A stretch of DNA of 64,000 nucleotides from Sporosarcina sp. PTS2304 (GTDB lineage Bacteria > Bacillota > Bacilli > Bacillales_A > Planococcaceae), in contig NZ_CP031230.1 of assembly GCF_003351785.1 (NCBI RefSeq), positions 1,955,001-2,019,000 on the forward strand, read 5' to 3'. The position numbers and the translations under genes are program-made. Position 1 is the stretch's first letter. Each line of letters begins with the position of its first letter. Shown piece after piece: positions 1-64,000 of this stretch. The notes under the pieces were generated by a model that was not told the origin of the DNA, did not search any database, and saw nothing but the letters and a program-made list of their open reading frames with translations.

Positions 1-58
1 TTTGCGTATCTGATAAACTTGCTCTTTCCTGGTACACCGGCCGTAGCATTTGTTCCAC
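1..58 (-). CDS. ygxA: YgxA-like nucleotidyltransferase-like protein, N-terminal fragment
   Basis: Only the first 19 codons are inside the window; the gene runs off the left edge. The reading starts at a GTG (complement of 56-58) with a GGGAGG ribosome site about eight bases upstream, and translates as MEQMLRPVYQERASLSDTQ. From memory this resembles the start of B. subtilis YgxA, a nucleotidyltransferase-like protein of unknown role that lies next to ygzB and perR. The same neighbours are present here, which supports the call. The peptide is too short to show a catalytic motif, so the assignment rests on the N-terminus and synteny. Confidence 0.6.
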   Translation of the reverse strand, partial: MEQMLRPVYQERASLSDTQ

Positions 59-142
59 TTTCTCGCCTCCCAGTTCATTCTTACTGTCTCGAATACTCTA
101 TTTCGACGAATTTCACATAAAATCCTTTAATTTAAAGGGAGA

Positions 143-170
143 TTGTACTGCATTTTTTTCATAATATGAT
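143..170 (+). promoter_or_regulatory. Probable sigma-A promoter of ygzB
   Basis: TTGTAC (143-148), a 16-base spacer and TATGAT (165-170) lie about 40 bases upstream of the ygzB start. The ribosome site TAGGAGGA is at about 191-198. The match to the sigma-A consensus is fair and the position is right. Confidence 0.45.
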
Positions 171-207
171 ATATTAGGTGAGGATAGTGCATAGGAGGAT
201 ATTATAA

Positions 208-576
208 ATGAAACCTTATAAAAATAAAATAAATCGCATTCGTTCGTTCGCTCTGTCTTTAATTTTCATCGGTGTAGTCATTATGTATATCGGGATTTTC
301 TTCCGTTCTAATGAAATTGTTATGCTAATCTTCATGCTGTTAGGTACACTAGCAATCATCGGGAGCACAGTCGTGTATGCATGGATTGGTACATTGTCTA
401 CACGAGCCGCTCGCGTGAAATGTCCGAACTGCGGAAAACATACGAAAATGCTCGGTCGAGTAGATATGTGCGGACACTGCCGTGAGCCATTGACATTAGA
501 TCCAGATTTAGAAGGTAAAGATTTTGATGTGGCATACAATAAAACAAAAAAGCCAAAAGAAGATTCATCAAACTAA
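208..576 (+). CDS. ygzB: YgzB family membrane protein with C-terminal zinc ribbon
   Basis: A 122-residue protein with two predicted membrane segments (about residues 12-32 and 36-58), then a cytosolic tail with CPNC and CGHC motifs 15-20 residues apart that should hold one zinc. The tail ends in a charged, disordered stretch. This architecture and the position beside perR match the UPF0295/YgzB family of Bacillales, whose function is unknown. The ATG at 208 follows a strong TAGGAGGA site. It is convergent with perR and shares a hairpin terminator with it. Confidence 0.85.
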
Positions 577-608
577 AAGAGTGTAACCCTAAAGGGTTAC
601 ACTCTTTT
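575..608. terminator. Bidirectional intrinsic terminator between ygzB and perR
   Basis: A perfect 15-base stem (AAAAGAGTGTAACCC paired with GGGTTACACTCTTTT) around a TAAA loop. A/T runs on both flanks let it act in both directions for the two convergent genes. Confidence 0.9.
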
Positions 609-1053
609 AGTTTGCGTTTGTATTTCGTCCCGCTGCACAGGCTGGACATGTACCGTACACTTCTAATCGATGTGAATTCACTTTAAAACCAGTTACATGC
701 GCTGCTAGACGTTCCACTTCTTCAAGACCGGGATGATGAAAATCTACAATCTTACCACAATCATCACAAATGATATGATAGTGATCATGAGTCACAAAAT
801 CAAAGCGACTCGACGCATCACCATACGTTAACTCTTTTACAAGTCCCGCATTTTGAAACACTCGTAAATTATTATAGACCGTTGCTACACTCATATTCGG
901 AAAATCCGCTTCAAGTGCTTTATAGATTTCATCAGCTGTCGGATGGGATTGAGAAGTGATTAAATATTCCAGAATTGCATGTCGTTGCGGAGTAATCCGC
1001 ACACCACTTTCTTTCAATGTTACAAGCGCGTCTTTTAAATATACTCCTGGCAT
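607..1053 (-). CDS. perR: Peroxide-responsive repressor PerR (Fur family)
   Basis: A 148-residue Fur-family regulator that represses peroxide-stress genes when it holds Fe or Mn. H2O2 inactivates it by oxidising the metal-binding histidines. The sequence shows the PerR recognition-helix stretch ([15 protein letters not shown] near the start, then [13 protein letters not shown]), the regulatory-metal region [16 protein letters not shown] with its His/Asp ligands, and two CxxC pairs (CDDC, CPAC) for structural zinc. The ATG at 1053 was preferred over one five codons upstream because GAGGTG lies seven bases before it. A PerR operator overlaps its transcription start, so it is probably autoregulated. 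Bcp and GsaB lie next to it, as in B. subtilis. Confidence 0.95.
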
Positions 1054-1086
1054 CGTAATGCACCTCACTTCATAAAGGTTACTTCT

Positions 1087-1133
1087 TTATAATCATTATA
1101 ATTAGTGTACTCAATAAGAGGAGGTGCTGTCAA
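1087..1133 (-). promoter_or_regulatory. perR promoter and PerR box
   Basis: On the minus strand TTGACA (1128-1133), an 18-base spacer and TACACT (1104-1109) form a sigma-A promoter. Immediately downstream, 1087-1101 reads TTATAATCATTATAA, a perfect match to the published PerR box TTATAATNATTATAA. A repressor there would cover the transcription start, so perR autoregulation is inferred. Confidence 0.85.
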
Positions 1134-1175
1134 CTTTTCTGCTAGAACAAAGGAAGTTTTAACGCTTGGATTGTA

Positions 1176-2120
1176 TTAATAGCCTTTCGTCAAATCTACT
1201 ATATTTACAAGATCTTTTTCACCCGTTAACCATTTAGCTAAGTTTGTTTCCATAATATCGAGCGAACGATTGATATACTGATCCGACATACTAGACATAT
1301 GAGGCGATACAGTACAGTTCGGCAGTTCCCATAGCGCACTCGATTCGTCTAAAGGTTCTGTTTCGAAAACGTCCAGTACTGCATGACGGATTTCATTGTT
1401 TGTCAAAGCATCAATAATGACCTGTTCTTTAACCGCATCTCCCCTACCTACATTGACAAAAACAGCCGATTCTTTCATAGCTTTAAAATGTTCGGGCTGA
1501 TAGATCCAGCGAGTATCCGGAGTGCTCGGCAAAATTGAAATTACATAATCAACTTCCGGTAGCTTTTCCATAATTTCAGGGAATAAAATAGTTTCATTCA
1601 TCGATGCAATCCTAGTTCCTGAACGATTACATCCTATTGTATGTACGTGAAACGCTTGCAAAAGTCTGCCGATTTCTCCGCCAATCGCCCCCGTCCCAAC
1701 GATTAGCGCTGTGCTCCCATTAACTTCGCCGGGCATCTTACCGAGTTCCCAACGTTTTTCAGCCTGCCTTTTATAGATACCTGGCAACCCACGCTCAATT
1801 GACAATAAATGAGCTACTACAGACTCCGCTAAAGGCATCTTATGTACACCGTGAGAATTAGTGACGATTACGCCTTTTTCTTGTAAAGATTTCAACGGCA
1901 AAACATCTACTCCTACAGCCGCCAGCATAACCCAGCGCAAAGACTTAGCTGTTTTTAGATTTTCATGGGTCAAATCTTCTTTCTCAGTCGCGATTACATC
2001 AATGTCTTCTAATGAAACTTCGTCAATAGATGCTGCGTATATAAACTCTACGCCGGGATACTTCCGGCTAATATATTCTTTAAATGAAGTTTTCACTTTA
2101 AATAAAAATAATACTTTCAT
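1176..2120 (-). CDS. D-isomer 2-hydroxyacid dehydrogenase family protein
   Basis: A 314-residue NAD(P)-dependent dehydrogenase. The Rossmann motif GTGAIGGEIGRLL sits near the middle. The expected catalytic set is visible: Arg in VNVGRGDAV, Glu in DVFETEPLDE and His in TVSPHMSS. The substrate is not readable from sequence; paralogues act on D-lactate, glyoxylate/hydroxypyruvate or phosphoglycerate. The ATG at 2120 follows AGGAGGTG; an upstream in-frame GTG overlaps that site and is rejected as the start. It begins 12 bases after the bcp stop, so the two are probably co-transcribed. This gene is not part of the B. subtilis perR-ygaF arrangement as I recall it. Confidence 0.85.
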   Translation of the reverse strand: MKVLFLFKVKTSFKEYISRKYPGVEFIYAASIDEVSLEDIDVIATEKEDLTHENLKTAKSLRWVMLAAVGVDVLPLKSLQEKGVIVTNSHGVHKMPLAESVVAHLLSIERGLPGIYKRQAEKRWELGKMPGEVNGSTALIVGTGAIGGEIGRLLQAFHVHTIGCNRSGTRIASMNETILFPEIMEKLPEVDYVISILPSTPDTRWIYQPEHFKAMKESAVFVNVGRGDAVKEQVIIDALTNNEIRHAVLDVFETEPLDESSALWELPNCTVSPHMSSMSDQYINRSLDIMETNLAKWLTGEKDLVNIVDLTKGY

Positions 2121-2132
2121 AATATGCACCTC

Positions 2133-2606
2133 CTATTTAGTTAATTCTCGAAGTGTTATAAGTGCATTTTCCACGTGACCTTTCACACGAACTTTTCTCC
2201 ACTCTTTTACTACAGTCCCTGTAGGATCATTTAAAAATGTAGACCGTTCAATCCCCATGTATTCCTTGCCAAAATTCTTTTTGAGTTTCCATACACCATA
2301 CTTCTCCGCTACAGCATGGTCTTCATCCACTAGCAAAGAGAATGGCAAACCATGTTTTTCGATGAACTTCTGATGGGATGCTTCACCGTCAGGACTCACT
2401 CCTAAAATTACTGCTTGTAGGTCTTCAAATTCTTTCACCGAATCACGAAAATCACATGCTTGTGTCGTACAGCCTGGCGTGGAATCTTTCGGGTAAAAGT
2501 ATAATATGACATATTTTTCACCTGAAAATTGTTTTAAAGAAACTACTTCCCCTTGTTCATTGGCTAAAGAAAAGGAAGGTGCTTGTAATCCTTCTAATGT
2601 CTCCAC
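2133..2606 (-). CDS. bcp: Thiol peroxidase, Bcp/PrxQ type peroxiredoxin
   Basis: A 157-residue atypical 2-Cys peroxiredoxin that reduces H2O2 and organic peroxides using thioredoxin. The motif DSTPGCTTQACDFRD gives peroxidatic Cys46 and resolving Cys51, the C-X4-C spacing of the Bcp/PrxQ subgroup. Length and domain extent are normal. It is the counterpart of B. subtilis ygaF, between perR and gsaB. I see no PerR box in the 169 bases between it and gsaB, so peroxide control is not evident. Confidence 0.93.
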   Translation of the reverse strand: METLEGLQAPSFSLANEQGEVVSLKQFSGEKYVILYFYPKDSTPGCTTQACDFRDSVKEFEDLQAVILGVSPDGEASHQKFIEKHGLPFSLLVDEDHAVAEKYGVWKLKKNFGKEYMGIERSTFLNDPTGTVVKEWRKVRVKGHVENALITLRELTK

Positions 2607-2775
2607 AATATAACCCCCTAAATAATTCTACTAAGAATCGCTATTCCATACTCTTTCTTATCGTAGCTGAAAATATCGAATTTTTCAATTTACTGCATCG
2701 TGACGCTGAAGGTGGAGACTTACAGTGAATTAGTGTTAAAATGGAAAGCGTATAATCGATTTGGAGGAATTACAA

Positions 2776-4077
2776 ATGAACCGAGAAAATTCAGAAGCGA
2801 TCTACGCACAAGCATGCGAACATATAGTAGGCGGAGTGAATAGTCCCGCACGCAGCTATAAAGCAGTAGGCGGTGGAGCACCCACTGTTATAGATCGTGC
2901 TCAAGGTGCTTATTTATATGACGTTGATGGCAATCGCTATATTGACTATTTAGGGGCATACGGACCTATTATTACAGGTCACGCACACCCGCATATTACA
3001 AAAGCTATTACAAAAGCAGCGGAAAACGGAGTACTTTATGGAACACCTACCCGCCACGAAGTTCAATTTGCAAAAATGTTGAAAGATGCTATTCCAGGAA
3101 TGGATAAAGTACGTTTCGTAAATTCCGGCACAGAAGCAGTTATGACAACTATTCGTGTGGCAAGAGCTTATACGGGTCGTACGAAAATTATGAAGTTCGC
3201 TGGCTGCTATCACGGCCATTCCGATCTAGTACTTGTAGCCGCTGGTTCAGGACCCGCACAACTTGGGACACCGGATTCGGCAGGAGTGCCCGCTTCTATT
3301 GCAAACGAAGTAATTACGATTTCTTTCAATGATCCAGAAAACTATCAAGTTGCAATGGAAAAATGGGGAGAAGAATTGGCATGTATTTTAATCGAACCAA
3401 TCGTTGGAAACTTTGGAATTGTTGAGCCGAATGAAGGTTTCTTGGAACTCGTTCATGAACTGGCTCGTCAAAAAGGAGTACTCACCATATACGATGAAGT
3501 GATCACTGCATTCCGTTTCCATTACGGGCCTGCACAGACAATGCTTGGATTACAGCCGGATCTTACAGCCTTCGGTAAAATTATTGGCGGTGGCTTGCCA
3601 ATTGGAGCGTACGGTGGTAAAAAAGAAATCATGGCACAAGTAGCCCCTCTTGGTCCTGCATATCAAGCAGGTACAATGGCAGGAAATCCAGCGTCCATGC
3701 TCGCTGGAATCGCTTGTCTAGAAGTATTACAAGAGCAAGGTGTCTACGAAGAAATGGACCGCTTAGGAAGTATTCTCGAAGAAGGTATTTTACAACTAGC
3801 GAAACAACACGGTATTACGATGACGATCAATCGCTTAGGCGGCGCTCTGACATTATTCTTCACAGACGTCACTGTAGAAAATTACTTGCAGGCAGAAGCT
3901 ACAGACGGTGAGATTTTCGCTCGATTTTTCAGAGAAATGTTAAGTAACGGCATTAACCTCGCCCCTTCTAAATATGAAGCTTGGTTCTTAACAACGGCCC
4001 ATACAGAGAAGGATATCTTGGAAACTTTAGAAGCTGTAGATCGTTCATTTACCGTGTTAGCTCAACACAATGATTGA
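2776..4077 (+). CDS. gsaB: Glutamate-1-semialdehyde 2,1-aminomutase
   Basis: A 433-residue PLP enzyme that converts glutamate-1-semialdehyde to 5-aminolevulinate, the C5 entry to tetrapyrroles. The N-terminal signature [11 protein letters not shown], the substrate-loop region [15 protein letters not shown] and the PLP lysine in [18 protein letters not shown] are all present. A TTG at 2761 would add five residues, but GGAGG (2763-2767) sits between it and the ATG at 2776, so the ATG is the start. The full hemAXCDBL cluster is absent here; the perR neighbourhood identifies it as the GsaB paralogue rather than HemL. Confidence 0.92.
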
Positions 4078-4138
4078 CCGCTTTATAGCTATATTGTAAA
4101 GTAGCAAAAAAGAGTTTTTAAAGGAAAGGAATTACCCA

Positions 4139-5218
4139 ATGAAACTTGGTGCCCGCGTCTTTAAGACGGGTATTGCGATTGTAATTGCTCTATTTCTTGC
4201 ACAATTACTCGAGTTACCTACCGCAGTGTTTGCAGGAATTGCAGCCATTTTTGCAATCCAACCATCTATTTACAGATCCTACTTAACGATTGTTGAACAG
4301 CTACAAGGTAACCTAATCGGTGCCACAGTAGCAGTTGTCTTTACATTAATTTTTGGTCCGCAATTAATAGTCGTTGGATTAGCTGCAGTTATCGTCATGA
4401 TTATTATGTTAAAACTCGGTTTAGAGAAGTCCATTTCACTGGCACTCGTCACAATGATTGCTGTTATGGAAGTAAAAGATGATAACTTCTTGACCTTCGC
4501 GTTGTTGCGTGTAGCCACTATTTTAGTAGGGGTCTTAGCAGCTTTCTTAGTAAATTTAGTGTTTATGCCACCGAAATATGAAACGAAATTGTTCCAAGCG
4601 ATCCATTCAGCACAAGACGAAATCATTCGTTGGACGCGTTTGGCCGGACGTCAAGCATCTGAGCATTCCGCGACGAAGAAGTCATTAAGCAAAGTGAAAG
4701 AACGTCTCATGCAAATTGATCAGCTGTACTTGTTATTTAAAGAAGAACGTAGCTACATCAAAAAAACTTCCGCCACTAAAGCAAGGCGGCTCGTCGTCTA
4801 TCGCCAAATGATCGCGACTACACGCAGTAGCTATGATGTATTAAAAAGACTTCACCAATTCGAAAATGAACTCATTAACCTTCCTGAACATTTTCGAATG
4901 ATGATTCAAGAACGTCTAGAAGCTTTGTTAGTTTACCACGAGCAATTGCATTTAAAGTTTGTAGGAAAGTTAAAAGCAGAGCGTGATGAAGACGAATTGC
5001 ACAGCGAATTTATCCAACGCCAAGAAGTGATGGAGATTTTTGCAAAAGAGATCGCTTTGACAAAAGAAGAAGAAGAATTTTCCGCTTACCATCTACTTCA
5101 TGTATTGTCTTCTATGTTAAATTATGAAGAACAGCTCGAACATTTGGATACGCTAATCACTTCTTATCAAAACAGATTTGAAGACGAAGACAATGCTTTA
5201 GAGGATGAATTTTACTAA
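4139..5218 (+). CDS. ygaE: UPF0421/aromatic acid exporter family protein (YgaE-like)
   Basis: A 359-residue protein. The first ~140 residues hold four to five hydrophobic segments, including a typical FAGIAAIFAIQPSIYRS motif; the rest is a soluble, charged, helical domain. This matches the ArAE_1/UPF0421 family, proposed but not shown to export small aromatic acids. The ATG at 4139 follows AAAGGAAAGG. It lies 61 bases after gsaB on the same strand, so they may share a transcript. Confidence 0.82.
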   Translation: MKLGARVFKTGIAIVIALFLAQLLELPTAVFAGIAAIFAIQPSIYRSYLTIVEQLQGNLIGATVAVVFTLIFGPQLIVVGLAAVIVMIIMLKLGLEKSISLALVTMIAVMEVKDDNFLTFALLRVATILVGVLAAFLVNLVFMPPKYETKLFQAIHSAQDEIIRWTRLAGRQASEHSATKKSLSKVKERLMQIDQLYLLFKEERSYIKKTSATKARRLVVYRQMIATTRSSYDVLKRLHQFENELINLPEHFRMMIQERLEALLVYHEQLHLKFVGKLKAERDEDELHSEFIQRQEVMEIFAKEIALTKEEEEFSAYHLLHVLSSMLNYEEQLEHLDTLITSYQNRFEDEDNALEDEFY

Positions 5219-5250
5219 ACGTGAACGCAACATGGAGTGGTATCAATATT

Positions 5251-5290
5251 AAAAAAATGCATGGCGGCTATGGCTTCCATGCATTTTTTT
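5251..5290. terminator. Bidirectional terminator between ygaE and ygaD
   Basis: A 14-base perfect stem AAAAAAATGCATGG / CCATGCATTTTTTT with a 12-base loop. A/T runs on both sides let it serve the two convergent genes. Confidence 0.88.
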
Positions 5291-5296
5291 ATTTTA

Positions 5297-7042
5297 TTAT
5301 GCACCAAGTTCTTGACGATTGAACAGACCCGCATAAGTTCCGTCTTTCGCCATCAGTTGTTGATGTGTGCCTGCTTCTTTTAGTTCTCCGTGATCAATTA
5401 CATAAATACAATCAGCATGAGTAATCGTCGATAAGCGATGGGCTACGATTAACGTTGTACGTTCATGAGCCAATCGATCAAGTGAATCTTGAATAAGTGC
5501 TTCACTTTCCAAATCGAGAGCAGAAGTCGCCTCATCCAAAATTAACAAAGCCGGATTCTTTAAAAACACACGCGCAATAGCAATTCGTTGTTTTTGTCCA
5601 CCCGATAATTTTACACCACGCTCTCCTACCCGCGTATCATACCCTTCTGCGAGTGTCTCAATGAAATCATGAGCATTCGCTGCTTTCGCTGCCGCAATTA
5701 CTTCTTCATCGGTTGCATCCGGCTTCCCAATTAAAATATTACTTTTTACAGAGTCACTGAATAGAACAGAGTCTTGTAGTACCATGCCGATTTGATCGCG
5801 CAACGATTTCACTTTCACGTCACGAATATCTTTCCCGTCAACCTTTATAGCGCCGGCTGTGACGTCGTAAAAGCGAGGGATTAAACTGATGATCGTTGAC
5901 TTTCCACCACCACTCATACCGACGAGTGCTATCGTCTGACCTGGTTGGATCGTTAAGCTAATGTTTTTCAGAACCATTTCCTCTTCATATGCAAAACTTA
6001 CACGATCAAACTCTATGCCTCCTTTAAGTGGCGGTAATATTTCCGCATGCTCTTTATCTACTACATCATATTTCTCATTCATCAGATCGAGAACCCGATC
6101 CATAGAAGCGAAAGACTGTGTCAATGAGGTTGAAGAGTTCACCAAACGTCTCAACGGTGAATACAGCCGTTCAATAAAAGCAATAAATGCGACCATTGTT
6201 CCGACAGTTAACGAACCATTAATAACTTGGTAGCCGGCATATCCAATGACTAGTAAAGGGGCGACATCGGTTATCGTATTGACTACAGCAAAAGCTTTCG
6301 CATTCCAACGCGTATGATCCAGTGCACGATCTAAAAAATTAGAGTTTACTTCGTCAAAACGCTCTTGTTCTTTGTCTTCAATTGCAAAACTTTTTATAAT
6401 ACTAACTCCCGCCACTCGTTCATGCAAATAACTTTGAACGTCTGCTAACGCCTGCGATCGTTTTCTCGTCAATATACGCAATTTGCCAAAAAAGTGTTTG
6501 ACGCTAAATGCATAAAATGGAAACGCGAGCAACGTTACGAGTGTAAGCTGGACATCCAACGTCAACATAATCGCAATCGCTATAACAATTGTTGCTAAAT
6601 CAAGCCAAACATTCATTAACCCAATCATTACGAAATTCTTCGTTTGCTCTACATCGTTAATGACACGGGAAATCACTTCTCCGGCACGTGTATTGGAGTA
6701 AAAACGCAAACTGAGTTTCTGTAAATGTGCATACAGCGACTGCCGAATATCAAAAAGAATTTTATTACTAACATATTGCGCGTAATACTGTCGATAATAC
6801 TCAACAGGAGGTCGAATCAAAAAGAACACGATAATTGTTCCACCGAGCCAATAAAATAAGTGCTTTGTTTTTTCGGGATCAGACATAGTCGGTGAACCGA
6901 TAATATTATCAATTACAATCTTGATCAATAATGGTAAAAATAACGGAATAGCAAATTTTACTACCCCTATGAGGACAGTAAAGAGAATTTGCCAGTTATA
7001 CGGTTTTACGAATTGAAGATAGCGTTTAATACTTTCACCCAT
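5297..7042 (-). CDS. ygaD: ABC transporter, fused permease and ATPase (YgaD-like)
   Basis: A 581-residue half-transporter of the MsbA/lipid-drug exporter type. The N-terminal ~310 residues are a six-helix exporter transmembrane domain. The nucleotide-binding domain has Walker [10 protein letters not shown], signature LSGGQKQR, Walker B LLILDEAT and an H-loop IVAHRLST. It should act as a homodimer. The substrate is unknown. It lies between ygaE and ygaC as in B. subtilis. Confidence 0.9.
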
Positions 7043-7107
7043 ACTGTGCCTCCTATGAATTTCGGATTCCTTATGATGAAAAAGGACAGACTGTCGAATT
7101 CAGTTAA

Positions 7108-7138
7108 AAAAACCTGACTCGCACGAATGCAAGCAGGT
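7108..7138 (-). terminator. Probable terminator after ygaC
   Basis: AAACCTG and CAGGTTT pair around a loop that can itself pair CGCA with TGCA. An A-run at 7105-7111 becomes a U-run on the minus strand. It begins right at the ygaC stop codon. Confidence 0.6.
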
Positions 7139-7687
7139 TTAGCGTCGTTCTTCCTGAATTTGCTTGTGGAATTCATATCTAGAAGTCCATACGTCAATGA
7201 AATCAGGTGCGAACGGTCCTTTTCTTTGTTTGATCCAGCCAAGTAATTTCTTTAAATTATCTTGCAGAATCTGATCAATTACTTCGGGATAATTCATTTG
7301 ACGCTTGTGATCCGCGTATTCGTCTTCGTCTAAAATTAAGTAGCTCATATCGGGAAATACCTTTACGTCTAAGTCGTAATCGATATACTTCAATGACTTT
7401 TCGTCGTAAACAAATGGTGAACTCATATTTACGTAATAATAGACACCGTCTTCACGGAGCATGCAAATAATATTGAACCAGTTTTCTGCATGGAAATAGC
7501 AGATAGATGGCTCACGCGTTAGCCACGTACGTCCGTCCGACTCTGTCACAAGTGTACGCTCATTTCCTCCGATGACGATATTGCGTGTCCCTTTGAGTAC
7601 GAGTGTTTCCTGCCAGACGCGGTGAATTTTACCGTTATGTTTGTAGCTGTGGATCTGAATTGATTCTCCTTCTTTAGGGATTGCCAT
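7139..7687 (-). CDS. ygaC: DUF402 domain protein (YgaC/NTdP-type)
   Basis: A 182-residue DUF402 (FomD-like) protein. Characterised relatives in staphylococci and B. subtilis hydrolyse nucleoside tri- and diphosphates. The conserved pattern of the family is visible: [20 protein letters not shown], then [19 protein letters not shown] and many acidic residues that could hold Mg or Mn. The ATG at 7687 is preferred over an upstream GTG because AAAGGTGG precedes it at a good distance. Synteny with ygaD supports the name. Confidence 0.83.
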
Positions 7688-7830
7688 TTTCTCTACCACC
7701 TTTAATCCTTATGCCACTAGACTCGCTATCTGTTCATTATACCAAGTGAGTTCCCAAAATTAAAACGTTTCAACCATCTATTTCATATTTACATTAATTT
7801 ATTAGGTCTCCTGCATCTTTTTTGATAAAT

Positions 7831-7876
7831 AAAAGCCGGTAGAAACGGCTTATATAAGCTGTTTCTACCGGCTTTA
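7831..7876 (-). terminator. Terminator after sspE
   Basis: A long, almost perfect inverted repeat (AAAAGCCGGTAGAAAC... / ...GTTTCTACCGGCTTT) just past the sspE stop. Its T-run on the minus strand is short. Confidence 0.75.
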
Positions 7877-7889
7877 TGGATGTTCACAC

Positions 7890-8210
7890 TTAGTAGGAAC
7901 CTTTATTTCGGTTCGCATTGTTACTTGACGCATTTTTCTTATTCGCTTCTGCTTGTTGAATTTGCTTTCTCACTTCGTTTACATCTGTTTCCGAAGCAAA
8001 TTCTTCATTCATTGAAGATGGCGCTGAGGCAGACTGCATATTCATAGCAGACTGAGCATTTTGTTGACGCACTTGATTAACGTCCGTTTCGGAAGCGAAC
8101 TCTTCATTCATCGGTTGTTGCATAGCAGATTGTGCATTCTGTTGGCGAACCTTTTTTGCGTCTGTTTTTGATGGATCGTACTGAGAATTTTGATTTGGTT
8201 GCTTGGGCAT
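7890..8210 (-). CDS. sspE: Gamma-type small acid-soluble spore protein
   Basis: A 106-residue, Gln/Asn/Ser/Ala-rich protein with internal repeats: EEFASETDVN followed by (Q/E)VR(Q/K)QNAQSA occurs twice, with a third, diverged unit at the start. TEFASETDVQ-type sites are the cleavage sequence of the germination protease Gpr in gamma-type SASPs, which serve as an amino acid store in the spore. It has a GGAGGTG ribosome site. Expression should be forespore-specific (sigma G); I did not find a convincing sigma-G promoter by eye. Confidence 0.92.
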   Translation of the reverse strand: MPKQPNQNSQYDPSKTDAKKVRQQNAQSAMQQPMNEEFASETDVNQVRQQNAQSAMNMQSASAPSSMNEEFASETDVNEVRKQIQQAEANKKNASSNNANRNKGSY

Positions 8211-8346
8211 GGATTATTCACCTCCGTACCCACTATCATATCCAATCGATCTGTATTTATTCATATGATCGGAAAGAAAAGATTCCCATTTATGCATGTT
8301 GATTAATAATATTATTCACACTGTTAAAAGCGAGATAAGCGATAGA

Positions 8347-9535
8347 AATTAGTGGGTGGCTTGTGAGGTACAAGGGCTATCGCGATTGGATGGAATGAAG
8401 CTGACTTGAAGAGTCTTACGGCTTACGCTTCCAGACGATACGCTTTCCGGAGGGGACGCGGTGGACCCCGCAAAAGTGCGCTGCGGGTTACACCTGTCGT
8501 CCTTAATCCTCCCGGAGTCGATCGTCCTCCAGCTTCAGCCGTACTCAGAGTGTGCAAGACAGGTTGATCACTCTTTGTATGTGATGAAGAATACGTGGGC
8601 TTGTCAGGTACTTCATGTTCGTTTATTAGATGGGGCAAGGCTAACTTGAAGAGTCTTACGGCTTACGCTTCCAGACGATACGCTTTCCAGAGGGGGCGCG
8701 GTGGACCGTCAAGCGCTGCGAGTTACACCTGTCAAATGCAAAGATGTGCTCCTTCTCGCTACGCTTCACTCGCAAAAGCCGTCCTTCGCTACGGCTTTCC
8801 CTTATCCTCCCGGAGTCGATCGTCTTCCAGCTTCAGCCGAAACTTAGTGTGTGCAAGACAGTTTGATCACTCTTTGTATGTGGTGAAAGACCAACTAAAT
8901 AGACTTGTCTGATACAATGCGACCGTTTTGAAGTTGAAAAGCGGTAAAGTGTTGCTAGCTACTATGACTGTTTCGACGAACTGAGTGAAAAAAGCAATGA
9001 CTCTATATGTATTCAATCAGGCAATCCAAAGCTTTATCTACACTGTTCAGGAAGCAGAACTTACCCTACCCCAACTTCTGGACGAACACAAACTGACTTC
9101 CCGACACAAACTCAAGGATTCTCCCGGAAGAACCGGCGACTCCTGGAGGATCAGGACGACAGGCGTAATCGAAAGCGAACTTCTGGCGAGTCCGCCGCGT
9201 CCCCTCAGGAAAGCGTCCGGTTCTCTCGGGAGAATCCTAACACGTATACTCATTTTCTGCACCGCACTGGAAAAGTCACTTACCACATTCCAACTTCTGG
9301 ACGAACACAGACTGACTTCCCAACACAAACTCAAGGATTCTCCCGGAAGAACCGGCGACTCCTGGAGGATCAGAGCGACAGGCGTAATCGAAAGCGAACT
9401 TCTGGCGAGTCCGCCGCGTCCCCTCAGGAAAGCGTACGGTTTCTCTCGGGAGAATCCTCACACGTACACTATTTCTACAAATCCTCATCAAGAGCACCTA
9501 CTTTCCAAAAGAACCTCTACTTTCTTTAGACAATG
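8347..9535 (+). repeat. Composite intergenic repeat, order A-A-linker-B-B-D
   Basis: The 8211-9545 gap has no credible gene and is mostly repeat. Unit A occurs at about 8406-8565 and again at 8646-8885. The second copy carries a ~70-base insertion rich in inverted repeats that the first lacks. A linker with a conserved GCAAGACAGTTTGATCACTC and TACTATGACTGTTT follows. Unit B occurs at 9116-9237 and 9335-9457, a tandem of 219-base period, each bounded by ~21-base inverted arms (GGATTCTCCCGGAAGAACCGG on the left). A D segment ends it (about 9462-9535). The same order is found inverted at 29480-30490. 8211-8346 shows nothing I can name. Confidence 0.85.
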
Positions 9536-9545
9536 AACATGCTTA

Positions 9546-10592
9546 TTACCAATCAATACTTTCAATCATTTTAAGGACAGGTTTAGACTTCGGCAATGCA
9601 TCTACTTGCTCTTTCGTAAAGAATTGTAATGAGTCATCTGTATTTATATCTGTTAGCTGCGCACGATAGGCATGAATATCCCACGTAATATGCGAAAATA
9701 CGTGTGGAAATCTTGCTAATTCAGTAATATTTTTTAGTACCAACCCACTTTCTTTTTCAAATGCTTCCCACGCGGGCACTTCCTGCAACTCGATCATCGG
9801 AAACTCCCATAATCCGGCAAGTAGTCCTGTGCTAGGTCTTTTTTGCATTAACCATTCTCCTTCCGCATTTTGAATGGCAAATGAAGCGAGTGAAACATGT
9901 TTCATTTTTTGTTTTTTGCTTTTAATCGGAAGTTGCTGTTGTTTGCCTTCTTCGTGCGCTATACAAAACTCCCGGACTGGACATAATAAGCAGTGAGGAT
10001 TAGGCGTACAAATAGTCGCACCCAATTCCATTAATGCCTGATTGAATGAAGATGGATCTTCTTCACATATAAGTTCCATAACCGCCTGTTCAAATAACTT
10101 TTTATTACGCGGCAGTGCAATATCTTCTTCGATCAACAAAATTCTTGAAAGCACACGCATGACATTTCCATCTACCGCATGTTCAGGCACACCATAGGCG
10201 ATACTTAAAATCGCTCCTGCGGTGTAAGGACCTACTCCTTTTAAAGTGGAAATTTCTTTTCGGGTCGCCGGCACAGTGCCCCCGTAATTTTCAACTACTT
10301 CTCGTACACCAGATTGTAGATTACGGACTCTTGAATAATAACCTAAACCTTCCCACATCTTTAAAATTTCTTCTTCCGCTGCATTGGATAGATCCTGCAT
10401 TGTAGGGAACTTCTCGATAAACCGTTCATAGTAAGGAATGACGGTCTCCACCCGCGTTTGTTGTAACATCACTTCCGATATCCAAATATAATATGGATCG
10501 TCTGTTTTCCGCCATGGCAAATCTCTTTTTTCTGCTGCATACCAAGACAATAATGCATGTTGGAATGCTTGTTTTTGTTCTATTATTTGCAT
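9546..10592 (-). CDS. mutY: A/G-specific adenine glycosylase MutY
   Basis: A 348-residue base-excision repair enzyme that removes adenine opposite 8-oxoguanine. It has the HhH-GPD fold with EVMLQQTRVETVIPYYERF (catalytic Glu), the helix-hairpin-helix LKGVGPYTAGAI and VDGNVMRV (catalytic Asp). A four-cysteine Fe-S loop follows, then a C-terminal NUDIX-like domain that reads 8-oxoG. The Fe-S loop reads C-X5-C-X2-C-X5-C, one residue shorter in the first gap than the E. coli C-X6-C. It lies divergent from yfhP, as in Bacillus. Confidence 0.93.
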   Translation of the reverse strand: MQIIEQKQAFQHALLSWYAAEKRDLPWRKTDDPYYIWISEVMLQQTRVETVIPYYERFIEKFPTMQDLSNAAEEEILKMWEGLGYYSRVRNLQSGVREVVENYGGTVPATRKEISTLKGVGPYTAGAILSIAYGVPEHAVDGNVMRVLSRILLIEEDIALPRNKKLFEQAVMELICEEDPSSFNQALMELGATICTPNPHCLLCPVREFCIAHEEGKQQQLPIKSKKQKMKHVSLASFAIQNAEGEWLMQKRPSTGLLAGLWEFPMIELQEVPAWEAFEKESGLVLKNITELARFPHVFSHITWDIHAYRAQLTDINTDDSLQFFTKEQVDALPKSKPVLKMIESIDW

Positions 10593-10698
10593 AGTATCCT
10601 CAATTCTTTATTCAAATACTTTTAGTTCTTATACAAAAGGGTATATAATTAATATCATCATTGACAATAAACGACTCTTTCAGTAAAGGAGTGATTCT

Positions 10699-11682
10699 TT
10701 GGATACAGGCACACACATTGCTATGGGTGTTGCAATTAGCGGATTAGCACTCGCAGATTCAGTCGTGGCATCTGATCCTTCGACAATGGGCGCAGTTTTC
10801 GCTGGCATTATGGTCGGTTCATTAATCCCGGATATAGATACAGTATTAAAATTACGAAACAATGCTGTCTATTTACGCAATCACCGGGGGATTACTCATT
10901 CTGTACCAGCCGTTATGCTATGGCCATTGGTACTTTCGATTTTATTATCGTTCATCGTCCCTAGCGCACAATTTTTCCATGTATGGGCATGGACATTTCT
11001 AGCTGTGTTTATACATGTTTTCGTGGATATATTTAACTCGTACGGCACACAAGCTTTACGCCCATTTTCACAAAAGTGGGTAGCAATTGGAGTTATTAAC
11101 ACATTTGACCCTATTATCTTCGGTCTTCATATTATTGCAATACTCGCTTGGTTTTTAGGAACTGAACCTGTTGCCACGATGTCTACATTATACATCGTTT
11201 TGTTCTTTTATTATGTTTTGCGATTTGCAGTTAAAGCGGCTGTGAAAAATGCTGTGAAAAAAACATTACCTGGCGCAACGGATATTTTCGTTGCCCCTAC
11301 TATGAATTTTTTCCAATGGCGTATAGCCGCCACTACAGAAACAGATCACTATGTAGGTAGAGCTTACGGGCGTTCAATCACTTTGTATGATCGATTCAAA
11401 CGTGAAGTTATGCCTATTTCTCCACAGGTAGAAGCTGCACTGAACGATCCGAACATAAAAGCATTTGTATCCTTTTCTCCGCTATACCGCTGGTCGATTA
11501 CACATGTGGAAGACTTATACGAAGTTCGTCTAATCGATTTACGTTATAGAAGTAAAGGGTACTACCCATTTGTAGCAGTGGCACATGTAAATGAAAAACT
11601 TGAAGTAGTTAATTCGTATACTGGTTGGATTTTCTCAGAAGATAAACTACGCAAAAAACTAAAGTTTATACCGAACAATTAA
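10699..11682 (+). CDS. yfhP: YfhP/YdjM family membrane-bound metal-dependent hydrolase (DUF457)
   Basis: A 327-residue protein with a TTG start at 10699 backed by AAAGGAGTG. The N-terminal half has several membrane segments with the DUF457 metal-site pattern: MDTGTHIAMG, GSLIPDIDTV and HRGITHSVPAV. The C-terminal third is soluble. From memory, B. subtilis YfhP is a negative regulator of yfhQ/fabL-type genes by annotation only; the biochemical substrate is unknown. It is followed by a strong terminator. Confidence 0.85.
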   Translation: MDTGTHIAMGVAISGLALADSVVASDPSTMGAVFAGIMVGSLIPDIDTVLKLRNNAVYLRNHRGITHSVPAVMLWPLVLSILLSFIVPSAQFFHVWAWTFLAVFIHVFVDIFNSYGTQALRPFSQKWVAIGVINTFDPIIFGLHIIAILAWFLGTEPVATMSTLYIVLFFYYVLRFAVKAAVKNAVKKTLPGATDIFVAPTMNFFQWRIAATTETDHYVGRAYGRSITLYDRFKREVMPISPQVEAALNDPNIKAFVSFSPLYRWSITHVEDLYEVRLIDLRYRSKGYYPFVAVAHVNEKLEVVNSYTGWIFSEDKLRKKLKFIPNN

Positions 11683-11716
11683 AGAACGTTCGTGCAAACT
11701 GGCACGAACGTTCTTT
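11681..11716 (+). terminator. Terminator after yfhP
   Basis: A 15-base perfect stem AAAGAACGTTCGTGC / GCACGAACGTTCTTT directly at the stop codon. Confidence 0.85.
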
Positions 11717-11770
11717 ATATATAATTGGATGCAGAAAAGAAGTGCTATACATACTTTCCTATTCTTTTAC

Positions 11771-12103
11771 TTACTTCCCACTCTTGACGTCTTTTAACAT
11801 AGCGAGCGGCAATGCTTCGATAGCTTTCTCTCCCCCTAGACGATATCCCCATGCAAATAATCCTTTTAAATAATCTACTTGGAAGAACACACCTGTGTCC
11901 CCTTCAATACGATATATTTCACCTGGTACAATTGTTTCGGGGTCTACTAAATAAGATTGAACGAGAACCGCTTTGCGCTGATGCACCGCGTACTCACTAA
12001 TCATCCCCATCTGTTCAGCTTTGCGCGCTTTTTCCATTAGTACACCGATTTCGCTGCGTAATTCATTTTCATTCATTTCACTGTAATGCTTTTCAGTAGC
12101 CAT
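11771..12103 (-). CDS. yfhH: YfhH family protein (DUF1811)
   Basis: A 110-residue soluble protein with the YfhH pattern: a helical N-terminus rich in Glu/Lys (YSEMNENELRSEIGVLMEKARKAEQMGM), then VDPETIVPGEIYRIEGD and FAWGYRLGG. Function is unknown. The ATG at 12103 follows AAGGAATGAAGAAG; alternative starts up to 12127 are possible. The start overlaps the end of recX by 11 bases, so translation is probably coupled. Confidence 0.85.
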   Translation of the reverse strand: MATEKHYSEMNENELRSEIGVLMEKARKAEQMGMISEYAVHQRKAVLVQSYLVDPETIVPGEIYRIEGDTGVFFQVDYLKGLFAWGYRLGGEKAIEALPLAMLKDVKSGK

Positions 12104-12905
12104 CTTCTTCATTCCTTTTCTTTTCAATAAATTGGTCTATTTGTTCGAGCGGGATTCCTTTTTGATACATTGATTGTTTTACACGCTGTCTTAAATTGGA
12201 TCCGGAGTGTTTACTTTGATAGCGTCTCCAAGCCTTTTCTCCAAATGTTTCGGTAATATCAGACCATTCATCATCGTCTCTTTCAATCGTTACTTTACTG
12301 AGCACTTCTGAAATTTGTTGATAAGAGAAACCTTTTCTCGCCAATGTGTTTTGGATTTTTTGCTTCACCTGTGCTGGAGGTTGTGAGCTGTTTGAACGAA
12401 TCGTTTTCTCAGCAAGTTTCATGGCATTGTCCATTTGATCTTCCATCGTGTATTCCTCCAATGCTTGAGTTTGAAGTTCTTTGGGTATACCCTTCTTATA
12501 GAGGGATTGCGCTATAGCTCGCGGCCCTTTTAGTGAACTGTTCTTTTCAGTACGGACGAGAGCTTCAGAAAACGCTTCGTCATTGAGAAATCCGAGTCTT
12601 TTCAGTTTTACGATAGCTTCCAGAACAACTGCTTCACCGTAGTCTTTTTCAAGAAGCTTCTTTTTGACTTCCATTTCACTCCGCATGCGGAAGGAAAGAA
12701 AATGCAATGCACGGTTAAATGCTTTTTCTATTTGATCTGCATAGACAATCTCATCAGTTGCCCAGTCGTCCAAAGGCATTCCTTTAGTGAGTTCGAATTT
12801 CACTAAAACTGATTCATGGACGCTAAAAGCGTATTGATCATCGACAAAAATATTATAACGTTCGTGATCTCTTTTTTGTTGTGATATTTTGGTAATAAGA
12901 GGCAC
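12093..12905 (-). CDS. recX: Regulatory protein RecX
   Basis: A 270-residue all-helical protein of the long Bacillales RecX type. It modulates RecA filament growth in recombination and SOS. Visible marks are the N-terminal beta region (ISQQKRDHERYNIFVDDQYAFSVHE), then repeated three-helix modules with ALHFLSFRMRSEMEVKKKLLEKDY and RLGFLNDEAFSEALV. It is divergent from yfhF and overlaps yfhH. Confidence 0.92.
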   Translation of the reverse strand: MPLITKISQQKRDHERYNIFVDDQYAFSVHESVLVKFELTKGMPLDDWATDEIVYADQIEKAFNRALHFLSFRMRSEMEVKKKLLEKDYGEAVVLEAIVKLKRLGFLNDEAFSEALVRTEKNSSLKGPRAIAQSLYKKGIPKELQTQALEEYTMEDQMDNAMKLAEKTIRSNSSQPPAQVKQKIQNTLARKGFSYQQISEVLSKVTIERDDDEWSDITETFGEKAWRRYQSKHSGSNLRQRVKQSMYQKGIPLEQIDQFIEKKRNEEDGY

Positions 12906-12997
12906 TTCTTCATCACCTACTTTGTTCTAGTATACCGTTTCTTTTGGTGGTGGTCAGCAATAGTGTATTAATTTTTAAAGAATGGAGGGGAATCACT

Positions 12998-13894
12998 ATG
13001 AAAGTGGTGATTACCGGAGGAACTGGTTTCATCGGTAGTATATTAACGGAGAAATTACAGAAGCAAGGACATGATGTCATCATCTTCACACGCAAACCTT
13101 CTTCACAACATAATGGCGTGCAGTATGTTCAATGGTTAACCGATCACGCATCTCCAGAAGATGAAGTCGGTGAAATTGATGCGATCGTTAATTTAGCAGG
13201 CGTATCCATTGATGATGGCAGGTGGACGGAGGAACGTAAAAAACAAATCCATGATAGTCGTATTACAGCGACAGAAGAAGTGTTACGTATTATCCAGGCA
13301 CTTCCAAAGAAGCCGGCTGTTTTAGTAAATGCAAGCGCTATTGGCATTTATCCTCCATCGCTCACTGCGAAATATACCGAAGAATCTCAAGCAGTTGGTG
13401 ATGATTTCTTAGCACGTACAGTTTACGATTGGGAAAACTTAGCACAGACAGCTACCAACTTCGGCGTACGTACTGTGTGTACTCGCTTTGGAATTGTCCT
13501 CGGTAAAAATGGCGGTGCACTTCCACTAATCCAGTTGCCCTATAAATTATTTGCAGGCGGAAAAATCGGCTCAGGTAATCAATGGTTTTCTTGGGTTCAT
13601 GTTGAAGATGTGGCTAGAGCTATATTATTTTCAGTGGAAAACGATTCCGTCAAAGGCCCAGTGAATGTAGTGGCGCCAAGTCCGATGCATATGAACGCAT
13701 TCGGCAAAACGATTGCCAACGTATTGCATAGACCGCACTGGTTTCCAGTCCCAAGTTTCGCTATGGAGTTAGCATTAGGAGAAAAAAGTATTATTGTACT
13801 TAAAGGGCAACATGTCATTCCTAAAAAATTGCTAGAGAATGGATTTACGTTCAGCTACCCATCTCTAGAACCTGCATTAAAGGATTTACTATAA
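12998..13894 (+). CDS. yfhF: TIGR01777 family sugar-nucleotide epimerase-like protein (YfhF)
   Basis: A 298-residue extended short-chain dehydrogenase. The NAD(P) motif GGTGFIG starts at residue 7. Other family marks are NLAGVSIDDGRW, NASAIGIYP and GNQWFSWVHVEDVARAI. The active-site Tyr-X3-Lys is not in its classical form, as usual for this family. Function is unknown; plant and cyanobacterial relatives are linked to cell-division or plastid proteins. The ATG at 12998 follows GGAGGGG; an upstream GTG-type start is rejected. Confidence 0.87.
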   Translation: MKVVITGGTGFIGSILTEKLQKQGHDVIIFTRKPSSQHNGVQYVQWLTDHASPEDEVGEIDAIVNLAGVSIDDGRWTEERKKQIHDSRITATEEVLRIIQALPKKPAVLVNASAIGIYPPSLTAKYTEESQAVGDDFLARTVYDWENLAQTATNFGVRTVCTRFGIVLGKNGGALPLIQLPYKLFAGGKIGSGNQWFSWVHVEDVARAILFSVENDSVKGPVNVVAPSPMHMNAFGKTIANVLHRPHWFPVPSFAMELALGEKSIIVLKGQHVIPKKLLENGFTFSYPSLEPALKDLL

Positions 13895-13899
13895 TAGGT

Positions 13900-13937
13900 A
13901 AGCTTGCGGGAATCGTTAGGTGCCTGCAAGCTTTTTT
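13900..13937 (+). terminator. Terminator after yfhF
   Basis: AAGCTTGC and GCAAGCTT pair, extended by GGG/CCT, followed by a T-run. Confidence 0.82.
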
Positions 13938-13986
13938 ACATAGAATATAGTCAACTGCACATACTCAGTAAAAGGAGTGATGTAGT

Positions 13987-14787
13987 ATGACCCAACATAT
14001 ATCAGGAGTCTTATTAGCGGTCTGCTTGTTCATTGTAGGTGTCGTAGTGAATCCGTTCGCAGTGCAGGCGGAAGCATTCCATTGGGGTTTTAAAAAATCG
14101 ACAGACGGCATACCGCCTTCAGCCGGTGCACAGCTCGATCAATTACTTGACGAATACGGAGCGCTTTATAAAGGACAGGACAATAAAAAAGTGGTGTATT
14201 TAACATTTGATAATGGATATGAAAACGGCTATACCGAAAGCATTTTAAACACTTTAAAAGAAGAAAACGCACCTGCTACGTTTTTTTTAACAGGCCACTA
14301 CGTAAAAAGTGCAAGTGATTTAGTAAAAAGAATGGTGAAAGATGGGCATGGTATCGGCAATCATTCGTACGATCATCCAAATATGGCCAATCTATCTGAG
14401 CGACAAATGAAAGAAGAATGGCAAAAGTTAGATGACATCGTACGTACCACGACTGGACAGAAACGCACGGTTTATGCAAGACCGCCTGAAGGAGTGTTTA
14501 ACGCGAAATTATTACAAGTGGGAAATGATTTAGGTTATCGGCATATTTTCTGGTCAGTCGCGTTTATTGATTGGTACAGAGATCAGCCGAAAGGAAAAGC
14601 GTATGCTTACAATGAACTTATGAGCCAGCTACACCCGGGAGCAGTCATTTTAATGCATACCGTATCTCCTGATAATGCCGAAGCGCTACCTGACTTTATT
14701 CGCGATGCAAAAAAACAAGGGTACGCTTTCCATACATTAGACCAATTAGTAGCTGCGTACGAATCCAAACATTCTACTCTTCAATAA
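13987..14787 (+). CDS. pdaA: Peptidoglycan-N-acetylmuramic acid deacetylase PdaA
   Basis: A 266-residue secreted polysaccharide deacetylase. A signal peptide ends near residue 29 (VQAEAFHWG). The NodB domain has YLTFDNGYENG (Asp base and metal Asp) and GNHSYDHPNM (metal His pair), plus the PdaA-typical FHWGFKKS N-terminus. PdaA removes the acetyl group from muramic acid so that muramic-delta-lactam can form in spore cortex, which is needed for germination. Start codon and the AAAGGAGTG site agree. Confidence 0.92.
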   Translation: MTQHISGVLLAVCLFIVGVVVNPFAVQAEAFHWGFKKSTDGIPPSAGAQLDQLLDEYGALYKGQDNKKVVYLTFDNGYENGYTESILNTLKEENAPATFFLTGHYVKSASDLVKRMVKDGHGIGNHSYDHPNMANLSERQMKEEWQKLDDIVRTTTGQKRTVYARPPEGVFNAKLLQVGNDLGYRHIFWSVAFIDWYRDQPKGKAYAYNELMSQLHPGAVILMHTVSPDNAEALPDFIRDAKKQGYAFHTLDQLVAAYESKHSTLQ

Positions 14788-14840
14788 ATAAGAGACCTTA
14801 TCTGTGTATAACCAGCCAACAGATAAGGTCTCTACTTATT
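14785..14840. terminator. Terminator after pdaA
   Basis: A 14-base stem AGAGACCTTATCTG / CAGATAAGGTCTCT, extended outside by AATAAG / CTTATT. The T-run is weak. Confidence 0.7.
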
Positions 14841-14865
14841 TGGTTCATCTTCAATTTGCATTTTC

Positions 14866-15000
14866 TTATTCGTAGTTATCCAATACTTCGACTACTATTG
14901 GACAGTTACGGATCCCCTCCTTCGTTATTATGTGTCTAGGATTCGATTCGTCTCTATAACTACGACCTCCTTTTCTTTTGATTATTCTTACTATACCAAC
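14866..15000 (-). other. Cryptic open frame, possible undersized gene or relic
   Basis: The gap 14841-15165 has no gene with a normal start. On the minus strand a stop-free frame ends at TAA 14866-14868 and reads RSYRDESNPRHIITKEG then IRNCPIVVEVLDNYE. GGAGG lies just upstream at about 14967-14971, but no ATG, GTG or TTG falls at the right distance. The composition looks protein-like. It could be a small gene with an unusual start, a decayed gene or chance. Confidence 0.3.
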
Positions 15001-15165
15001 TATTCAGTTATTTGTAAAGCGTTTTACGTAGAATTTCTAAAAAGATTTTTTATTGAACTTTCGTATAGTGTTTTATGTTTCTTCTGCATTTATTTATTCT
15101 AAAATATCAGATTGAAAAAGAAAGCATTTTCGTATACGATATCAATGATGGAAAGAGGTGGATGT

Positions 15166-15336
15166 ATGGACACATCACAGAATAAAGACCAAGTCGTCGA
15201 GTTGAAAAATCGTTTCAATCAGTTTATTGAAACATTAGAAGCGGTGGAACCAGAAAATACGGATATCCAAGACATCGATCGACTAATTACGTTATTAGAT
15301 GAATTAGAAGAACAGATGGACAGTTATAAAAAATAA
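15166..15336 (+). CDS. Small SE1561-like protein
   Basis: A 56-residue acidic helical protein (MDTSQNKDQVVELKNRFNQF, then DIQDIDRLITLLDELEEQMD). It resembles a family annotated in staphylococci and bacilli as SE1561, of unknown function. The ATG at 15166 follows AAAGAGGTGG and is preferred over upstream in-frame ATGs at 15142-15148. It precedes the fumarase gene by 22 bases and may be co-transcribed with it. Confidence 0.65.
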   Translation: MDTSQNKDQVVELKNRFNQFIETLEAVEPENTDIQDIDRLITLLDELEEQMDSYKK

Positions 15337-15358
15337 AAACTGTAATGGGGGATTTGAG

Positions 15359-16891
15359 ATGTACATAGAGTCTATTGAGAAAAGTATTTATGATCTAATT
15401 TGCGAAACGTCCACAAACTTGCCGAAAGATGTACGTCGCGCGATTCTTGCAGCGAAAGAACAAGAGAATAAAGGGACTAGTTCAGCGATGAGCCTTGACA
15501 CAATCGCTAAAAATATTAATATGGCGGATGATAAATTGTCCCCTATTTGCCAAGATACCGGCCTGCCTACATTTAAAATCAAAACACCAATCGGAGTCAA
15601 TCAATTAGAAATCAAAGCAGCCATCTTAAAAGCAATAGAGCTTGCTACTCAACACGGGAAGCTTCGCCCAAACGCTGTTGATTCATTAACTGGTGATAAT
15701 AGCGGAAACAACTTAGGTTTAGGTTTACCTGTTGTGAAGTTCGAGCAATGGGAAGAAGATTATATCGAAGTAAAGCTAATCCTTAAAGGCGGTGGCTGTG
15801 AGAACAAAAACATCCAATACAGTCTGCCTACTGAACTTGAAGGACTTGGACGTGCCGGGCGTGACTTGGACGGAATCCGTAAATGTATTTTACATTCTGT
15901 TTATCAAGCTCAAGGTCAAGGTTGCTCAGCAGGATTTATTGGTGTAGGAATTGGCGGAGACCGTTCTTCTGGTTATGATTTAGCAAAAGATCAACTGTTC
16001 CGTGATGTAACGGACGTGAATCCAATCCCTGAACTAGCTAAACTAGAAGACTATGTACTAGAGAAAGCAAATACACTAGGAATTGGTACGATGGGCTTTG
16101 GCGGTGAAGCGACTTTACTCGGATGTAAAATTGGTGTTATGCACAGAATTCCAGCAAGCTTCTATGTATCTGTAGCGTATAATTGTTGGGCATACCGTCG
16201 TATGGCAGTAAATATTCATGCGGAAACTGGAGAAATTACACATTGGCATTATAATGAAGGCGAGAAAATCGCGTTTGAACAACCAGCGGAAGAAGCAACA
16301 TCTACAGCACGTGTAGTGGAGTTACAAGCTCCTATTACAGAAGAAGAAATTCGCGACTTACGCGTTGGAGACGTAGTGAAAATTTCCGGTCGCATGTACA
16401 CGGGCCGCGACGCAATCCATAAGCACTTGTCAGAAAATGATGCGCCTGTAGACTTAAACGGGCAAGTAATTTATCATTGCGGACCTGTTGTGCTGAAAAA
16501 TGATGAAGGCAAGTATGAGATTAAGGCAGCGGGCCCAACTACTTCTATTCGTGAAGAACCTTATCAAGGCGATATTATGAAGAAATTTGGTATTCGCGCA
16601 GTTGTTGGTAAAGGTGGCATGGGACCGAAGACATTGGCTGCCCTTGAAGAGCACGGCGGCGTGTATTTGAACGCAATTGGCGGAGCTGCACAGTATTATG
16701 CTGATTGTATTAAAGAAGTGGAAGGTGTCGACCTATTAGAGTTCGGTATTCCGGAAGCTTTATGGCATTTACGTGTAGAAGATTTTACAGCTGTTGTTAC
16801 AATGGATTCAAATGGGAATAGTTTGCATGCGGATATTGATAAGTCTTCACTTGAAAAGTTATCTCAGTACAAAGACAAAGTTTTTAGCTAA
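15359..16891 (+). CDS. Class I (iron-sulfur) fumarate hydratase
   Basis: A 510-residue oxygen-sensitive fumarase interconverting fumarate and malate. The N-terminal alpha-type domain holds the cluster cysteines in CQDTGLP, GGGCENKN and GQGCSAGFIGVGIGGDRSSGY. The C-terminal beta-type domain (from about residue 330) has the swivelling-domain marks SGRMYTGRDAIHK and IYHCGPVV. Alpha and beta parts are fused as in E. coli FumA/FumB. A class I enzyme in Bacillales is less common than FumC/CitG; another fumarase elsewhere in the genome is likely. L(+)-tartrate dehydratase is the main alternative, but the fused single chain argues for fumarase. Confidence 0.88.
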   Translation: MYIESIEKSIYDLICETSTNLPKDVRRAILAAKEQENKGTSSAMSLDTIAKNINMADDKLSPICQDTGLPTFKIKTPIGVNQLEIKAAILKAIELATQHGKLRPNAVDSLTGDNSGNNLGLGLPVVKFEQWEEDYIEVKLILKGGGCENKNIQYSLPTELEGLGRAGRDLDGIRKCILHSVYQAQGQGCSAGFIGVGIGGDRSSGYDLAKDQLFRDVTDVNPIPELAKLEDYVLEKANTLGIGTMGFGGEATLLGCKIGVMHRIPASFYVSVAYNCWAYRRMAVNIHAETGEITHWHYNEGEKIAFEQPAEEATSTARVVELQAPITEEEIRDLRVGDVVKISGRMYTGRDAIHKHLSENDAPVDLNGQVIYHCGPVVLKNDEGKYEIKAAGPTTSIREEPYQGDIMKKFGIRAVVGKGGMGPKTLAALEEHGGVYLNAIGGAAQYYADCIKEVEGVDLLEFGIPEALWHLRVEDFTAVVTMDSNGNSLHADIDKSSLEKLSQYKDKVFS

Positions 16892-16912
16892 TGTAAAATA
16901 GTATAGATTGCC

Positions 16913-16966
16913 AGGGGCTGTCCAGAATGTCAGTAATGTCTGATTTTCTGTGATGGCCTCTTTTTT
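16913..16966 (+). terminator. E-type terminator repeat after fumarase
   Basis: GGGGCTGTC pairs with GATGGCCTC (G:U wobbles at the variable positions), with an inner stem around GTCAGTAATGTCTGAT, then TTTTTT. Similar copies follow the stops of yihY (19862-19912, inverted), map (31861-31914) and the FtsH-like gene (57622-57675), all in gene orientation. Confidence 0.75.
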
Positions 16967-17013
16967 GACTTGTTTGTTTTGTATAGAGTGAGCAGGTTTA
17001 CGACCGCTGAGTT

Positions 17014-17125
17014 ATTGTTTCTAGATGGTGGGGATTCGATGGATTGAAGTGTTAGGAGACGTAGGTAGGTCGTTACGTTGCGTTCCAGCCGGACGCGTTC
17101 GGGAGGGAGGGCGTGCGGTGAATGA
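17014..17125 (+). repeat. Left half of repeat family C
   Basis: In the gap between fumarase and the metal ATPase, TGTTTCTAGATGGTGGGGA (17017 on) and CGTTGCGTTCCAGCCGGACG (17085 on) match a copy at about 57747-57820. The CGTTCCAG...GGACGCGTTCGGGAGGG stretch is the left arm and core of family C, seen whole at 19703-19815. The right arm is missing here. The rest of 16967-17250 shows nothing else I can name. Confidence 0.65.
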
Positions 17126-17258
17126 AGTGTGCTCCTAATGCTTCGCTTACACTGTACCCATTAGCTACAAGTAATTATTACGTAATGGCTTATAGGTCAG
17201 TTATCGGTGGTCTTTTTTTAGTTACATGCTTTTTGTAACACTTTTTCTCAATAACTGA

Positions 17259-17284
17259 TATACTATAGATAATAATAATTATAA
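17259..17284 (+). promoter_or_regulatory. Promoter -10 and PerR box of the ZosA-like gene
   Basis: TATACT (17259-17264) is a good -10. Just downstream, 17270-17284 reads TAATAATAATTATAA, 14 of 15 bases of the PerR box TTATAATNATTATAA. B. subtilis zosA is a known PerR-regulon gene, so this placement is what that biology predicts. The -35 is unclear. Confidence 0.75.
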
Positions 17285-17315
17285 CTTCATAATTATTCTC
17301 TTTAGACGCCCGAGA

Positions 17316-17343
17316 AGTCGATTCTACTAATGTAGAATCGGCT
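17316..17343 (+). terminator. Hairpin in the zosA leader, possible attenuator
   Basis: A 12-base stem AGTCGATTCTAC / GTAGAATCGGCT with one G:U pair and a TAAT loop, followed by TTTCCTGCTTT. It lies between the PerR-box promoter and the start codon, so it would be inside the 5' untranslated region. The T-run is poor, so termination is uncertain. Confidence 0.45.
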
Positions 17344-17370
17344 TTCCTGCTTTAATTAGAGATTTGAAAT

Positions 17371-17385
17371 TGAAATTCATTATCA
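17371..17385 (+). promoter_or_regulatory. Fur-type operator candidate next to the zosA ribosome site
   Basis: TGAAATTCATTATCA matches the 7-1-7 Fur box TGATAATNATTATCA at 13 of 15 positions on the reverse strand. It ends six bases before the GGAGGAG ribosome site. Fur, Zur or chance AT-richness are all possible. Confidence 0.35.
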
Positions 17386-17401
17386 ATTAGGAGGAGATCA
17401 A

Positions 17402-19309
17402 ATGACAATCCATGTAACGGAACAACCTAAACAAGAAATTGATTGGTCCGCTCGATTAGAGTTAATCGCTGCGATTCTATCAGGTGTATTAATTATTGCC
17501 GCCTGGCTATTGAGTAAAAATGGTACGGGGGCTTTTTCGGTCACTTTGTATATCATTGCTTTTTTAATAGGTGGCTATGCTAAAGCTAAGGAAGGCATTG
17601 AAGAGACGATTAAGAATAAAGAATTGAATGTTGAAATGCTAATGATCTTTGCAGCGATCGGCTCTGGCATTATTGGCTACTGGGCGGAAGGTGCTATTTT
17701 AATATTCATTTTCGCCATTAGTGGTGCACTAGAAACATACACATTAAATAAGAGTCATAAAGAGATATCTTCATTGATGGAAATGCAGCCTGAAGAAGCG
17801 TGGCTACTGAAGGAAAACGGCATCGAAGAAAAAGTATCTATTTCTTCTTTGTCGATTGGCGATACTCTTCTTGTAAAACCCGGAGAACGAGTTCCTGTAG
17901 ACGGTGTAATAGTGAGCGGCATTACATCCATCGATATGTCTGCAATCAATGGGGAGTCTATACCAGTAACTAAGGAAGAGCATGATGAGCTATTTGCCGG
18001 AACAGTGAATATTAGCGGAGCAATCCGTATGACTATGACAAAGCCAAGCTCCGAAACTTTATTTCAAAAAATTATTGCGATGGTTCAAAATGCACAAAGT
18101 GAAAAATCGCCCTCTCAACAATTCATTGAACGATTTGAAGGTTCTTATGTGAAAATTGTATTGGTTGCGGTCGTTATCATGATGTTCCTTCCCCACCTTT
18201 TATTTGATTGGGATTGGACGACAACATTTTACCGTGCAATCGTATTGTTGGTCGTCGCTTCCCCTTGTGCACTAATGGCTTCCATTATGCCAGCTACATT
18301 AGCGGCTGTATCCAATGGAGCTAAACGAGGAGTATTATTTAAAGGTGGTGTCCATTTAGAACATTTGAGTACGTTAAATGCCTTTGCTTTTGATAAAACT
18401 GGTACATTAACAACTGGGCAGCCAGTCGTCATGGATTTCATCGTTCGGGAAGGAACAGATCCTAAAGAAGCGCTTGCTCTATTTGCGGGAATTGAGGCAA
18501 TGTCTAATCACCCGTTAGCTAAAGCGATCACTAAATACGCGGATGAACAGCAAGTAGTTCCTGAACGTGATCTTCATATAGAAGATGTTCCTGGATTCGG
18601 TATCAAAGCGGAAACAACAAAAGGAAATATTTTTATCGGTAACCCTAAATTTGTCGGTGTAGATTTAGTCGAAAACTTTAAAGGTGCGATTGCCGCTTCC
18701 CTTGCGAATGAAGGGAAAACAGTGATTTTCATGAAAGATGAGCAAGGGATTGTTGCACTGGCAGCATTGAAAGATACTTTACGACAAGAAGCCGTCTCTT
18801 CTATCAAAGCCCTGCAATCTCTCGGTATTCAAACAGTGATGTTAACCGGAGACAACGAAACAACTGCCCATGCAATTGCAGAGGAAGTTGGCGTAAATTC
18901 TTATGTAGCTGAATGTTTGCCGGAAGAAAAAGTAATGCACATCAAGAAATTGCTGGAAGAGTATCGGACAGTAGGTATGGTAGGAGATGGGATCAATGAC
19001 GCACCTGCTCTTGCGACAGCAACTTCTGGTATCGCAATGGGGGAAGGTACGGACGTAGCGCTTGAGACAGCTGACGTTGTTTTAATGCAAAATGACTTGA
19101 ACCGACTATCTTACGCTATTAAACTCTCACGGAAAATGCAACGAATCGTTAAGCAGAATGTCTTTTTCTCTATTGCGGTCATCGCGATCCTGATCATTGC
19201 AAATTTCATGCAAGTAGTGGACTTACCTTTAGGCGTAATTGGACACGAAGGTAGTACGATATTGGTCATACTTAACGGCTTACGGATGCTTAATAAAATA
19301 GATGCATAA
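17402..19309 (+). CDS. zosA: Heavy-metal P1B-type ATPase, ZosA-like
   Basis: A 635-residue metal-transporting ATPase without an N-terminal HMA domain. It has the metal-site SPC motif (VASPCALMAS), phosphorylation motif DKTGTLTTG, actuator loop NGESIPV, nucleotide-domain HPLA, and the hinge VGDGINDAPAL. Six to eight membrane helices fit the P1B layout. Length and lack of HMA match B. subtilis ZosA (637 aa), a peroxide-induced zinc uptake ATPase. The PerR box upstream is the strongest support for that over a Cd/Zn exporter. Metal and direction of transport remain inferred. Confidence 0.8.
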   Translation: MTIHVTEQPKQEIDWSARLELIAAILSGVLIIAAWLLSKNGTGAFSVTLYIIAFLIGGYAKAKEGIEETIKNKELNVEMLMIFAAIGSGIIGYWAEGAILIFIFAISGALETYTLNKSHKEISSLMEMQPEEAWLLKENGIEEKVSISSLSIGDTLLVKPGERVPVDGVIVSGITSIDMSAINGESIPVTKEEHDELFAGTVNISGAIRMTMTKPSSETLFQKIIAMVQNAQSEKSPSQQFIERFEGSYVKIVLVAVVIMMFLPHLLFDWDWTTTFYRAIVLLVVASPCALMASIMPATLAAVSNGAKRGVLFKGGVHLEHLSTLNAFAFDKTGTLTTGQPVVMDFIVREGTDPKEALALFAGIEAMSNHPLAKAITKYADEQQVVPERDLHIEDVPGFGIKAETTKGNIFIGNPKFVGVDLVENFKGAIAASLANEGKTVIFMKDEQGIVALAALKDTLRQEAVSSIKALQSLGIQTVMLTGDNETTAHAIAEEVGVNSYVAECLPEEKVMHIKKLLEEYRTVGMVGDGINDAPALATATSGIAMGEGTDVALETADVVLMQNDLNRLSYAIKLSRKMQRIVKQNVFFSIAVIAILIIANFMQVVDLPLGVIGHEGSTILVILNGLRMLNKIDA

Positions 19310-19313
19310 ATTA

Positions 19314-19347
19314 AAAAGCATGAAGACATTCGCCTTCATGCTTTTTT
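19314..19347 (+). terminator. Terminator after zosA
   Basis: AAAAAGCATGAAG / CTTCATGCTTTTTT, a 13-base stem with a T-run. The same stem sequence recurs after efeU (49842-49872). Confidence 0.9.
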
Positions 19348-19353
19348 CTATGT

Positions 19354-19418
19354 AGGGGCTGTCCAATAAGTCCCTAAAATAAATTAGGCAGAGAAAAACG
19401 AATCGTTTTTCTCTGCCT
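19354..19418 (+). repeat. Repeat family F with 33-base palindrome
   Basis: GGGGCTGTCCAATAAGTCCC is followed by a perfect 16+1+16 palindrome at 19386-19418 (left arm AGGCAGAGAAAAACGA). A related copy, read on the minus strand, lies just past the helicase gene (32134-32199), and a degenerate one at 57873-57907. Confidence 0.75.
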
Positions 19419-19675
19419 GATTTTGGTTTGTAGTCGTTCGCAGCTGTAAGTAGCCCGCGGATACTTTCAACTGTGAACCATTGCGACGATTCCGAACTCC
19501 GTATGAACCTTTTCAAGGCTACGGAGCGATGCCGTATGTTCTTCTATAGAAAAAGTGAGTTGTTCTGTGGTGTACTGTTCGTAAGTAATCTTTGGATCGC
19601 GCATAAAAAATCGTCCTTTCGTAGAGTGGGTTTGGTAACTTTATTCTACTAGAAAGGGCGATTTTTTTGTACCTA
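19419..19675 (-). pseudogene. Possible insertion-sequence relic
   Basis: On the minus strand a short frame starts at ATG 19603-19605 with AAAGGACG before it and reads MRDPKITYEQYTTEQTHFFY before a stop. Upstream of it, AAATCG(C/T)CC-type arms pair across 19605-19665. Together with the F repeat on the other side this looks like the two ends of a decayed transposable element, but I cannot name a transposase family from so little. Confidence 0.3.
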
Positions 19676-19702
19676 TTTGAAGTAAGATATCGAGTGGATT
19701 TT

Positions 19703-19815
19703 CGTTCCAGGCGGCAACTCGGGGAGGATCAGGTCGACAAGTAAAACATCCGGTGTAGCGCTAGCGGAGCGGTATGGTTCACCGCGACCCCTCCCGAACG
19801 CGTCCGCCTGGAACG
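19703..19815 (-). repeat. Complete copy of repeat family C
   Basis: A 113-base element bounded by perfect 12-base inverted arms (CGTTCCAGGCGG / CCGCCTGGAACG). Read on the minus strand the interior carries GGGAGGGGTCGCGGTGAACC and then TGTCGACCTGATCCTCCC. These match the cores of families A and B even though the arms are unrelated. It is separated by about 45 bases from an E terminator, as at 16913-17125 and 57622-57820. Confidence 0.8.
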
Positions 19816-19861
19816 GAAAGGAACGGCGAAGAAAGGATTCTTCTATTCGTTTCATGAGAAA

Positions 19862-19912
19862 AAGGGCTGTCACAGAAAATCAGTTCTCACTGACTTTCTG
19901 GACGGCCCCTTT
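19862..19912 (-). terminator. E-type terminator repeat after yihY
   Basis: GGGCTGTC / GGACGGCCC outer stem, CAGAAA / TTTCTG middle stem and TCAGT / ACTGA inner stem. The T-run lies on the minus strand, 22 bases past the yihY stop. Confidence 0.8.
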
Positions 19913-19933
19913 TTAAAATTTCCTCAGTCGATT

Positions 19934-20881
19934 TTACGTAGTTACGTGCTCTTTTTTATCATAACGTTCTTTCATAACTGCATTAATCGTGCCGCCCAGT
20001 ATGAGAATAATAGCTGATAAATAAAGCCACATAATTAATACGATAATACCTGCTATACTACCATACGTATTAGCGTAACTTCCAAAGTTACTAATATAGA
20101 AAGAGAACCCTAGTGAAGTTATGATCCATCCAAGCGTAGCAAAAATAGAACCAGGGATTACACTTTTATAACGCAACTTCATATCCGGAACTAGCCAATA
20201 TAATAATGAAAATACAACAAATATTAGTACTGGCGGAATGGCGAAACGAAGCGATGTCCAAATCGTTAAAAATGAATCCTCTAATCCCATAAATGAGAAT
20301 AAGAACTTACCGATTGGCTCTCCAAATATCGGCAATACTAAAGCGATAATAACAGTAGCAATCAGCATAATCGTAAATCCGATTGACAAACCTTTCGAAA
20401 CGAAGAAGTTACGATCATCTTCTACTTCATATGCATGATTTAACCCTTTCGTCACTGCGCTCATTCCTTTAGAAGCAGACCAAATCGTAGCAAGAATACC
20501 AACCGATAACAAACCGCCACTTCTATTGTCAAGAACTTCAGACAATGTATTTTCTATTAAAGCGGCAGTACTTTCTGGTGCATATTCACGAATGAACATA
20601 AAAATTTGGCTTTGATCTAAATTCAAATATGGCAACAACGTAAAAAGGAAGATTAATAGAGGGAATAACGACAATAGGAAAAAGAAGGCTAACTGTGAAC
20701 CTGATGCAGATATATCCACTTCTTTCACACGGATAATTAATTGCTTAAAGAATCCACTCGTTGTAGCCGGATCAAAATCCTCCTCTTCCCCTTCTTTTAC
20801 ATCCTTGATAAACTTCTTCACTTTATCAGTTGCAGAAGCATCTTCTGAAGCTGGAGAAGGGACACTTTCATGATCTTTCAT
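19934..20881 (-). CDS. YihY/BrkB family (UPF0761) membrane protein
   Basis: A 315-residue protein with a charged cytosolic N-terminus (~60 residues), then six membrane segments containing the family marks QLAFFFLLSLFPLLIF, TIWSASKGMSAV and FGSYANTYGSIAGIIVLIMWLYL. The family was once misnamed ribonuclease BN; its function is unknown. It is followed downstream by a ytxH-like gene upstream on the same strand, 35 bases apart, probably one operon. Confidence 0.88.
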   Translation of the reverse strand: MKDHESVPSPASEDASATDKVKKFIKDVKEGEEEDFDPATTSGFFKQLIIRVKEVDISASGSQLAFFFLLSLFPLLIFLFTLLPYLNLDQSQIFMFIREYAPESTAALIENTLSEVLDNRSGGLLSVGILATIWSASKGMSAVTKGLNHAYEVEDDRNFFVSKGLSIGFTIMLIATVIIALVLPIFGEPIGKFLFSFMGLEDSFLTIWTSLRFAIPPVLIFVVFSLLYWLVPDMKLRYKSVIPGSIFATLGWIITSLGFSFYISNFGSYANTYGSIAGIIVLIMWLYLSAIILILGGTINAVMKERYDKKEHVTT

Positions 20882-20916
20882 CTCATGTGTCCCCCTTTCG
20901 TTAATCGTATTAGTAA

Positions 20917-21354
20917 TTATTGAGTTTCTAGTGGTATCACGTTTTTTTTTTGAACCATCGGAGGTAATGAATCATCCGCACTTTCCGAAGCACTTGACGT
21001 GTTCGCTTCATCATCGATGATCTGTTCATATTCCGATTTAGAATCTGCAAACGCTTCTTTTGTATCTGCAAACATTTCTTTTACTTGAGGTGTCAACGTT
21101 TTGATCTCATCTACTTGAGATTTGACATATTCCACATCACCTTTAACTTGCTCAATTAATGTCTGTACTTGGTCTTTCTTTTCCGTCAATTGTTTTTTCA
21201 TCACATCAGGGTTTTCTTTGTAGTACATCGCTTTTTCAAATGAAGTTCTTACCAATGTGACCGTTTGCTGCCTTGTCGAGCGATCTAACATACTCACCGC
21301 CGCGCCAAGTAACGCGCCACCTACAATAAATGTTCCTAACTTATTAGAACCCAT
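20917..21354 (-). CDS. YtxH-type general stress-like protein
   Basis: A 145-residue protein: a short N-terminal hydrophobic segment (KLGTFIVGGALLGAAVSML), then a long Lys/Glu/Gln-rich coiled-coil region and an acidic Ser-rich tail. This is the layout of the YtxH/DUF948-like stress proteins of Bacillales. Function is unknown. The AAAGGAGGCGA site gives a clear start. Confidence 0.65.
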   Translation of the reverse strand: MGSNKLGTFIVGGALLGAAVSMLDRSTRQQTVTLVRTSFEKAMYYKENPDVMKKQLTEKKDQVQTLIEQVKGDVEYVKSQVDEIKTLTPQVKEMFADTKEAFADSKSEYEQIIDDEANTSSASESADDSLPPMVQKKNVIPLETQ

Positions 21355-21449
21355 GAACTTTCGCCTCCTTTTACGTTAACCTTTCACTTCATTATACCCA
21401 CACTGCCAGTTACCAAACAATCAATGTGATACTTTATTTTAAAAAAGGC

Positions 21450-21478
21450 TTGACGTAGCGTTCTATTTTTTGGATTAT
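21450..21478 (+). promoter_or_regulatory. Probable promoter of the AGCS symporter
   Basis: TTGACG (21450-21455), 17 bases, GATTAT (21473-21478), about 100 bases upstream of the start. Confidence 0.5.
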
Positions 21479-21576
21479 TAACAATAACATATAAATAATA
21501 GATTACTCTGAAAGGGGAGGATCAGCCGATCTTAGAATAAAGCCTAGACATCATAGAAAAAATTGGAGGGGATGGA

Positions 21577-22932
21577 ATGGAAAAGATTACAGACTTTTTA
21601 AATAGTGCTTCGAATATCATTTGGGGTCCACCATTGCTCATTTTATTAGTCGGTACCGGAATTTATTTGACACTTCGTTTAACATTTATTCAATTGCGCT
21701 TATTGCCCTATTCACTAAAACAAGTATTTTCAAGAAAGCACGATAAGAAAGCTGATGGAGACATTTCACAATTCCAAGCACTAATGACGGCAATGGCCGC
21801 TACAGTAGGGGTTGGTAATATTGTCGGAGTCGCTTCTGCAGTAGTAGCTGGTGGTCCGGGAGCTATTTTCTGGATGTGGCTTGCTGGATTTTTCGGAATG
21901 GCCACAAAGTATAGTGAAGCCATTCTTGCCGTAAAGTACCGCGTAAAAGACTCGAATGGATTAATGGCAGGCGGTCCGATGTACTATTTAGAACATGGAC
22001 TAAAACAAAAGTGGTTGGGTGTATTGTTTGCTATTTTCGGTGCACTAGCTGCATTCGGGATTGGTAACGGGACACAAGCTAAAGCTGTCGCTGACGTTAT
22101 GAGCAATACATTCGAAGTTCCTCATTACATTACCGGAATCGCATTGTTTGCGTTCGGGGCACTCGTTATACTCGGCGGTATTAAGTCAATTGGTCGCGTA
22201 ACGGCATTTTTCGTCCCTATTATGGCATTATTCTATTTCATCGCCGGCGCAGTAGTCATGGTGTTGAATTTCGAACATGTACCCGCAGCTTTTGCATTGA
22301 TTTTCAGTGATGCATTTACTGGTCAAGCAGTTGCAGGGGGTGCGATTGGTACGGTTATCCGATTTGGAGTAGCGCGAGGTCTATTCTCAAACGAAGCGGG
22401 TCTAGGATCGGCTCCGATTGCCGCCGCAGCTGCTAAGACTGATCTCCCTGGGCGTCAAGCACTCGTATCTATGACACAAGTTTTGTTTGATACATTGATC
22501 ATTTGTTCTATTACAGGAGTTACCATCGTCATGAGTAATCAATGGCAAGATACTTCTATTGATGCAGGAGCGTTGACTGCCGCTGCATTCGGTTCATTCC
22601 TTGGTAGTACTGGACCGATTATCGTATCGATTGGTCTCATATTTTTCGCTACATCTACTATTTTAGGTTGGAGTTATTATGGAGAGAAATGTTTCCAATA
22701 CTTAGTTCCTAATCGCGTAGCTGTATTACTTTACCGAGTAGTTTTTGTAGCCTTCATTTACGTTGGTGCTACTGCATCGTTGGATCTTGTTTGGATTCTA
22801 GCGGACGTATTGAACGGTTTAATGGCTATTCCGAACTTGATTGGACTTCTCGGTCTATCGGGTATCGTCATAATGGAAACTAAACGTTTCAAAAATAAAA
22901 TAGATGAAGAGCGTGAAGAACAACGAAAGTAA
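21577..22932 (+). CDS. Sodium:alanine/glycine symporter (AGCS family)
   Basis: A 451-residue transporter with about ten membrane segments. Family marks include ATVGVGNIVGVASAVVAGGP, FWMWLAGFFGMATKYSEA and ARGLFSNEAGLGSAPIAAAA. It should import alanine or glycine with Na+ or H+. The ATG follows TGGAGGGGATGGA. It is monocistronic by spacing. Confidence 0.92.
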   Translation: MEKITDFLNSASNIIWGPPLLILLVGTGIYLTLRLTFIQLRLLPYSLKQVFSRKHDKKADGDISQFQALMTAMAATVGVGNIVGVASAVVAGGPGAIFWMWLAGFFGMATKYSEAILAVKYRVKDSNGLMAGGPMYYLEHGLKQKWLGVLFAIFGALAAFGIGNGTQAKAVADVMSNTFEVPHYITGIALFAFGALVILGGIKSIGRVTAFFVPIMALFYFIAGAVVMVLNFEHVPAAFALIFSDAFTGQAVAGGAIGTVIRFGVARGLFSNEAGLGSAPIAAAAAKTDLPGRQALVSMTQVLFDTLIICSITGVTIVMSNQWQDTSIDAGALTAAAFGSFLGSTGPIIVSIGLIFFATSTILGWSYYGEKCFQYLVPNRVAVLLYRVVFVAFIYVGATASLDLVWILADVLNGLMAIPNLIGLLGLSGIVIMETKRFKNKIDEEREEQRK

Positions 22933-22992
22933 TAGAATCAAGACTGTTAATTCACTATATGATGTATCATTCACTCATTCATTTAGTTAAAA

Positions 22993-23135
22993 GCGATTGA
23001 ATGGAGTAAGGCTGACTTGAAGTGTGTTGCGGCTTGCGCTTCCAGACGATACACTACCTCTACAATTACTTGTCAAAAGCACTTCATTTCCAAATGCCAA
23101 TTCCTTTGTTTGGATAATAAACAGACTTTTAATGG
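22993..23135 (+). repeat. Deleted copy of the composite repeat (A-left joined to D)
   Basis: GCGATTGAATGGAGTAAGGC and GGCTTGCGCTTCCAGACGAT are the left arm of unit A. The sequence then jumps directly into a D segment (CTACCTCTACAATTACTTG, later GGATAATAAACAG). Everything between (A core, linker, B units) is missing, compared with 8347-9535. Confidence 0.7.
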
Positions 23136-23208
23136 AATAACAGTTCAGTTGACAGTATATCGCTTTCATGAAATGATAGATTCGATAAGATAGAAAGGCG
23201 GTACTCGC

Positions 23209-23430
23209 ATGGATTTATCTGTACAATCACCTGAGAATATTGCATATATGATCGAAAAAATCAAAGAAAAATTACGTATGGTGAACGTTGATGCAATGCG
23301 TGCTGAAAACTTTAGTACGGAGCAGTATGAAGATTTGCATTATATGTATGAAATGGTTATGAAGCGTGATAATATTACGCCAAATGAAATGCAAGCCATC
23401 GCAGCGGAACTTGGTTCTATGCGCAACTAA
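23209..23430 (+). CDS. DUF1128 (UPF0435, YfkK-like) protein
   Basis: A 73-residue soluble helical protein with the family pattern [13 protein letters not shown], then [18 protein letters not shown] and [13 protein letters not shown]. It is conserved across Bacillales and of unknown function. AAAGGCGG precedes the ATG. Confidence 0.87.
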
Positions 23431-23457
23431 AAAAGACTCCCACACGGGAGTCTTTTT
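23429..23457. terminator. Bidirectional terminator between the DUF1128 gene and motB
   Basis: AAAAAGACTCCC / GGGAGTCTTTTT with an ACAC loop; A/T runs on both sides. Confidence 0.92.
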
Positions 23458-23468
23458 AGTTTACTACT

Positions 23469-24239
23469 TTATTGAGGAATGATCGCTGTACCGTCTTCCA
23501 TCACGAGTGGTTGAATCAATACCTCTACCCTACGGTTCTTACTTCGGTTTTCCATCGTGTCATTCGGTACGATCGGCTTGTACTCCCCATACCCCTTGGC
23601 ACTGAATAAATTCGGATCTACTTCATTGTTTTCTACTATGATTTTTAAAAATTCCACTGCACGCATTACGCTTAACTCCCAGTTTGAAGAGAATTGCGCA
23701 TTATTGATCGGTATATTGTCTGTATGCCCTGTAATGATGACTTGCCGTGGCCTGTCCAGCGTCAATAGCTTGGAAATATCACTTGCTAGGTTCTTATATT
23801 GAGGTGTAATCGTTGCTGCACCTGATGCGAACAAAACACTGTCTCGAATCGTCAGTAACAATCCTTCTCCCGTCAACTCGGTATCAAACTGGTTTTCCAA
23901 CTCATTTACCGCAATATATTCATCTAAGTCCGCCTGCATTTCACCAAGCGACTTTTGGTCTTCGAGATAAGAGGAATTATCTTCAAGTTCCCCGACTGAA
24001 TCATCAGGTACAGGAGTAGTTGTCGGTGCTGATTCACTCATAATACCATTTCCGCCACTATCGAATATTTCATTGAACACTTGAGACATTTGTGCGAATC
24101 GTCCTTCGTCTACGGAACTAGTGGCAAATAAGACAATGAATAGTGCAAGTAATAATGTCAATAAATCGGCATACGGCAACAGCCAGGATTCGTTAATATG
24201 TTCTATTTCAGTCTTTTTCTTCTTACGTTTCTTGGCCAA
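23469..24239 (-). CDS. motB: Flagellar stator protein MotB
   Basis: A 256-residue stator subunit with a basic N-terminus, one membrane helix carrying the proton-path Asp (LPYADLLTLLLALFIVLFA), a Pro/Thr linker, and a C-terminal OmpA-like peptidoglycan-binding domain (ITGHTDNIPI ... NWELSVMRAVEFL ... NRRVEVLI). It pairs with MotA to drive the flagellum. The stators stand apart from other flagellar genes, as in B. subtilis. It overlaps motA by 17 bases. Confidence 0.93.
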   Translation of the reverse strand: MAKKRKKKKTEIEHINESWLLPYADLLTLLLALFIVLFATSSVDEGRFAQMSQVFNEIFDSGGNGIMSESAPTTTPVPDDSVGELEDNSSYLEDQKSLGEMQADLDEYIAVNELENQFDTELTGEGLLLTIRDSVLFASGAATITPQYKNLASDISKLLTLDRPRQVIITGHTDNIPINNAQFSSNWELSVMRAVEFLKIIVENNEVDPNLFSAKGYGEYKPIVPNDTMENRSKNRRVEVLIQPLVMEDGTAIIPQ

Positions 24240-25032
24240 CCTTACCAGCTCCTTCGCCGCTGTCCATGGCTAACTTCTTACGGTCTTCAACAGATAGATA
24301 AGATGCTAGTTTCTGCTCAATCACACGCGGTGCCTCTCCTTCTAAAACTGAAAGAATCCCTTCGATAACCATCGACCGCTGTCGTACTTCCTCTTTCGAT
24401 TTACGTACCAGTTTATTAGCAAATGGGTGCCATAAAACATAACCTGTGAAAATCCCTAATAACGTAGCAATAAATGCTGCGGAAATAGCATGACCTAATG
24501 CATCGATGTTGTTCATATCTTTAAGAGCTGCAATCAATCCGACAACGGCACCTAAAACCCCAAGTGTAGGTGCGTATGTTCCTGCCTGCGTGAATATCAA
24601 TGCTCCTACCGAATGCCGCTCTTGCATCGCTTCTACTTCCTCGCTGAGTACGTCACGGATGTAATCGGCATTTTGCCCATCAATCGCCAAACCTAATCCA
24701 TTTTTTAAAAACGGATCATCAATCTCATCAGTTTTCGCTTCTAATGCCAGTAATCCTTCACGTCTCGCTACATCTGCCCAAGAAGAAAATAAACGGATTA
24801 AATCTGCATCGGAAGTAAATTTTTGTTGGGTAAAAATAATTTTGAATAATTTAGGTACTTTTTTCAACTCAGTCATCGGGAATGCGATAACAACAGCCGC
24901 AATCGTTCCAGCGATGATGATGAGTATGGCTGCGGGGTTAATCAATGCGTCAGGCGTTACACCTTTAAGCGTCATCCCGACAAGCAATGCCACGAAACCA
25001 AGTATTAATCCTACTACTGTGGATAAATCCAT
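24223..25032 (-). CDS. motA: Flagellar stator protein MotA
   Basis: A 269-residue protein with four membrane helices and a large cytosolic loop with charged residues that engage FliG (SWADVARREGLLALEAK). The C-terminal helices contain GTYAPTLGVLGAVVGLIAAL and AFIATLLGIFTGYVLWHP. The ATG at 25032 follows TTGGAGG; an upstream start at 25080 is rejected. A proton rather than sodium type (MotAB rather than PomAB/MotPS) is likely but not proven by sequence alone. Confidence 0.92.
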   Translation of the reverse strand: MDLSTVVGLILGFVALLVGMTLKGVTPDALINPAAILIIIAGTIAAVVIAFPMTELKKVPKLFKIIFTQQKFTSDADLIRLFSSWADVARREGLLALEAKTDEIDDPFLKNGLGLAIDGQNADYIRDVLSEEVEAMQERHSVGALIFTQAGTYAPTLGVLGAVVGLIAALKDMNNIDALGHAISAAFIATLLGIFTGYVLWHPFANKLVRKSKEEVRQRSMVIEGILSVLEGEAPRVIEQKLASYLSVEDRKKLAMDSGEGAGKVGQET

Positions 25033-25217
25033 ATTAAAAGCCTCCAAGTCCTGCGTTCTTCTTCTTATTATTTCGGTCATTAGTTATCTTTCTTTAGAAG
25101 AACGGGTCACTATTCGTAGATATTTATGTCGTTTTCTATGCTCACTATGCTTTATCGTTGCGAATGATAATATACACTTGTTACTATTGACATACTATGT
25201 AAAAAGGAGATGTCATG

Positions 25218-26450
25218 ATGAATCGTTTTGAAGATCAACTTTCCAACTATGCGGAACTAGCAGTTAAAGTAGGGGTAAATATTCAGCCTGACCAATATTT
25301 ATTCATTAGTGCTTCTACCGAAACCACACAATTTGTACGTCTTATTGTCGAAAAAGCTTATGAAGTAGGTGCTCGTCAAGTGTTTGTAGACTGGGTAGAT
25401 GATGTAGTCACTCGCCTACGTTACGAAAAAGCACCAGACGATTCTTTTACTGAATTCCCATCGTGGAAAAAGATGGAACGAGAACAATTAGCAGAAAAAG
25501 GTGCTGCTTTCATGTCAATCGTTTCACAGGATCCTGATTTGTTGAATGGTATTGATTCAAACCGTATTCGTGACAATCAAAAAGCTTCTAGCACGGCTTT
25601 AAGCAAATTTCGTCAAGCGATGCAATCTGATAAGATCAGTTGGACTGTAATTGCAGCCGCATCTACTGCCTGGGCTGCTAAAGTGTTCCCAAATCATCCA
25701 AAAGATCAGCAAGTGCCCGCTCTCTGGAAGGCAATTTTAAAAGCCGTACGTGCAGATTTGCCGAACCCCGTCGAATCCTGGTTGCGACATGATGAAAACT
25801 TACATGAAAAAGTAGATTACTTAAATGGAAAACATTATCTGAAACTCCATTATACAGCTCCCGGTACAGATTTAACAATAGAATTACCAGAAAAGCATTT
25901 ATGGTGTGGAGCAGGCAGTGTCAACCAAAAAGGCCATGAATTTATGGCCAATATGCCGACAGAAGAGGTTTTCACTGCTCCGCTGAAAACTGGAGTGAAC
26001 GGCTATGTGTCCAGTACAAAACCATTAAGCTATGCCGGTACAATTATCGACAATTTTAAACTAACATTTAAAGATGGAGCGATTGTTGACGTTTCCGCTA
26101 AACAAGGCGAAGAAATTTTAAAGCAGTTACTTGAGACAGATGAAGGCGCGAAGTATTTAGGTGAAGTGGCACTAGTTCCACATGATTCGCCTATTTCCAA
26201 CTCTAATACACTGTTCTACAATACACTGTTTGACGAAAATGCGTCTAATCATTTAGCGATTGGCAGCGCATATGCTTTCTGTTTAGATGGTGGAAAAGAA
26301 ATGGACTCTGATCAATTATTGGAAAACGGACTAAATCAAAGCTTAACTCACGTAGACTTCATGATCGGTTCGGACGAGATGAATATTGACGGAACCTTGT
26401 CAGACGGTACTTCTGAACCGATTTTCCGAAAAGGTAACTGGGCTTTCTAA
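25218..26450 (+). CDS. ampS: M29 family aminopeptidase (AmpS/PepS type)
   Basis: A 410-residue metallo-aminopeptidase releasing N-terminal residues from peptides in the cytosol. The C-terminal half has the metal-site marks of family M29: IELPEKHLWCGAG, FMANMPTEEVFTAP, LGEVALVPHDSPIS, NHLAIGSAY and THVDFMIGS. Two adjacent ATGs (25215, 25218) are possible; the second is better spaced from AAAGGAGA. Confidence 0.92.
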   Translation: MNRFEDQLSNYAELAVKVGVNIQPDQYLFISASTETTQFVRLIVEKAYEVGARQVFVDWVDDVVTRLRYEKAPDDSFTEFPSWKKMEREQLAEKGAAFMSIVSQDPDLLNGIDSNRIRDNQKASSTALSKFRQAMQSDKISWTVIAAASTAWAAKVFPNHPKDQQVPALWKAILKAVRADLPNPVESWLRHDENLHEKVDYLNGKHYLKLHYTAPGTDLTIELPEKHLWCGAGSVNQKGHEFMANMPTEEVFTAPLKTGVNGYVSSTKPLSYAGTIIDNFKLTFKDGAIVDVSAKQGEEILKQLLETDEGAKYLGEVALVPHDSPISNSNTLFYNTLFDENASNHLAIGSAYAFCLDGGKEMDSDQLLENGLNQSLTHVDFMIGSDEMNIDGTLSDGTSEPIFRKGNWAF

Positions 26451-26556
26451 ATTCCGTCACTTTTCATTCAAAGTTTTTAGTAGCCCTTAAAATTCATCTG
26501 AAAATCGTGTATAATAAGTACGAGAACATATCACTAATGGAAAGAGGGGCTTATAA

Positions 26557-26697
26557 ATGGGCTTAATGTACACTACAGTTATCGGTTACATGGTCGTACT
26601 TGGACTAGCATCTTGGTTTACAATGCACTTTTTAGCTGGCGCATTGGATTCATCTGACTCAGTGATTATTGATCCAAAACCTGAGAGCAGAAACTAA
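26557..26697 (+). CDS. Small single-pass membrane protein, unknown
   Basis: A 46-residue protein: MGLMYTTVIGYMVVLGLASW then FTMHFLAGALDSSDS and a short polar tail. One membrane helix covers about residues 6-29. It has its own promoter (-10 TATAAT at 26510-26515), an AAAGAGGGG ribosome site and a terminator, so it is a genuine free-standing gene. I do not recognise the family. Confidence 0.75.
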   Translation: MGLMYTTVIGYMVVLGLASWFTMHFLAGALDSSDSVIIDPKPESRN

Positions 26698-26743
26698 TCT
26701 GTTTAAAGTCCGATAGTTCGGATACAGGTTTTCCGCGTAATTT

Positions 26744-26770
26744 AGAGTTGCCCTTTAGGCGACTCTTTTC
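26744..26770 (+). terminator. Terminator after the 46-residue membrane protein
   Basis: AGAGTTGCC / GGCGACTCT with a CTTTA loop and TTTTCTTTT. Confidence 0.85.
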
Positions 26771-26804
26771 TTTTAACAATAAATAGGTCCTGGAGGGTTA
26801 TTAC

Positions 26805-27380
26805 ATGACATCATTATCCGAAATTATGAATTACAACGAATCGTTTGTAGAAGATAAAAAATACGAAGAGTTTGTCACCACGAAGTTTCCAAATAAGCGG
26901 ATTGTCATCCTAACTTGCATGGACACAAGACTGATTGAACTACTTCCTAAAGCTATGAATTTAAAAAATGGCGATGCGAAAATCATCAAGAGTGCGGGTG
27001 CAATTATTACTCATCCTTTTGGCGGTCTTATGCGAAGTATATTAGTTGCAGTGTATGAACTGCAAGCTGACGAAGTATATGTTGTCGGTCATCACGATTG
27101 CGGAATGAGTTCGATTGACACGTCTCGTATTGTAAACAGTATGATCGAGCGAGGGATCGATCAATCGATGTTTAAAACACTGGAGTATTCGGGAATTGAT
27201 ATGGAGGCTTGGCTTCACGGCTTCAGTGACGTCACTGAAAGTGTCAAGAAAAGTGTCGATGCCATTAAGAATCATCCGTTAATTCCTCGTGATGTCAATG
27301 TTCATGGACTTGTGATCAATCCGCAAAATGGTAAGCTTGATGTGATCGAAAACGGCTACAAATCAACAGAAACTATTTGA
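26805..27380 (+). CDS. Beta-class carbonic anhydrase
   Basis: A 191-residue zinc enzyme hydrating CO2. Ligands are visible as C-X-D-X-R in LTCMDTRL and H-X2-C in VGHHDCGMSS. The short length and missing N-terminal extension place it with the YtiB-like group of Bacillales. TGGAGGG precedes the ATG. Confidence 0.9.
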   Translation: MTSLSEIMNYNESFVEDKKYEEFVTTKFPNKRIVILTCMDTRLIELLPKAMNLKNGDAKIIKSAGAIITHPFGGLMRSILVAVYELQADEVYVVGHHDCGMSSIDTSRIVNSMIERGIDQSMFKTLEYSGIDMEAWLHGFSDVTESVKKSVDAIKNHPLIPRDVNVHGLVINPQNGKLDVIENGYKSTETI

Positions 27381-27429
27381 CGCACTTCATACGAAGCCTA
27401 TCAATTAACCATATTATGTATAATTTATT

Positions 27430-27755
27430 CATTTATGAGCGATTTTGACTATGGCGATAAGATGGAGTGACACTGATCTGAAGTGTCTTGTGGCTTGCGC
27501 TTCTAGACGTATACGCTTTCCGGCGAACCGAGTGCCCTCCGGAAAGTGTCCGATTCTGTAGGGGGAATACTAATGTGTATACTATTTCACTGTATCGCAA
27601 AGGAAGAGTCATTTACCCTACTCCAATTTCTGAACAAACACGAACTGACTTGCGGACGCCTAGCTCAAGGATTTACTACCTCTACAAATACTGATCAAGA
27701 GCATTTTATTTCAAAAAAACAATTTCTTTCTTTTAATGATCAACAGGCTTGACTT
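27430..27755 (+). repeat. Partial composite repeat (A-left, B remnant, D)
   Basis: GGCTTGCGCTTCTAGACG (A left arm), a short diverged core, then ACCCTACTCCAATTTCTGAA-type sequence as in the B spacer, and finally TACCTCTACAAATACTGAT and AATGATCAACAGGCTTGA (D). The A and B bodies have largely been lost. The stretch 27381-27839 has no gene. Confidence 0.7.
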
Positions 27756-27769
27756 CATACAAATAAAAT

Positions 27770-27800
27770 AACCGACTCATTATTCCAAGAGTCGGTTCTT
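27770..27800. terminator. Hairpin between the repeat and the acetyltransferase
   Basis: ACCGACTC / GAGTCGGT stem. The T side faces right (TTCTTTAATTT) and the A side faces left, so it could serve either direction; it is likely the end of the minus-strand acetyltransferase gene. Confidence 0.6.
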
Positions 27801-27839
27801 TAATTTAGCTGTCCATTTCCGCCATGCGGTCTTGCCCTT

Positions 27840-28385
27840 TCAATAATCACGTTCAATCATTGCGTACATAAAATGATCTTCCCAAACACCGTTAATGTAC
27901 AATAACTCCCGTAATAAACCTTCACGTTCAAATCCTGCCTTTTCCAAAACTTTTACAGAACCGACATTACGCGGAGAGACATATGCTTCTACCCTATGCA
28001 AGTTCACTTTCTCAAAGGCAAACTGATTGACCAACCTGACTGCTTCCGTACCGATTCCCCTGCCTGCTTGTCTTTGATCAATCGAATATCCTACAAACCC
28101 ACTGGAAAACGGCAGTCGCTTAATACTATACAGGGATATTTGTCCAATAATCATACTAGTTTGCGCGTCAAAAATTCCGAAATTATACTCTCTACGATCA
28201 CGCATCTGATAAAGGGATTCACGGATTTTATCTCGTTGCATAGATACCGTATAGTACGTATTATCGTGTCGTGGTTCAAACTCGGTCCAGTACTCTCTAT
28301 TTGCTAATAGTAATTGAGTGAACTGATAAGCATCATCTTCAGTTAATATCCGTAAATAGCACTGCTCTCCTTCAAGTAAAATCAT
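27840..28385 (-). CDS. GNAT family N-acetyltransferase (RimJ/RimL type)
   Basis: A 181-residue acetyltransferase. Acetyl-CoA loop residues appear in YSIDQRQAGRGIGTEAVRL, followed by HRVEAYVSPRNVGSVKVLEKAGF and a C-terminal WEDHFMYAMI. This arrangement is typical of ribosomal-protein alanine acetyltransferase-like enzymes (YdaF/YjcK group). Its substrate is unknown. Confidence 0.88.
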   Translation of the reverse strand: MILLEGEQCYLRILTEDDAYQFTQLLLANREYWTEFEPRHDNTYYTVSMQRDKIRESLYQMRDRREYNFGIFDAQTSMIIGQISLYSIKRLPFSSGFVGYSIDQRQAGRGIGTEAVRLVNQFAFEKVNLHRVEAYVSPRNVGSVKVLEKAGFEREGLLRELLYINGVWEDHFMYAMIERDY

Positions 28386-28606
28386 TTCTCCTCATCCTTT
28401 ACGACACAGTCTGTTTTTATTAACAATTCATTTCATGTTTATGAATAAAATGGAGAATCAATTCCTCTTGTCTGACTACATTATAGTATTCTTTACTACT
28501 GCAAGACAATAGAATGCCATCATTTATCATTTGTAAAGGAAAATTCATACTTTCATCATCTATCCTCTCCGATTGTCTGTATACTATTCTTCAGGAGGAT
28601 TTTATC

Positions 28607-29344
28607 ATGCTTAGAATTATTTTGATGGTACTTTCGTTACTCATCATGATTGGAACTCATATAGCCGCAAATTTACTTCCACTGAATGGGTTTACTACAT
28701 GGGAAATTGCTAATCGAGTTCCTGTGTTGTTTATGCCAGCTGAGTATGTTTTTTCTATATGGGTCGTACTGGATTTACTTTTAGTTACGTGGTTATTTTC
28801 ATTTTTTAAAACATTTTCTAGATTATCATCTTCGAAGGCGACTATACGTTCAATCTGTTTTTGCGTCAGTTGCTTTTTAAATATCGCTTGGTTATTACTA
28901 TGGCATTACAGCTATTATTACTGGGCAATTGTTAGTGTGATCGGCTTATTAATTTGTTTATTGATCTTTTACTTCAGCTATCCTACATTAGAAAGTTCAA
29001 ACCGCGAACGGTTGGCTATTTCTGCTTATATGGCTTGGATTTTTATCGCTGTCATTGCCAATAGCTACTATGCTTTTAAATTTCATGATTGGTCCGGTTG
29101 GGGATTAAGTGATCCGTTATGGACTGTCATCTTCTTGAGTTTAACTACAGCGATCGCACTTCACTTTTTATATCATTATCGTGATTCTTTATTTAATCTA
29201 ATCATTATCTGGTCGTTTATCGGCATTGCTATAAAAAACGGGACAGATGAATTATTCGTTTCTACAGCTGCTTTATTTCTTTCGGCTGTCATAGGATTTC
29301 TTATTTTTATAAAGAAGCGTCAATCTCCCCCACAAACTTTCTAG
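28607..29344 (+). CDS. TspO/MBR-like tryptophan-rich membrane protein
   Basis: A 245-residue protein with about seven membrane segments. The stretch FMPAEYVFSIWVVLDLLLVTWL corresponds to the (P/F)AGYVFSIWG(L/I)IY motif of tryptophan-rich sensory proteins, and Trp is frequent (WLLLWHYSYYYWAI). Family members bind porphyrins or lipids; this longer type is uncharacterised. The ATG at 28607 follows CAGGAGGA. Confidence 0.75.
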   Translation: MLRIILMVLSLLIMIGTHIAANLLPLNGFTTWEIANRVPVLFMPAEYVFSIWVVLDLLLVTWLFSFFKTFSRLSSSKATIRSICFCVSCFLNIAWLLLWHYSYYYWAIVSVIGLLICLLIFYFSYPTLESSNRERLAISAYMAWIFIAVIANSYYAFKFHDWSGWGLSDPLWTVIFLSLTTAIALHFLYHYRDSLFNLIIIWSFIGIAIKNGTDELFVSTAALFLSAVIGFLIFIKKRQSPPQTF

Positions 29345-29437
29345 CAGTTGGAAAACAGCTTAAAATTAGTCTATTCTGTTACGGTATGCAAAGCTTATAA
29401 AAAATTTATAGTTATGAATAAATAGTTAGACACCGCT

Positions 29438-29470
29438 AATGCATGAGAATCAATTTCCTCATGCATTATT
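29438..29470 (+). terminator. Probable terminator after the TspO-like gene
   Basis: AATGCATGAG / CTCATGCATT perfect stem with a 10-base loop; the T-run that follows is weak (ATTTAGATTTTTC). Confidence 0.6.
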
Positions 29471-29479
29471 TAGATTTTT

Positions 29480-30490
29480 CTAAGCTTGTTGATTATCTAA
29501 AGAAATTTTTTTGAAACGAGATGGTCTTGACGGGTAGTTGAAGGTTTAGTGTACTCGTTAGAATTCTTCCGGGAGAATCCTTGAATTTGTGTCGGGAAGT
29601 CAGTTGGTGTTCGTCTAGAAGCTAGAGTGGCGGAAGTGACTTACCCAGTGCGGTGCAGAAAAGTTGTGTACGTGCTAGGATTCTCCCGAGAGAAACCGGA
29701 CGCTTTCCTGAGGGGACGCGGCGGACTCGCCAGAAGTGCGTTGGCGATTACGCCTGTCGCTCTGATCCTCCAGGAGTCGCCGGTTCTTCCGGGAGAATCC
29801 TTGAGTTTGTGTTCGTAAGTCAGTCTGTGTTCGTCCAGAAGTTGGAATGTGGTAAGTGACTTTTCCAGTGCGGTGCAGAAAATAAGTATACGTGTTAGGA
29901 TTCTCCCTACAGAACCGGACGCTTTCCTGAGGGGACGCGGCGGACTCGCCAGAAGTTCGCTTTCGATTACGCCTGTCGTCCTGATCCTCCAGGAGTCGCC
30001 GGTTCTTCCGGGAGAATCCTTGAGTTTGTGTCGGGAAGTCAGTTGGTGTTCGTCCAGAAGTTGCGGTAGGGTAAGTTCTGCTTCCTGACTGAATGCATAT
30101 AGGGTCATTTATTTTTTTACTCAGTTCATCAAAACAGTCATAGTAGCTGATAACACTTCACCGCTTTCTAACTTCAAAAGCGGTCAGATTATATCAGACA
30201 ATTCTACTTGTTTTTCACCACATACAAAGAGTGATCAAACTGTCTTGCACACACAAAGTCCGGCTTGGAGCTTACAGACGATCGACTCCGGGAGGATAAG
30301 GAAAAGCCGTAGCGAAGGACGGCTTTTGCGAGTGAAGCGTAGCGAGAAGGAGCACATCTTTGCATTTGACAGGCGTAACCCGCAACGCTTGACGGTTCAC
30401 CGCGCCCCCTCCGGAAAGCGTATCGTCTGGAAGCGCAAGCCGCAAGACTCTCTAAGTCAGCCTCACTCCATCCAATCGTCATAGTCAACC
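29480..30490 (-). repeat. Composite intergenic repeat, inverted copy (D-B-B-linker-A)
   Basis: Read on the minus strand, this copy matches 8640-9535 in order and content: unit A (30222-30480, with the same ~70-base insertion as A2), the linker with GCAAGACAGTTTGATCACTC and CTACTATGACTGTTT, two B units (29898-30019 and 29678-29800, period 220 bases), a third B right arm (about 29563-29580) and D (about 29480-29535). B arms are GGATTCTCCCGAGAGAAACCGG-like on the left and CCGGTTCTTCCGGGAGAATCC-like on the right. The gap 29345-30660 has no credible gene; the frames across it run through the repeats only. Confidence 0.85.
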
Positions 30491-30660
30491 ACTTATTTCT
30501 GCCGCCTACTCATTTTTAAATAAAAGAAAGGATTATACATATTATAGTTAATCAGCAAGTATGATTTTGTCCAATATCTTTTTTTCATGTGAAGATTCAA
30601 AAAAGTAGGGTATATGTTAGAGTATGAACTATCATGCTATAGGATATTGGAGGTTACGCT

Positions 30661-31002
30661 ATGTCAAATTCAAAACTACTATCTTCACTTTGTTATTTCA
30701 GCGTGTTTTTTGCACCTTTACTCCTCCCCGTCATCATTTATTTTGTTGCGGATGAATACGAAGTCAAATGCCATGCGAAAAAGTCTTTATTGTCACATAT
30801 CATTCCAATGGCTTTATTAATTGCTGGATTTATCCTATGGACCTTTTCTATCCTATCTTTTACTACTCACTCTACTACAATGATCGATAGCACATTTGTC
30901 GCTTGGAGCGCACTTCCTTTACTATTCGTCATTTTGTACAGTGTTTTATTTCTGATCGTAGTTGTATGGAACGTGTATCAAGGGATTAAAGTCTTGAAAT
31001 AA
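30661..31002 (+). CDS. DUF4870-like small membrane protein
   Basis: A 113-residue protein with three to four hydrophobic segments and the CYFSVFFAPLLLPVIIYFV ... CHAKKSLLSHI layout of DUF4870 (Tic20-like fold). Function is unknown. It follows ATTGGAGG and has its own transcript by spacing. Confidence 0.7.
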   Translation: MSNSKLLSSLCYFSVFFAPLLLPVIIYFVADEYEVKCHAKKSLLSHIIPMALLIAGFILWTFSILSFTTHSTTMIDSTFVAWSALPLLFVILYSVLFLIVVVWNVYQGIKVLK

Positions 31003-31060
31003 TCCAAGACGTTTTGTGCAAATCATTAAAAAGACTCTGATAGAGTATGATATAGTATGA

Positions 31061-31846
<786 letters not shown>

Positions 31847-31860
31847 TGGATACAGTAAAA

Positions 31861-31914
31861 GAGGCTATCAAGAAAGTCAGTAATATCTGATGTTCTGTGA
31901 TAGCCTCTTTTTTT
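31861..31914 (+). terminator. E-type terminator repeat after map
   Basis: GAGGCTATCA / TGATAGCCTC outer stem, TCAG / CTGA inner stem, then a seven-base T-run, 14 bases past the stop. Confidence 0.88.
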
Positions 31915-32204
31915 GCACAGTAGTAGCTTCTTTGTCGTTTCTGCACCTAACAACCTGCTTTTATTTACTGCGTTGGCTCATAGATGTGAAAAGTCGTGTA
32001 TCTTGTAGAATCGCTCGTTCATAATTGACTCTGTACACAGAAGGTTGTGTATTTGCGATTATGCCACTACTTGCGAATGATGCATTACAGAAAAGATGAC
32101 TACTTTCCACAAGAAGTGCCTATCAATAAAACGAGGCAGAGAAAAATGAATGGTTTTTCTCTGCCTTGTTTATGTAAGGGGTCTATTAAACAGCCCCTTT
32201 TTCT
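31915..32204 (-). repeat. Intergenic region ending in repeat F
   Basis: No gene was found. At 32134-32166 AGGCAGAGAAAAA / TTTTTCTCTGCCT forms the F palindrome. At 32176-32199 GGGG / CCCC arms frame a short loop (on the minus strand GGGGCTGTTTAATAGACCCC), as at 19354. Read on the minus strand, this order follows the helicase stop, as F follows zosA. 31915-32130 shows nothing I can name. Confidence 0.65.
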
Positions 32205-33398
32205 TTATTTCTTTTTCTTTTTTGTTTTCGGCTTAGAATTTTTCGGTACGCTTTTTTTCATGTCTTCTATCGTTTTCGCATTACCTTCGATGAGTTGACC
32301 ATTGTACCAAACCTTCTGTACGGTCTTGATACCTTTTGTCACTTTACGATAATCCCGCTCTTCCGCATAAGATAAAAGAGTCAATACTTCCCCATCTGCA
32401 CCCGCACGCCCTGTTCGTCCGGAACGGTGGACATATTGTTCCAGCGTGTGCGGTACATCTACGTGGATAACATGCGTCAAACCTTCAATATCTAATCCGC
32501 GGGCTGCCAGATCTGTCGCAATCAAAATACGAATCGCCCCTGATCTGAAATCTTCTAAAGTCTTTTGACGGTCAAGTTTCTTCATATCGGAATAAAGAAC
32601 AGCAATCGGTGCATCGTTATACAATAACTTTAATTCTTTCATACGCAACTGATCTACGTTATTCATAAATGTTAATGCACGTACACCCGATATGGCAGAA
32701 ATCCCGCGCAGCACGTCAGTTTTTTTTCGATCATCCACCTTAACATATGAGTGAATCACTTGACCAACATCAGGAATATCTTCCGCATTTACTTGCAGAC
32801 GAATAGGGTTTTGCATCATATGTTTAGCTACCAATTCTATTTCTTCTGTTATGGTAGCGGAAACAACTGCTAATTGGCGATTCGGATTCGTCGCTTCGAT
32901 TAAACTTTTTACAAGTGCACGGTATTCACGAGATAATAATTGATCCCCTTCATCTATGACTACATGTTGAATATCATACATCTTCAACTTTCGTTCTTTT
33001 ACTAATTCATTTAGACGCCCCGGCGTACCGACAACGATCGTCGGTTTCTTCTTTAACTTTTCAATTTGGCGTTGCATATTGGCTCCGCCTATTAATTGCG
33101 TAACTGTTACAGAAGTACCTTCAACTAGATCACGAATTACATTAACTATTTGCATAGATAATTCTTGTGAAGGGGTGATGATTAATGCTTGTGTTTTTGG
33201 TAACTCACCGTCTACCATCTGAATGACCGGCAACGCATAAGCTAATGTTTTCCCGGTACCCGTAGGAGATTCAGCTACAATGTCTTTGCCAGCCAGCATT
33301 TCAGGAATCATCTGTAATTGAATAGGCATCGGCTGTTTAAACTTCCATTTTGTACGTAGAGATTCATTCAGCTCATCTAAGAAAGTCATTCGGTTCAC
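32205..33398 (-). CDS. DEAD-box-type RNA helicase (YfmL-like)
   Basis: A 397-residue two-domain helicase: Q-motif, motif I SPTGTGKT, motif II DEGD (in VIDEGDQLL) instead of canonical DEAD, SAT motif VVSATI, motif V ATDLAARGLDIEG and motif VI HRSGRTGRAG. A short basic tail (KPKTKKKKK) could bind RNA. Length and neighbourhood suggest the YfmL-like helicase that acts in 50S ribosome assembly in B. subtilis. The last Asp of motif II is intact, so ATP hydrolysis should be possible. Confidence 0.85.
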   Translation of the reverse strand: MNRMTFLDELNESLRTKWKFKQPMPIQLQMIPEMLAGKDIVAESPTGTGKTLAYALPVIQMVDGELPKTQALIITPSQELSMQIVNVIRDLVEGTSVTVTQLIGGANMQRQIEKLKKKPTIVVGTPGRLNELVKERKLKMYDIQHVVIDEGDQLLSREYRALVKSLIEATNPNRQLAVVSATITEEIELVAKHMMQNPIRLQVNAEDIPDVGQVIHSYVKVDDRKKTDVLRGISAISGVRALTFMNNVDQLRMKELKLLYNDAPIAVLYSDMKKLDRQKTLEDFRSGAIRILIATDLAARGLDIEGLTHVIHVDVPHTLEQYVHRSGRTGRAGADGEVLTLLSYAEERDYRKVTKGIKTVQKVWYNGQLIEGNAKTIEDMKKSVPKNSKPKTKKKKK

Positions 33399-33428
33399 TC
33401 TTCTCTATAGTGGAATTTGTTTACAACT

Positions 33429-34472
33429 TTACTTTTTCTGAAGCTTCTTTTTCAGCTTTTGTATTTTAGGCACAACTTTAACGAACATATTATAGATGAG
33501 TGGGTTGTATACTTTATCAATTTCCCCGATAAATTCCGTCACTCCATCTTTTTGGCAAAAACTATTTTTGAAATTATACAAACCATCCTGTTCACTATCA
33601 AGAACGAATACGCCACCTAAATCGTATTGTTCAGCACCGATTTCTAACCCCCACTTCATCATCTCATAATTCATAAGATAACTCGGGTTCAAATTTCGTT
33701 TTACATTAGAACTTCCTGCATATAAATAATATAGTTTGCCATTGTAGTTAATTGTCACTGCACCTGCTAAATAGTCGTCTTCATGCTTGGCCAAATAAAT
33801 TCTTAAATCATCAAAAGCTTCTCGCATTTTAACGAAATAATCGTATGAACGAATAGAAATTTGATTGCGCTTAGACATTTCATCATGAATTTCAAAAAAC
33901 TTTTGCAGATACTCGTCACTTCGAGAATATGTAATTTCTACTCCATTACGCGCTGAACTACGAATTTTACTACGCGTTCTTCCACGGAATTTCAGCATAA
34001 GTGACTCTTCATCTTCATCGGTCAATTTCACGATCATATTGTATCTAGGCTGTATTAAATCTTCTTTTCCCGCACCCTCGTTACGCACATTATAGCCTGC
34101 GTTTCGATACATCTCGTCCAACTCTTTAGTGAACAGTTGTTCCGGATCCATTTTTAATGCGAATGCTTTATATTTCTTCACAAGTACTTCTGCTTCTTTT
34201 ATCAACTCTTCTACAAGTGATTGATCATGCAAATCGCAAATAGGGCCTCGTGGAGCATACAACAACGAGTATCCACCCGGCACTTTTCGTATGAGCAACG
34301 ACATGGCAGCTACAATCTCTCCATCACGTTCTACATACACTTGCTCATTTCCCCAATCGTCTTTTACATTAGCCCAATTGGGGTCTTGTGTAATCGAACG
34401 ATATGGAGAATTTCTTACGAACATTTCATATCTTTTCACGTCTTCTACATTTTTCTTGTCTAAAATCGGCAC
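33429..34472 (-). CDS. FemABX-family aminoacyltransferase
   Basis: A 347-residue protein with the twin GNAT-like folds of FemX/FemA enzymes, which add amino acids from aminoacyl-tRNA to the lipid II stem or bridge peptide. Visible marks are SPYRSITQDPNWANVK, YAPRGPICD, FRGRTRSKIRSSARNGVEITY and DYLAGAVTINYNGKLYYLYAGSS. A cross-bridge amino acid (e.g. Asp/Glu/Gly) is plausible, since Sporosarcina walls often carry bridges. Substrate is not readable. Lacks an obvious coiled-coil insertion, which suits FemX more than FemA. Confidence 0.85.
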   Translation of the reverse strand: MPILDKKNVEDVKRYEMFVRNSPYRSITQDPNWANVKDDWGNEQVYVERDGEIVAAMSLLIRKVPGGYSLLYAPRGPICDLHDQSLVEELIKEAEVLVKKYKAFALKMDPEQLFTKELDEMYRNAGYNVRNEGAGKEDLIQPRYNMIVKLTDEDEESLMLKFRGRTRSKIRSSARNGVEITYSRSDEYLQKFFEIHDEMSKRNQISIRSYDYFVKMREAFDDLRIYLAKHEDDYLAGAVTINYNGKLYYLYAGSSNVKRNLNPSYLMNYEMMKWGLEIGAEQYDLGGVFVLDSEQDGLYNFKNSFCQKDGVTEFIGEIDKVYNPLIYNMFVKVVPKIQKLKKKLQKK

Positions 34473-34763
34473 TGCTGGAACACTCCTTACGTTACTCTAG
34501 CTTTGTTTGTATGGACGTCCCACTTCATGAAAAAAAGAGAGAAAGTCAATAGAACAATAAAGCCATAGCTCTATTAAGTGTAGCCTACTGCATTTTTCAA
34601 GTCAAGAAACGGCAAGTGTAACGGAACTTTTAAATATTATCGCGATATTTCACAATTTTTTCTCGTTTACTACTAGAGGCTATTCCGTTATTAATCAGAA
34701 TAGCCTATACTAATAGATAGGGATAAAGGTTTCACTCGTAGTAACAAAAGGGGGAAATATATA

Positions 34764-36497
34764 TTGAGGGGTTCGGTACGCAATAAGTTGATAGCGCTTG
34801 CATCATTGGTTATTTTAATCCCACTGCTAGCTGTAGGGATCGTTAACTACTTTGTTGCAAAGCAAGAGTTAGAAAAAGTCGGAGAAATGGGACTACAGAA
34901 TGGCACGTACGCTGTTTTAGACTTAATTGATGAGTTGAACGTGCAAGTGGAGAATGGCACACTCACTCTAAAAGAAGCCCAAGAAAGAGCAAAGACTAAA
35001 ATTATGGGTCCGATGAACGCTGACGGAAAACGTACATTAGACAACCCCGCTAAATACGGGGAAAACTTCTACTTTTATGTTGTAGATGAAGAAGGTACTT
35101 TACTTGTTCATCCTCAAAAAGAAGGGGAAAGCTTGTACGAATCCAAGACAAAAGACGGCCGATATTTCATTCGTGAAGTAATTTCCGAAGCTAAAAGTGG
35201 TGGTGGCTATGTCCAGTACGATTGGCCGCTTCCTACTAATTTAAATGTCGAAGCGCCAAAGATTACGTATAGTCTTCAAGACCCGCACTGGGGCTGGATT
35301 GTCGCTGCAGGTACATATTTGGTAGACTTTAATGCTGGAGCCAAGCACGTATTATGGTATACATTACTATCTATCATTGTATCTGTCATTGTAGGCGTCG
35401 CGCTATTTTCCATATTCTCTGGACGCCTCACATCGTATATCAAAAATATTCGATTGATTACTGCTGAAATTGCCCAAGGTAAATTGACAGGCGATGATAT
35501 TCCCATTCGTTCCCGAGATGAGTTAGGGCACTTAGCCGAAAATGTGAATGAAATGAAAAACAGCCTAAATGAAATGGTAGGGCATACGAGAAAATCTTCT
35601 GACCGCATGAGAGTTTCTTCAGAGACGCTGAGTGCGATAACAGAAGAAGCTACGGCCTCTGCTGATGAAATTCATAACGCGATTACCGAAGTTTCTACCG
35701 GCGCTGTAACACAAGCTGAAGAAGCAGATATCGCCATTACAAAAGTAGAAAACTTATCTACACTTATCTCTAATGCCAGCGAACAATATGAACATGTGAT
35801 TAAAGAAATGCACAGCATTAATGAATTACAAAGTTCTGGCATGGAGAAGGCAGAGAATTTAGAAGAAAACTCTCAAAACTTTAATGTCGTGATTAATGAT
35901 TTACAAGGAAACTTCTCACAACTTGTTTCACGAATGAATGAAATTCAAGCCATCGTACAAACGATTTCATCCATTTCAGAGCAAACGAACTTATTAGCAT
36001 TGAACGCGAGTATTGAAGCTGCGCGTGCAGGAGAACACGGAAAAGGTTTCGCTGTCGTAGCTAATGAGGTACGTCAATTGTCTGAAGATACGAATGAAGC
36101 TACTACACGCGTCCGCGACCTATTAGTGCATATTCGAAAAGACACGACGTCTGCAGAAAACCAGATGAAACACACCCTAGAATTAACGAGTAATCAAGAA
36201 GGTACAATTTTAGATACTAAAAATGCATTTGAACAATTATCAGGTTCTATTCATAACATTACGGAGTTATTGCGCACAATGGAGAACGATATGAATAGTA
36301 TGGATGAAAATCGTCAAACCGTCGTCCAGGCAATCAATCAGATCGCTTCTGTTGCGACACAATCAGCAGCAGCTACTGAAGAAGTCAACGCTTCGATTGA
36401 TGAACAAAAAGAAGCGATCAACACGATTATGCATGCTTCTCTTGATCTTCATACAGAAGCAGAAAAAATGCACGATCTTGTCGACAGATTTAATTAA
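34764..36497 (+). CDS. Methyl-accepting chemotaxis protein with Cache sensor
   Basis: A 577-residue chemoreceptor with a TTG start after AAAAGGGGG. Membrane helix at about 7-28, an extracellular single-Cache domain (about 35-185; [21 protein letters not shown], then [15 protein letters not shown]), a second helix (about 195-217), HAMP (about 218-270), and a signalling domain with the conserved tip [20 protein letters not shown]. The Cache type suggests small carboxylates or amino acids as ligands, not proven. It stands alone, away from che genes. Confidence 0.9.
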
Positions 36498-36509
36498 TAC
36501 GATGCAACA

Positions 36510-36546
36510 AAAAACCATCCCTGCAAACACGACAGGGATGGTTTTC
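36510..36546. terminator. Terminator between the MCP and the ATP-grasp gene
   Basis: AAAACCATCCCTG / CAGGGATGGTTTT with a 10-base loop, shared by two convergent genes. Confidence 0.92.
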
Positions 36547-37761
36547 TTATTCAGTTGCATTTTTATACTTTTTATAATAATTGATTTGTCTCATCAACAT
36601 ATATAACTTCCGTTTCATATGACCGTCTTTTTTATAAAACAACGGATTGCCATAGTTCCCCGATCGAATAAGCGAGCGGATTTCTTTTTGCATCTCCGGA
36701 TTGTCAACAAACTTCTTCAGTACAGCCTTTGGCACGACTGTAAACAAGAAATGTTTGTCTAAATACGTTAACGGTTTTTCAATACCGTAGACCAAATCAT
36801 CTACTAAGTATTTCGCCATATTCTCTCCGCATTGCGTAATATAATAACTAGACCGTCCTTGTCTAATATTCACTTCGAATACTTTGAATTTACCGTCACG
36901 CGCATCATATTTCAAATCAAAATTACCATAGCCTACATAGCCAATCGCTTCTGAAAATTTAACGAGTTTCGTCATCATTTCTTCATGATACCTTGTAATG
37001 AGCGCTGTATAATTTCCTATTGCAGTCATCGCCCGTTCTTGCAGTGCCACTTGTGCAAATGTAATTAACTGAGGTTTGCCATGTTGATCAGCATAGTAGA
37101 CAGCATCCCACATGTATGAATCATCTCCAGGAATAAAATCCTGTATGATTAAATCTTCCGTATATCCACTCGCTTTCACCATTTGAATAATACGATTAAT
37201 TTCTTCGTATGTATCCACTTTATAAATTTTTTGCAGTCCTTCAAATGGATGACGATAATATTGCACCCCGTCACTCGGTTTTATAATGACTGGAAATAAC
37301 ACTTCATCCGTAAAAGGTTCGTCGGAAAGACATGAATGGAAATATGTAGACGGCGTATCGATTCCATGTTCTGCACAAAGCTTATAGAAATTCTTCTTAA
37401 TATAAACCTCATTCATTAGATCCTGATCGATATAATTAAACAAGAAATCTTCTTGTAACGCTTCACGCTGTTCAATAATCAATCGAACATACAAATCATC
37501 AGTACCGATCAATAGCAATTTTTGATCAGCCGTCCGATATTTTGATGCCACTTCACGTAAAAATTGGACGAACACTTCTGGGTCGTGTAATCCCGGATGA
37601 AATTCTTGGACGTTTGTAATGGAACTATAACTTGTAAAAGGTAAAGGTTCTCTTCCTACAATTACTGGCTTAATATCATATTCTTCATGAAAAGAAATAG
37701 CCATATTATAGGCATTAATATTCGTTCCGACAATAATCGGTATAAAAGGATGCTTGCTCAT
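36547..37761 (-). CDS. ATP-grasp carboxylate-amine ligase-like protein
   Basis: A 404-residue ATP-grasp protein. Marks: FPVIIKPSDGVQYYRHPF (ATP lysine), IIQDFIPGDDSYMWDAV, YVGYGNFDLKYD and FKVFEVNIRQGRSSYYI (Mg-binding Glu/Asn). The C-terminus is basic. Homologues are annotated as carboxylate-amine ligases with unknown products, sometimes tied to cell-wall or D-amino acid chemistry. The start at 37761 (GGAGGAATTTATG) is preferred over the ATG nine codons upstream. Confidence 0.8.
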   Translation of the reverse strand: MSKHPFIPIIVGTNINAYNMAISFHEEYDIKPVIVGREPLPFTSYSSITNVQEFHPGLHDPEVFVQFLREVASKYRTADQKLLLIGTDDLYVRLIIEQREALQEDFLFNYIDQDLMNEVYIKKNFYKLCAEHGIDTPSTYFHSCLSDEPFTDEVLFPVIIKPSDGVQYYRHPFEGLQKIYKVDTYEEINRIIQMVKASGYTEDLIIQDFIPGDDSYMWDAVYYADQHGKPQLITFAQVALQERAMTAIGNYTALITRYHEEMMTKLVKFSEAIGYVGYGNFDLKYDARDGKFKVFEVNIRQGRSSYYITQCGENMAKYLVDDLVYGIEKPLTYLDKHFLFTVVPKAVLKKFVDNPEMQKEIRSLIRSGNYGNPLFYKKDGHMKRKLYMLMRQINYYKKYKNATE

Positions 37762-37837
37762 AAATTCCTCCAGCAGACGTTTTTCCATTTAAGTGTAGTT
37801 GCCTTGAATTCGTAAGTCAAGATTTGGCTAACTTCCA

Positions 37838-38539
37838 CTAGCCGTATGTTTGAAAAGTTTCGTCAAGGTCTTTCCATAACTCCCACGGATACAGTCTAGG
37901 CGGTTCTGATACAAAACGGACAATTTCTTTCGATGTTGGGTGTTCAAATTGTAGCGTATGTGCCCATAAAGCAATTTGCTCTCCGGGTTTGTTGACATTT
38001 TTACCGTACTTTTGATCTCCATACAGCGGAAAACCTTCCGTTGCGAGTTGCACACGAATTTGATGAGACCGACCTGTATGCAAACGCACACTTAATAAGC
38101 TATTGTTCGAGGCTGTTCCAAGCAATCGATAATCCAGGCTGGCCATTTTTGCTTCAGGATGACTTTTTTTGACACTGAACACTTGATTTTTCTTACGGTC
38201 TTTATAAAGATAATGACGCAAATTATCTTGCCTTTTCTTTGGAACCCCTCTTGAAATAGCTAAATATTTTCGATCGATTACCCCTCTGCGCAATTGATCA
38301 GAAAGACGGGAAGCAGCTTTTGAGGTTTTTGCGAATACCATCACTCCCCCTACCGGACGATCCAGTCGGTGAACAAGCCCCAAATACACATTTCCAGGCT
38401 TGTTATAACGTCTTTTTATATCTAGTTTAAGCGCTGACAACAAATCCAAATCTCCACTTTCATCTTCCTGCACGGGCATATTTACCGGCTTTTCTACTAC
38501 TAATAAATGATTGTCTTCATATAGAATAGGAATATTCAT
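37838..38539 (-). CDS. RluA-family pseudouridine synthase
   Basis: A 233-residue RNA pseudouridine synthase; the catalytic Asp lies in VHRLDRPVGGVMVFAKT. Other marks are DRKYLAI and LHTGRSHQIRVQLA. There is no S4 domain, so it belongs with short RluA-like enzymes. The ATG at 38539 overlaps the phosphatase stop as ATGA, indicating translational coupling. Confidence 0.88.
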   Translation of the reverse strand: MNIPILYEDNHLLVVEKPVNMPVQEDESGDLDLLSALKLDIKRRYNKPGNVYLGLVHRLDRPVGGVMVFAKTSKAASRLSDQLRRGVIDRKYLAISRGVPKKRQDNLRHYLYKDRKKNQVFSVKKSHPEAKMASLDYRLLGTASNNSLLSVRLHTGRSHQIRVQLATEGFPLYGDQKYGKNVNKPGEQIALWAHTLQFEHPTSKEIVRFVSEPPRLYPWELWKDLDETFQTYG

Positions 38540-39003
38540 GAGAAAACTTCTTCTTTCTTTATAAGGTCCAATAATGCCTGACAACCTTCTAGTACTAGAT
38601 CATACGTTTCTTGAAAGTCACCTGTGAAATACGGATCGGGTACATCTTTTTGATGACTTGTTAAATCTAGAAAACGAATAATTCGCTGATGATTACTTTC
38701 TCCGAATATATTATGAATATTTCCTATATTTTCAGCATCCATACCAATAATATAATCAAAGTCTTCTGCATCGTTTACTGTTAGTTGACGTGCTGCCATA
38801 CCTTCTGCAGACACTTCGTATTCTGCTAACTTTGATAAAGTTCCTTCGTGAGGAGATTTTCCAATATGCCAGTCACTGGTTCCTGCTGAATCTACCTCGA
38901 TATATTCTGTTAATTGTTCATCATGGACTAACTTCCTGAAAATACCTTCTGCCATTGGGGAGCGACAAATATTTCCTAAACAAACAAATAGTACACGTAT
39001 CAT
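38536..39003 (-). CDS. Low-molecular-weight protein tyrosine phosphatase
   Basis: A 155-residue phosphatase: P-loop FVCLGNICRSPMAEG (C-X5-R-S) at residues 7-21 and the general acid in VPDPYFTGDF. The B. subtilis relatives YwlE and YfkJ act on protein arginine or tyrosine phosphates; this one is closer in gene context to YfkJ, though the Thr that marks YwlE-type arginine phosphatases (GNTCRSP) is Ile here, which favours tyrosine. It is in an operon with the pseudouridine synthase. Confidence 0.9.
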   Translation of the reverse strand: MIRVLFVCLGNICRSPMAEGIFRKLVHDEQLTEYIEVDSAGTSDWHIGKSPHEGTLSKLAEYEVSAEGMAARQLTVNDAEDFDYIIGMDAENIGNIHNIFGESNHQRIIRFLDLTSHQKDVPDPYFTGDFQETYDLVLEGCQALLDLIKKEEVFS

Positions 39004-39233
39004 GATTCCCTCTCCTTATCTAGTAATATACTCATTTCATAGAGTAGTATACATCATTCTCAATTACTGTTCATCCAGTATCCTTCCAGTAAAAAAAGAA
39101 AATACCATCTCACAAAAATAACAAACTACAAGTGAAATTAGTCTCATTTTTTATATATTCATGCTATACTTAGCACTAGGACTAAACTAACAAAATCCAG
39201 AAATATAAAAGTATAAAAAGGAGGGGTTGCCGT

Positions 39234-39608
39234 ATGCAACTTGTATTTGAAAAAACATGGGATGCTACATTGTCCGAACAACAAAAGTTGGCCTTCATTC
39301 AACAATATGCAACAAAAGAACCGATTATCGATGAATTTACTGCAAGTCCTATTTTAATAAAACGTAAACGCCATGGCGGTATAGTAGCTACTGTTTTTTT
39401 GCAAAATAATCGTTCCACACACCTCGCGATTCGAGATACAAACGTTTATGTAGTCAATGAACTCGGTGAAGTGATCGCTCAAGAAACTTTCTCACTTTCA
39501 TTAGATATCCCACCTTATGCAGCTACGCCTTGGTCATTTGTTTTTTTGCCTGGTCAAGTACTAGTTAATAGTGAACCTACTGATGAATGGAAAGTAGAAG
39601 TGAAATAA
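39234..39608 (+). CDS. SLAP-domain-containing protein
   Basis: A 124-residue protein matching a single SLAP module (Sec-system S-layer assembly/SlaP-like repeat), from LVFEKTWDATLSEQQKLAF to PWSFVFLPGQVL. No signal peptide is visible, so it is probably cytosolic. Its role is unknown. AAGGAGGGG precedes the ATG. Confidence 0.7.
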   Translation: MQLVFEKTWDATLSEQQKLAFIQQYATKEPIIDEFTASPILIKRKRHGGIVATVFLQNNRSTHLAIRDTNVYVVNELGEVIAQETFSLSLDIPPYAATPWSFVFLPGQVLVNSEPTDEWKVEVK

Positions 39609-39657
39609 AAAACAGCAGTCACCGTAGAAATGTCCTACAATGACTGCTGTTTTTTTA
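39607..39657. terminator. Terminator between the SLAP gene and yebC
   Basis: AAAAAACAGCAGTCA / TGACTGCTGTTTTTTT, shared by two convergent genes. Confidence 0.9.
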
Positions 39658-40374
39658 TTATGCTAACTCTACGTTGTGATGTACTTGTTGTACGTCTTCT
39701 AAATCTTCCAGTGCCTCAATCATTTTTTCAAACTGTTCTTGTGCATCTGCCTCTAATGAAATCTCATTTTGCGCGAGCATTGTCAATTCCGCAACTGTGA
39801 AATCTGTCACGCCTGCTTGACGGAATGCTTTTTGTACTTCGTGGAAGTGGGAAGGATCTGCATAGACTATAACTTGTCCATCTTCTTCTTCGATATCTCT
39901 CACATCGACATCTGCTTCCAACATGAGTTCGAGTACTTCGTCAGCTGTTTTTCCTTCGATTCCAATGATTGCTGCTGGATCAAACATGTAGGCAACTGAT
40001 CCACTAACTCCCATATTCCCACCATTTTTACCGAAAGCTGCACGTACTTCTGATGCTGTCCGGTTAACATTGTTCGTCAATGCATCTACGATTACCATTG
40101 ATCCGTTAACGCCGAATCCTTCGTAGCGAAGTTCGTCAAAGTTTTCTTCTCCGCCACCTTTTGCTTTTTCGATCGCGCGGTCGATGATTGCTTTCGGTAC
40201 GCTATATGTTTTCGCACGTTCGAGCACAAATTTTAAAGCTTGGTTGGACTCCGGGCTTGGATCTCCTGATTTTGCTGCTACGTATATTTCACGGCCAAAC
40301 TTTGCATAGATTCTACTTGTGTTCGCGTCTTTTGATGCTTTCTTTTCTTTTATGTTGTTCCATTTACGGCCCAT
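39658..40374 (-). CDS. yebC: YebC/PmpR family transcriptional regulator
   Basis: A 238-residue, well-conserved three-domain protein. The N-terminus [20 protein letters not shown] and later [25 protein letters not shown] stretch identify the family. It is classed as a DNA-binding regulator and more recently as a helper of stalled ribosomes at proline runs. The ATG at 40374 matches the family start; an upstream GTG at 40383 is rejected. Confidence 0.92.
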
Positions 40375-40429
40375 TCGGTGCACACTCTTTCCTATAGTTA
40401 TAATGGTTTCTTACTATCTTTTTATTATA

Positions 40430-40814
40430 CCAATTGCTTTTTTACATGAAAAGTAAAAAACTTTTTATTTTTGGAGTTTATGCAGGTGATAGGTGCTGTT
40501 GGGTCGTGACGCGATTTTGTTTTGGGTTCTAGAATTAGTGCGGGTTCTGCTTTCTGTTGCTGCTTTGGCGCGTGGGGATTACCTCCCGCAGTTGTTTCTT
40601 CGCTAGTACGTAAAGGTTATAAAGTATGGTGACCATATTAAGTAAAAAGATAGTTATCGACTACAGTGAAGTGATCACCTTCAACATTCAGAAACGACAT
40701 CAACTAGTCTTAAACTAGCCCAAATCTTTCACAAAGTACAACGAACCACGAACAATAGTATCTTCACCAAAATTACACAATTCAAAAATTTAAAACCTAC
40801 TATTCTAATTAGTA
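40430..40814 (+). other. Intergenic region with no recognisable gene
   Basis: A 385-base gap before cysH. The first part is unusually G/T-rich and includes GCGTGGGGATTACCTCCCGC (an imperfect GC-rich hairpin) that faintly recalls the core of the intergenic repeats. The S-box (SAM riboswitch) pattern was looked for and not found. Confidence 0.5.
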
Positions 40815-40842
40815 TTGACTATTTTTAATTCTCTGCTAAACT
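40815..40842 (+). promoter_or_regulatory. Promoter of the cysH operon
   Basis: TTGACT (40815-40820), a 16-base spacer and TAAACT (40837-40842). An AT-rich block TATTCTAATTAGTA just upstream could bind a CymR-like repressor, but I cannot match a consensus with confidence. Confidence 0.6.
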
Positions 40843-40875
40843 ATAGGAAATATAACAAGTAAGCGGGGGGATGGA

Positions 40876-41583
40876 ATGGTTACATTTGAATCGTGGAAAG
40901 AGTCTCCAGTGCTACCGGAGTTTCCGACTGATTCTGAGACTAAAGGGGCTTCTGAAGTATTGGAATGGGCGTATGAACATTATGGAGAAGAACTCGTTTA
41001 TGCTTGTAGCTTCGGAATTGAAGGCATTGTTTTACTAGAACTGATCTCGCGAGTAAAACCTGACGCACAAATTATTTTTCTAGACACTAACTATCATTTT
41101 AAGGAAACTTATGAAACGATAGAAAAAGTAAAAAAACGTTATCCACAACTTCGAATTCATCTTCAACAACCAGCGTTAACCATAGATGAACAAACAGAAC
41201 AATACGGTTTGGATTTATGGAAGACTGACCCGAATAAGTGCTGTGACTTACGCAAGATTAAGCCTTTGGAAGTGGCGATCTCCCCTTCTACTGCTTGGAT
41301 TTCTGGATTACGTAGGGAACAATCCGAGAACAGAAAATCTACTGAATACTTAAATCTTGATAATCGATTTGAAAAAGTAAAAGTATGTCCTCTCATCCAT
41401 TGGACATGGAAAGACGTCTGGCGCTTTGTTCATAAACAACAACTAGATTATAACATCCTTCACGATCAAGGATACCCGAGCATTGGGTGCGCTACTTGTA
41501 CAAAACCAGCTTTTACAGAAGAAGATATGCGTTCTGGAAGATGGACGGGTAGTGGAAAAACAGAATGCGGTTTGCATACGTAA
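40876..41583 (+). CDS. cysH: Phosphoadenylyl/adenylyl-sulfate reductase CysH
   Basis: A 235-residue PP-loop reductase that makes sulfite from (P)APS using thioredoxin. The pyrophosphate loop region is YACSFGIEGIVLLEL. The motif pair KCCDLRKIKP and GCATCTKP supplies the four cysteines of an Fe-S cluster, and the terminal KTECGLHT carries the catalytic Cys. Cluster-containing enzymes of this kind in Bacillus accept both APS and PAPS. Start ATG 40876 is preceded by AAGCGGGGGG. Confidence 0.95.
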   Translation: MVTFESWKESPVLPEFPTDSETKGASEVLEWAYEHYGEELVYACSFGIEGIVLLELISRVKPDAQIIFLDTNYHFKETYETIEKVKKRYPQLRIHLQQPALTIDEQTEQYGLDLWKTDPNKCCDLRKIKPLEVAISPSTAWISGLRREQSENRKSTEYLNLDNRFEKVKVCPLIHWTWKDVWRFVHKQQLDYNILHDQGYPSIGCATCTKPAFTEEDMRSGRWTGSGKTECGLHT

Positions 41584-41650
41584 AATTTTTTATTTTCAAA
41601 ACCAAGTATTTCAATATGACTTATAAAATAAAAAGGATAGGTGTTATATT

Positions 41651-42793
41651 ATGACAACGATACAACCACATGGCGGTAAGCTAGTAAATTTATATGATCC
41701 ACAACTTTCAATCGAAGGAATCGAAAAGAAAATCGCTATAGATGCGACAGCTGTAAGTGATTTGGAGCTAATCGCAACAGGAGCGTACAGTCCACTTACA
41801 GGATTTTTAACGTCTAAAGACTATCACTCTGTAGTGAATGATATTCGTCTAGCCGATGGAACTGTTTGGAGTTTACCTATCACTTTACCAATACATGATC
41901 AATCCCTTTATTCAGTTGGGGAGACAGTTCTATTAGAATACGAAGGTGCTATTTACGGAACGCTTGAAATTCAAGATATATACGCTCCAGATCAAGTACA
42001 AGAAGCAGTTAAGGTTTATAAGACAGCGGACCGTGAACATCCGGGTGTTGCAAAATTACTAGATCGCGGTCCTATATATGTAGGCGGACCAATCAAATTA
42101 ATCAAAAGAATTGAACAAAAAAACTTTGCGGAATTTTACTTTGATCCAGTAGAAACTCGCCAAGCATTTGCTGAAAATGGCTGGAAGAAAATTGTTGGGT
42201 TCCAAACACGTAACCCGGTGCACCGTGCACATGAATACATTCAAAAAACAGCACTTGAAATTGTAGATGCTTTGTTACTTAATCCACTAGTCGGTGAAAC
42301 AAAATCAGATGATATTCCAGCTGATGTTCGTATGGAAAGTTACCAAGTACTATTGCGTGACTACTACCCTGCCGATCGTGTGAAATTAGCAGTCTTCCCC
42401 GCTGCTATGCGGTATGCCGGTCCTCGTGAAGCAATATTCCACGCGCTGGTACGTAAGAATTACGGCTGTACACACTTCATCGTCGGCCGAGATCACGCAG
42501 GAGTCGGTGATTACTATGGCACTTACGAAGCTCAGGAAATCTTCTCTAATTTCACGGCTGAAGAAATTGGTATTACATTATTATTCTTTGAACATAGCTT
42601 TTTCTGTACATCATGCGGCAACATGGCTACACCAAAGACTTGCCCTCATACGAGTGAAAATCATGTCATTTTATCCGGAACGAAAGTACGTGAAATGTTG
42701 AAAAACGGTATTCTGCCTCCAGCTGAATTCAGTCGTAAAGAAGTGGTTGATGTGCTGATCAATGGCTTAAAAGAAAAAGAACTGGTGAAGTGA
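41651..42793 (+). CDS. sat: Sulfate adenylyltransferase (homo-oligomeric ATP sulfurylase)
   Basis: A 380-residue ATP sulfurylase making APS from sulfate and ATP. The substrate motifs [26 protein letters not shown] and LSGTKVREM are clear. A Cys-rich loop [15 protein letters not shown] could bind zinc, as in other bacterial Sat. Second gene of the sulfate operon, 67 bases after cysH. Confidence 0.96.
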
Positions 42794-42804
42794 GGAGAAA
42801 GAAC

Positions 42805-43401
42805 ATGACGAAAAATATTGTATGGCATGACCAATTAGTATCCAAACAAGAGCAAAGGGAAAAGAACCGCCATCATAGCGCAGTTCTTTACTTCACAGGA
42901 CTTTCTGGTTCTGGTAAATCTACCATTGCCAACGCAGCCGCCCGCCGATTACATGATTTAGGCGCGAACACGTATGTACTCGACGGAGACAACGTACGAC
43001 ACGGTTTGAATAAAGATCTCGGATTTTCGGATGAAGCACGTAAAGAAAACATTAGAAGAATCGGTGAAGTATCTAAATTATTCATCGACAGCGGTCAACT
43101 CGTTTTTACAGCTTTCATCTCTCCTTTCCAAGAAGATCGTGATAGTGTCAGACGCTTAGTTGAAGAAGATGAATTTGTTGAAGTGTATATTAGCTGTCCA
43201 CTCGATGCGTGTGAACAGCGCGATCCTAAAGGTTTATACGAAAAAGCACGGGCAGGAGTAATTCCAGAGTTTACGGGAATATCGTCTCCATATGAAGCTC
43301 CTATAGCACCTGAATTAACGTTAGAAACTGACAAATATACAGTTGAAGAGTGTGTCGAACAGTTAATCGGCTACTTACGTGATAAAAAATGGATTAATTA
43401 A
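42805..43401 (+). CDS. cysC: Adenylyl-sulfate kinase
   Basis: A 198-residue kinase converting APS to PAPS. P-loop [15 protein letters not shown]; other marks are [21 protein letters not shown] and [13 protein letters not shown]. The ATG at 42805 follows GAGGAGAAAG. The upstream in-frame ATG at 42790 overlaps the sat stop codon and is too close to no ribosome site. Its presence means the operon can supply PAPS as well as APS to CysH. Confidence 0.95.
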
Positions 43402-43425
43402 TGGAATAACTGAGGAGTGATTGGA

Positions 43426-44202
43426 ATGGGAAAAGTGTGGTTAGTCGGTGCGGGTCCTGGTGATCCCGATTTATTAACTGTGAAAGCAGTAAAAGCGATA
43501 CAACAAGCAGATGTTATTCTCTATGACAGACTGATTAATCAAGAAATTCTGCAATACGCAAAAACTGATGCAGAATTAATTTTTGTAGGGAAGCTACCGA
43601 AACATCATTTCGTACAACAAGATATGATTAATTTTTTATTAGTCAAACATGCCAAGCTCGGTAAGCAAGTCGTACGTCTAAAAGGCGGCGATCCGTTCAT
43701 ATTCGGTCGTGGTGGTGAAGAAGCATCATTTGCGGTAAAGCATCACATTCCATTCGAAGTGATTCCAGGCATAACGTCTGGAATCGCTGCTCCTGCTTAT
43801 GCTGGAATTCCTGTAACGCATAGAGAGTATAGTGCATCATTCGCAATTGTCACTGGGCATCGAAAAGAAGGTGTAGAAGAAGCGGAGAAATGGCAAGCAC
43901 TTGCAAAAGGTATTGATACGCTTGCGATTTACATGGGAATCAGCAATCTTCCTTATATTGAAAAACAACTGATCGATCACGGAAAAGATCCGAATACCCC
44001 TGTCGCATTTATACATTGGGGTACAACAGACACCCAATGTACGGTCACTGCGACGCTTAGCACAATGACAGAAGTGGCAAAAGAAGAGAACGTTACAAAT
44101 CCTAGCATGATCGTCATCGGTGAAGTTGTCCGCTTACGTGATGAATTGCAGTGGTTTGAAGAATCAACTGTTGAACGCCGTTTACATGAGGCGATCGTAT
44201 GA
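43426..44202 (+). CDS. cobA: Uroporphyrinogen-III C-methyltransferase (SUMT)
   Basis: A 258-residue SAM-dependent enzyme that makes precorrin-2, the first step of siroheme. Marks: VWLVGAGPGDPDLLTVKA, ADVILYDRL, RLKGGDPFIFGRGGEE and PGITSGIAAPAYAGIPVTHR. B. subtilis calls the equivalent sumT/ylnD. GAGGAGTG precedes the start. It overlaps sirB by four bases (ATGA). Confidence 0.94.
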   Translation: MGKVWLVGAGPGDPDLLTVKAVKAIQQADVILYDRLINQEILQYAKTDAELIFVGKLPKHHFVQQDMINFLLVKHAKLGKQVVRLKGGDPFIFGRGGEEASFAVKHHIPFEVIPGITSGIAAPAYAGIPVTHREYSASFAIVTGHRKEGVEEAEKWQALAKGIDTLAIYMGISNLPYIEKQLIDHGKDPNTPVAFIHWGTTDTQCTVTATLSTMTEVAKEENVTNPSMIVIGEVVRLRDELQWFEESTVERRLHEAIV

Positions 44203-44960
44203 GAGCTATTTTATATATTTGCCACGGCAGCCGGGTGAAGGCAGGACAGCAGGCTGCTTTGGCATTCATTGAGAAGACTATGGAAACGAATGTCGCTCCC
44301 ATCCAAGAAGCATGTTTTTTAGAGTTGGCAGAACCGTCTATCGCAGAAGGCGTCGCTCGATGTATTGAACGAGGTGCCTCTGAAATCGTAGCACTGCCAT
44401 TCCTTCTATTGCGTGCGGGCCATGCGAATATCGACATTCCTACAGAGTTACAAGAAGTGATGAAAGCCTACCCTCATATTCCTTTATATTACGGAGATCC
44501 TATTGGAGTAGATTCTCGTATGGTAGATGTATTAATCGATCGACTTCATGAGACATCCGACGTGATCCCAAACGATGCTACTGTTTTAATCATCGGACGA
44601 GGAAGTAGTGATCCAGCGACGTTAGAAGATTTTGCAGAAATCCAGCGCTTGTTTCAAGAAAAGACCGGCTTACTACATGTGAGTGTCGGATATTTAGCTG
44701 CATGTGAACCGCATTATGAAGATGAACTTAGCAAGTTGCTCGAGAAGAATCCTAAAGATCTCTATATTTTACCTTATTTATTATTCACAGGTATTTTGAT
44801 GAAAACGATTGAACGTACGGTCAGAAAACTAGAAACCAACACCGTAATTCATCTATGTCCAGCGCTCGGATATGATCCTGCGATTCATACTATTTTAAAC
44901 GAAAGGGCCGATGAAGCAGCGAGAAAGGAGAGTGGATTGAATGTTCCCCATCATGCTTGA
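44199..44960 (+). CDS. sirB: Sirohydrochlorin ferrochelatase SirB
   Basis: A 253-residue CbiX/SirB-type chelatase inserting Fe2+ into sirohydrochlorin. The start ILYICHGSRVKAGQQA holds the catalytic His; IGRGSSDPATLED and LPYLLFTGILMKTIERTV are in the duplicated second half. A CbiX cobaltochelatase is the alternative, but the flanking sirC and cysI support siroheme. It overlaps both neighbours. Confidence 0.9.
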   Translation: MRAILYICHGSRVKAGQQAALAFIEKTMETNVAPIQEACFLELAEPSIAEGVARCIERGASEIVALPFLLLRAGHANIDIPTELQEVMKAYPHIPLYYGDPIGVDSRMVDVLIDRLHETSDVIPNDATVLIIGRGSSDPATLEDFAEIQRLFQEKTGLLHVSVGYLAACEPHYEDELSKLLEKNPKDLYILPYLLFTGILMKTIERTVRKLETNTVIHLCPALGYDPAIHTILNERADEAARKESGLNVPHHA

Positions 44961-45582
44961 GAGTTTGAAAAATTCAAAAGTAGTAGTGATTGGCGGCGGT
45001 CATGTAGCCTATCACAAAGTGCTCAATTTACATCGATTCGCTATTCGTCCGATTATTGTTAGCCCCACCTTTCATCCTCCCCTTTTGGAATTAGCTGAAG
45101 AAGGAACCGTTCAACTTATTCAAAAAGAAGCGGACTGGAATGATGTAGCAGATGCTTTCCTGACATTATTAGTAACTGACAATGAAGAAGTCAATGATCA
45201 ATTGGCGATACGATTAAAAGCAAATGGTAAGCTCGTCGTCCACGCTTCCAACCCTTCATTAGGTACAGCGCAAATCCCTGCAGTCACTACAAGAGGAAAG
45301 TTGATCATTAGTGTATCAACGAGCGGTGCCAGTCCTTCACTTGCAAAAAAAATACGTACAGAGATTGCAGAAACGTATGATGAACGATATGAGGACTACT
45401 TAGACTTTCTTGCGGACGTGAGATTGTATGTAAAACAACAAATAACAGATCGTACAGAACGCAGAAACTGGTTAAAGGAAGCCGTTGAACCGATTTACTT
45501 ACACAATCAGGAAGAGCGTCAGACCTTTCTCAATGAATTACAAGAAACATTTCCTTTAGAACAAAAACAACTCATTCGGTAA
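44941..45582 (+). CDS. sirC: Precorrin-2 dehydrogenase SirC
   Basis: A 213-residue NAD-dependent dehydrogenase making sirohydrochlorin from precorrin-2. Marks: VVVIGGGHVAYHKVLNL (Rossmann), LLVTDNEEVN, HASNPSLGTAQIPAV and ISVSTSGASPSLAKKIR. The start ATG 44941 overlaps the end of sirB and follows AAAGGAGAGTGG. Last gene of the operon, followed by a terminator. Confidence 0.92.
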   Translation: MFPIMLESLKNSKVVVIGGGHVAYHKVLNLHRFAIRPIIVSPTFHPPLLELAEEGTVQLIQKEADWNDVADAFLTLLVTDNEEVNDQLAIRLKANGKLVVHASNPSLGTAQIPAVTTRGKLIISVSTSGASPSLAKKIRTEIAETYDERYEDYLDFLADVRLYVKQQITDRTERRNWLKEAVEPIYLHNQEERQTFLNELQETFPLEQKQLIR

Positions 45583-45616
45583 GTGCTCATTTGCTCTTAC
45601 TTGATGAGTTGTTTTT
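45563..45616 (+). terminator. Terminator of the cysH-sirC operon
   Basis: AAAAACAACTCAT / ATGAGTTGTTTTT outer stem and GTAAG / CTTAC inner stem. It overlaps the last codons of sirC. Confidence 0.88.
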
Positions 45617-46001
45617 ATGTAATCATTCTTACGAACCGACTGCATTTTTTGTATCATCCTAACTTTTATAGTTTGATTTCATCAATTGCCTGTTGCTTAG
45701 ATTCCGCAAACTTCTACCGCAAAAACACCCCTTTCCTCTTCTTTGTTGCGTTGCTGGAGTCCGTCATCACACTTTTTGCGCTTCATCAATTCAAGCTCCG
45801 ATTCGATAAGAGACAGCAGAAGTCTGAAATGCATGATCTTGCAATCCATCCGCCAACGCCTTCTAAAGCTTCGATACTTCAACATACATGCACGAAAGAA
45901 CTTTGCGATCGCTGTGTTCGATGATACGAGTACACTTGTATATCCGTCGTATCAATTTTGACAAACTGTAAATCAGCATATACGTATTTCTCCATGGCAA
46001 A
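45617..46001 (+). other. Gap between sirC and cysI; no gene recognised
   Basis: A 385-base stretch between two convergent operons. A 72-codon frame (45743-45961) ends in LKLRYFNIHARKNFAIAVF but has no ribosome site and matches no family I recognise. A decayed gene is possible. Confidence 0.5.
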
Positions 46002-46045
46002 ACTGCACCTTCATTGTTAGTTTCATCTACCAATGAAGGTGCAGT
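46002..46045 (-). terminator. Terminator of the cysJ-cysI operon
   Basis: A perfect 15-base stem ACTGCACCTTCATTG / CAATGAAGGTGCAGT; TTTTGCC follows on the minus strand. Confidence 0.82.
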
Positions 46046-46063
46046 CAATTTGTAAGCTTCTTC

Positions 46064-47791
46064 TTATACTGTATGGAAGTTCGTTCCGTCAGTTGTTTCA
46101 GCAACGATGCCAGCGCGGATCACGAAGTCTCCGAAATGCTCGCCTTCTTCACGTTCTACTGCATATCGTTTCAATATTGGTCCTAGTTCAGCTAAAATTT
46201 CCGTCTCGCCAATATTTTCACGATAAATTTTACTTAAACGTTGTCCAGTAAAGCCGCCGCCTAAGTACATATTATACTTCCCAGGGCCTTTTCCTATAAA
46301 CCCTAGTTCAGCAATTGCTGGGCGTGCACAACCGTTCGGGCAACCTGTCATGCGTGTGACAATTTCCTCATCACCTAGTCCCGCTTCGTCAAGTAGTCCT
46401 TCGATTTTTGTTATCAATGAAGGTAAGTAACGCTCTGCTTCGGCCATTGCTAAACCACAAGTCGGCAATGATACACAAGCCATTGAATTTCGGCGTAGTG
46501 CCGACTGTTCAGTAGTATTCTCTAAATCATAGCGAGCAATGATTTCTTCGACGTTTTTCTTATTAGCAGTCGTTACATCACCAAGAACCAAGTTTTGATT
46601 TGGACTCAAGCGGAAATCACCTGTATGAATTTCTGCAATTTCACGTAAAGCCGTCATCAGCTTATAATTTTCCGTATCACGGACACGACCGTTTTCTATA
46701 AAGAATGTGTAGTTCCAACGATCATTCGTTGCTTCCACCCAACCGTAACGATCTCCATTATGATCAAAATGATACGGACGAGCTTGCTCCAATTCCCAGC
46801 CTAAACGGCTATGTAGTTCACCAATCAGCCAGTCAATTCCACGAGAGTCAATTGTATATTTAAAACGCGCATACTTTCGCACCGAACGATTACCATTATC
46901 GCGCTGAATCATCATTAAGTGTTTTGCCACTTCTACCACTTGATCAGCCGGAGTGAAACCGATCGAACGAGCAAGTTGTGGGTAGGTTTGCTCATCTCCA
47001 TGCGCCATTCCCATACCTCCACCGACAACTACGTTGAATCCAGTCAATTTTCCTTCCTCAACAATAGCGATTAATCCGATATCTTGAGAAAATACATCTA
47101 TATCGTTCATCGGTGGAACAGCGATACCGATCTTAAACTTTCTTGGCAAATACGTCGCGCCATACACCGGTTCTACTTCTACACCTTCTGTACTGTCGAT
47201 TACTTTCTCCTCATCCAACCAAATTTCATGATAGGCATTTGTTTGTGGCAACAAATCATCACTTAATCTCTTTGCCCATTCGTAGACTTCCGCATGTACA
47301 GGAGACTCATTCGGATTCGGACTACACATTACGTTTCTGTTAACATCTCCACAAGCAGCAATGGAATCTAACAATGCATCGTTCATTTCTTGAATATTCT
47401 TTTTCATATTCCATTTTAGAATACCGTGCATTTGGAAAGCTTGACGGGTAGTCAACTTCAATGTGCCATTACCATATTTATGTGCTAAGTTATCCATAAC
47501 CAACCATTGTTTCGGAGTTGCAAATCCTGCTGGCGTTCGAACACGTATCATAAACTGGTACGCTGGCTCTAGCTTTTGACGCTGGCGCTCTGTTCGCAAA
47601 TCACGATCATCTTGTAAGTAACTACCGTGGAATTTCATCAAACGATTATCATCTTCGGGAATACCGGCACTGATTGAATCAGCCATTGTCTCGATTAAAT
47701 TCCCACGAAGGTAATCACTTTCAATTTTAATTTCTTCTACATCACTTGGTGGTCCATCTTGTATATGAACCGGTTTTGTTGTTGAAGACAT
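46064..47791 (-). CDS. cysI: Assimilatory sulfite reductase (NADPH) hemoprotein beta-component
   Basis: A 575-residue siroheme and Fe-S enzyme reducing sulfite to sulfide. Cluster and siroheme cysteines are in [18 protein letters not shown] and [16 protein letters not shown]. The N-terminal region [12 protein letters not shown] and [22 protein letters not shown] is typical of CysI. It needs siroheme from the sirABC-type genes on the facing operon. It begins 24 bases after cysJ. Confidence 0.95.
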
Positions 47792-47815
47792 GTTCCCACT
47801 CCCTTTTCCACTCGA

Positions 47816-49630
47816 TTAATAAACATCGCGTTGATAGCGTTTTTCTTGGATTAATTGCGTCATCAATTGCTCAGCTTCCTCGAGCGTCTGACCGCCTTGT
47901 TCTTGAATAATTTCTAATAACGTCGCGTGTACGTCTTTCGCCATATACTGCTCGTCTCCACAAACATAAATGACTGCACCTTCTTCAATCCATTGGTACA
48001 ATTCTTGACTAGCTTGCTTCATACGATGTTGTACATATACTTTTTCTTCTGTATCACGCGAGAATGCTATATCTAGCTTTGTTAATGCTCCATCTTTTAC
48101 ATAGTTTTGCCATTCTGTCTGGTATAGGAAATCTGTGACATAATGCTGATCTCCGAAAAACAACCAAGACTTCCCTTCCGCTCCTGTCTCACTACGCTCT
48201 TCAATGAATGAACGGAATGGCGCAATTCCTGTTCCAGGACCGATCATAATTATTGGCGTTTCAGAATTTTCCGGTAGACGGAAATTATCATTTTTGTGAA
48301 TATAGATTGGTAGTGTATCTCCAGGCTCTAAGTTTTCTGCACATTGAATGGAACAAACACCCTGTCTGTCACGACCATGCGCTTCGTAACGGACAACCCC
48401 TATCGTTAAATGAACCTCTTCTGGATTTGCTTCTAAACTACTTGCTATAGAGTAAAGACGTGCAGGTAACTTACGTAAAATTCCGACCAACTGTTGCTCT
48501 GTAATAGACAAAGGTCCGAAATCATTCAATGCATCTAGTAAGTCACGCCCTTCAATATACGCACGTAATTCTTCTATATTTGCAGGACTCACCAAATTCT
48601 TTAGTTTCTCTGACTCTGTATAGATTGATAACTTTTCTAGTAACGGTTTAGTTAATACAGTTATTTCAAAGTGGTTCAGTAACGCAATACGCAGTGCACG
48701 ACGTTCTCCTTGCGAATTAATTTCAACTGTTTCATCAGGATTCCAATTCCCTTCACCTACAATTGCATCGACTAACTCGGAATTATTTTCTGGAAAAATC
48801 CCCACACTATCTCCAGGCTGATATTCCAACCCTGAACCTTCTAAGGAGAGTTCTACGTGTCGAGTTTCTTTATTTGATCCACGACCATTCAAGTTAATGT
48901 TTTCTAATACTTCCGCTCTAAACGGATTGGTACGTGAATATTGCGAAGGAGTTGCACTTTCTACTTCTAACGTAGCGGCTGCTGATTGTCCCCCCGTATG
49001 AATTTGCAGGGAAACTTCTACCGCGGCCAACCATTGTGCCGCTGGTTCATCATAATCTAAATCACAATCGACACGGGGTGCTAATGGTTTAGCGCCAAGC
49101 TCTGTTAGCTTTTGATCGAAATCCGCACCTGTCTTACAGAAAAACTCATAAGAACTATCTCCAAGTGCTAGTACGGAATAATGTAAATGATCCAACTTCG
49201 GTGCACGACGACCATGCAAAAATTCGTATAGTGGAAGTGCAGTATCTGGTGGATCTCCTTCTCCATGCGTACTAACAACTAATAGTAGATGTTCGATTTT
49301 CTTTAAAGCATTCGGCTTAAAATCGCTCATCGATTGAATAGTTACGTCAAATGACTGCTCTTTCAATTTGGCAGCTGCTTGTTCAGCTAACCCTTGACCA
49401 TTGCCTGTCTGAGAACCATATAAAATCGTAATCTCTTTTACTGCTGTCGGAACTTCTACCGTCGGACGTTCTAGCACAGCAACTCCAGCATTCGCAGAAG
49501 CAGATCCACTCGCAGCAGTTAAATACCCACTCAACCAACTTTGCTGTGACACCGTAATACTAGGCAGTAGACGATTAAGCAATTCTACTTGTTCTTCACT
49601 AAAAGGACTGTTCGTTACTTGTAACGCCAT
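47816..49630 (-). CDS. cysJ: Sulfite reductase (NADPH) flavoprotein alpha-component
   Basis: A 604-residue diflavin reductase: an N-terminal ~60-residue helix, FMN-binding flavodoxin domain (ITILYGSQTGNGQGLAEQ, STHGEGDPPD), FAD domain (RLYSIASSLEANPEEVHLTI, GVCSIQCAENLEPGD) and NADPH domain (MIGPGTGIAPFRSFIEER, IYVCGDEQYMAKDVH). It passes electrons from NADPH to CysI. The start at 49630 is chosen for GAGGGTG upstream. Confidence 0.95.
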   Translation of the reverse strand: MALQVTNSPFSEEQVELLNRLLPSITVSQQSWLSGYLTAASGSASANAGVAVLERPTVEVPTAVKEITILYGSQTGNGQGLAEQAAAKLKEQSFDVTIQSMSDFKPNALKKIEHLLLVVSTHGEGDPPDTALPLYEFLHGRRAPKLDHLHYSVLALGDSSYEFFCKTGADFDQKLTELGAKPLAPRVDCDLDYDEPAAQWLAAVEVSLQIHTGGQSAAATLEVESATPSQYSRTNPFRAEVLENINLNGRGSNKETRHVELSLEGSGLEYQPGDSVGIFPENNSELVDAIVGEGNWNPDETVEINSQGERRALRIALLNHFEITVLTKPLLEKLSIYTESEKLKNLVSPANIEELRAYIEGRDLLDALNDFGPLSITEQQLVGILRKLPARLYSIASSLEANPEEVHLTIGVVRYEAHGRDRQGVCSIQCAENLEPGDTLPIYIHKNDNFRLPENSETPIIMIGPGTGIAPFRSFIEERSETGAEGKSWLFFGDQHYVTDFLYQTEWQNYVKDGALTKLDIAFSRDTEEKVYVQHRMKQASQELYQWIEEGAVIYVCGDEQYMAKDVHATLLEIIQEQGGQTLEEAEQLMTQLIQEKRYQRDVY

Positions 49631-49730
49631 ATTCATCACCCTCGCACCCTATTTTATTATTCTCTTTTGTCTTCGTTTCATCGATAGCGTACAAATTCGC
49701 TTTGATGACAACTATGTTAAAGATGATTTC

Positions 49731-49759
49731 ATTGTATTATGATTAATCCTATTAGTCAA
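49731..49759 (-). promoter_or_regulatory. Promoter of cysJ-cysI
   Basis: On the minus strand TTGACT (49754-49759), a 17-base spacer and TACAAT (49731-49736), about 100 bases upstream of cysJ. An AT-rich block TAATAGGATTAATCATAAT fills the spacer; a CymR site is possible but unproven. Confidence 0.7.
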
Positions 49760-49841
49760 GTAGGTTTTTGATTAAAGTTAGATATTACAGATTTTTTAGA
49801 TAGGTTATAAATAATCTAGATGGAATATAACTAGATACAAA

Positions 49842-49872
49842 AAAAGCATGAAGTCGATATCCTTCATGCTTT
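49842..49872 (-). terminator. Terminator of the efeOBU operon
   Basis: AAAAGCATGAAG / CTTCATGCTTT; TTTTTTTGTATC follows on the minus strand. It lies about 180 bases past efeU, beyond an A-left repeat fragment. The same stem is used after zosA (19314-19347). Confidence 0.78.
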
Positions 49873-49928
49873 AGTAAAGCAATATTTTGTCTCTAGCCTT
49901 TCGTTTCTCAAATAGGTGAAATAATATA

Positions 49929-50005
49929 GCGTATCGTCTGGAAGCGCAAGCCGCAAGACACTCTAAATCAGCGTCACTCCATCCGATCAAAATAGTCACT
50001 TGTAT
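49929..50005 (-). repeat. Solo A-left fragment of the composite repeat
   Basis: Read on the minus strand: GATCGGATGGAGTGACGCTG, GTCTTGCGGCTTGCGCTTCC, then AGACGATACGC, matching the left end of unit A. Core, B and D are absent. It lies between efeU and its probable terminator. Confidence 0.72.
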
Positions 50006-50050
50006 TACAGTCTTCTGCTTCTTGCTATCGCTTAACTCACTTTACGTGTG

Positions 50051-51796
50051 TTATTTATTCATTAATTCCATTTTCGGCTGTTTGTTTCTTTTCTTCAACC
50101 AAATAGCTACTCCAATGAAAAATAATAAACATAGTTGTGCAAGAATAGTTTCGTTCGTTGGATAAAAACCAATCCAATCGATAATCGGCAGATTGGGCTG
50201 AACCGTTGTACCGATAACATTTGTTAATTGTAATGTGTGTAAGCTAACACCGATTATTTTGAATGCTAGTATGTAGATCAAAATAGTAGCTACTGCAAAA
50301 AAACGATGTATCGGAATTTTATGACTGACTTTCGTAAAGATTACAGCTACGATAGAAAGAATGATTAATGCTAGTATAATACCTGCTATAAACTCCACAG
50401 TAGACATTTTAGGCGCGATTCCAGCATAAAAGACAAGGGTTTCCGCCCCTTCACGAAAAACGGAAAGGAAACTGACCGACGCCATAGCAAGTACGCTGCC
50501 TTTGGAAATCGCTTGTCCCATCTGTTTAGAAATATAGCGATTCCATGACGCAACAGAAGATTTTTGATGCATCCAAACTCCGACACCTAGCATTAACGCC
50601 GCAGCGATTAGCCCAACGTACCCTTCCATCTTTTCACGGTCATTGCCAATTGTCACAGATTGCAAAACAGTGGACATCATAATGGCCGCCACAATACTTA
50701 GTAGGAGTCCCGCCAACGCACCGATATATACCCATTTACGTTTTGATTGCTGATTGGCAGATGTCAAAAACGATAGCAATGCCACAATGATCAGCAATGC
50801 TTCTAATCCTTCTCGCAATAAAATTAATGCAGAATCCCAAAAGCTAAAGCTATCATTCGTCTGTAATAAAGCAATTTGCTGTGTAAAGCCTTTCAATTGT
50901 TGCGCAGCTTTCTCAGTATCATATCCACGATTCGTCAGTTGACCGATCATTAGTGGTAACTCGTTTTCCAGCATCGTATACAAAGAAGCATTTTTCGTGC
51001 GTACTTCTCCTTCGACATTCGGCCAAATTTGAATAAAGTTACGTAATGTATTTTTAGCAAGCTCCAAATTACCAGACTCTATCGCTTCAGAACTATCATC
51101 CAGTAATGCGATTAAAGTGGCTAATGAGTACTCTTCTGCCGCCTGCTCTTTTAATGTTCCTTTTACAAATTGATCAATGACAGTTGTCAATTCTTCAAAC
51201 TGCATTTGCAAGACACTACTATCAGGATTTTCTTCCGCGAGTGTGATCCGCATGAATGCCATGTTCGTTTCGATCGCACCATAGGCGGATATACTCTGTT
51301 CACGAACCGGGCGTTCATTACGTGTCCAAGTCGATATAAATTGTTGGTTCGCTTGCTTAATTTCTTCTAAAGATTTGGATTCTATCGCTTGTTCTAATGT
51401 GGATAGTGCGGGCGCCATTGCTTTACTGAACGTTTCGCGCTCTGCTAGTTCATCCACTGGATTCTCGGCTTTTTCCAACGTATGCAAGGCTTTCGACAAT
51501 GCGCTTAACGTATCACCACGTGTTTCAGGGGTTGCCGTTAGCGCCTCTTTAATCGCTTGATCGATCGCTTTGGATTGTTTGGACGACTCTAGTTGCTGCT
51601 CTTTCCAAATAGCTTCAAATTCTTTTATAGAGTCCACCGCTTCAGTATCATGTCCTTGCTTCGTTTCCATAATTGCATCACTAATAGAAATATAAAGATC
51701 ACTATAATTCGTTTCTGCAAACACTGAACGAACAGGCAATAGTAGTGCGATGAATAGAACGGCTATCCATTTAGACAATTGAGAAGAGAGTCTCAC
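50051..51796 (-). CDS. efeU: FTR1-family iron permease EfeU with N-terminal periplasmic-type domain
   Basis: A 581-residue permease: a signal sequence (to about residue 27), an extracytoplasmic helical domain of ~300 residues, then seven membrane helices with two RE-X2-E iron-site motifs (LREGLEALLI and FREGAETLVFY). Bacillus YwbL has the same layout. It imports iron with EfeB and EfeO. GTG start after GGGGGA. The gene overlaps efeB by 26 bases. Confidence 0.92.
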   Translation of the reverse strand: MRLSSQLSKWIAVLFIALLLPVRSVFAETNYSDLYISISDAIMETKQGHDTEAVDSIKEFEAIWKEQQLESSKQSKAIDQAIKEALTATPETRGDTLSALSKALHTLEKAENPVDELAERETFSKAMAPALSTLEQAIESKSLEEIKQANQQFISTWTRNERPVREQSISAYGAIETNMAFMRITLAEENPDSSVLQMQFEELTTVIDQFVKGTLKEQAAEEYSLATLIALLDDSSEAIESGNLELAKNTLRNFIQIWPNVEGEVRTKNASLYTMLENELPLMIGQLTNRGYDTEKAAQQLKGFTQQIALLQTNDSFSFWDSALILLREGLEALLIIVALLSFLTSANQQSKRKWVYIGALAGLLLSIVAAIMMSTVLQSVTIGNDREKMEGYVGLIAAALMLGVGVWMHQKSSVASWNRYISKQMGQAISKGSVLAMASVSFLSVFREGAETLVFYAGIAPKMSTVEFIAGIILALIILSIVAVIFTKVSHKIPIHRFFAVATILIYILAFKIIGVSLHTLQLTNVIGTTVQPNLPIIDWIGFYPTNETILAQLCLLFFIGVAIWLKKRNKQPKMELMNK

Positions 51797-53039
51797 CTAT
51801 GAATCCCCCTTTTTGCACTCCAGGGAAGCAAGCGAATAACGCACTGCCGCGATGAGTAATATATTCATTTAATTTATCTTCCCGACCAAAACTATTTTGA
51901 ATTGCGATAAATTGCTTTGGATGCTTTTGAAATGAAATAAACAGTAAGCCCGCATCAAATGTTCCTGTGGAATCCATAACGCCCGAACTATAGGAAAATG
52001 AACGGCGGAAAACTTTTTCTTTCGCTTGCATAGCTAATCGAACATGGGAATTTTCGGCAATGACATACTCCCCGTTGGCGTCTTTTTCATCGAGGTTCAT
52101 CTTTTCCATCTCTTTTTGCTTTCCGAGTGGAGCTCCTGTATCACGATGTCTGCCAAATGTCGCTTCCTGCTCTTGAAGTGCTGTCCGATCCCAAGTTTCC
52201 AAATGCATTTGAACTCTTCTTACAGCTAGATAGCTGCCATTCGTCATCCAATTTTTCGAGTCTCCTGCACCAACCCAAACAACATCATTCATTTCCGCTT
52301 CTTTTGTGCTGTTCGGATTAACTGAGCCATCTTTAAAAGCAAATAAATTGCGGGGCGTTTCTTTCTTTTTACCTTTCATCGGATAAGAATTGAATCCTGC
52401 CTGCGTCCACTTAAGACTCACTTTACCGGAAGCGGCTCGCACTAAATTACGGACGGCATGGAACGCCACTTGCGGATCATCGGCACATGCCTGAATGCAA
52501 ATGTCGCCACCTGTATAGGCAGGATCTAGTTGATCTTTAGGGAAATGCGGCAAGTCTTTTAACTCTTTCGGACGTTTTGCTGCTAATCCGAGTGAATCTT
52601 TCTCGAATAAAGAAGGTCCTACGCCAAATGTTAGCGTTAAATTCATCGCATCCAACCCGACTGCTTCTCCAGTGTCTTTAGCCGGCAGTAACAGGTTGGA
52701 AGAAGGATCCGCTATCTGTTCTCCATTCATCATACGAACAGATAATGGAGTCCACATTTTGAATAGATCCATCAACTCTTTCTGAGAACTTACCAAAACA
52801 TGTAACGAAGCGAAATAGACGTAACTTTGACATTCAGTCGCGATCCCCGATTGATGCTTCCCATAAAAATTGATTTTATGTTTCGCACGTGGATTGTCTT
52901 CTTCTACAGCCATACCGAAAACATTGAGTACACTGCCTAGACCTGAAGCGCCGATAACTACTCCCGCTGCACCTGCCCCTGTATACTTCAACATTTGACG
53001 ACGTGAAATTTTCTTTTCGAAAAATTTTTCTTCTGACAT
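51771..53039 (-). CDS. efeB: EfeB, Dyp-type haem peroxidase, Tat-exported
   Basis: A 422-residue DyP peroxidase. A twin-arginine signal (KKISRRQMLKYTGAGAAG) targets it folded through the membrane. GDICIQACADDPQVAFHAVR and FKDGSVNPN are family marks; the latter holds the distal Asp. In EfeUOB it oxidises Fe2+ or extracts iron from haem. The start at 53039 is chosen because GGAGTGA precedes it. Confidence 0.93.
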   Translation of the reverse strand: MSEEKFFEKKISRRQMLKYTGAGAAGVVIGASGLGSVLNVFGMAVEEDNPRAKHKINFYGKHQSGIATECQSYVYFASLHVLVSSQKELMDLFKMWTPLSVRMMNGEQIADPSSNLLLPAKDTGEAVGLDAMNLTLTFGVGPSLFEKDSLGLAAKRPKELKDLPHFPKDQLDPAYTGGDICIQACADDPQVAFHAVRNLVRAASGKVSLKWTQAGFNSYPMKGKKKETPRNLFAFKDGSVNPNSTKEAEMNDVVWVGAGDSKNWMTNGSYLAVRRVQMHLETWDRTALQEQEATFGRHRDTGAPLGKQKEMEKMNLDEKDANGEYVIAENSHVRLAMQAKEKVFRRSFSYSSGVMDSTGTFDAGLLFISFQKHPKQFIAIQNSFGREDKLNEYITHRGSALFACFPGVQKGGFIGETLFSIV

Positions 53040-53044
53040 GTCAC

Positions 53045-53896
53045 TCACTCCATTACGATGCCCATCATACTTAATGGTTCACCTAATTGATTAACAGCTT
53101 CCGATAAAGCTTTTGTATCTTCTTGTGTTAACTGTTCATAGGATATATAGCCATCAGATCCATCTTTATATTTCTCAAGCAATTCATTGATCGTTGCGAA
53201 TTTACTTTCTAACTCATCTACAAGCGCCTGATCTTTCGCTACCATTTTGTCTTTCAATATTTCAAATATTTTCTCCGCACCTTCTATATTGGCTTTAAAG
53301 TCATATAAATCTGTATGCGAATAAATTTCTTCTTCACCGGTAATTTTAGAAGTAGAGACTTCGTTCAAAAGGTCGACAGCTCCTGTAATCATTAAATCTG
53401 GAGAAACTTCTACCGTTTCAACACGCGCCCGTAATTCTTTGGCATCTTTTAATAATTGATCAGCGACTTCGGCATAGCCTTCTGTCGTCTTTTCTACCCA
53501 CAGACCGTATTCAATTTTATGATATCCAGACCACTCTTCTTCTCCTTGACCTTCTTCTTGAACATCAGCTAAACGTGCATCAATTCTTGGATCCAAATCG
53601 CCAAAACTCTCTGCAATCGGTTCGGAACGTTCAAAATACATGCGCGCAAGTGGATATATCGCTTTCGCCTCTTCCAATTGTCCAGTTTTCACAGCCGTCA
53701 CAAACTTCTCTGTCTCGATTACGAATTGGTCCATCTGTTCCAATGCAAATTTTTTATAAGCATCTGTCTCCACTGTTAAATCAGCTACATTAGTTGATTC
53801 AGTCGGGTTAGTTTTATCTGCATTAGAATCCGTACCGCAAGCTGCCAATAGAATACTAGCTGTTAATGCAAGTGTACCTACTATTTTTCTTCTCAT
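53045..53896 (-). CDS. efeO: EfeO, M75-type iron-binding lipoprotein
   Basis: A 283-residue lipoprotein with signal and lipobox (TASILLAACGTDSN), then an imelysin-like (M75) helical domain with EEEWSGYHKIEYGLW, the metal-binding HxxE pattern. It captures iron for EfeU. No cupredoxin domain is present. The upstream in-frame ATG at 53944 lies inside the Fur box, so the start is 53896. First gene of the operon. Confidence 0.92.
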   Translation of the reverse strand: MRRKIVGTLALTASILLAACGTDSNADKTNPTESTNVADLTVETDAYKKFALEQMDQFVIETEKFVTAVKTGQLEEAKAIYPLARMYFERSEPIAESFGDLDPRIDARLADVQEEGQGEEEWSGYHKIEYGLWVEKTTEGYAEVADQLLKDAKELRARVETVEVSPDLMITGAVDLLNEVSTSKITGEEEIYSHTDLYDFKANIEGAEKIFEILKDKMVAKDQALVDELESKFATINELLEKYKDGSDGYISYEQLTQEDTKALSEAVNQLGEPLSMMGIVME

Positions 53897-53928
53897 TAAA
53901 ATCCCACTTCCCACTTCTTTTTTATCAA

Positions 53929-53943
53929 TGATAATCGTTCTCA
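53929..53943 (-). promoter_or_regulatory. Fur box of the efeOBU operon
   Basis: On the plus strand TGATAATCGTTCTCA: 13 of 15 positions of the 7-1-7 Fur box TGATAATNATTATCA. Additional TTATCAATGATAAT flanks it, as in overlapping Fur sites. Iron repression is expected. Confidence 0.85.
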
Positions 53944-54023
53944 AAATAATGTCAATAGGAAGTTAAAGGAAAAAACATATTTTAGTAATTTTCGACTTAA
54001 AATAATAAAAATGTTATGATAGT

Positions 54024-54049
54024 TGTAACATATCGCGATATATCGCGAC
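54024..54049 (+). promoter_or_regulatory. ECF-sigma-like promoter or palindromic operator before the DUF2157 gene
   Basis: TGTAAC (54024-54029), 16 bases, CGAC (54046-54049) fits the ECF sigma pattern (SigX-type). The same stretch holds two copies of TATCGCGA (TATCGCGATA at 54031-54040 and TATCGCGA at 54041-54048), which could instead bind a repressor. A TATGAT -10 at 54015-54020 is a third option. Confidence 0.35.
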
Positions 54050-54082
54050 TACTTACTAAAGGTTGAAAGGAGGTTTTTTATA

Positions 54083-55156
54083 GTGAAAAGAAAAGTCAGC
54101 AAGCCAGAATATAGATTTCTGGAAAATGAGTTCCGCTATTTGCAGCAGCAAGGAAGATTGGATTCCAAAGATGCCAGGGATCTATTAGCCCTTTACGAAC
54201 CGAGAGGCTCTACCAATTTCGTCAGAGTATTACTCGTATTTGGAGCTATTCTTATAGGGGTCGGAATTTTAAGCTTTATTGCGGGTAACTGGGCAGGCAT
54301 GACGCCATTCTTCAAATTCGGCTTAATCGTTTTTTCTTTAATTTTATTTTATATTGTCGGTCATGTGCTTGAGGATAATTATGAGAAAACTGCTAAAAGC
54401 ATGTTTTACATCGGAGCTGCAGTCTATGGGGCCGGAATCTTTCTTATCGGTCAAAGTTTCCATTTACAACATACCGTCTACACAGACTTTTTATTGTGGG
54501 CCATCGGAATTTTACCACTTGCATACTACTTACGAGATCAGTTAGTGGCGGTTTTCGCAAGTGCCTTTTTAATCGTCTATAGTTTTTCATCTTTCGCTAG
54601 CATTTCCAGCACTCCTTATTGGTTGTTGCTATTGATTCCGATATTGTTTTGGATGAACGAGAAGAGACTTGGTCAAAAATCTTCACTATTTGTCATGGCT
54701 GTTCTCGTAACGACAGCTTTTGTAGTCAATCTATTGGAATCATTCGGTCTCGATGAATGGATTTCTTTATTTCTTGTTTTCGTCGGGGGGGTGTTCCTAG
54801 TCCTCTATCCATTTAAGCGCTACAAAACAGCGTCCACTTGGGTCGGTTCCGTGCTGTATGGTATTGCAGGGATTACGTTAACATTTGAGTATGCATGGGA
54901 AACACTGAACGTAGAGACGGTTGCTCCTTATGTTTTCGCTGCTCTATTCATTATTTTGCTAATTTACTTTCTAAAGAACGATAGTTTACCTGCCATTCTG
55001 ATTACTTGTGGATTAATCTATCGGTATTACGCTGATATCTCTTATGACTTTATGCCAAAGTCTCTATTCTTTATTATTGGTGGATTGATATTAATTGGAT
55101 TTGGTTTCTGGTTTGAAAAATCTCGGCGAGAGACGGTGAAGCGTCATGAAGAATAA
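54083..55156 (+). CDS. DUF2157 membrane protein
   Basis: A 357-residue protein with a soluble N-terminal ~45 residues (DLLALYEPRGS) and about ten membrane segments (VRVLLVFGAILIGVGILSFI, GNWAGMTPFFKFGLIV). Characterised only by its domain. GTG start after AAAGGAGG. The gene pairs with GDYXXLXY, as often seen. Confidence 0.8.
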   Translation: MKRKVSKPEYRFLENEFRYLQQQGRLDSKDARDLLALYEPRGSTNFVRVLLVFGAILIGVGILSFIAGNWAGMTPFFKFGLIVFSLILFYIVGHVLEDNYEKTAKSMFYIGAAVYGAGIFLIGQSFHLQHTVYTDFLLWAIGILPLAYYLRDQLVAVFASAFLIVYSFSSFASISSTPYWLLLLIPILFWMNEKRLGQKSSLFVMAVLVTTAFVVNLLESFGLDEWISLFLVFVGGVFLVLYPFKRYKTASTWVGSVLYGIAGITLTFEYAWETLNVETVAPYVFAALFIILLIYFLKNDSLPAILITCGLIYRYYADISYDFMPKSLFFIIGGLILIGFGFWFEKSRRETVKRHEE

Positions 55157-55688
55157 ACGAAACCTATTTCTGATCGCGCTAATTGTCCCTATCTTGCTTT
55201 TGGTATCTATGACATGGAAACCTTTGTGGACAGTGAATAAAGGCGAGACAGTTTTGTTGGAAACTATTCCAGTAGATCCTCGCGATATTTTATACGGAGA
55301 TTACGTGCAATTGCAATTCGCTATTGAAGAGTTTGGTCCAGATTCCATAGAGCCTGCACTTCTTGACAAACTGACTTCGAAGTACTCTGGAAATTTAAAA
55401 GTATATGCTGTGCTTGAACGACAAAATAGTGAAGAACTGTATGGTTTAAAAATGATAACCGATAAAAAGCCGAGTGACGATTTGTATTTAGAAGGAACGA
55501 TGTATTATTATGGAGAACCTTATGACGGTAGCCATACTGTATATTATGCTGATTTCCTTCCCGATCGCTTTTATGTATCGGAAAATACCGGTACTGAATT
55601 GGAGAAACTTTCACAACGCGGCAAGTTACTTGCAGAGATGAAAGTAAAAGACGGATTTGCTGTGTTGCAAGATATTTATCCTAAATGA
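55146..55688 (+). CDS. GDYXXLXY domain protein
   Basis: A 180-residue protein with an N-terminal membrane anchor and the motif PRDILYGDYVQLQF, followed by TMYYYG and YYADFLPDRFYV. It overlaps the DUF2157 gene by 11 bases. Function unknown, and the pairing suggests one complex. Confidence 0.82.
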   Translation: MKNKRNLFLIALIVPILLLVSMTWKPLWTVNKGETVLLETIPVDPRDILYGDYVQLQFAIEEFGPDSIEPALLDKLTSKYSGNLKVYAVLERQNSEELYGLKMITDKKPSDDLYLEGTMYYYGEPYDGSHTVYYADFLPDRFYVSENTGTELEKLSQRGKLLAEMKVKDGFAVLQDIYPK

Positions 55689-55692
55689 AATG

Positions 55693-55733
55693 AAGCCCTA
55701 GAAACTGAGATGCTCTCAGATTCTAGGGCTTTT
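55693..55733 (+). terminator. Terminator after the GDYXXLXY gene
   Basis: AGCCCTAGAA / TTCTAGGGCT outer stem and CTGAGA / TCTCAG inner stem, then TTTT. Confidence 0.88.
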
Positions 55734-55874
55734 CGTATATGTTATATGATCAGATAGTCGGGTATTCTTTTTCACTGTTATAAAACTGTAACTTCTTTCG
55801 TCCGAATAGACTATTCAAACTAGCGTTTTTTTATTATAATGTATTCTAACTTACAAAAGGAGCTGTCGCCGACT

Positions 55875-57608
55875 TTGAAGCCTATATCTAAGCTAGCATC
55901 TAAGATTTTACTCATCGTCCTTTTTGTCACGGCAATCGCTGCAGGGGTCACGTGGAATTACTTTCAGGGAGCTGGTGGAAAAGAAGTCTCTTTTGCCGAG
56001 ATGGAACGATTGATCGCTTCACATTCAGGCGATGCGCTGCTATTAAAAGAAACAGCCGATGGTGAACTTTCTATCTCAATCAATAACCAATCCTATATTA
56101 CGATGGTTCGTCCACAAAGTACTTTAGTGGATGATCTCGTCCAGAAGTACAATATATCGTATCAATACAAAACAGCAAACTCAGTAGGCGGCTGGGTCAT
56201 TAGCGGTCTTTTACTGACTGCTATGCTCACACTATTCATCCTTCATAAAAAAGGAAAACTGAACATCGGTGCGTCAGGTATGAAACACCAGGCATCAAAG
56301 GCGACCCCTCTTCCAGATATTACATTGGATGACATTGGTGGAATTCCTCCTGAGATGAAAGATGAAATTTCACAAACGTTAGAAATCTTTAAAAATCCTA
56401 AAGTTGCGAAAGAGATGAATATCGAATTGCCAAAAGGAATCTTACTTTACGGACCTCCAGGAACGGGTAAGACTTTGCTCGCACAAGCAATGGCGAAAGA
56501 AATCGGCGCTACCTTTTATTCTTCAAGCGGCGCAGCATTCACAGAACTTTTTGTCGGAGTTGGTGCGTCTCGTGTACGCACACTTTTCCAAAATGCTCGC
56601 AAACAAACTCCAGCTGTCATATTTATTGACGAAGTGGATGCGCTAGCTGCAAAACGAAAAGAACATGGCGGAGATGAAGCAGAAAAAACATTAACTGAAC
56701 TACTTGTCCAACTAGACGGTGGTCAAGACAATGATGGCATTCTATTTATTGCCGCAACTAATAGAAAAGATTTACTTGACGATGCATTTTTACGTCCTGG
56801 TCGTATTGATTTTACATTTAATGTCCAACTGCCCGACACGAAGGGACGTCGTGAAATTATCGACATTCATACGAATGGAAAAACCCTCGCGCCAAATGTT
56901 GCTGCTTCACTGGATACGCTAGCTGAAAGCACATCTGGTTTTTCTGGAGCTGAAATTAGCGGATTATTTGAAACTGCTAGCCGTCGTGCTATTCGTGAAG
57001 GTCGTACATTAATTGAAAAACATGACTTGGATTTTGCAATTGATCGTACAATTCTAGGAAATACAGCACGAACATTGAATGATCAAGAGACGAAACGTCG
57101 TGTTGCGATTCATGAGTCTGGCCACGCGCTGATTGCCGCTATTACAAAACCGGGTTCTGTACGGAAAGCGACTATTATTCCGAGAGGACAAGCACTCGGT
57201 TATGTAGCCCCTATTCAAAAGGAACTGCATTTATCGACAGCCAGTGAATTACTCGATCAAGTGAGTATGATTTTGGCCGGTGGTATCGCTGAACGCCTGT
57301 ATTTGGGTGAACATAGCATTGGTGTCAGCGGTGATGTAGAGCAAGCGAAAGATATTTTAGAACGTATGGTCAATACCGGGATTTTCCAAGATGGATTTTC
57401 CTTGATTTTCAATAAAGCTGAAAAAGAAGAAAAAATGCAGATGCTTTTTAACCAAGCTGCACAGAAAACTGAAACGTTACTTACGGAACATGCTTATCAG
57501 TTTGAGGAATTAGTGAACGCGTTATATAAAGAGGAAACGTTAGAAGGCACAGAAGTCCAGCGAATTGTGGAGTTGCCGACACCGAAAGAAGCTGTAGTGT
57601 TTATTTGA
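55875..57608 (+). CDS. FtsH-like membrane AAA+ metalloprotease (paralogue)
   Basis: About 577 residues from a TTG at 55875. Two membrane helices flank an extracytoplasmic domain (about residues 12-30 and 105-125). AAA module: Walker A GPPGTGKT, Walker B FIDEVDAL, arginine region DDAFLRPGRIDFTF. Protease domain: zinc motif HESGH and third ligand Asp in GVSGDVEQAKD. All catalytic residues are present, so it is likely an active FtsH-type protease, smaller than FtsH itself (~640). The ATG at 55839 overlaps a TATAAT, so the TTG with AAAAGGAG upstream was chosen; the start is uncertain. Confidence 0.82.
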   Translation: MKPISKLASKILLIVLFVTAIAAGVTWNYFQGAGGKEVSFAEMERLIASHSGDALLLKETADGELSISINNQSYITMVRPQSTLVDDLVQKYNISYQYKTANSVGGWVISGLLLTAMLTLFILHKKGKLNIGASGMKHQASKATPLPDITLDDIGGIPPEMKDEISQTLEIFKNPKVAKEMNIELPKGILLYGPPGTGKTLLAQAMAKEIGATFYSSSGAAFTELFVGVGASRVRTLFQNARKQTPAVIFIDEVDALAAKRKEHGGDEAEKTLTELLVQLDGGQDNDGILFIAATNRKDLLDDAFLRPGRIDFTFNVQLPDTKGRREIIDIHTNGKTLAPNVAASLDTLAESTSGFSGAEISGLFETASRRAIREGRTLIEKHDLDFAIDRTILGNTARTLNDQETKRRVAIHESGHALIAAITKPGSVRKATIIPRGQALGYVAPIQKELHLSTASELLDQVSMILAGGIAERLYLGEHSIGVSGDVEQAKDILERMVNTGIFQDGFSLIFNKAEKEEKMQMLFNQAAQKTETLLTEHAYQFEELVNALYKEETLEGTEVQRIVELPTPKEAVVFI

Positions 57609-57621
57609 CGTATTGAATGTA

Positions 57622-57675
57622 AAGAGCTGTCCAAGAAGTCAGTAGCGACTGATTTTTTGTGACAGTTCTTTTTTT
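57622..57675 (+). terminator. E-type terminator repeat after the FtsH-like gene
   Basis: AAGAGCTGTC / GACAGTTCTT outer stem (one G:U) and TCAGT / ACTGA inner stem, then a T-run, 13 bases past the stop. Confidence 0.85.
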
Positions 57676-57739
57676 GGATATAACTGTGCTGTTTTAAGTA
57701 TAGTGGTTAATGGGGAGAATCGTTACTGTGGGTATCATT

Positions 57740-57912
57740 TAATTGTTGTTTCTAGATGGTGGGAGTTCGACGGATGAGAGTAGTGGAGACGTTAGGTATG
57801 TCGTTTCGTTGCGTTTTATCCCGCGTTTTTTGGTAAGGAAGGAGAAGAAATCTTTTTGTTACTGACTGAAAACTGGCAGGGATCGACTAGTTGTTTTTCT
57901 CTGCCAGATTTA
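57740..57912 (+). repeat. Degenerate C repeat followed by degenerate F palindrome
   Basis: TGTTTCTAGATGGTGGGAGT, TTCGACGGATGAGAG and GTCGTTTCGTTGCGTT match the C copy at 17014-17100. The C core is absent. At 57873-57907 CTGGCAG / CTGCCAG frames TTGTTTTTCTCTGCC, a degenerate F. 57609-57929 has no gene. Confidence 0.6.
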
Positions 57913-57929
57913 TTTACTACACCATTCTG

Positions 57930-59246
57930 CTATTGTCGTCTACATGCTTCCATTGGCCAACCATCTTGAATACGTAAGGAAATCAACGGCTCGGGAATAG
58001 GTGCATGGTCACGTACGTTACGAAAAGTAAAACGCTTATATAACACGGCTATAATGAGTGTGGATTCAAGCATCGCAAATCTTGAACCGATACAGCTTCT
58101 TGATCCACCGCCAAAAGGAACATAACTAAAAGGTGCGTAGCGGTTGCCTGCAGCAAATCTGTCCGGATCAAATAATTCTGGTTGTGGAAATACTTCTTCA
58201 TTTCGATGAATGGCATACGGACAAATCATAAACGTACTGCCTTTTTTGAACGTTTTTCCAAACATCTCTTGCGGCTCTGCCAATTCCCTGTAAATTAGCC
58301 ACGCTGGCGGATACAGACGTAACCCTTCTTCAATAATCTGTTGTACGTAAGGTAATTTCTGCATCCATAAAAAAGGACTTCCAGCCAAATCGGCGTTCAT
58401 TAATTCTTCCACTAATTGTCGTTCCACTTTTTCATGACTCGCAATTTCCGCAAATAGCCATGCAAGTAAATTTGCAGTTGTCTCATGCCCTGCTAGAAGC
58501 ATTGTCATCATTTGATCACGCACTTCTTTATCAGGCAGACGATTGCCCTCTTCATCAGTCACAGCCCGCATCATACCTAAAAGTGTCCCTTGGAACCAAT
58601 CAGGATGATCTTTCGCCGCATGTAGTACATCCTCAATCATCTCTTCCAGTGTTTGAATCGCTTCTTTATGGCGCTGATTAGATTTTGTTGGGATCGATGC
58701 AGGAATGATAACTGGACTGAATAAAATATTGACGCTTTCCTCAATCGTAGTCGTTACCGCATCCGCCAGTCTTTTTTCCTCTCCTGAAACATCTGTCGAA
58801 AACATCGTTCGCGTAATAATCGACAATGTTAATTCCATCATCACACTATGTATATCGCACATACGCTCTTTCTCTACACGCTCAGCTACTTTTTCTGTTT
58901 CGTCTATAATGGCATATGCGTAGCGCTCAAGGGATTCTTTATAAAATGCTGGTTGGATATATTTCTTTTGTGCAGCATGCTTTACACTTTCCGAAGTCAG
59001 TACCCCTTCACCTACTGTTCTTTGTAAAACGGTCGTAGTTCTCCCTTTGACAAATGACGAATCATGCCGAATCAGAATTTCACGAATCGCTTCCGGACTG
59101 TTCACCACAAATGTTGGAGACACCCCTGTTTTCAATGAAATGACATCTCCGAGTGGTTGAACACGTGTAAAGAAAGCGATAGGATCACGCACAAATTGTA
59201 AGTAGTTTTGTAAGCGCGGCGTATCGATATCCTGTATTTTCACCAT
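57930..59246 (-). CDS. Cytochrome P450
   Basis: A 438-residue soluble P450. Marks: oxygen-binding helix I AGHETTANLLAW, E-X2-R in EEGLRLYPPAW, PERF-like FDPDRFA and haem loop FGGGSRSCIGSRFAMLE (Cys thiolate). No fused reductase, so it needs separate electron partners. Substrate unknown; similar Bacillales P450s act on fatty acids or terpenoids. No biosynthetic partners lie nearby. Confidence 0.92.
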   Translation of the reverse strand: MVKIQDIDTPRLQNYLQFVRDPIAFFTRVQPLGDVISLKTGVSPTFVVNSPEAIREILIRHDSSFVKGRTTTVLQRTVGEGVLTSESVKHAAQKKYIQPAFYKESLERYAYAIIDETEKVAERVEKERMCDIHSVMMELTLSIITRTMFSTDVSGEEKRLADAVTTTIEESVNILFSPVIIPASIPTKSNQRHKEAIQTLEEMIEDVLHAAKDHPDWFQGTLLGMMRAVTDEEGNRLPDKEVRDQMMTMLLAGHETTANLLAWLFAEIASHEKVERQLVEELMNADLAGSPFLWMQKLPYVQQIIEEGLRLYPPAWLIYRELAEPQEMFGKTFKKGSTFMICPYAIHRNEEVFPQPELFDPDRFAAGNRYAPFSYVPFGGGSRSCIGSRFAMLESTLIIAVLYKRFTFRNVRDHAPIPEPLISLRIQDGWPMEACRRQ

Positions 59247-59342
59247 ATACTCTCCTCCAAACTTTCACTAAATATACTCCTCTACACATGCCTGTATAAA
59301 CATCAACTATTTGGGCATCGTATAAAAAAGGAGGTGGGTCAA

Positions 59343-59498
59343 TTGGCAAAAGACGTACTATGCGAAGTGACAAACTGTAACTTTTGGGCATCTGGTAACA
59401 AATGTCGGGCAGAAGAAATTCGAGTGGTTACAAGAAAAGGTGAAAAAGCAAAAAATTCAGCAGAAACAGATTGTGAAACATTTGTTCCAAAAGTATAA
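59343..59498 (+). CDS. DUF1540 mini-protein
   Basis: A 51-residue protein from a TTG start at 59343 with AGGAGGTGGG upstream. Four cysteines (7, 12, 21, 44; CEVTNCNFWASGNKC, then DCETF) fit the DUF1540 metal-binding pattern. Clear ribosome site and a terminator support a real gene. Role unknown; relatives occur in spore-formers. Confidence 0.85.
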   Translation: MAKDVLCEVTNCNFWASGNKCRAEEIRVVTRKGEKAKNSAETDCETFVPKV

Positions 59499-59508
59499 TC
59501 CACCGATT

Positions 59509-59540
59509 GACAGCCGAGTGAACATACTTGGCTGTCTTTT
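59509..59540 (+). terminator. Terminator after the DUF1540 gene
   Basis: GACAGCC / GGCTGTC with a TTTT run. It abuts the end of the EamA gene on the other strand. Confidence 0.8.
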
Positions 59541-60429
59541 AACGTAGTGCTGGTCGCCTTCTCATCGTTTCCCAGTTCACTGCAATCACACTGACAATCG
59601 CAATTATTCCTCCAACTGTGGACAAAACACTCGGTAATTCCTGTAACCACACCCACGCCACTACAATCGCTACGACCGGTTCTATGTAAAGTAAACTGGA
59701 AACAGCTCCGGCATCTGCAATGGATAGCGCTGTAGACCATGTAACATAAGCAATAGTAGCAGGAATAATTCCCATATATATAGTAGCGAGTGTAGCTTCC
59801 ATCGTAGCCCCTTGAATTTCATTTATGATGCCTGGCGTAAAATATAGAAATGGTAATGTTCCTGCCCATGTAAAGTAAGCTGTTAACTCGATAGGTGTAT
59901 ATTTTTTAAATAAAGGCTTTTGAAAGACGAAAAAGAAAGATGTGGCGATGACGGCTACTATTATGAACCACGCACCTACGGAAACTTCCAAAGCTCCTTC
60001 TGAACTGCCGATTGTAATTAAAGCCACGCCCGCTAATCCAATAGCCATACCTATCCAACCTAATATACTCACTCGTTCCTTCAAAAAAATGATAGCAATA
60101 ATCGTAGTAAAAATTGGAACTGTTGCGATAAATAATCCTGCTGTACCGGCAGCAACCGTTTGTTCACCATACGTTAATCCAAAATGATAAACACTAATAC
60201 CTGTCCAACCTAATAATAAAATTTTCCACATATCCCGCCAAGCTGGAAAACGGATTTTCGTACCTGGCCAAAGTGCATATAAAATAAAGACTAGAGAGGC
60301 TACTGCGAAACGGGTTAACACGAGATGACCGGGTGAGTATCCTCCTAATAAACTGACTCGAATAGCTGCAAAACTAGAACCCCACGCAACAACTGTAAAC
60401 AATCCTAAATACAAAGCTTTTTTATTCAT
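59539..60429 (-). CDS. EamA/DMT family transporter
   Basis: A 296-residue drug/metabolite exporter with ten membrane helices in two EamA halves. Marks: FTVVAWGSSFAAIRVSL, LGWIGMAIGLAGVALI and YLEPVVAIVVAWVWLQE-like helix. Substrate unknown. The ATG at 60429 is preceded by GAGGTAGG. Confidence 0.88.
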   Translation of the reverse strand: MNKKALYLGLFTVVAWGSSFAAIRVSLLGGYSPGHLVLTRFAVASLVFILYALWPGTKIRFPAWRDMWKILLLGWTGISVYHFGLTYGEQTVAAGTAGLFIATVPIFTTIIAIIFLKERVSILGWIGMAIGLAGVALITIGSSEGALEVSVGAWFIIVAVIATSFFFVFQKPLFKKYTPIELTAYFTWAGTLPFLYFTPGIINEIQGATMEATLATIYMGIIPATIAYVTWSTALSIADAGAVSSLLYIEPVVAIVVAWVWLQELPSVLSTVGGIIAIVSVIAVNWETMRRRPALR

Positions 60430-60478
60430 GCGCAAACCTACCTCTACCCATAGATGATGGTCTTTCGTGGATGTCTAA

Positions 60479-60886
60479 TTACTTCAATTTAAACGTAGCT
60501 GTACAATGCGCAACCATTTCATCTTTTTCATTAAATAACTTTGCTTCTACTAGCGCTGTACTACGGCTTCGATTAATAACGGATGCTCTTGAGTAGACAG
60601 CCTCTTCTTTAACGGGCTTTAAAAATTGTGTCGCCATTTGAATAGTCATTACGTCATCTGAACCAAGCGAGCGACAAAGCATACCCATCGTCGTATCTAA
60701 AACAGACATATATATACCGCCATGAATAGTACCACGTACATTATCATATTCTTTACGGTACGGAAGATATAATTCTACACTTCCTTCTTCCAACTTTTGT
60801 GTCTGTAAACCTGCAAATGTCCAAAACGGACTTGTTTCAAAATCTTGCCGCACATTTTCTAAGTATTGCACTTTTGTATCATTCAT
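60479..60886 (-). CDS. PaaI-type hotdog thioesterase
   Basis: A 135-residue hotdog-fold protein with GTIHGGIYMSVLDTTMGML (the HGG-X-D catalytic region) and VINRSRSTALVEAKLFNE. It probably hydrolyses an acyl- or aryl-CoA; substrate unknown. The start at 60886 follows GGAGGG. Confidence 0.87.
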   Translation of the reverse strand: MNDTKVQYLENVRQDFETSPFWTFAGLQTQKLEEGSVELYLPYRKEYDNVRGTIHGGIYMSVLDTTMGMLCRSLGSDDVMTIQMATQFLKPVKEEAVYSRASVINRSRSTALVEAKLFNEKDEMVAHCTATFKLK

Positions 60887-61013
60887 TACTTTCCCTCCAA
60901 GAAGTGTCATTCTTTACTTTATACAATATCCTACTCGTGCTCATAGGACAATTTTTTTCGCCCTATTCGTATACGTCATCGTCATATTTTTTATTATTTT
61001 TCAAGGAAAAAGG

Positions 61014-61042
61014 TTTGTTTTTTCACCTATTTCCTTTATAAT
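61014..61042 (+). promoter_or_regulatory. Probable promoter of the speD-speA-speE operon
   Basis: TATAAT (61037-61042) is a perfect -10. TTTGTT (61014-61019) gives a 17-base spacing but is a weak -35. A transcript would start near 61049 and include the leader ORF and hairpin below. Confidence 0.6.
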
Positions 61043-61085
61043 GAAGACAATTTCATAAGTTTTTTAATTTAGGAAGAGTAAGACT

Positions 61086-61121
61086 ATGAGTACCACGTCA
61101 ACCAAATCACCTGTTATGTAA
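61086..61121 (+). CDS. Putative leader peptide upstream of speD
   Basis: Eleven codons, MSTTSTKSPVM, ending in TAA. AGGAAGAG lies upstream (61071-61078). Four of eleven residues are Thr/Ser repeats and the end is Lys-Ser-Pro-Val-Met. It sits between the promoter and a terminator hairpin, as in attenuation systems. Translation is not proven; it is short enough to arise by chance. Confidence 0.4.
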   Translation: MSTTSTKSPVM

Positions 61122-61173
61122 TGGACTAGAGGGTTATCCTCTACACGTTTATATACAAGCAAACAGAGTAAAG

Positions 61174-61233
61174 GTCTCTCTCCAATCTGTCATGTTTGTG
61201 TATCTGCATGTCGATTGGGGAGAGACTTTTTTT
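61174..61233 (+). terminator. Leader terminator (attenuator candidate) before speD
   Basis: A 14-base stem GTCTCTCTCCAATC (61174-61187) / GATTGGGGAGAGAC (61213-61226) with a single G:U pair, then seven T. No gene on this strand lies upstream, so the hairpin is in the speD leader and should stop transcripts unless prevented. A small perfect hairpin TAGAGG / CCTCTA lies at 61127-61143. Confidence 0.8.
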
Positions 61234-61266
61234 CGATACCGTAGAAAATTTGAAAAGAAAGGACGG

Positions 61267-62091
61267 ATGTTTAGGTTGGACAATAAGCTGAAGCTCTACG
61301 GCTTTAACAACCTCACCAAAACTCTTAGCTTCAACATTTATGATGTGAGCTATGCGAAAAGTCGACGAGAGCAAAGTGAGTATATCGCCTATATTGATGA
61401 GCAATATAATTCAGAACGGCTAACAAAGATTTTATACGATGTTACCGAAATGATCGGAGCACACGTATTAAACGTTAGTAAGCAAGATTATGATCCACAA
61501 GGAGCAAGCGTCACGTTAATGATTTCAGAGGAAAAGTTCCCTGCTTCACAAATTGACCCTTCTTGTAATCAAGGAGCCATCCCGTTTATGCCAGATAAAG
61601 ATTCCGTTGTCAGCCATTTAGATAAGAGTCACGTAACGGTTCATACGTATCCTGAATACCATCCCGATAATTCAATCGCAACCTTTCGAGTAGATATCGA
61701 CGTCTCTACATGTGGCGAGATTTCTCCACTAAATGCTTTGGATTATTTAATCGGCAGCTTTGATTCAGATATTATTACTGCAGACTATCGAGTTCGTGGA
61801 TTTACTAGAGATGTAGATGGCAGAAAGTTATTCATGGATCATTCCATGACTTCTATTCAAGATTTCATCGATCAAAAAACATTAGAAAAATATGACGCGA
61901 TTGACGTCAATGTTTATCAAGCAAATATTTTTCATACGAAGATGCTGATCAAAGAAATCGACTTACAAGATTACCTATTTAACAAGGATGTTTCAGAACT
62001 ACCGCCGAAAGAAAGACTTCAAATCTCTCATAATTTACGGAAAGAGATGATTGAAATCTTCAGTGGTTCCAACGTCTATGAAAATGAGTGA
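61267..62091 (+). CDS. speD: S-adenosylmethionine decarboxylase proenzyme, E. coli-type
   Basis: A 274-residue proenzyme that cleaves itself at a Ser to form a pyruvoyl enzyme, supplying decarboxylated SAM. The site is LDKSHVTVHTYPE (Ser121 with this start). YDVSYAKS, RADIDVSTCG-like and YLIGSFDSDIITADYRVRGF match the class 1a (E. coli) form, not the short B. subtilis class 1b. ATG 61267 is the most likely start; a TTG at 61276 is an alternative. Confidence 0.9.
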   Translation: MFRLDNKLKLYGFNNLTKTLSFNIYDVSYAKSRREQSEYIAYIDEQYNSERLTKILYDVTEMIGAHVLNVSKQDYDPQGASVTLMISEEKFPASQIDPSCNQGAIPFMPDKDSVVSHLDKSHVTVHTYPEYHPDNSIATFRVDIDVSTCGEISPLNALDYLIGSFDSDIITADYRVRGFTRDVDGRKLFMDHSMTSIQDFIDQKTLEKYDAIDVNVYQANIFHTKMLIKEIDLQDYLFNKDVSELPPKERLQISHNLRKEMIEIFSGSNVYENE

Positions 62092-62101
62092 GGAGAAAAC
62101 T

Positions 62102-63559
62102 GTGACACTATCCCAACATCGTGTTCCTATTATGGAAGCATTGCAACAATACCAAAAAGCACGCGTCGTTCCGTTTGACGTACCAGGACATAAACATGGG
62201 AGAGGCAATAAAGAACTTGCGGATTTCCTCGGAGAAACGTGCCTGCATCATGATGTGAATTCGATGAAACCACTCGACAATTTATGTCATCCGGTTTCAG
62301 TCATTCGAGAAGCAGAAGAATTGGCTGCTGAAGCTTTCGGTGCAAAACATGCCTTTCTTTTAGTCAACGGCACAACTTCAGCAGTTCAAGCGATGGTCAT
62401 GACCGCTTGTAAAGCAGGAGAGAAAATTATTATGCCGCGCAATGTTCACCGCAGTGCGATTAATGCATTAATTTTAAGCGGCGCTGTGCCTGTCTATGTT
62501 AATCCGGGTGTTGAAAAAGAATTAGGTATTCCACTAGGCATGGCAGTGGATGAAGTAAAACGAGCGATCTTAGCGAATCCAGATGCAAAAGCCATACTTA
62601 TAAATAATCCAACTTACTATGGAATTTGTTCAAATTTGCAGGCAATTACTAATTTAGCCCATGCACATGACATGCTTGTATTAGTAGATGAGGCGCATGG
62701 TACGCACTTTTATTTCAATGATAAACTACCTGCTTCCGCCATGTCTGTAGGCGCAGACATGGCTTCCATTAGTATGCATAAATCAGGCGGTTCTCTGACG
62801 CAGAGTTCCTTCTTACTTATCAACAACGAAGTCAGTGAAGGCTACACGCGGCAAATTATTAATCTAACTCAAACGACAAGCGGCTCCTATCTATTAATGT
62901 CTTCACTTGATATTTCCCGTAAAAATCTTGCGCTTCACGGACAGGAGATTTTTGATAAAGTCATACGGATGGCACAATATACACGTGATGAAATTAATAA
63001 GATAGACGGCTATTATGCATATTCTAAAGAATTGATCAATGGGGATACTGTATTCGACTTTGATGAATCCAAACTGTCGATACATACGCGCCAAATGGGG
63101 CTTGCGGGTATTGAAGTGTATGATATTTTACGTGATGAGTATGATATCCAAATTGAATTTGGAGATGTAGCCAATATTCTAGCTTATATTTCTGTTGGCG
63201 ATCGAACGCTTGATTTGGAACGTTTAGTCGCAGCATTAGCGGAAATTAAACGAAGATATAAAAAAGATCCGAGTTCATTATTTGATCATGAGTATATTAA
63301 TCCGACCATCGAACAAACACCGCAACAAGCATTTTACGCGGAAAAAGAAGTGATGCATTTAACAAATTCAGCAGGACGAATCGCCAGTGAATTCGTTATG
63401 TGTTATCCGCCAGGCATCCCTATTGTGGCGCCAGGAGAGCTAATTACAAAAGAAATTATACAATACATTGACTACTGTAAAGAAAAAGGCTGCTTCTTAA
63501 CAGGCACCGAAGATTCAAATGTGGAATACATCAATGTTGTAAGGGAGGCTGACCGATGA
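62102..63559 (+). CDS. speA: PLP-dependent arginine (Orn/Lys/Arg-family) decarboxylase SpeA
   Basis: A 485-residue fold-type I decarboxylase. VPGHKHGRGN, AHGTHFYFN and the PLP lysine in SISMHKSGGSLTQSS place it in the SpeA/CAD-like family. It probably makes agmatine. GTG 62102 is preferred because GAGGAG lies six bases upstream; earlier in-frame ATGs (62051, 62084) overlap speD. Lysine decarboxylase is the alternative, less likely beside speD and speE. Confidence 0.9.
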   Translation: MTLSQHRVPIMEALQQYQKARVVPFDVPGHKHGRGNKELADFLGETCLHHDVNSMKPLDNLCHPVSVIREAEELAAEAFGAKHAFLLVNGTTSAVQAMVMTACKAGEKIIMPRNVHRSAINALILSGAVPVYVNPGVEKELGIPLGMAVDEVKRAILANPDAKAILINNPTYYGICSNLQAITNLAHAHDMLVLVDEAHGTHFYFNDKLPASAMSVGADMASISMHKSGGSLTQSSFLLINNEVSEGYTRQIINLTQTTSGSYLLMSSLDISRKNLALHGQEIFDKVIRMAQYTRDEINKIDGYYAYSKELINGDTVFDFDESKLSIHTRQMGLAGIEVYDILRDEYDIQIEFGDVANILAYISVGDRTLDLERLVAALAEIKRRYKKDPSSLFDHEYINPTIEQTPQQAFYAEKEVMHLTNSAGRIASEFVMCYPPGIPIVAPGELITKEIIQYIDYCKEKGCFLTGTEDSNVEYINVVREADR

Positions 63560-64000
63560 ACCTATGGTACACAGAAGATCATTCACCACATGTTCGTTTT
63601 TCTATTCGTGTAGAAGAACAGCTTTATACAGGGACAAGCGAATTTCAGAAGATTGATGTCTTTCAAACGACTGAGTTCGGTAAAATTCTCACACTTGACG
63701 GCTATGTAATGGTGACAGAAAAAGATGAGTTCATCTATCATGACATGATTGTACACGTACCAATGGCGACTAATCCCGCCATCGAAAAAGTGCTCGTCAT
63801 TGGCGCTGGTGATGGCGGTACGGTTCGCGAATTGACAAGATATCCATCGATTAAACAAATTGATATGGTAGAAATTGATCAACAAGTAGTAGAGGTTTGT
63901 CAGAAATACTTACAACAAACAGCCTGTCAATTGACTGATCCGCGTGTTAACTTATATTACGAAGACGGTTTAAAATTTGTCCGTCAACAAGAAAATGCCT
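63556..64000 (+). CDS. speE: Spermidine synthase SpeE, truncated by the window edge
   Basis: The first 148 residues of a polyamine aminopropyltransferase. WYTEDHSPHVRFSIRV, TTEFGKILTLDGYVMVTEKDEF, HVPMATNP and VLVIGAGDGGTVRELTRY are all normal. It overlaps speA as ATGA, with AAGGGAGG upstream, so the operon is tightly coupled. Confidence 0.95.
   Translation, partial: MNLWYTEDHSPHVRFSIRVEEQLYTGTSEFQKIDVFQTTEFGKILTLDGYVMVTEKDEFIYHDMIVHVPMATNPAIEKVLVIGAGDGGTVRELTRYPSIKQIDMVEIDQQVVEVCQKYLQQTACQLTDPRVNLYYEDGLKFVRQQENA

What the first reader, a model, noticed from the sequence alone, without database searches (positions are those of the whole stretch)
61043..61266. Candidate attenuator with an 11-codon upstream ORF in front of the polyamine operon speD-speA-speE
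The sequence shows a -10 (61037-61042), an 11-codon ORF with a ribosome-site-like AGGAAGAG (61086-61121, MSTTSTKSPVM), a small perfect hairpin (61127-61143) and a 14-base perfect intrinsic terminator with a T7 run (61174-61233), all before speD. The gene before it runs the other way, so the terminator has no upstream transcript of its own to end. Polyamine genes are known to use leader peptides that sense polyamines or precursors (speFL for ornithine in E. coli; the MAGDIS uORF of mammalian AdoMetDC). Here the ORF ends Pro-Val-Met-stop. A nascent-peptide or SAM/polyamine-responsive RNA could control readthrough. The ligand is inference.
Basis: partly seen in the sequence, partly recalled or inferred. 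Interest (0 to 1): 0.78.

Follow-up and report, generated by a model that had tools for sequence, protein, structure and literature searches.

The report
Conserved polyamine-operon attenuator RNA in Sporosarcina
In front of the spermidine-making genes of 14 related Sporosarcina genomes lies a strongly conserved leader sequence that ends in a predicted transcription terminator and is predicted to refold into a competing hairpin, so it likely switches these genes on and off; the short upstream reading frame that drew attention to it shows no sign of selection as a peptide.

Summary
A -10 box, an 11-codon ORF, a small hairpin and a strong terminator precede speD; the upstream gene is divergent. 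The same leader occurs in 14 of 68 genomes of the genus (14 of 261 in the family), once each, always before speD. Fourfold sites of speD are nearly saturated among these 14 (7/79 invariant), yet three leader blocks are almost frozen (28/32, 18/20, 41/45): selection acts on nucleotides. The 18-pair terminator stem is kept, with compensatory changes. The uORF reading is not supported: codons 2-7 evolve as non-coding (pN 0.27, pS 0.30), one genome lacks the start codon, another has an in-frame stop. A conserved alternative hairpin (61151-61203) uses the left half of the terminator loop and is predicted to form before the terminator completes: an antiterminator candidate. No Rfam family matches, SAM-I (parent of the published spermidine riboswitch) included. 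Best reading: an undescribed clade-specific transcription attenuator of a predicted six-gene spermidine operon, probably a feedback off-switch. The sensor (metabolite, protein or ribosome) is not shown. Against: full-length folding favours the terminator, the antiterminator lacks covariation, and the upstream competitor stem is predicted in only half of the leaders.

The parts
61037..61042 (+). -10 box TATAAT (TATACT in 2 of 14 genomes); no TTGAC-type -35 in the 14 leader-bearing genomes
61049..61080 (+). conserved block 1 (28 of 32 columns invariant), start of the predicted transcript; may form a weak 5' hairpin 61051-61075 that holds AGGAA
   Evidence: folded alone the hairpin is weak: -2.3 to -3.2 kcal/mol, z -1.0 to -1.8 in 13 of 14, and no hairpin in L011
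61086..61121 (+). candidate 11-codon uORF; no peptide-level selection seen
61106..61125 (+). conserved block 2, ATCACCTGTTATGTAATGGA (18 of 20 columns invariant); left strand of the predicted anti-antiterminator stem in the window
61111..61166 (+). predicted anti-antiterminator stem-loop: CUGUU 61111-61115 with AACAG 61162-61166, UGUA 61117-61120 with UACA 61154-61157, AUGGAC 61121-61126 with GUUUAU 61147-61152, small hairpin 61127-61143 at the tip
   Evidence: strong in the window's leader, weak or replaced by other pairings in many of the others
61127..61143 (+). small hairpin UAGAGG/CCUCUA; sequence variable, 95.7% of cells paired over 5 pairs in 14 genomes
61151..61203 (+). predicted antiterminator hairpin: outer stem 61155-61161/61193-61199 (11 pairs in the window, 61151-61161/61193-61203), inner stem 61163-61167/61186-61190
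61170..61233 (+). intrinsic terminator: 18-pair stem 61170-61187/61213-61230, upper CAUG/CAUG stem, T7 run 61227-61233
61258..61263 (+). AAAGGA, likely ribosome-binding site of speD
61267..62091 (+). speD, adenosylmethionine decarboxylase of the E. coli type (TIGR03331)
62102..63559 (+). Orn/Lys/Arg decarboxylase (PF01276), speA-like; start codon not settled
63556..64000 (+). speE, spermidine synthase; runs past the window end and is followed by speB, a carboxynorspermidine-synthase-like gene and nspC

Best explanation
This is a leader of about 190 nucleotides, conserved before speD in 14 related Sporosarcina genomes, that ends in a predicted intrinsic terminator, is predicted to fold instead into a competing antiterminator hairpin, and therefore likely works as a transcription attenuator of the spermidine operon. 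Shown by sequence comparison: the conservation, the kept terminator stem, the kept complementarity of the alternative hairpin, and the absence of peptide-level selection on the uORF. Predicted by folding: as the RNA emerges, an upstream stem (CUGUU/AACAG and neighbours in the window, other upstream partners in many relatives) can hold the left strand of the antiterminator; once the left half of the terminator loop (UCUGUCAUGUUUGU) is out, the antiterminator is favoured; when the terminator's right strand is out, the terminator wins. Inferred: a signal that stabilises the upstream fold or destabilises the antiterminator gives termination. The most likely signal is a polyamine-pathway product (spermidine first) bound directly by the leader, giving feedback repression of the predicted six-gene operon.
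For: Distribution: covariance model R1 hits 14 of 261 family genomes at E 4.9e-21 or better, one such hit per genome; the next best hit is E 0.03; all 14 lie upstream of speD. Constraint: invariant columns 28/32, 18/20 and 41/45 against 7/79 fourfold sites of speD and 7/34 in the spacer after the terminator (Fisher p below 1e-11 for each block against the fourfold sites; columns are not independent). Terminator: 99.2% of cells paired over 18 pairs, 2 pairs with changes on both sides, 5 varying on one side; hairpin -28 to -35 kcal/mol and a U run of 6-7 in 14 of 14. Antiterminator: 98.2% of cells paired over 12 pairs; z -2.1 to -3.1 in 12 of 14 when folded alone; favoured by 2.3-7.4 kcal/mol in 14 of 14 over folds that leave its right strand free, just before the terminator's right strand appears. 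UGUUUGU in the left half of the terminator loop is invariant at 6 of 7 columns (its first two bases also lie in the CAUG stem) and the facing GTATCTG at 0 of 7, which a plain terminator would not need. Architecture: divergent upstream gene. Of the 32 speD genomes of the genus without the leader, 30 have their listed -10 starting 32-109 bases before speD and 2 at 166, against 230-244 in the 14. Precedent for the sign: the published spermidine riboswitch is an off-switch with the same terminator/antiterminator logic (PMC10853860).
Against: No covariation supports the antiterminator: 10 of its 12 pairs never vary, one outer pair is lost in L013/L014 and another in L004; for the structure that holds it, covariation measures are reached by 32-60 of 500 shuffles, and sliding by -1 gives a higher covariation score (0.040 against 0.030). 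In full context the inner stem is in the minimum-energy fold of 12 of 14 leaders (not L002, L004) and both stems in that of 8. At full length the terminator has probability 1.00 in all five leaders tested, so the antiterminator would have to act kinetically. CUGUU/AACAG has probability 0.80-0.93 before the antiterminator forms in L001 but at most 0.36 in the four others tested; in 7 of 14 leaders block 2 is expected to hold at most 0.5 bases of the antiterminator's left strand, which pairs with other upstream bases instead; two genomes break one of its pairs. The antiterminator leaves most of the terminator's left arm in its own loop rather than pairing it. The leader before the terminator is not unusually stable. 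No ligand pocket can be pointed to. The element is confined to one clade, so divergence for a structure test is limited.
Confidence: 0.45

Rival explanations
1. Ribosome-mediated attenuation: a ribosome translating the short uORF pauses at its end (Pro-Val-Met-stop), covers the left strand of the upstream stem and so frees the antiterminator, in the manner of speFL in E. coli.
For: A start codon in 13 of 14, the same 36-base length from start to stop in all 14 aligned frames, invariant last codons apart from GTT/GCT, and an AGGAAGAG-like ribosome site. The stop codon 61119-61121 lies in the left strand of the upstream stem. In E. coli mdtU the C-terminal conservation likewise overlaps a region predicted to pair (PMC7815308, passages).
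Against: pN about equal to pS in codons 2-7, pS 0 with pN above 0 in codons 8-11, GCG instead of a start in L007, an in-frame TGA in L004. The predicted sign (stall gives readthrough) would be positive feedback for a product.
Confidence: 0.17
2. A protein binds the conserved leader RNA (or the region at the start site) and sets the terminator/antiterminator choice, as TRAP or PyrR do (recalled comparison).
For: Clade-restricted distribution and long invariant stretches fit a co-evolved protein site as well as an aptamer.
Against: No protein candidate was sought here; no repeated short binding motif is evident by eye.
Confidence: 0.2
3. The leader is a constitutive, partly leaky terminator that merely sets a fixed expression level; conservation reflects the terminator and promoter alone.
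For: Full-length folding gives the terminator with probability 1.00 in the five leaders tested; the upstream part is not unusually stable; no signal has been shown.
Against: Blocks 1 and 2 lie outside the terminator and are about as frozen as it is; the left half of the terminator loop is nearly invariant while the right half is free.
Confidence: 0.12
4. The leader is a diverged member of the SAM-I family, i.e. a known SAM or spermidine riboswitch.
For: The published spermidine riboswitches are SAM-I variants upstream of polyamine genes, one of them in Sporosarcina sp. D27 (PMC10853860).
Against: No RF00162 match in the window region at E up to 5 or in 8 of the 14 leader loci at E up to 1; the own genome has 8 SAM-I hits, none at the leader; no four-way junction in the predicted folds.
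Confidence: 0.02

Closest known systems
Spermidine riboswitch (SAM-I variant; Salvail, Balaji, Roth and Breaker 2023, PMC10853860; outline and abstract, sections 8 and 13, and passages seen)
   Same: Leader of polyamine biosynthetic genes in Gram-positive bacteria including Sporosarcina; intrinsic terminator against antiterminator; off-switch there, inferred off-switch here
   Different: No SAM-I aptamer and no Rfam match here; different sequence and predicted structure; ligand untested
speFL ornithine leader peptide of E. coli (through PMC7815308, passages seen)
   Same: Polyamine gene leader with a short ORF whose end overlaps a pairing region
   Different: Peptide not conserved here; intrinsic terminator instead of Rho; 11 codons
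mdtU uORF of E. coli mdtJI (PMC7815308, passages seen)
   Same: Short ORF in a spermidine-related 5' UTR with premature termination
   Different: Rho-dependent, serves an exporter induced by spermidine, 34 codons; translation was shown there and has no support here
trp and pyr type attenuators of Bacillus (recalled; of the TRAP paper PMC3913778 only the search listing with the start of its abstract was seen)
   Same: Competing RNA structures in a biosynthetic operon leader
   Different: No binding protein or motif identified here

Membership tests
Intrinsic-terminator transcription attenuator | Conserved terminator between promoter and first gene | tested here: met
   14 of 14 leaders, 18-pair stem with 99.2% of cells paired, U run of 6-7
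Intrinsic-terminator transcription attenuator | Mutually exclusive alternative hairpin | tested here: inconclusive
   Complementarity kept (98.2% of cells) and favoured before the terminator completes, but nearly invariant and without covariation beyond the controls
Intrinsic-terminator transcription attenuator | Regulated readthrough | not testable with these tools
   Needs RNA data
Spermidine riboswitch (SAM-I variant) | SAM-I four-stem aptamer with altered pocket | tested here: not met
   No RF00162 match in the window region or in 8 of 14 leader loci, none at the leader in the own genome
Spermidine riboswitch (SAM-I variant) | Upstream of polyamine biosynthesis genes | tested here: met
   speD and five further polyamine genes in the window's genome
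Spermidine riboswitch (SAM-I variant) | Selective spermidine binding | not testable with these tools
   Needs in-line probing
Polyamine-sensing leader peptide (speFL type) | uORF conserved as a peptide | tested here: not met
   pN 0.274, pS 0.304 in codons 2-7; pS 0 and pN 0.029 in codons 8-11; start lost in L007, in-frame stop in L004
Polyamine-sensing leader peptide (speFL type) | Ligand-dependent ribosome arrest | not testable with these tools
   Needs toeprinting or Ribo-seq
Any Rfam 15 family | Score above the family's gathering cut-off | tested here: not met
   Window 60500-61800 at E up to 5 and 8 of 14 leader loci at E up to 1: only sub-threshold eukaryotic or viral models

The most novel reading that the evidence does not exclude
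The leader is a second natural class of polyamine-sensing riboswitch, unrelated to SAM-I, that binds spermidine directly and terminates transcription of a whole spermidine operon carrying both the SpeD/SpeE route and the carboxynorspermidine-type route.
Probability: 0.25. Interest if true: 0.8.

Novelty: new variant of a known kind. Interest (0 to 1): 0.52.

Why it matters
The one convincing class of natural polyamine riboswitch known to me is the SAM-I variant of PMC10853860, whose authors expect further classes to be found. This leader gives a compact, testable candidate without a SAM-I core, before a complete set of spermidine genes. It also shows how comparing nucleotide and peptide constraint separates a constrained leader RNA from a leader peptide. 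If the signal is instead a ribosome or a protein, it would still be an attenuator of a universal pathway that I did not find described.

Tried and rejected
Leader peptide sensing polyamines: rejected as best explanation on substitution pattern, start loss and in-frame stop; kept as a rival.

SAM-I or another Rfam riboswitch: rejected. The genus-wide SAM-I search found SAM-I hits in 68 of 68 genomes, but its list was cut, so I did not check every hit against polyamine genes. Wider spread of the element: R1 gave nothing convincing in the other 247 family genomes (best E 0.03; 28 of 261 had some hit at E up to 1). The 'order' search covered 261 genomes again, with the 14 and the E 0.03 hit. A class sample of 398 genomes gave 4 hits at E up to 0.01, all from the clade. 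These large searches use stricter filters that lose weak matches. The alignments shown for the marginal hits L169-L171 look like chance.

Pairing of AGGAAGAG with the terminator's left arm: seen in one consensus prefix fold, broken by G to A in two genomes, not pursued. Own-genome pattern search: my pattern had the wrong spacing and could not match the window's own leader; 38+39 hits against 37+46 in the reversed control, so it says nothing. DNA operator at the start site: TGAA-N6-TTCA by eye in 13 of 14, not tested.

Rows and choices: speD matched 94 of 261 family genomes, 20 of these only partly; 46 of 68 in the genus. Of 28 full-length matches in other genera of the family I fetched 20 and read their upstream DNA by eye. 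Constraint and pair counts used the 14 only. Prefix probabilities were computed for 5 of 14 leaders. In one search the script picked a wrong -10 for L123; I left it in the counts.

Full report
What is there. The window shows, before speD (61267-62091), a -10 box at 61037-61042, an AGGAAGAG at 61071-61078, an 11-codon ORF at 61086-61121, a small hairpin at 61127-61143 and a terminator with seven T at 61227-61233. The gene upstream is on the other strand (60479-60910, a hotdog thioesterase), so this terminator has no other transcript to end. The whole leader is much more stable than shuffled sequence (z -4.07); without the terminator it is not (z -0.80).

Where it occurs. speD of this type is in 46 of 68 genomes of the genus and in 94 of 261 of the family at E up to 0.001, 20 of them only partial matches. 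A covariance model of the leader without its terminator (R1) finds it in 14 of 261 family genomes at E 4.9e-21 or better, one such hit each; the next best hit has E 0.03. In a sample of 398 genomes of the class, 4 have it at E up to 0.01, all of the same clade. The 14 have speD proteins 94-100% identical to the window's; the other members of the genus are at 83% or less. Of the 32 speD genomes of the genus without the leader, 28 show TTGAC before the listed -10; that -10 starts 32-109 bases before speD in 30 and 166 in 2. The 14 have their -10 at 230-244 and no TTGAC.

Selection acts on nucleotides. Among the 14, only 7 of 79 fourfold-degenerate sites of speD are invariant, and differences from the window at such sites are 52-63%. 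Yet 28 of 32 positions at the 5' end, 18 of 20 in ATCACCTGTTATGTAATGGA and 41 of 45 from ACAAGC into the terminator loop are invariant, against 4 of 25 in the first part of the uORF and 7 of 34 after the terminator. Fisher tests against the fourfold sites are (blocks p below 1e-11; uORF stretch p 0.45; spacer p 0.12); columns share ancestry, so the p-values overstate.

The uORF. Codons 2-7 have pN 0.274 and pS 0.304; codons 8-11 have no synonymous change but do have a non-synonymous one (Val to Ala in two genomes); speD, counted in the same way, has pN 0.021 and pS 0.623. pS in the uORF is thus lower than in speD, which points to some constraint that is not on the peptide. The start codon is GTG in 11, ATG in 1, TTG in 1 and GCG in 1; L004 has a TGA at codon 7, and named records L031 and L032 show the same letters. 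The conserved end SPVM-stop is explained by constraint on the nucleotides. Translation as such is not excluded: 13 of 14 keep a start codon, and no insertion or deletion falls between start and stop (a 2-base deletion in L009 touches the start itself).

The terminator and its competitor. The 18-pair stem has 99.2% of its cells paired, with two pairs changed on both sides and five on one side, and folds at -28 to -35 kcal/mol with a U run of 6-7 in 14 of 14. UGUUUGU in the left half of its loop is invariant at 6 of 7 columns although the right half varies freely. A scan for helices kept in at least 12 of 14 sequences listed eight; besides the terminator they include ACAAGCG/UGUUUGU and ACAGA/UCUGU, which stack into one hairpin, and CUGUU/AACAG. 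The hairpin (61151-61203 in the window) has 98.2% of its cells paired, but its structure shows no covariation beyond shuffled or slid controls. Folded alone it is more stable than shuffles at z -2.1 to -3.1 in 12 of 14, and not in L013 and L014. Just before the terminator's right strand appears it is favoured by 2.3-7.4 kcal/mol over folds that leave its right strand free, in 14 of 14; its inner stem is in the minimum-energy fold of 12 and both stems in that of 8. In the window it reaches probability 0.99-1.00 at 155-163 nt of transcript and gives way to the terminator from 171 nt. It therefore behaves like an antiterminator that must act in time, not at equilibrium.

What holds the antiterminator back. 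In the window an upstream stem (61111-61166) pairs with AACAG at probability 0.80-0.93 before the antiterminator can form; in L005, L010, L012 and L013 the same pair reaches at most 0.36. Over all 14 leaders, 5.0-8.3 of the 13-14 bases of the antiterminator's left strand are expected to be paired upstream before its right strand exists, but with block 2 in only 7 of 14 (3.3-7.3 bases; at most 0.5 in the other 7). The competition is therefore predicted, with changing partners, and this is the weakest part of the model.

Mechanism. The best-supported reading is a transcription attenuator. A signal that strengthens the upstream fold or prevents the antiterminator ends transcription; without it the polymerase may escape (inference). 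For a biosynthetic operon the sensible signal is the product, and the published spermidine riboswitch uses this logic (PMC10853860: abstract, sections 8 and 13 and passages seen). Here no SAM-I aptamer was found, so if the RNA itself binds spermidine it would be a separate class. A stalled ribosome at the uORF end would favour readthrough, the opposite sign. Direct sensing, protein binding and ribosome control are not separated by these data.

The operon. In the window's genome speE is followed by speB (TIGR01230), a carboxynorspermidine-synthase-like gene (NF043000, 428 bits, below that model's cut-off of 800) and nspC (TIGR01047), with overlaps or short gaps. So the leader likely governs six polyamine genes that contain two ways of adding an aminopropyl group (inference from gene order; the other 13 genomes were not checked for this).

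In print. Searches of the open library listed no paper whose title or abstract start describes this leader; the library lacks most subscription journals and bioRxiv, and supplementary files were not read.

Noticed in passing
L222:557-4621 (just past the window end): The gene row continues with speB, a carboxynorspermidine-synthase-like gene and nspC, so SpeD/SpeE and a carboxynorspermidine-type route lie in one gene cluster.
   Followed up: partly
L115, L117, L118, L119; also L051 and L054: Another Sporosarcina subgroup has a different long hairpin in its short speD leader (TTTCATAATT ... GGACCCTC ... GAGGGTCC ... AATTATGAAA), without a T run; its first predicted transcribed bases AATTTCATAA match those of the window.
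   Followed up: no
window 61005-61042: The 14 leader-bearing genomes have a near-consensus -10 but no TTGAC -35, with an A/T-rich stretch instead; 28 of the 32 other speD genomes of the genus show TTGAC. An activator may be involved.
   Followed up: no
window 61042-61055: A TGAA-N6-TTCA inverted repeat overlaps the predicted start site; by eye it is kept in 13 of 14 leaders and could be a DNA operator.
   Followed up: no
L036, L042, L043, L045-L047: speD relatives of 79-81% identity occur in Clostridia, closer than the 56-64% identical copies in other genera of the same family, which hints at horizontal transfer of speD.
   Followed up: no
L018 and L022, upstream of speD: Two genomes carry a G+C-rich insert of about 120 bases between the -10 and speD that by eye looks like a mobile repeat.
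   Followed up: no
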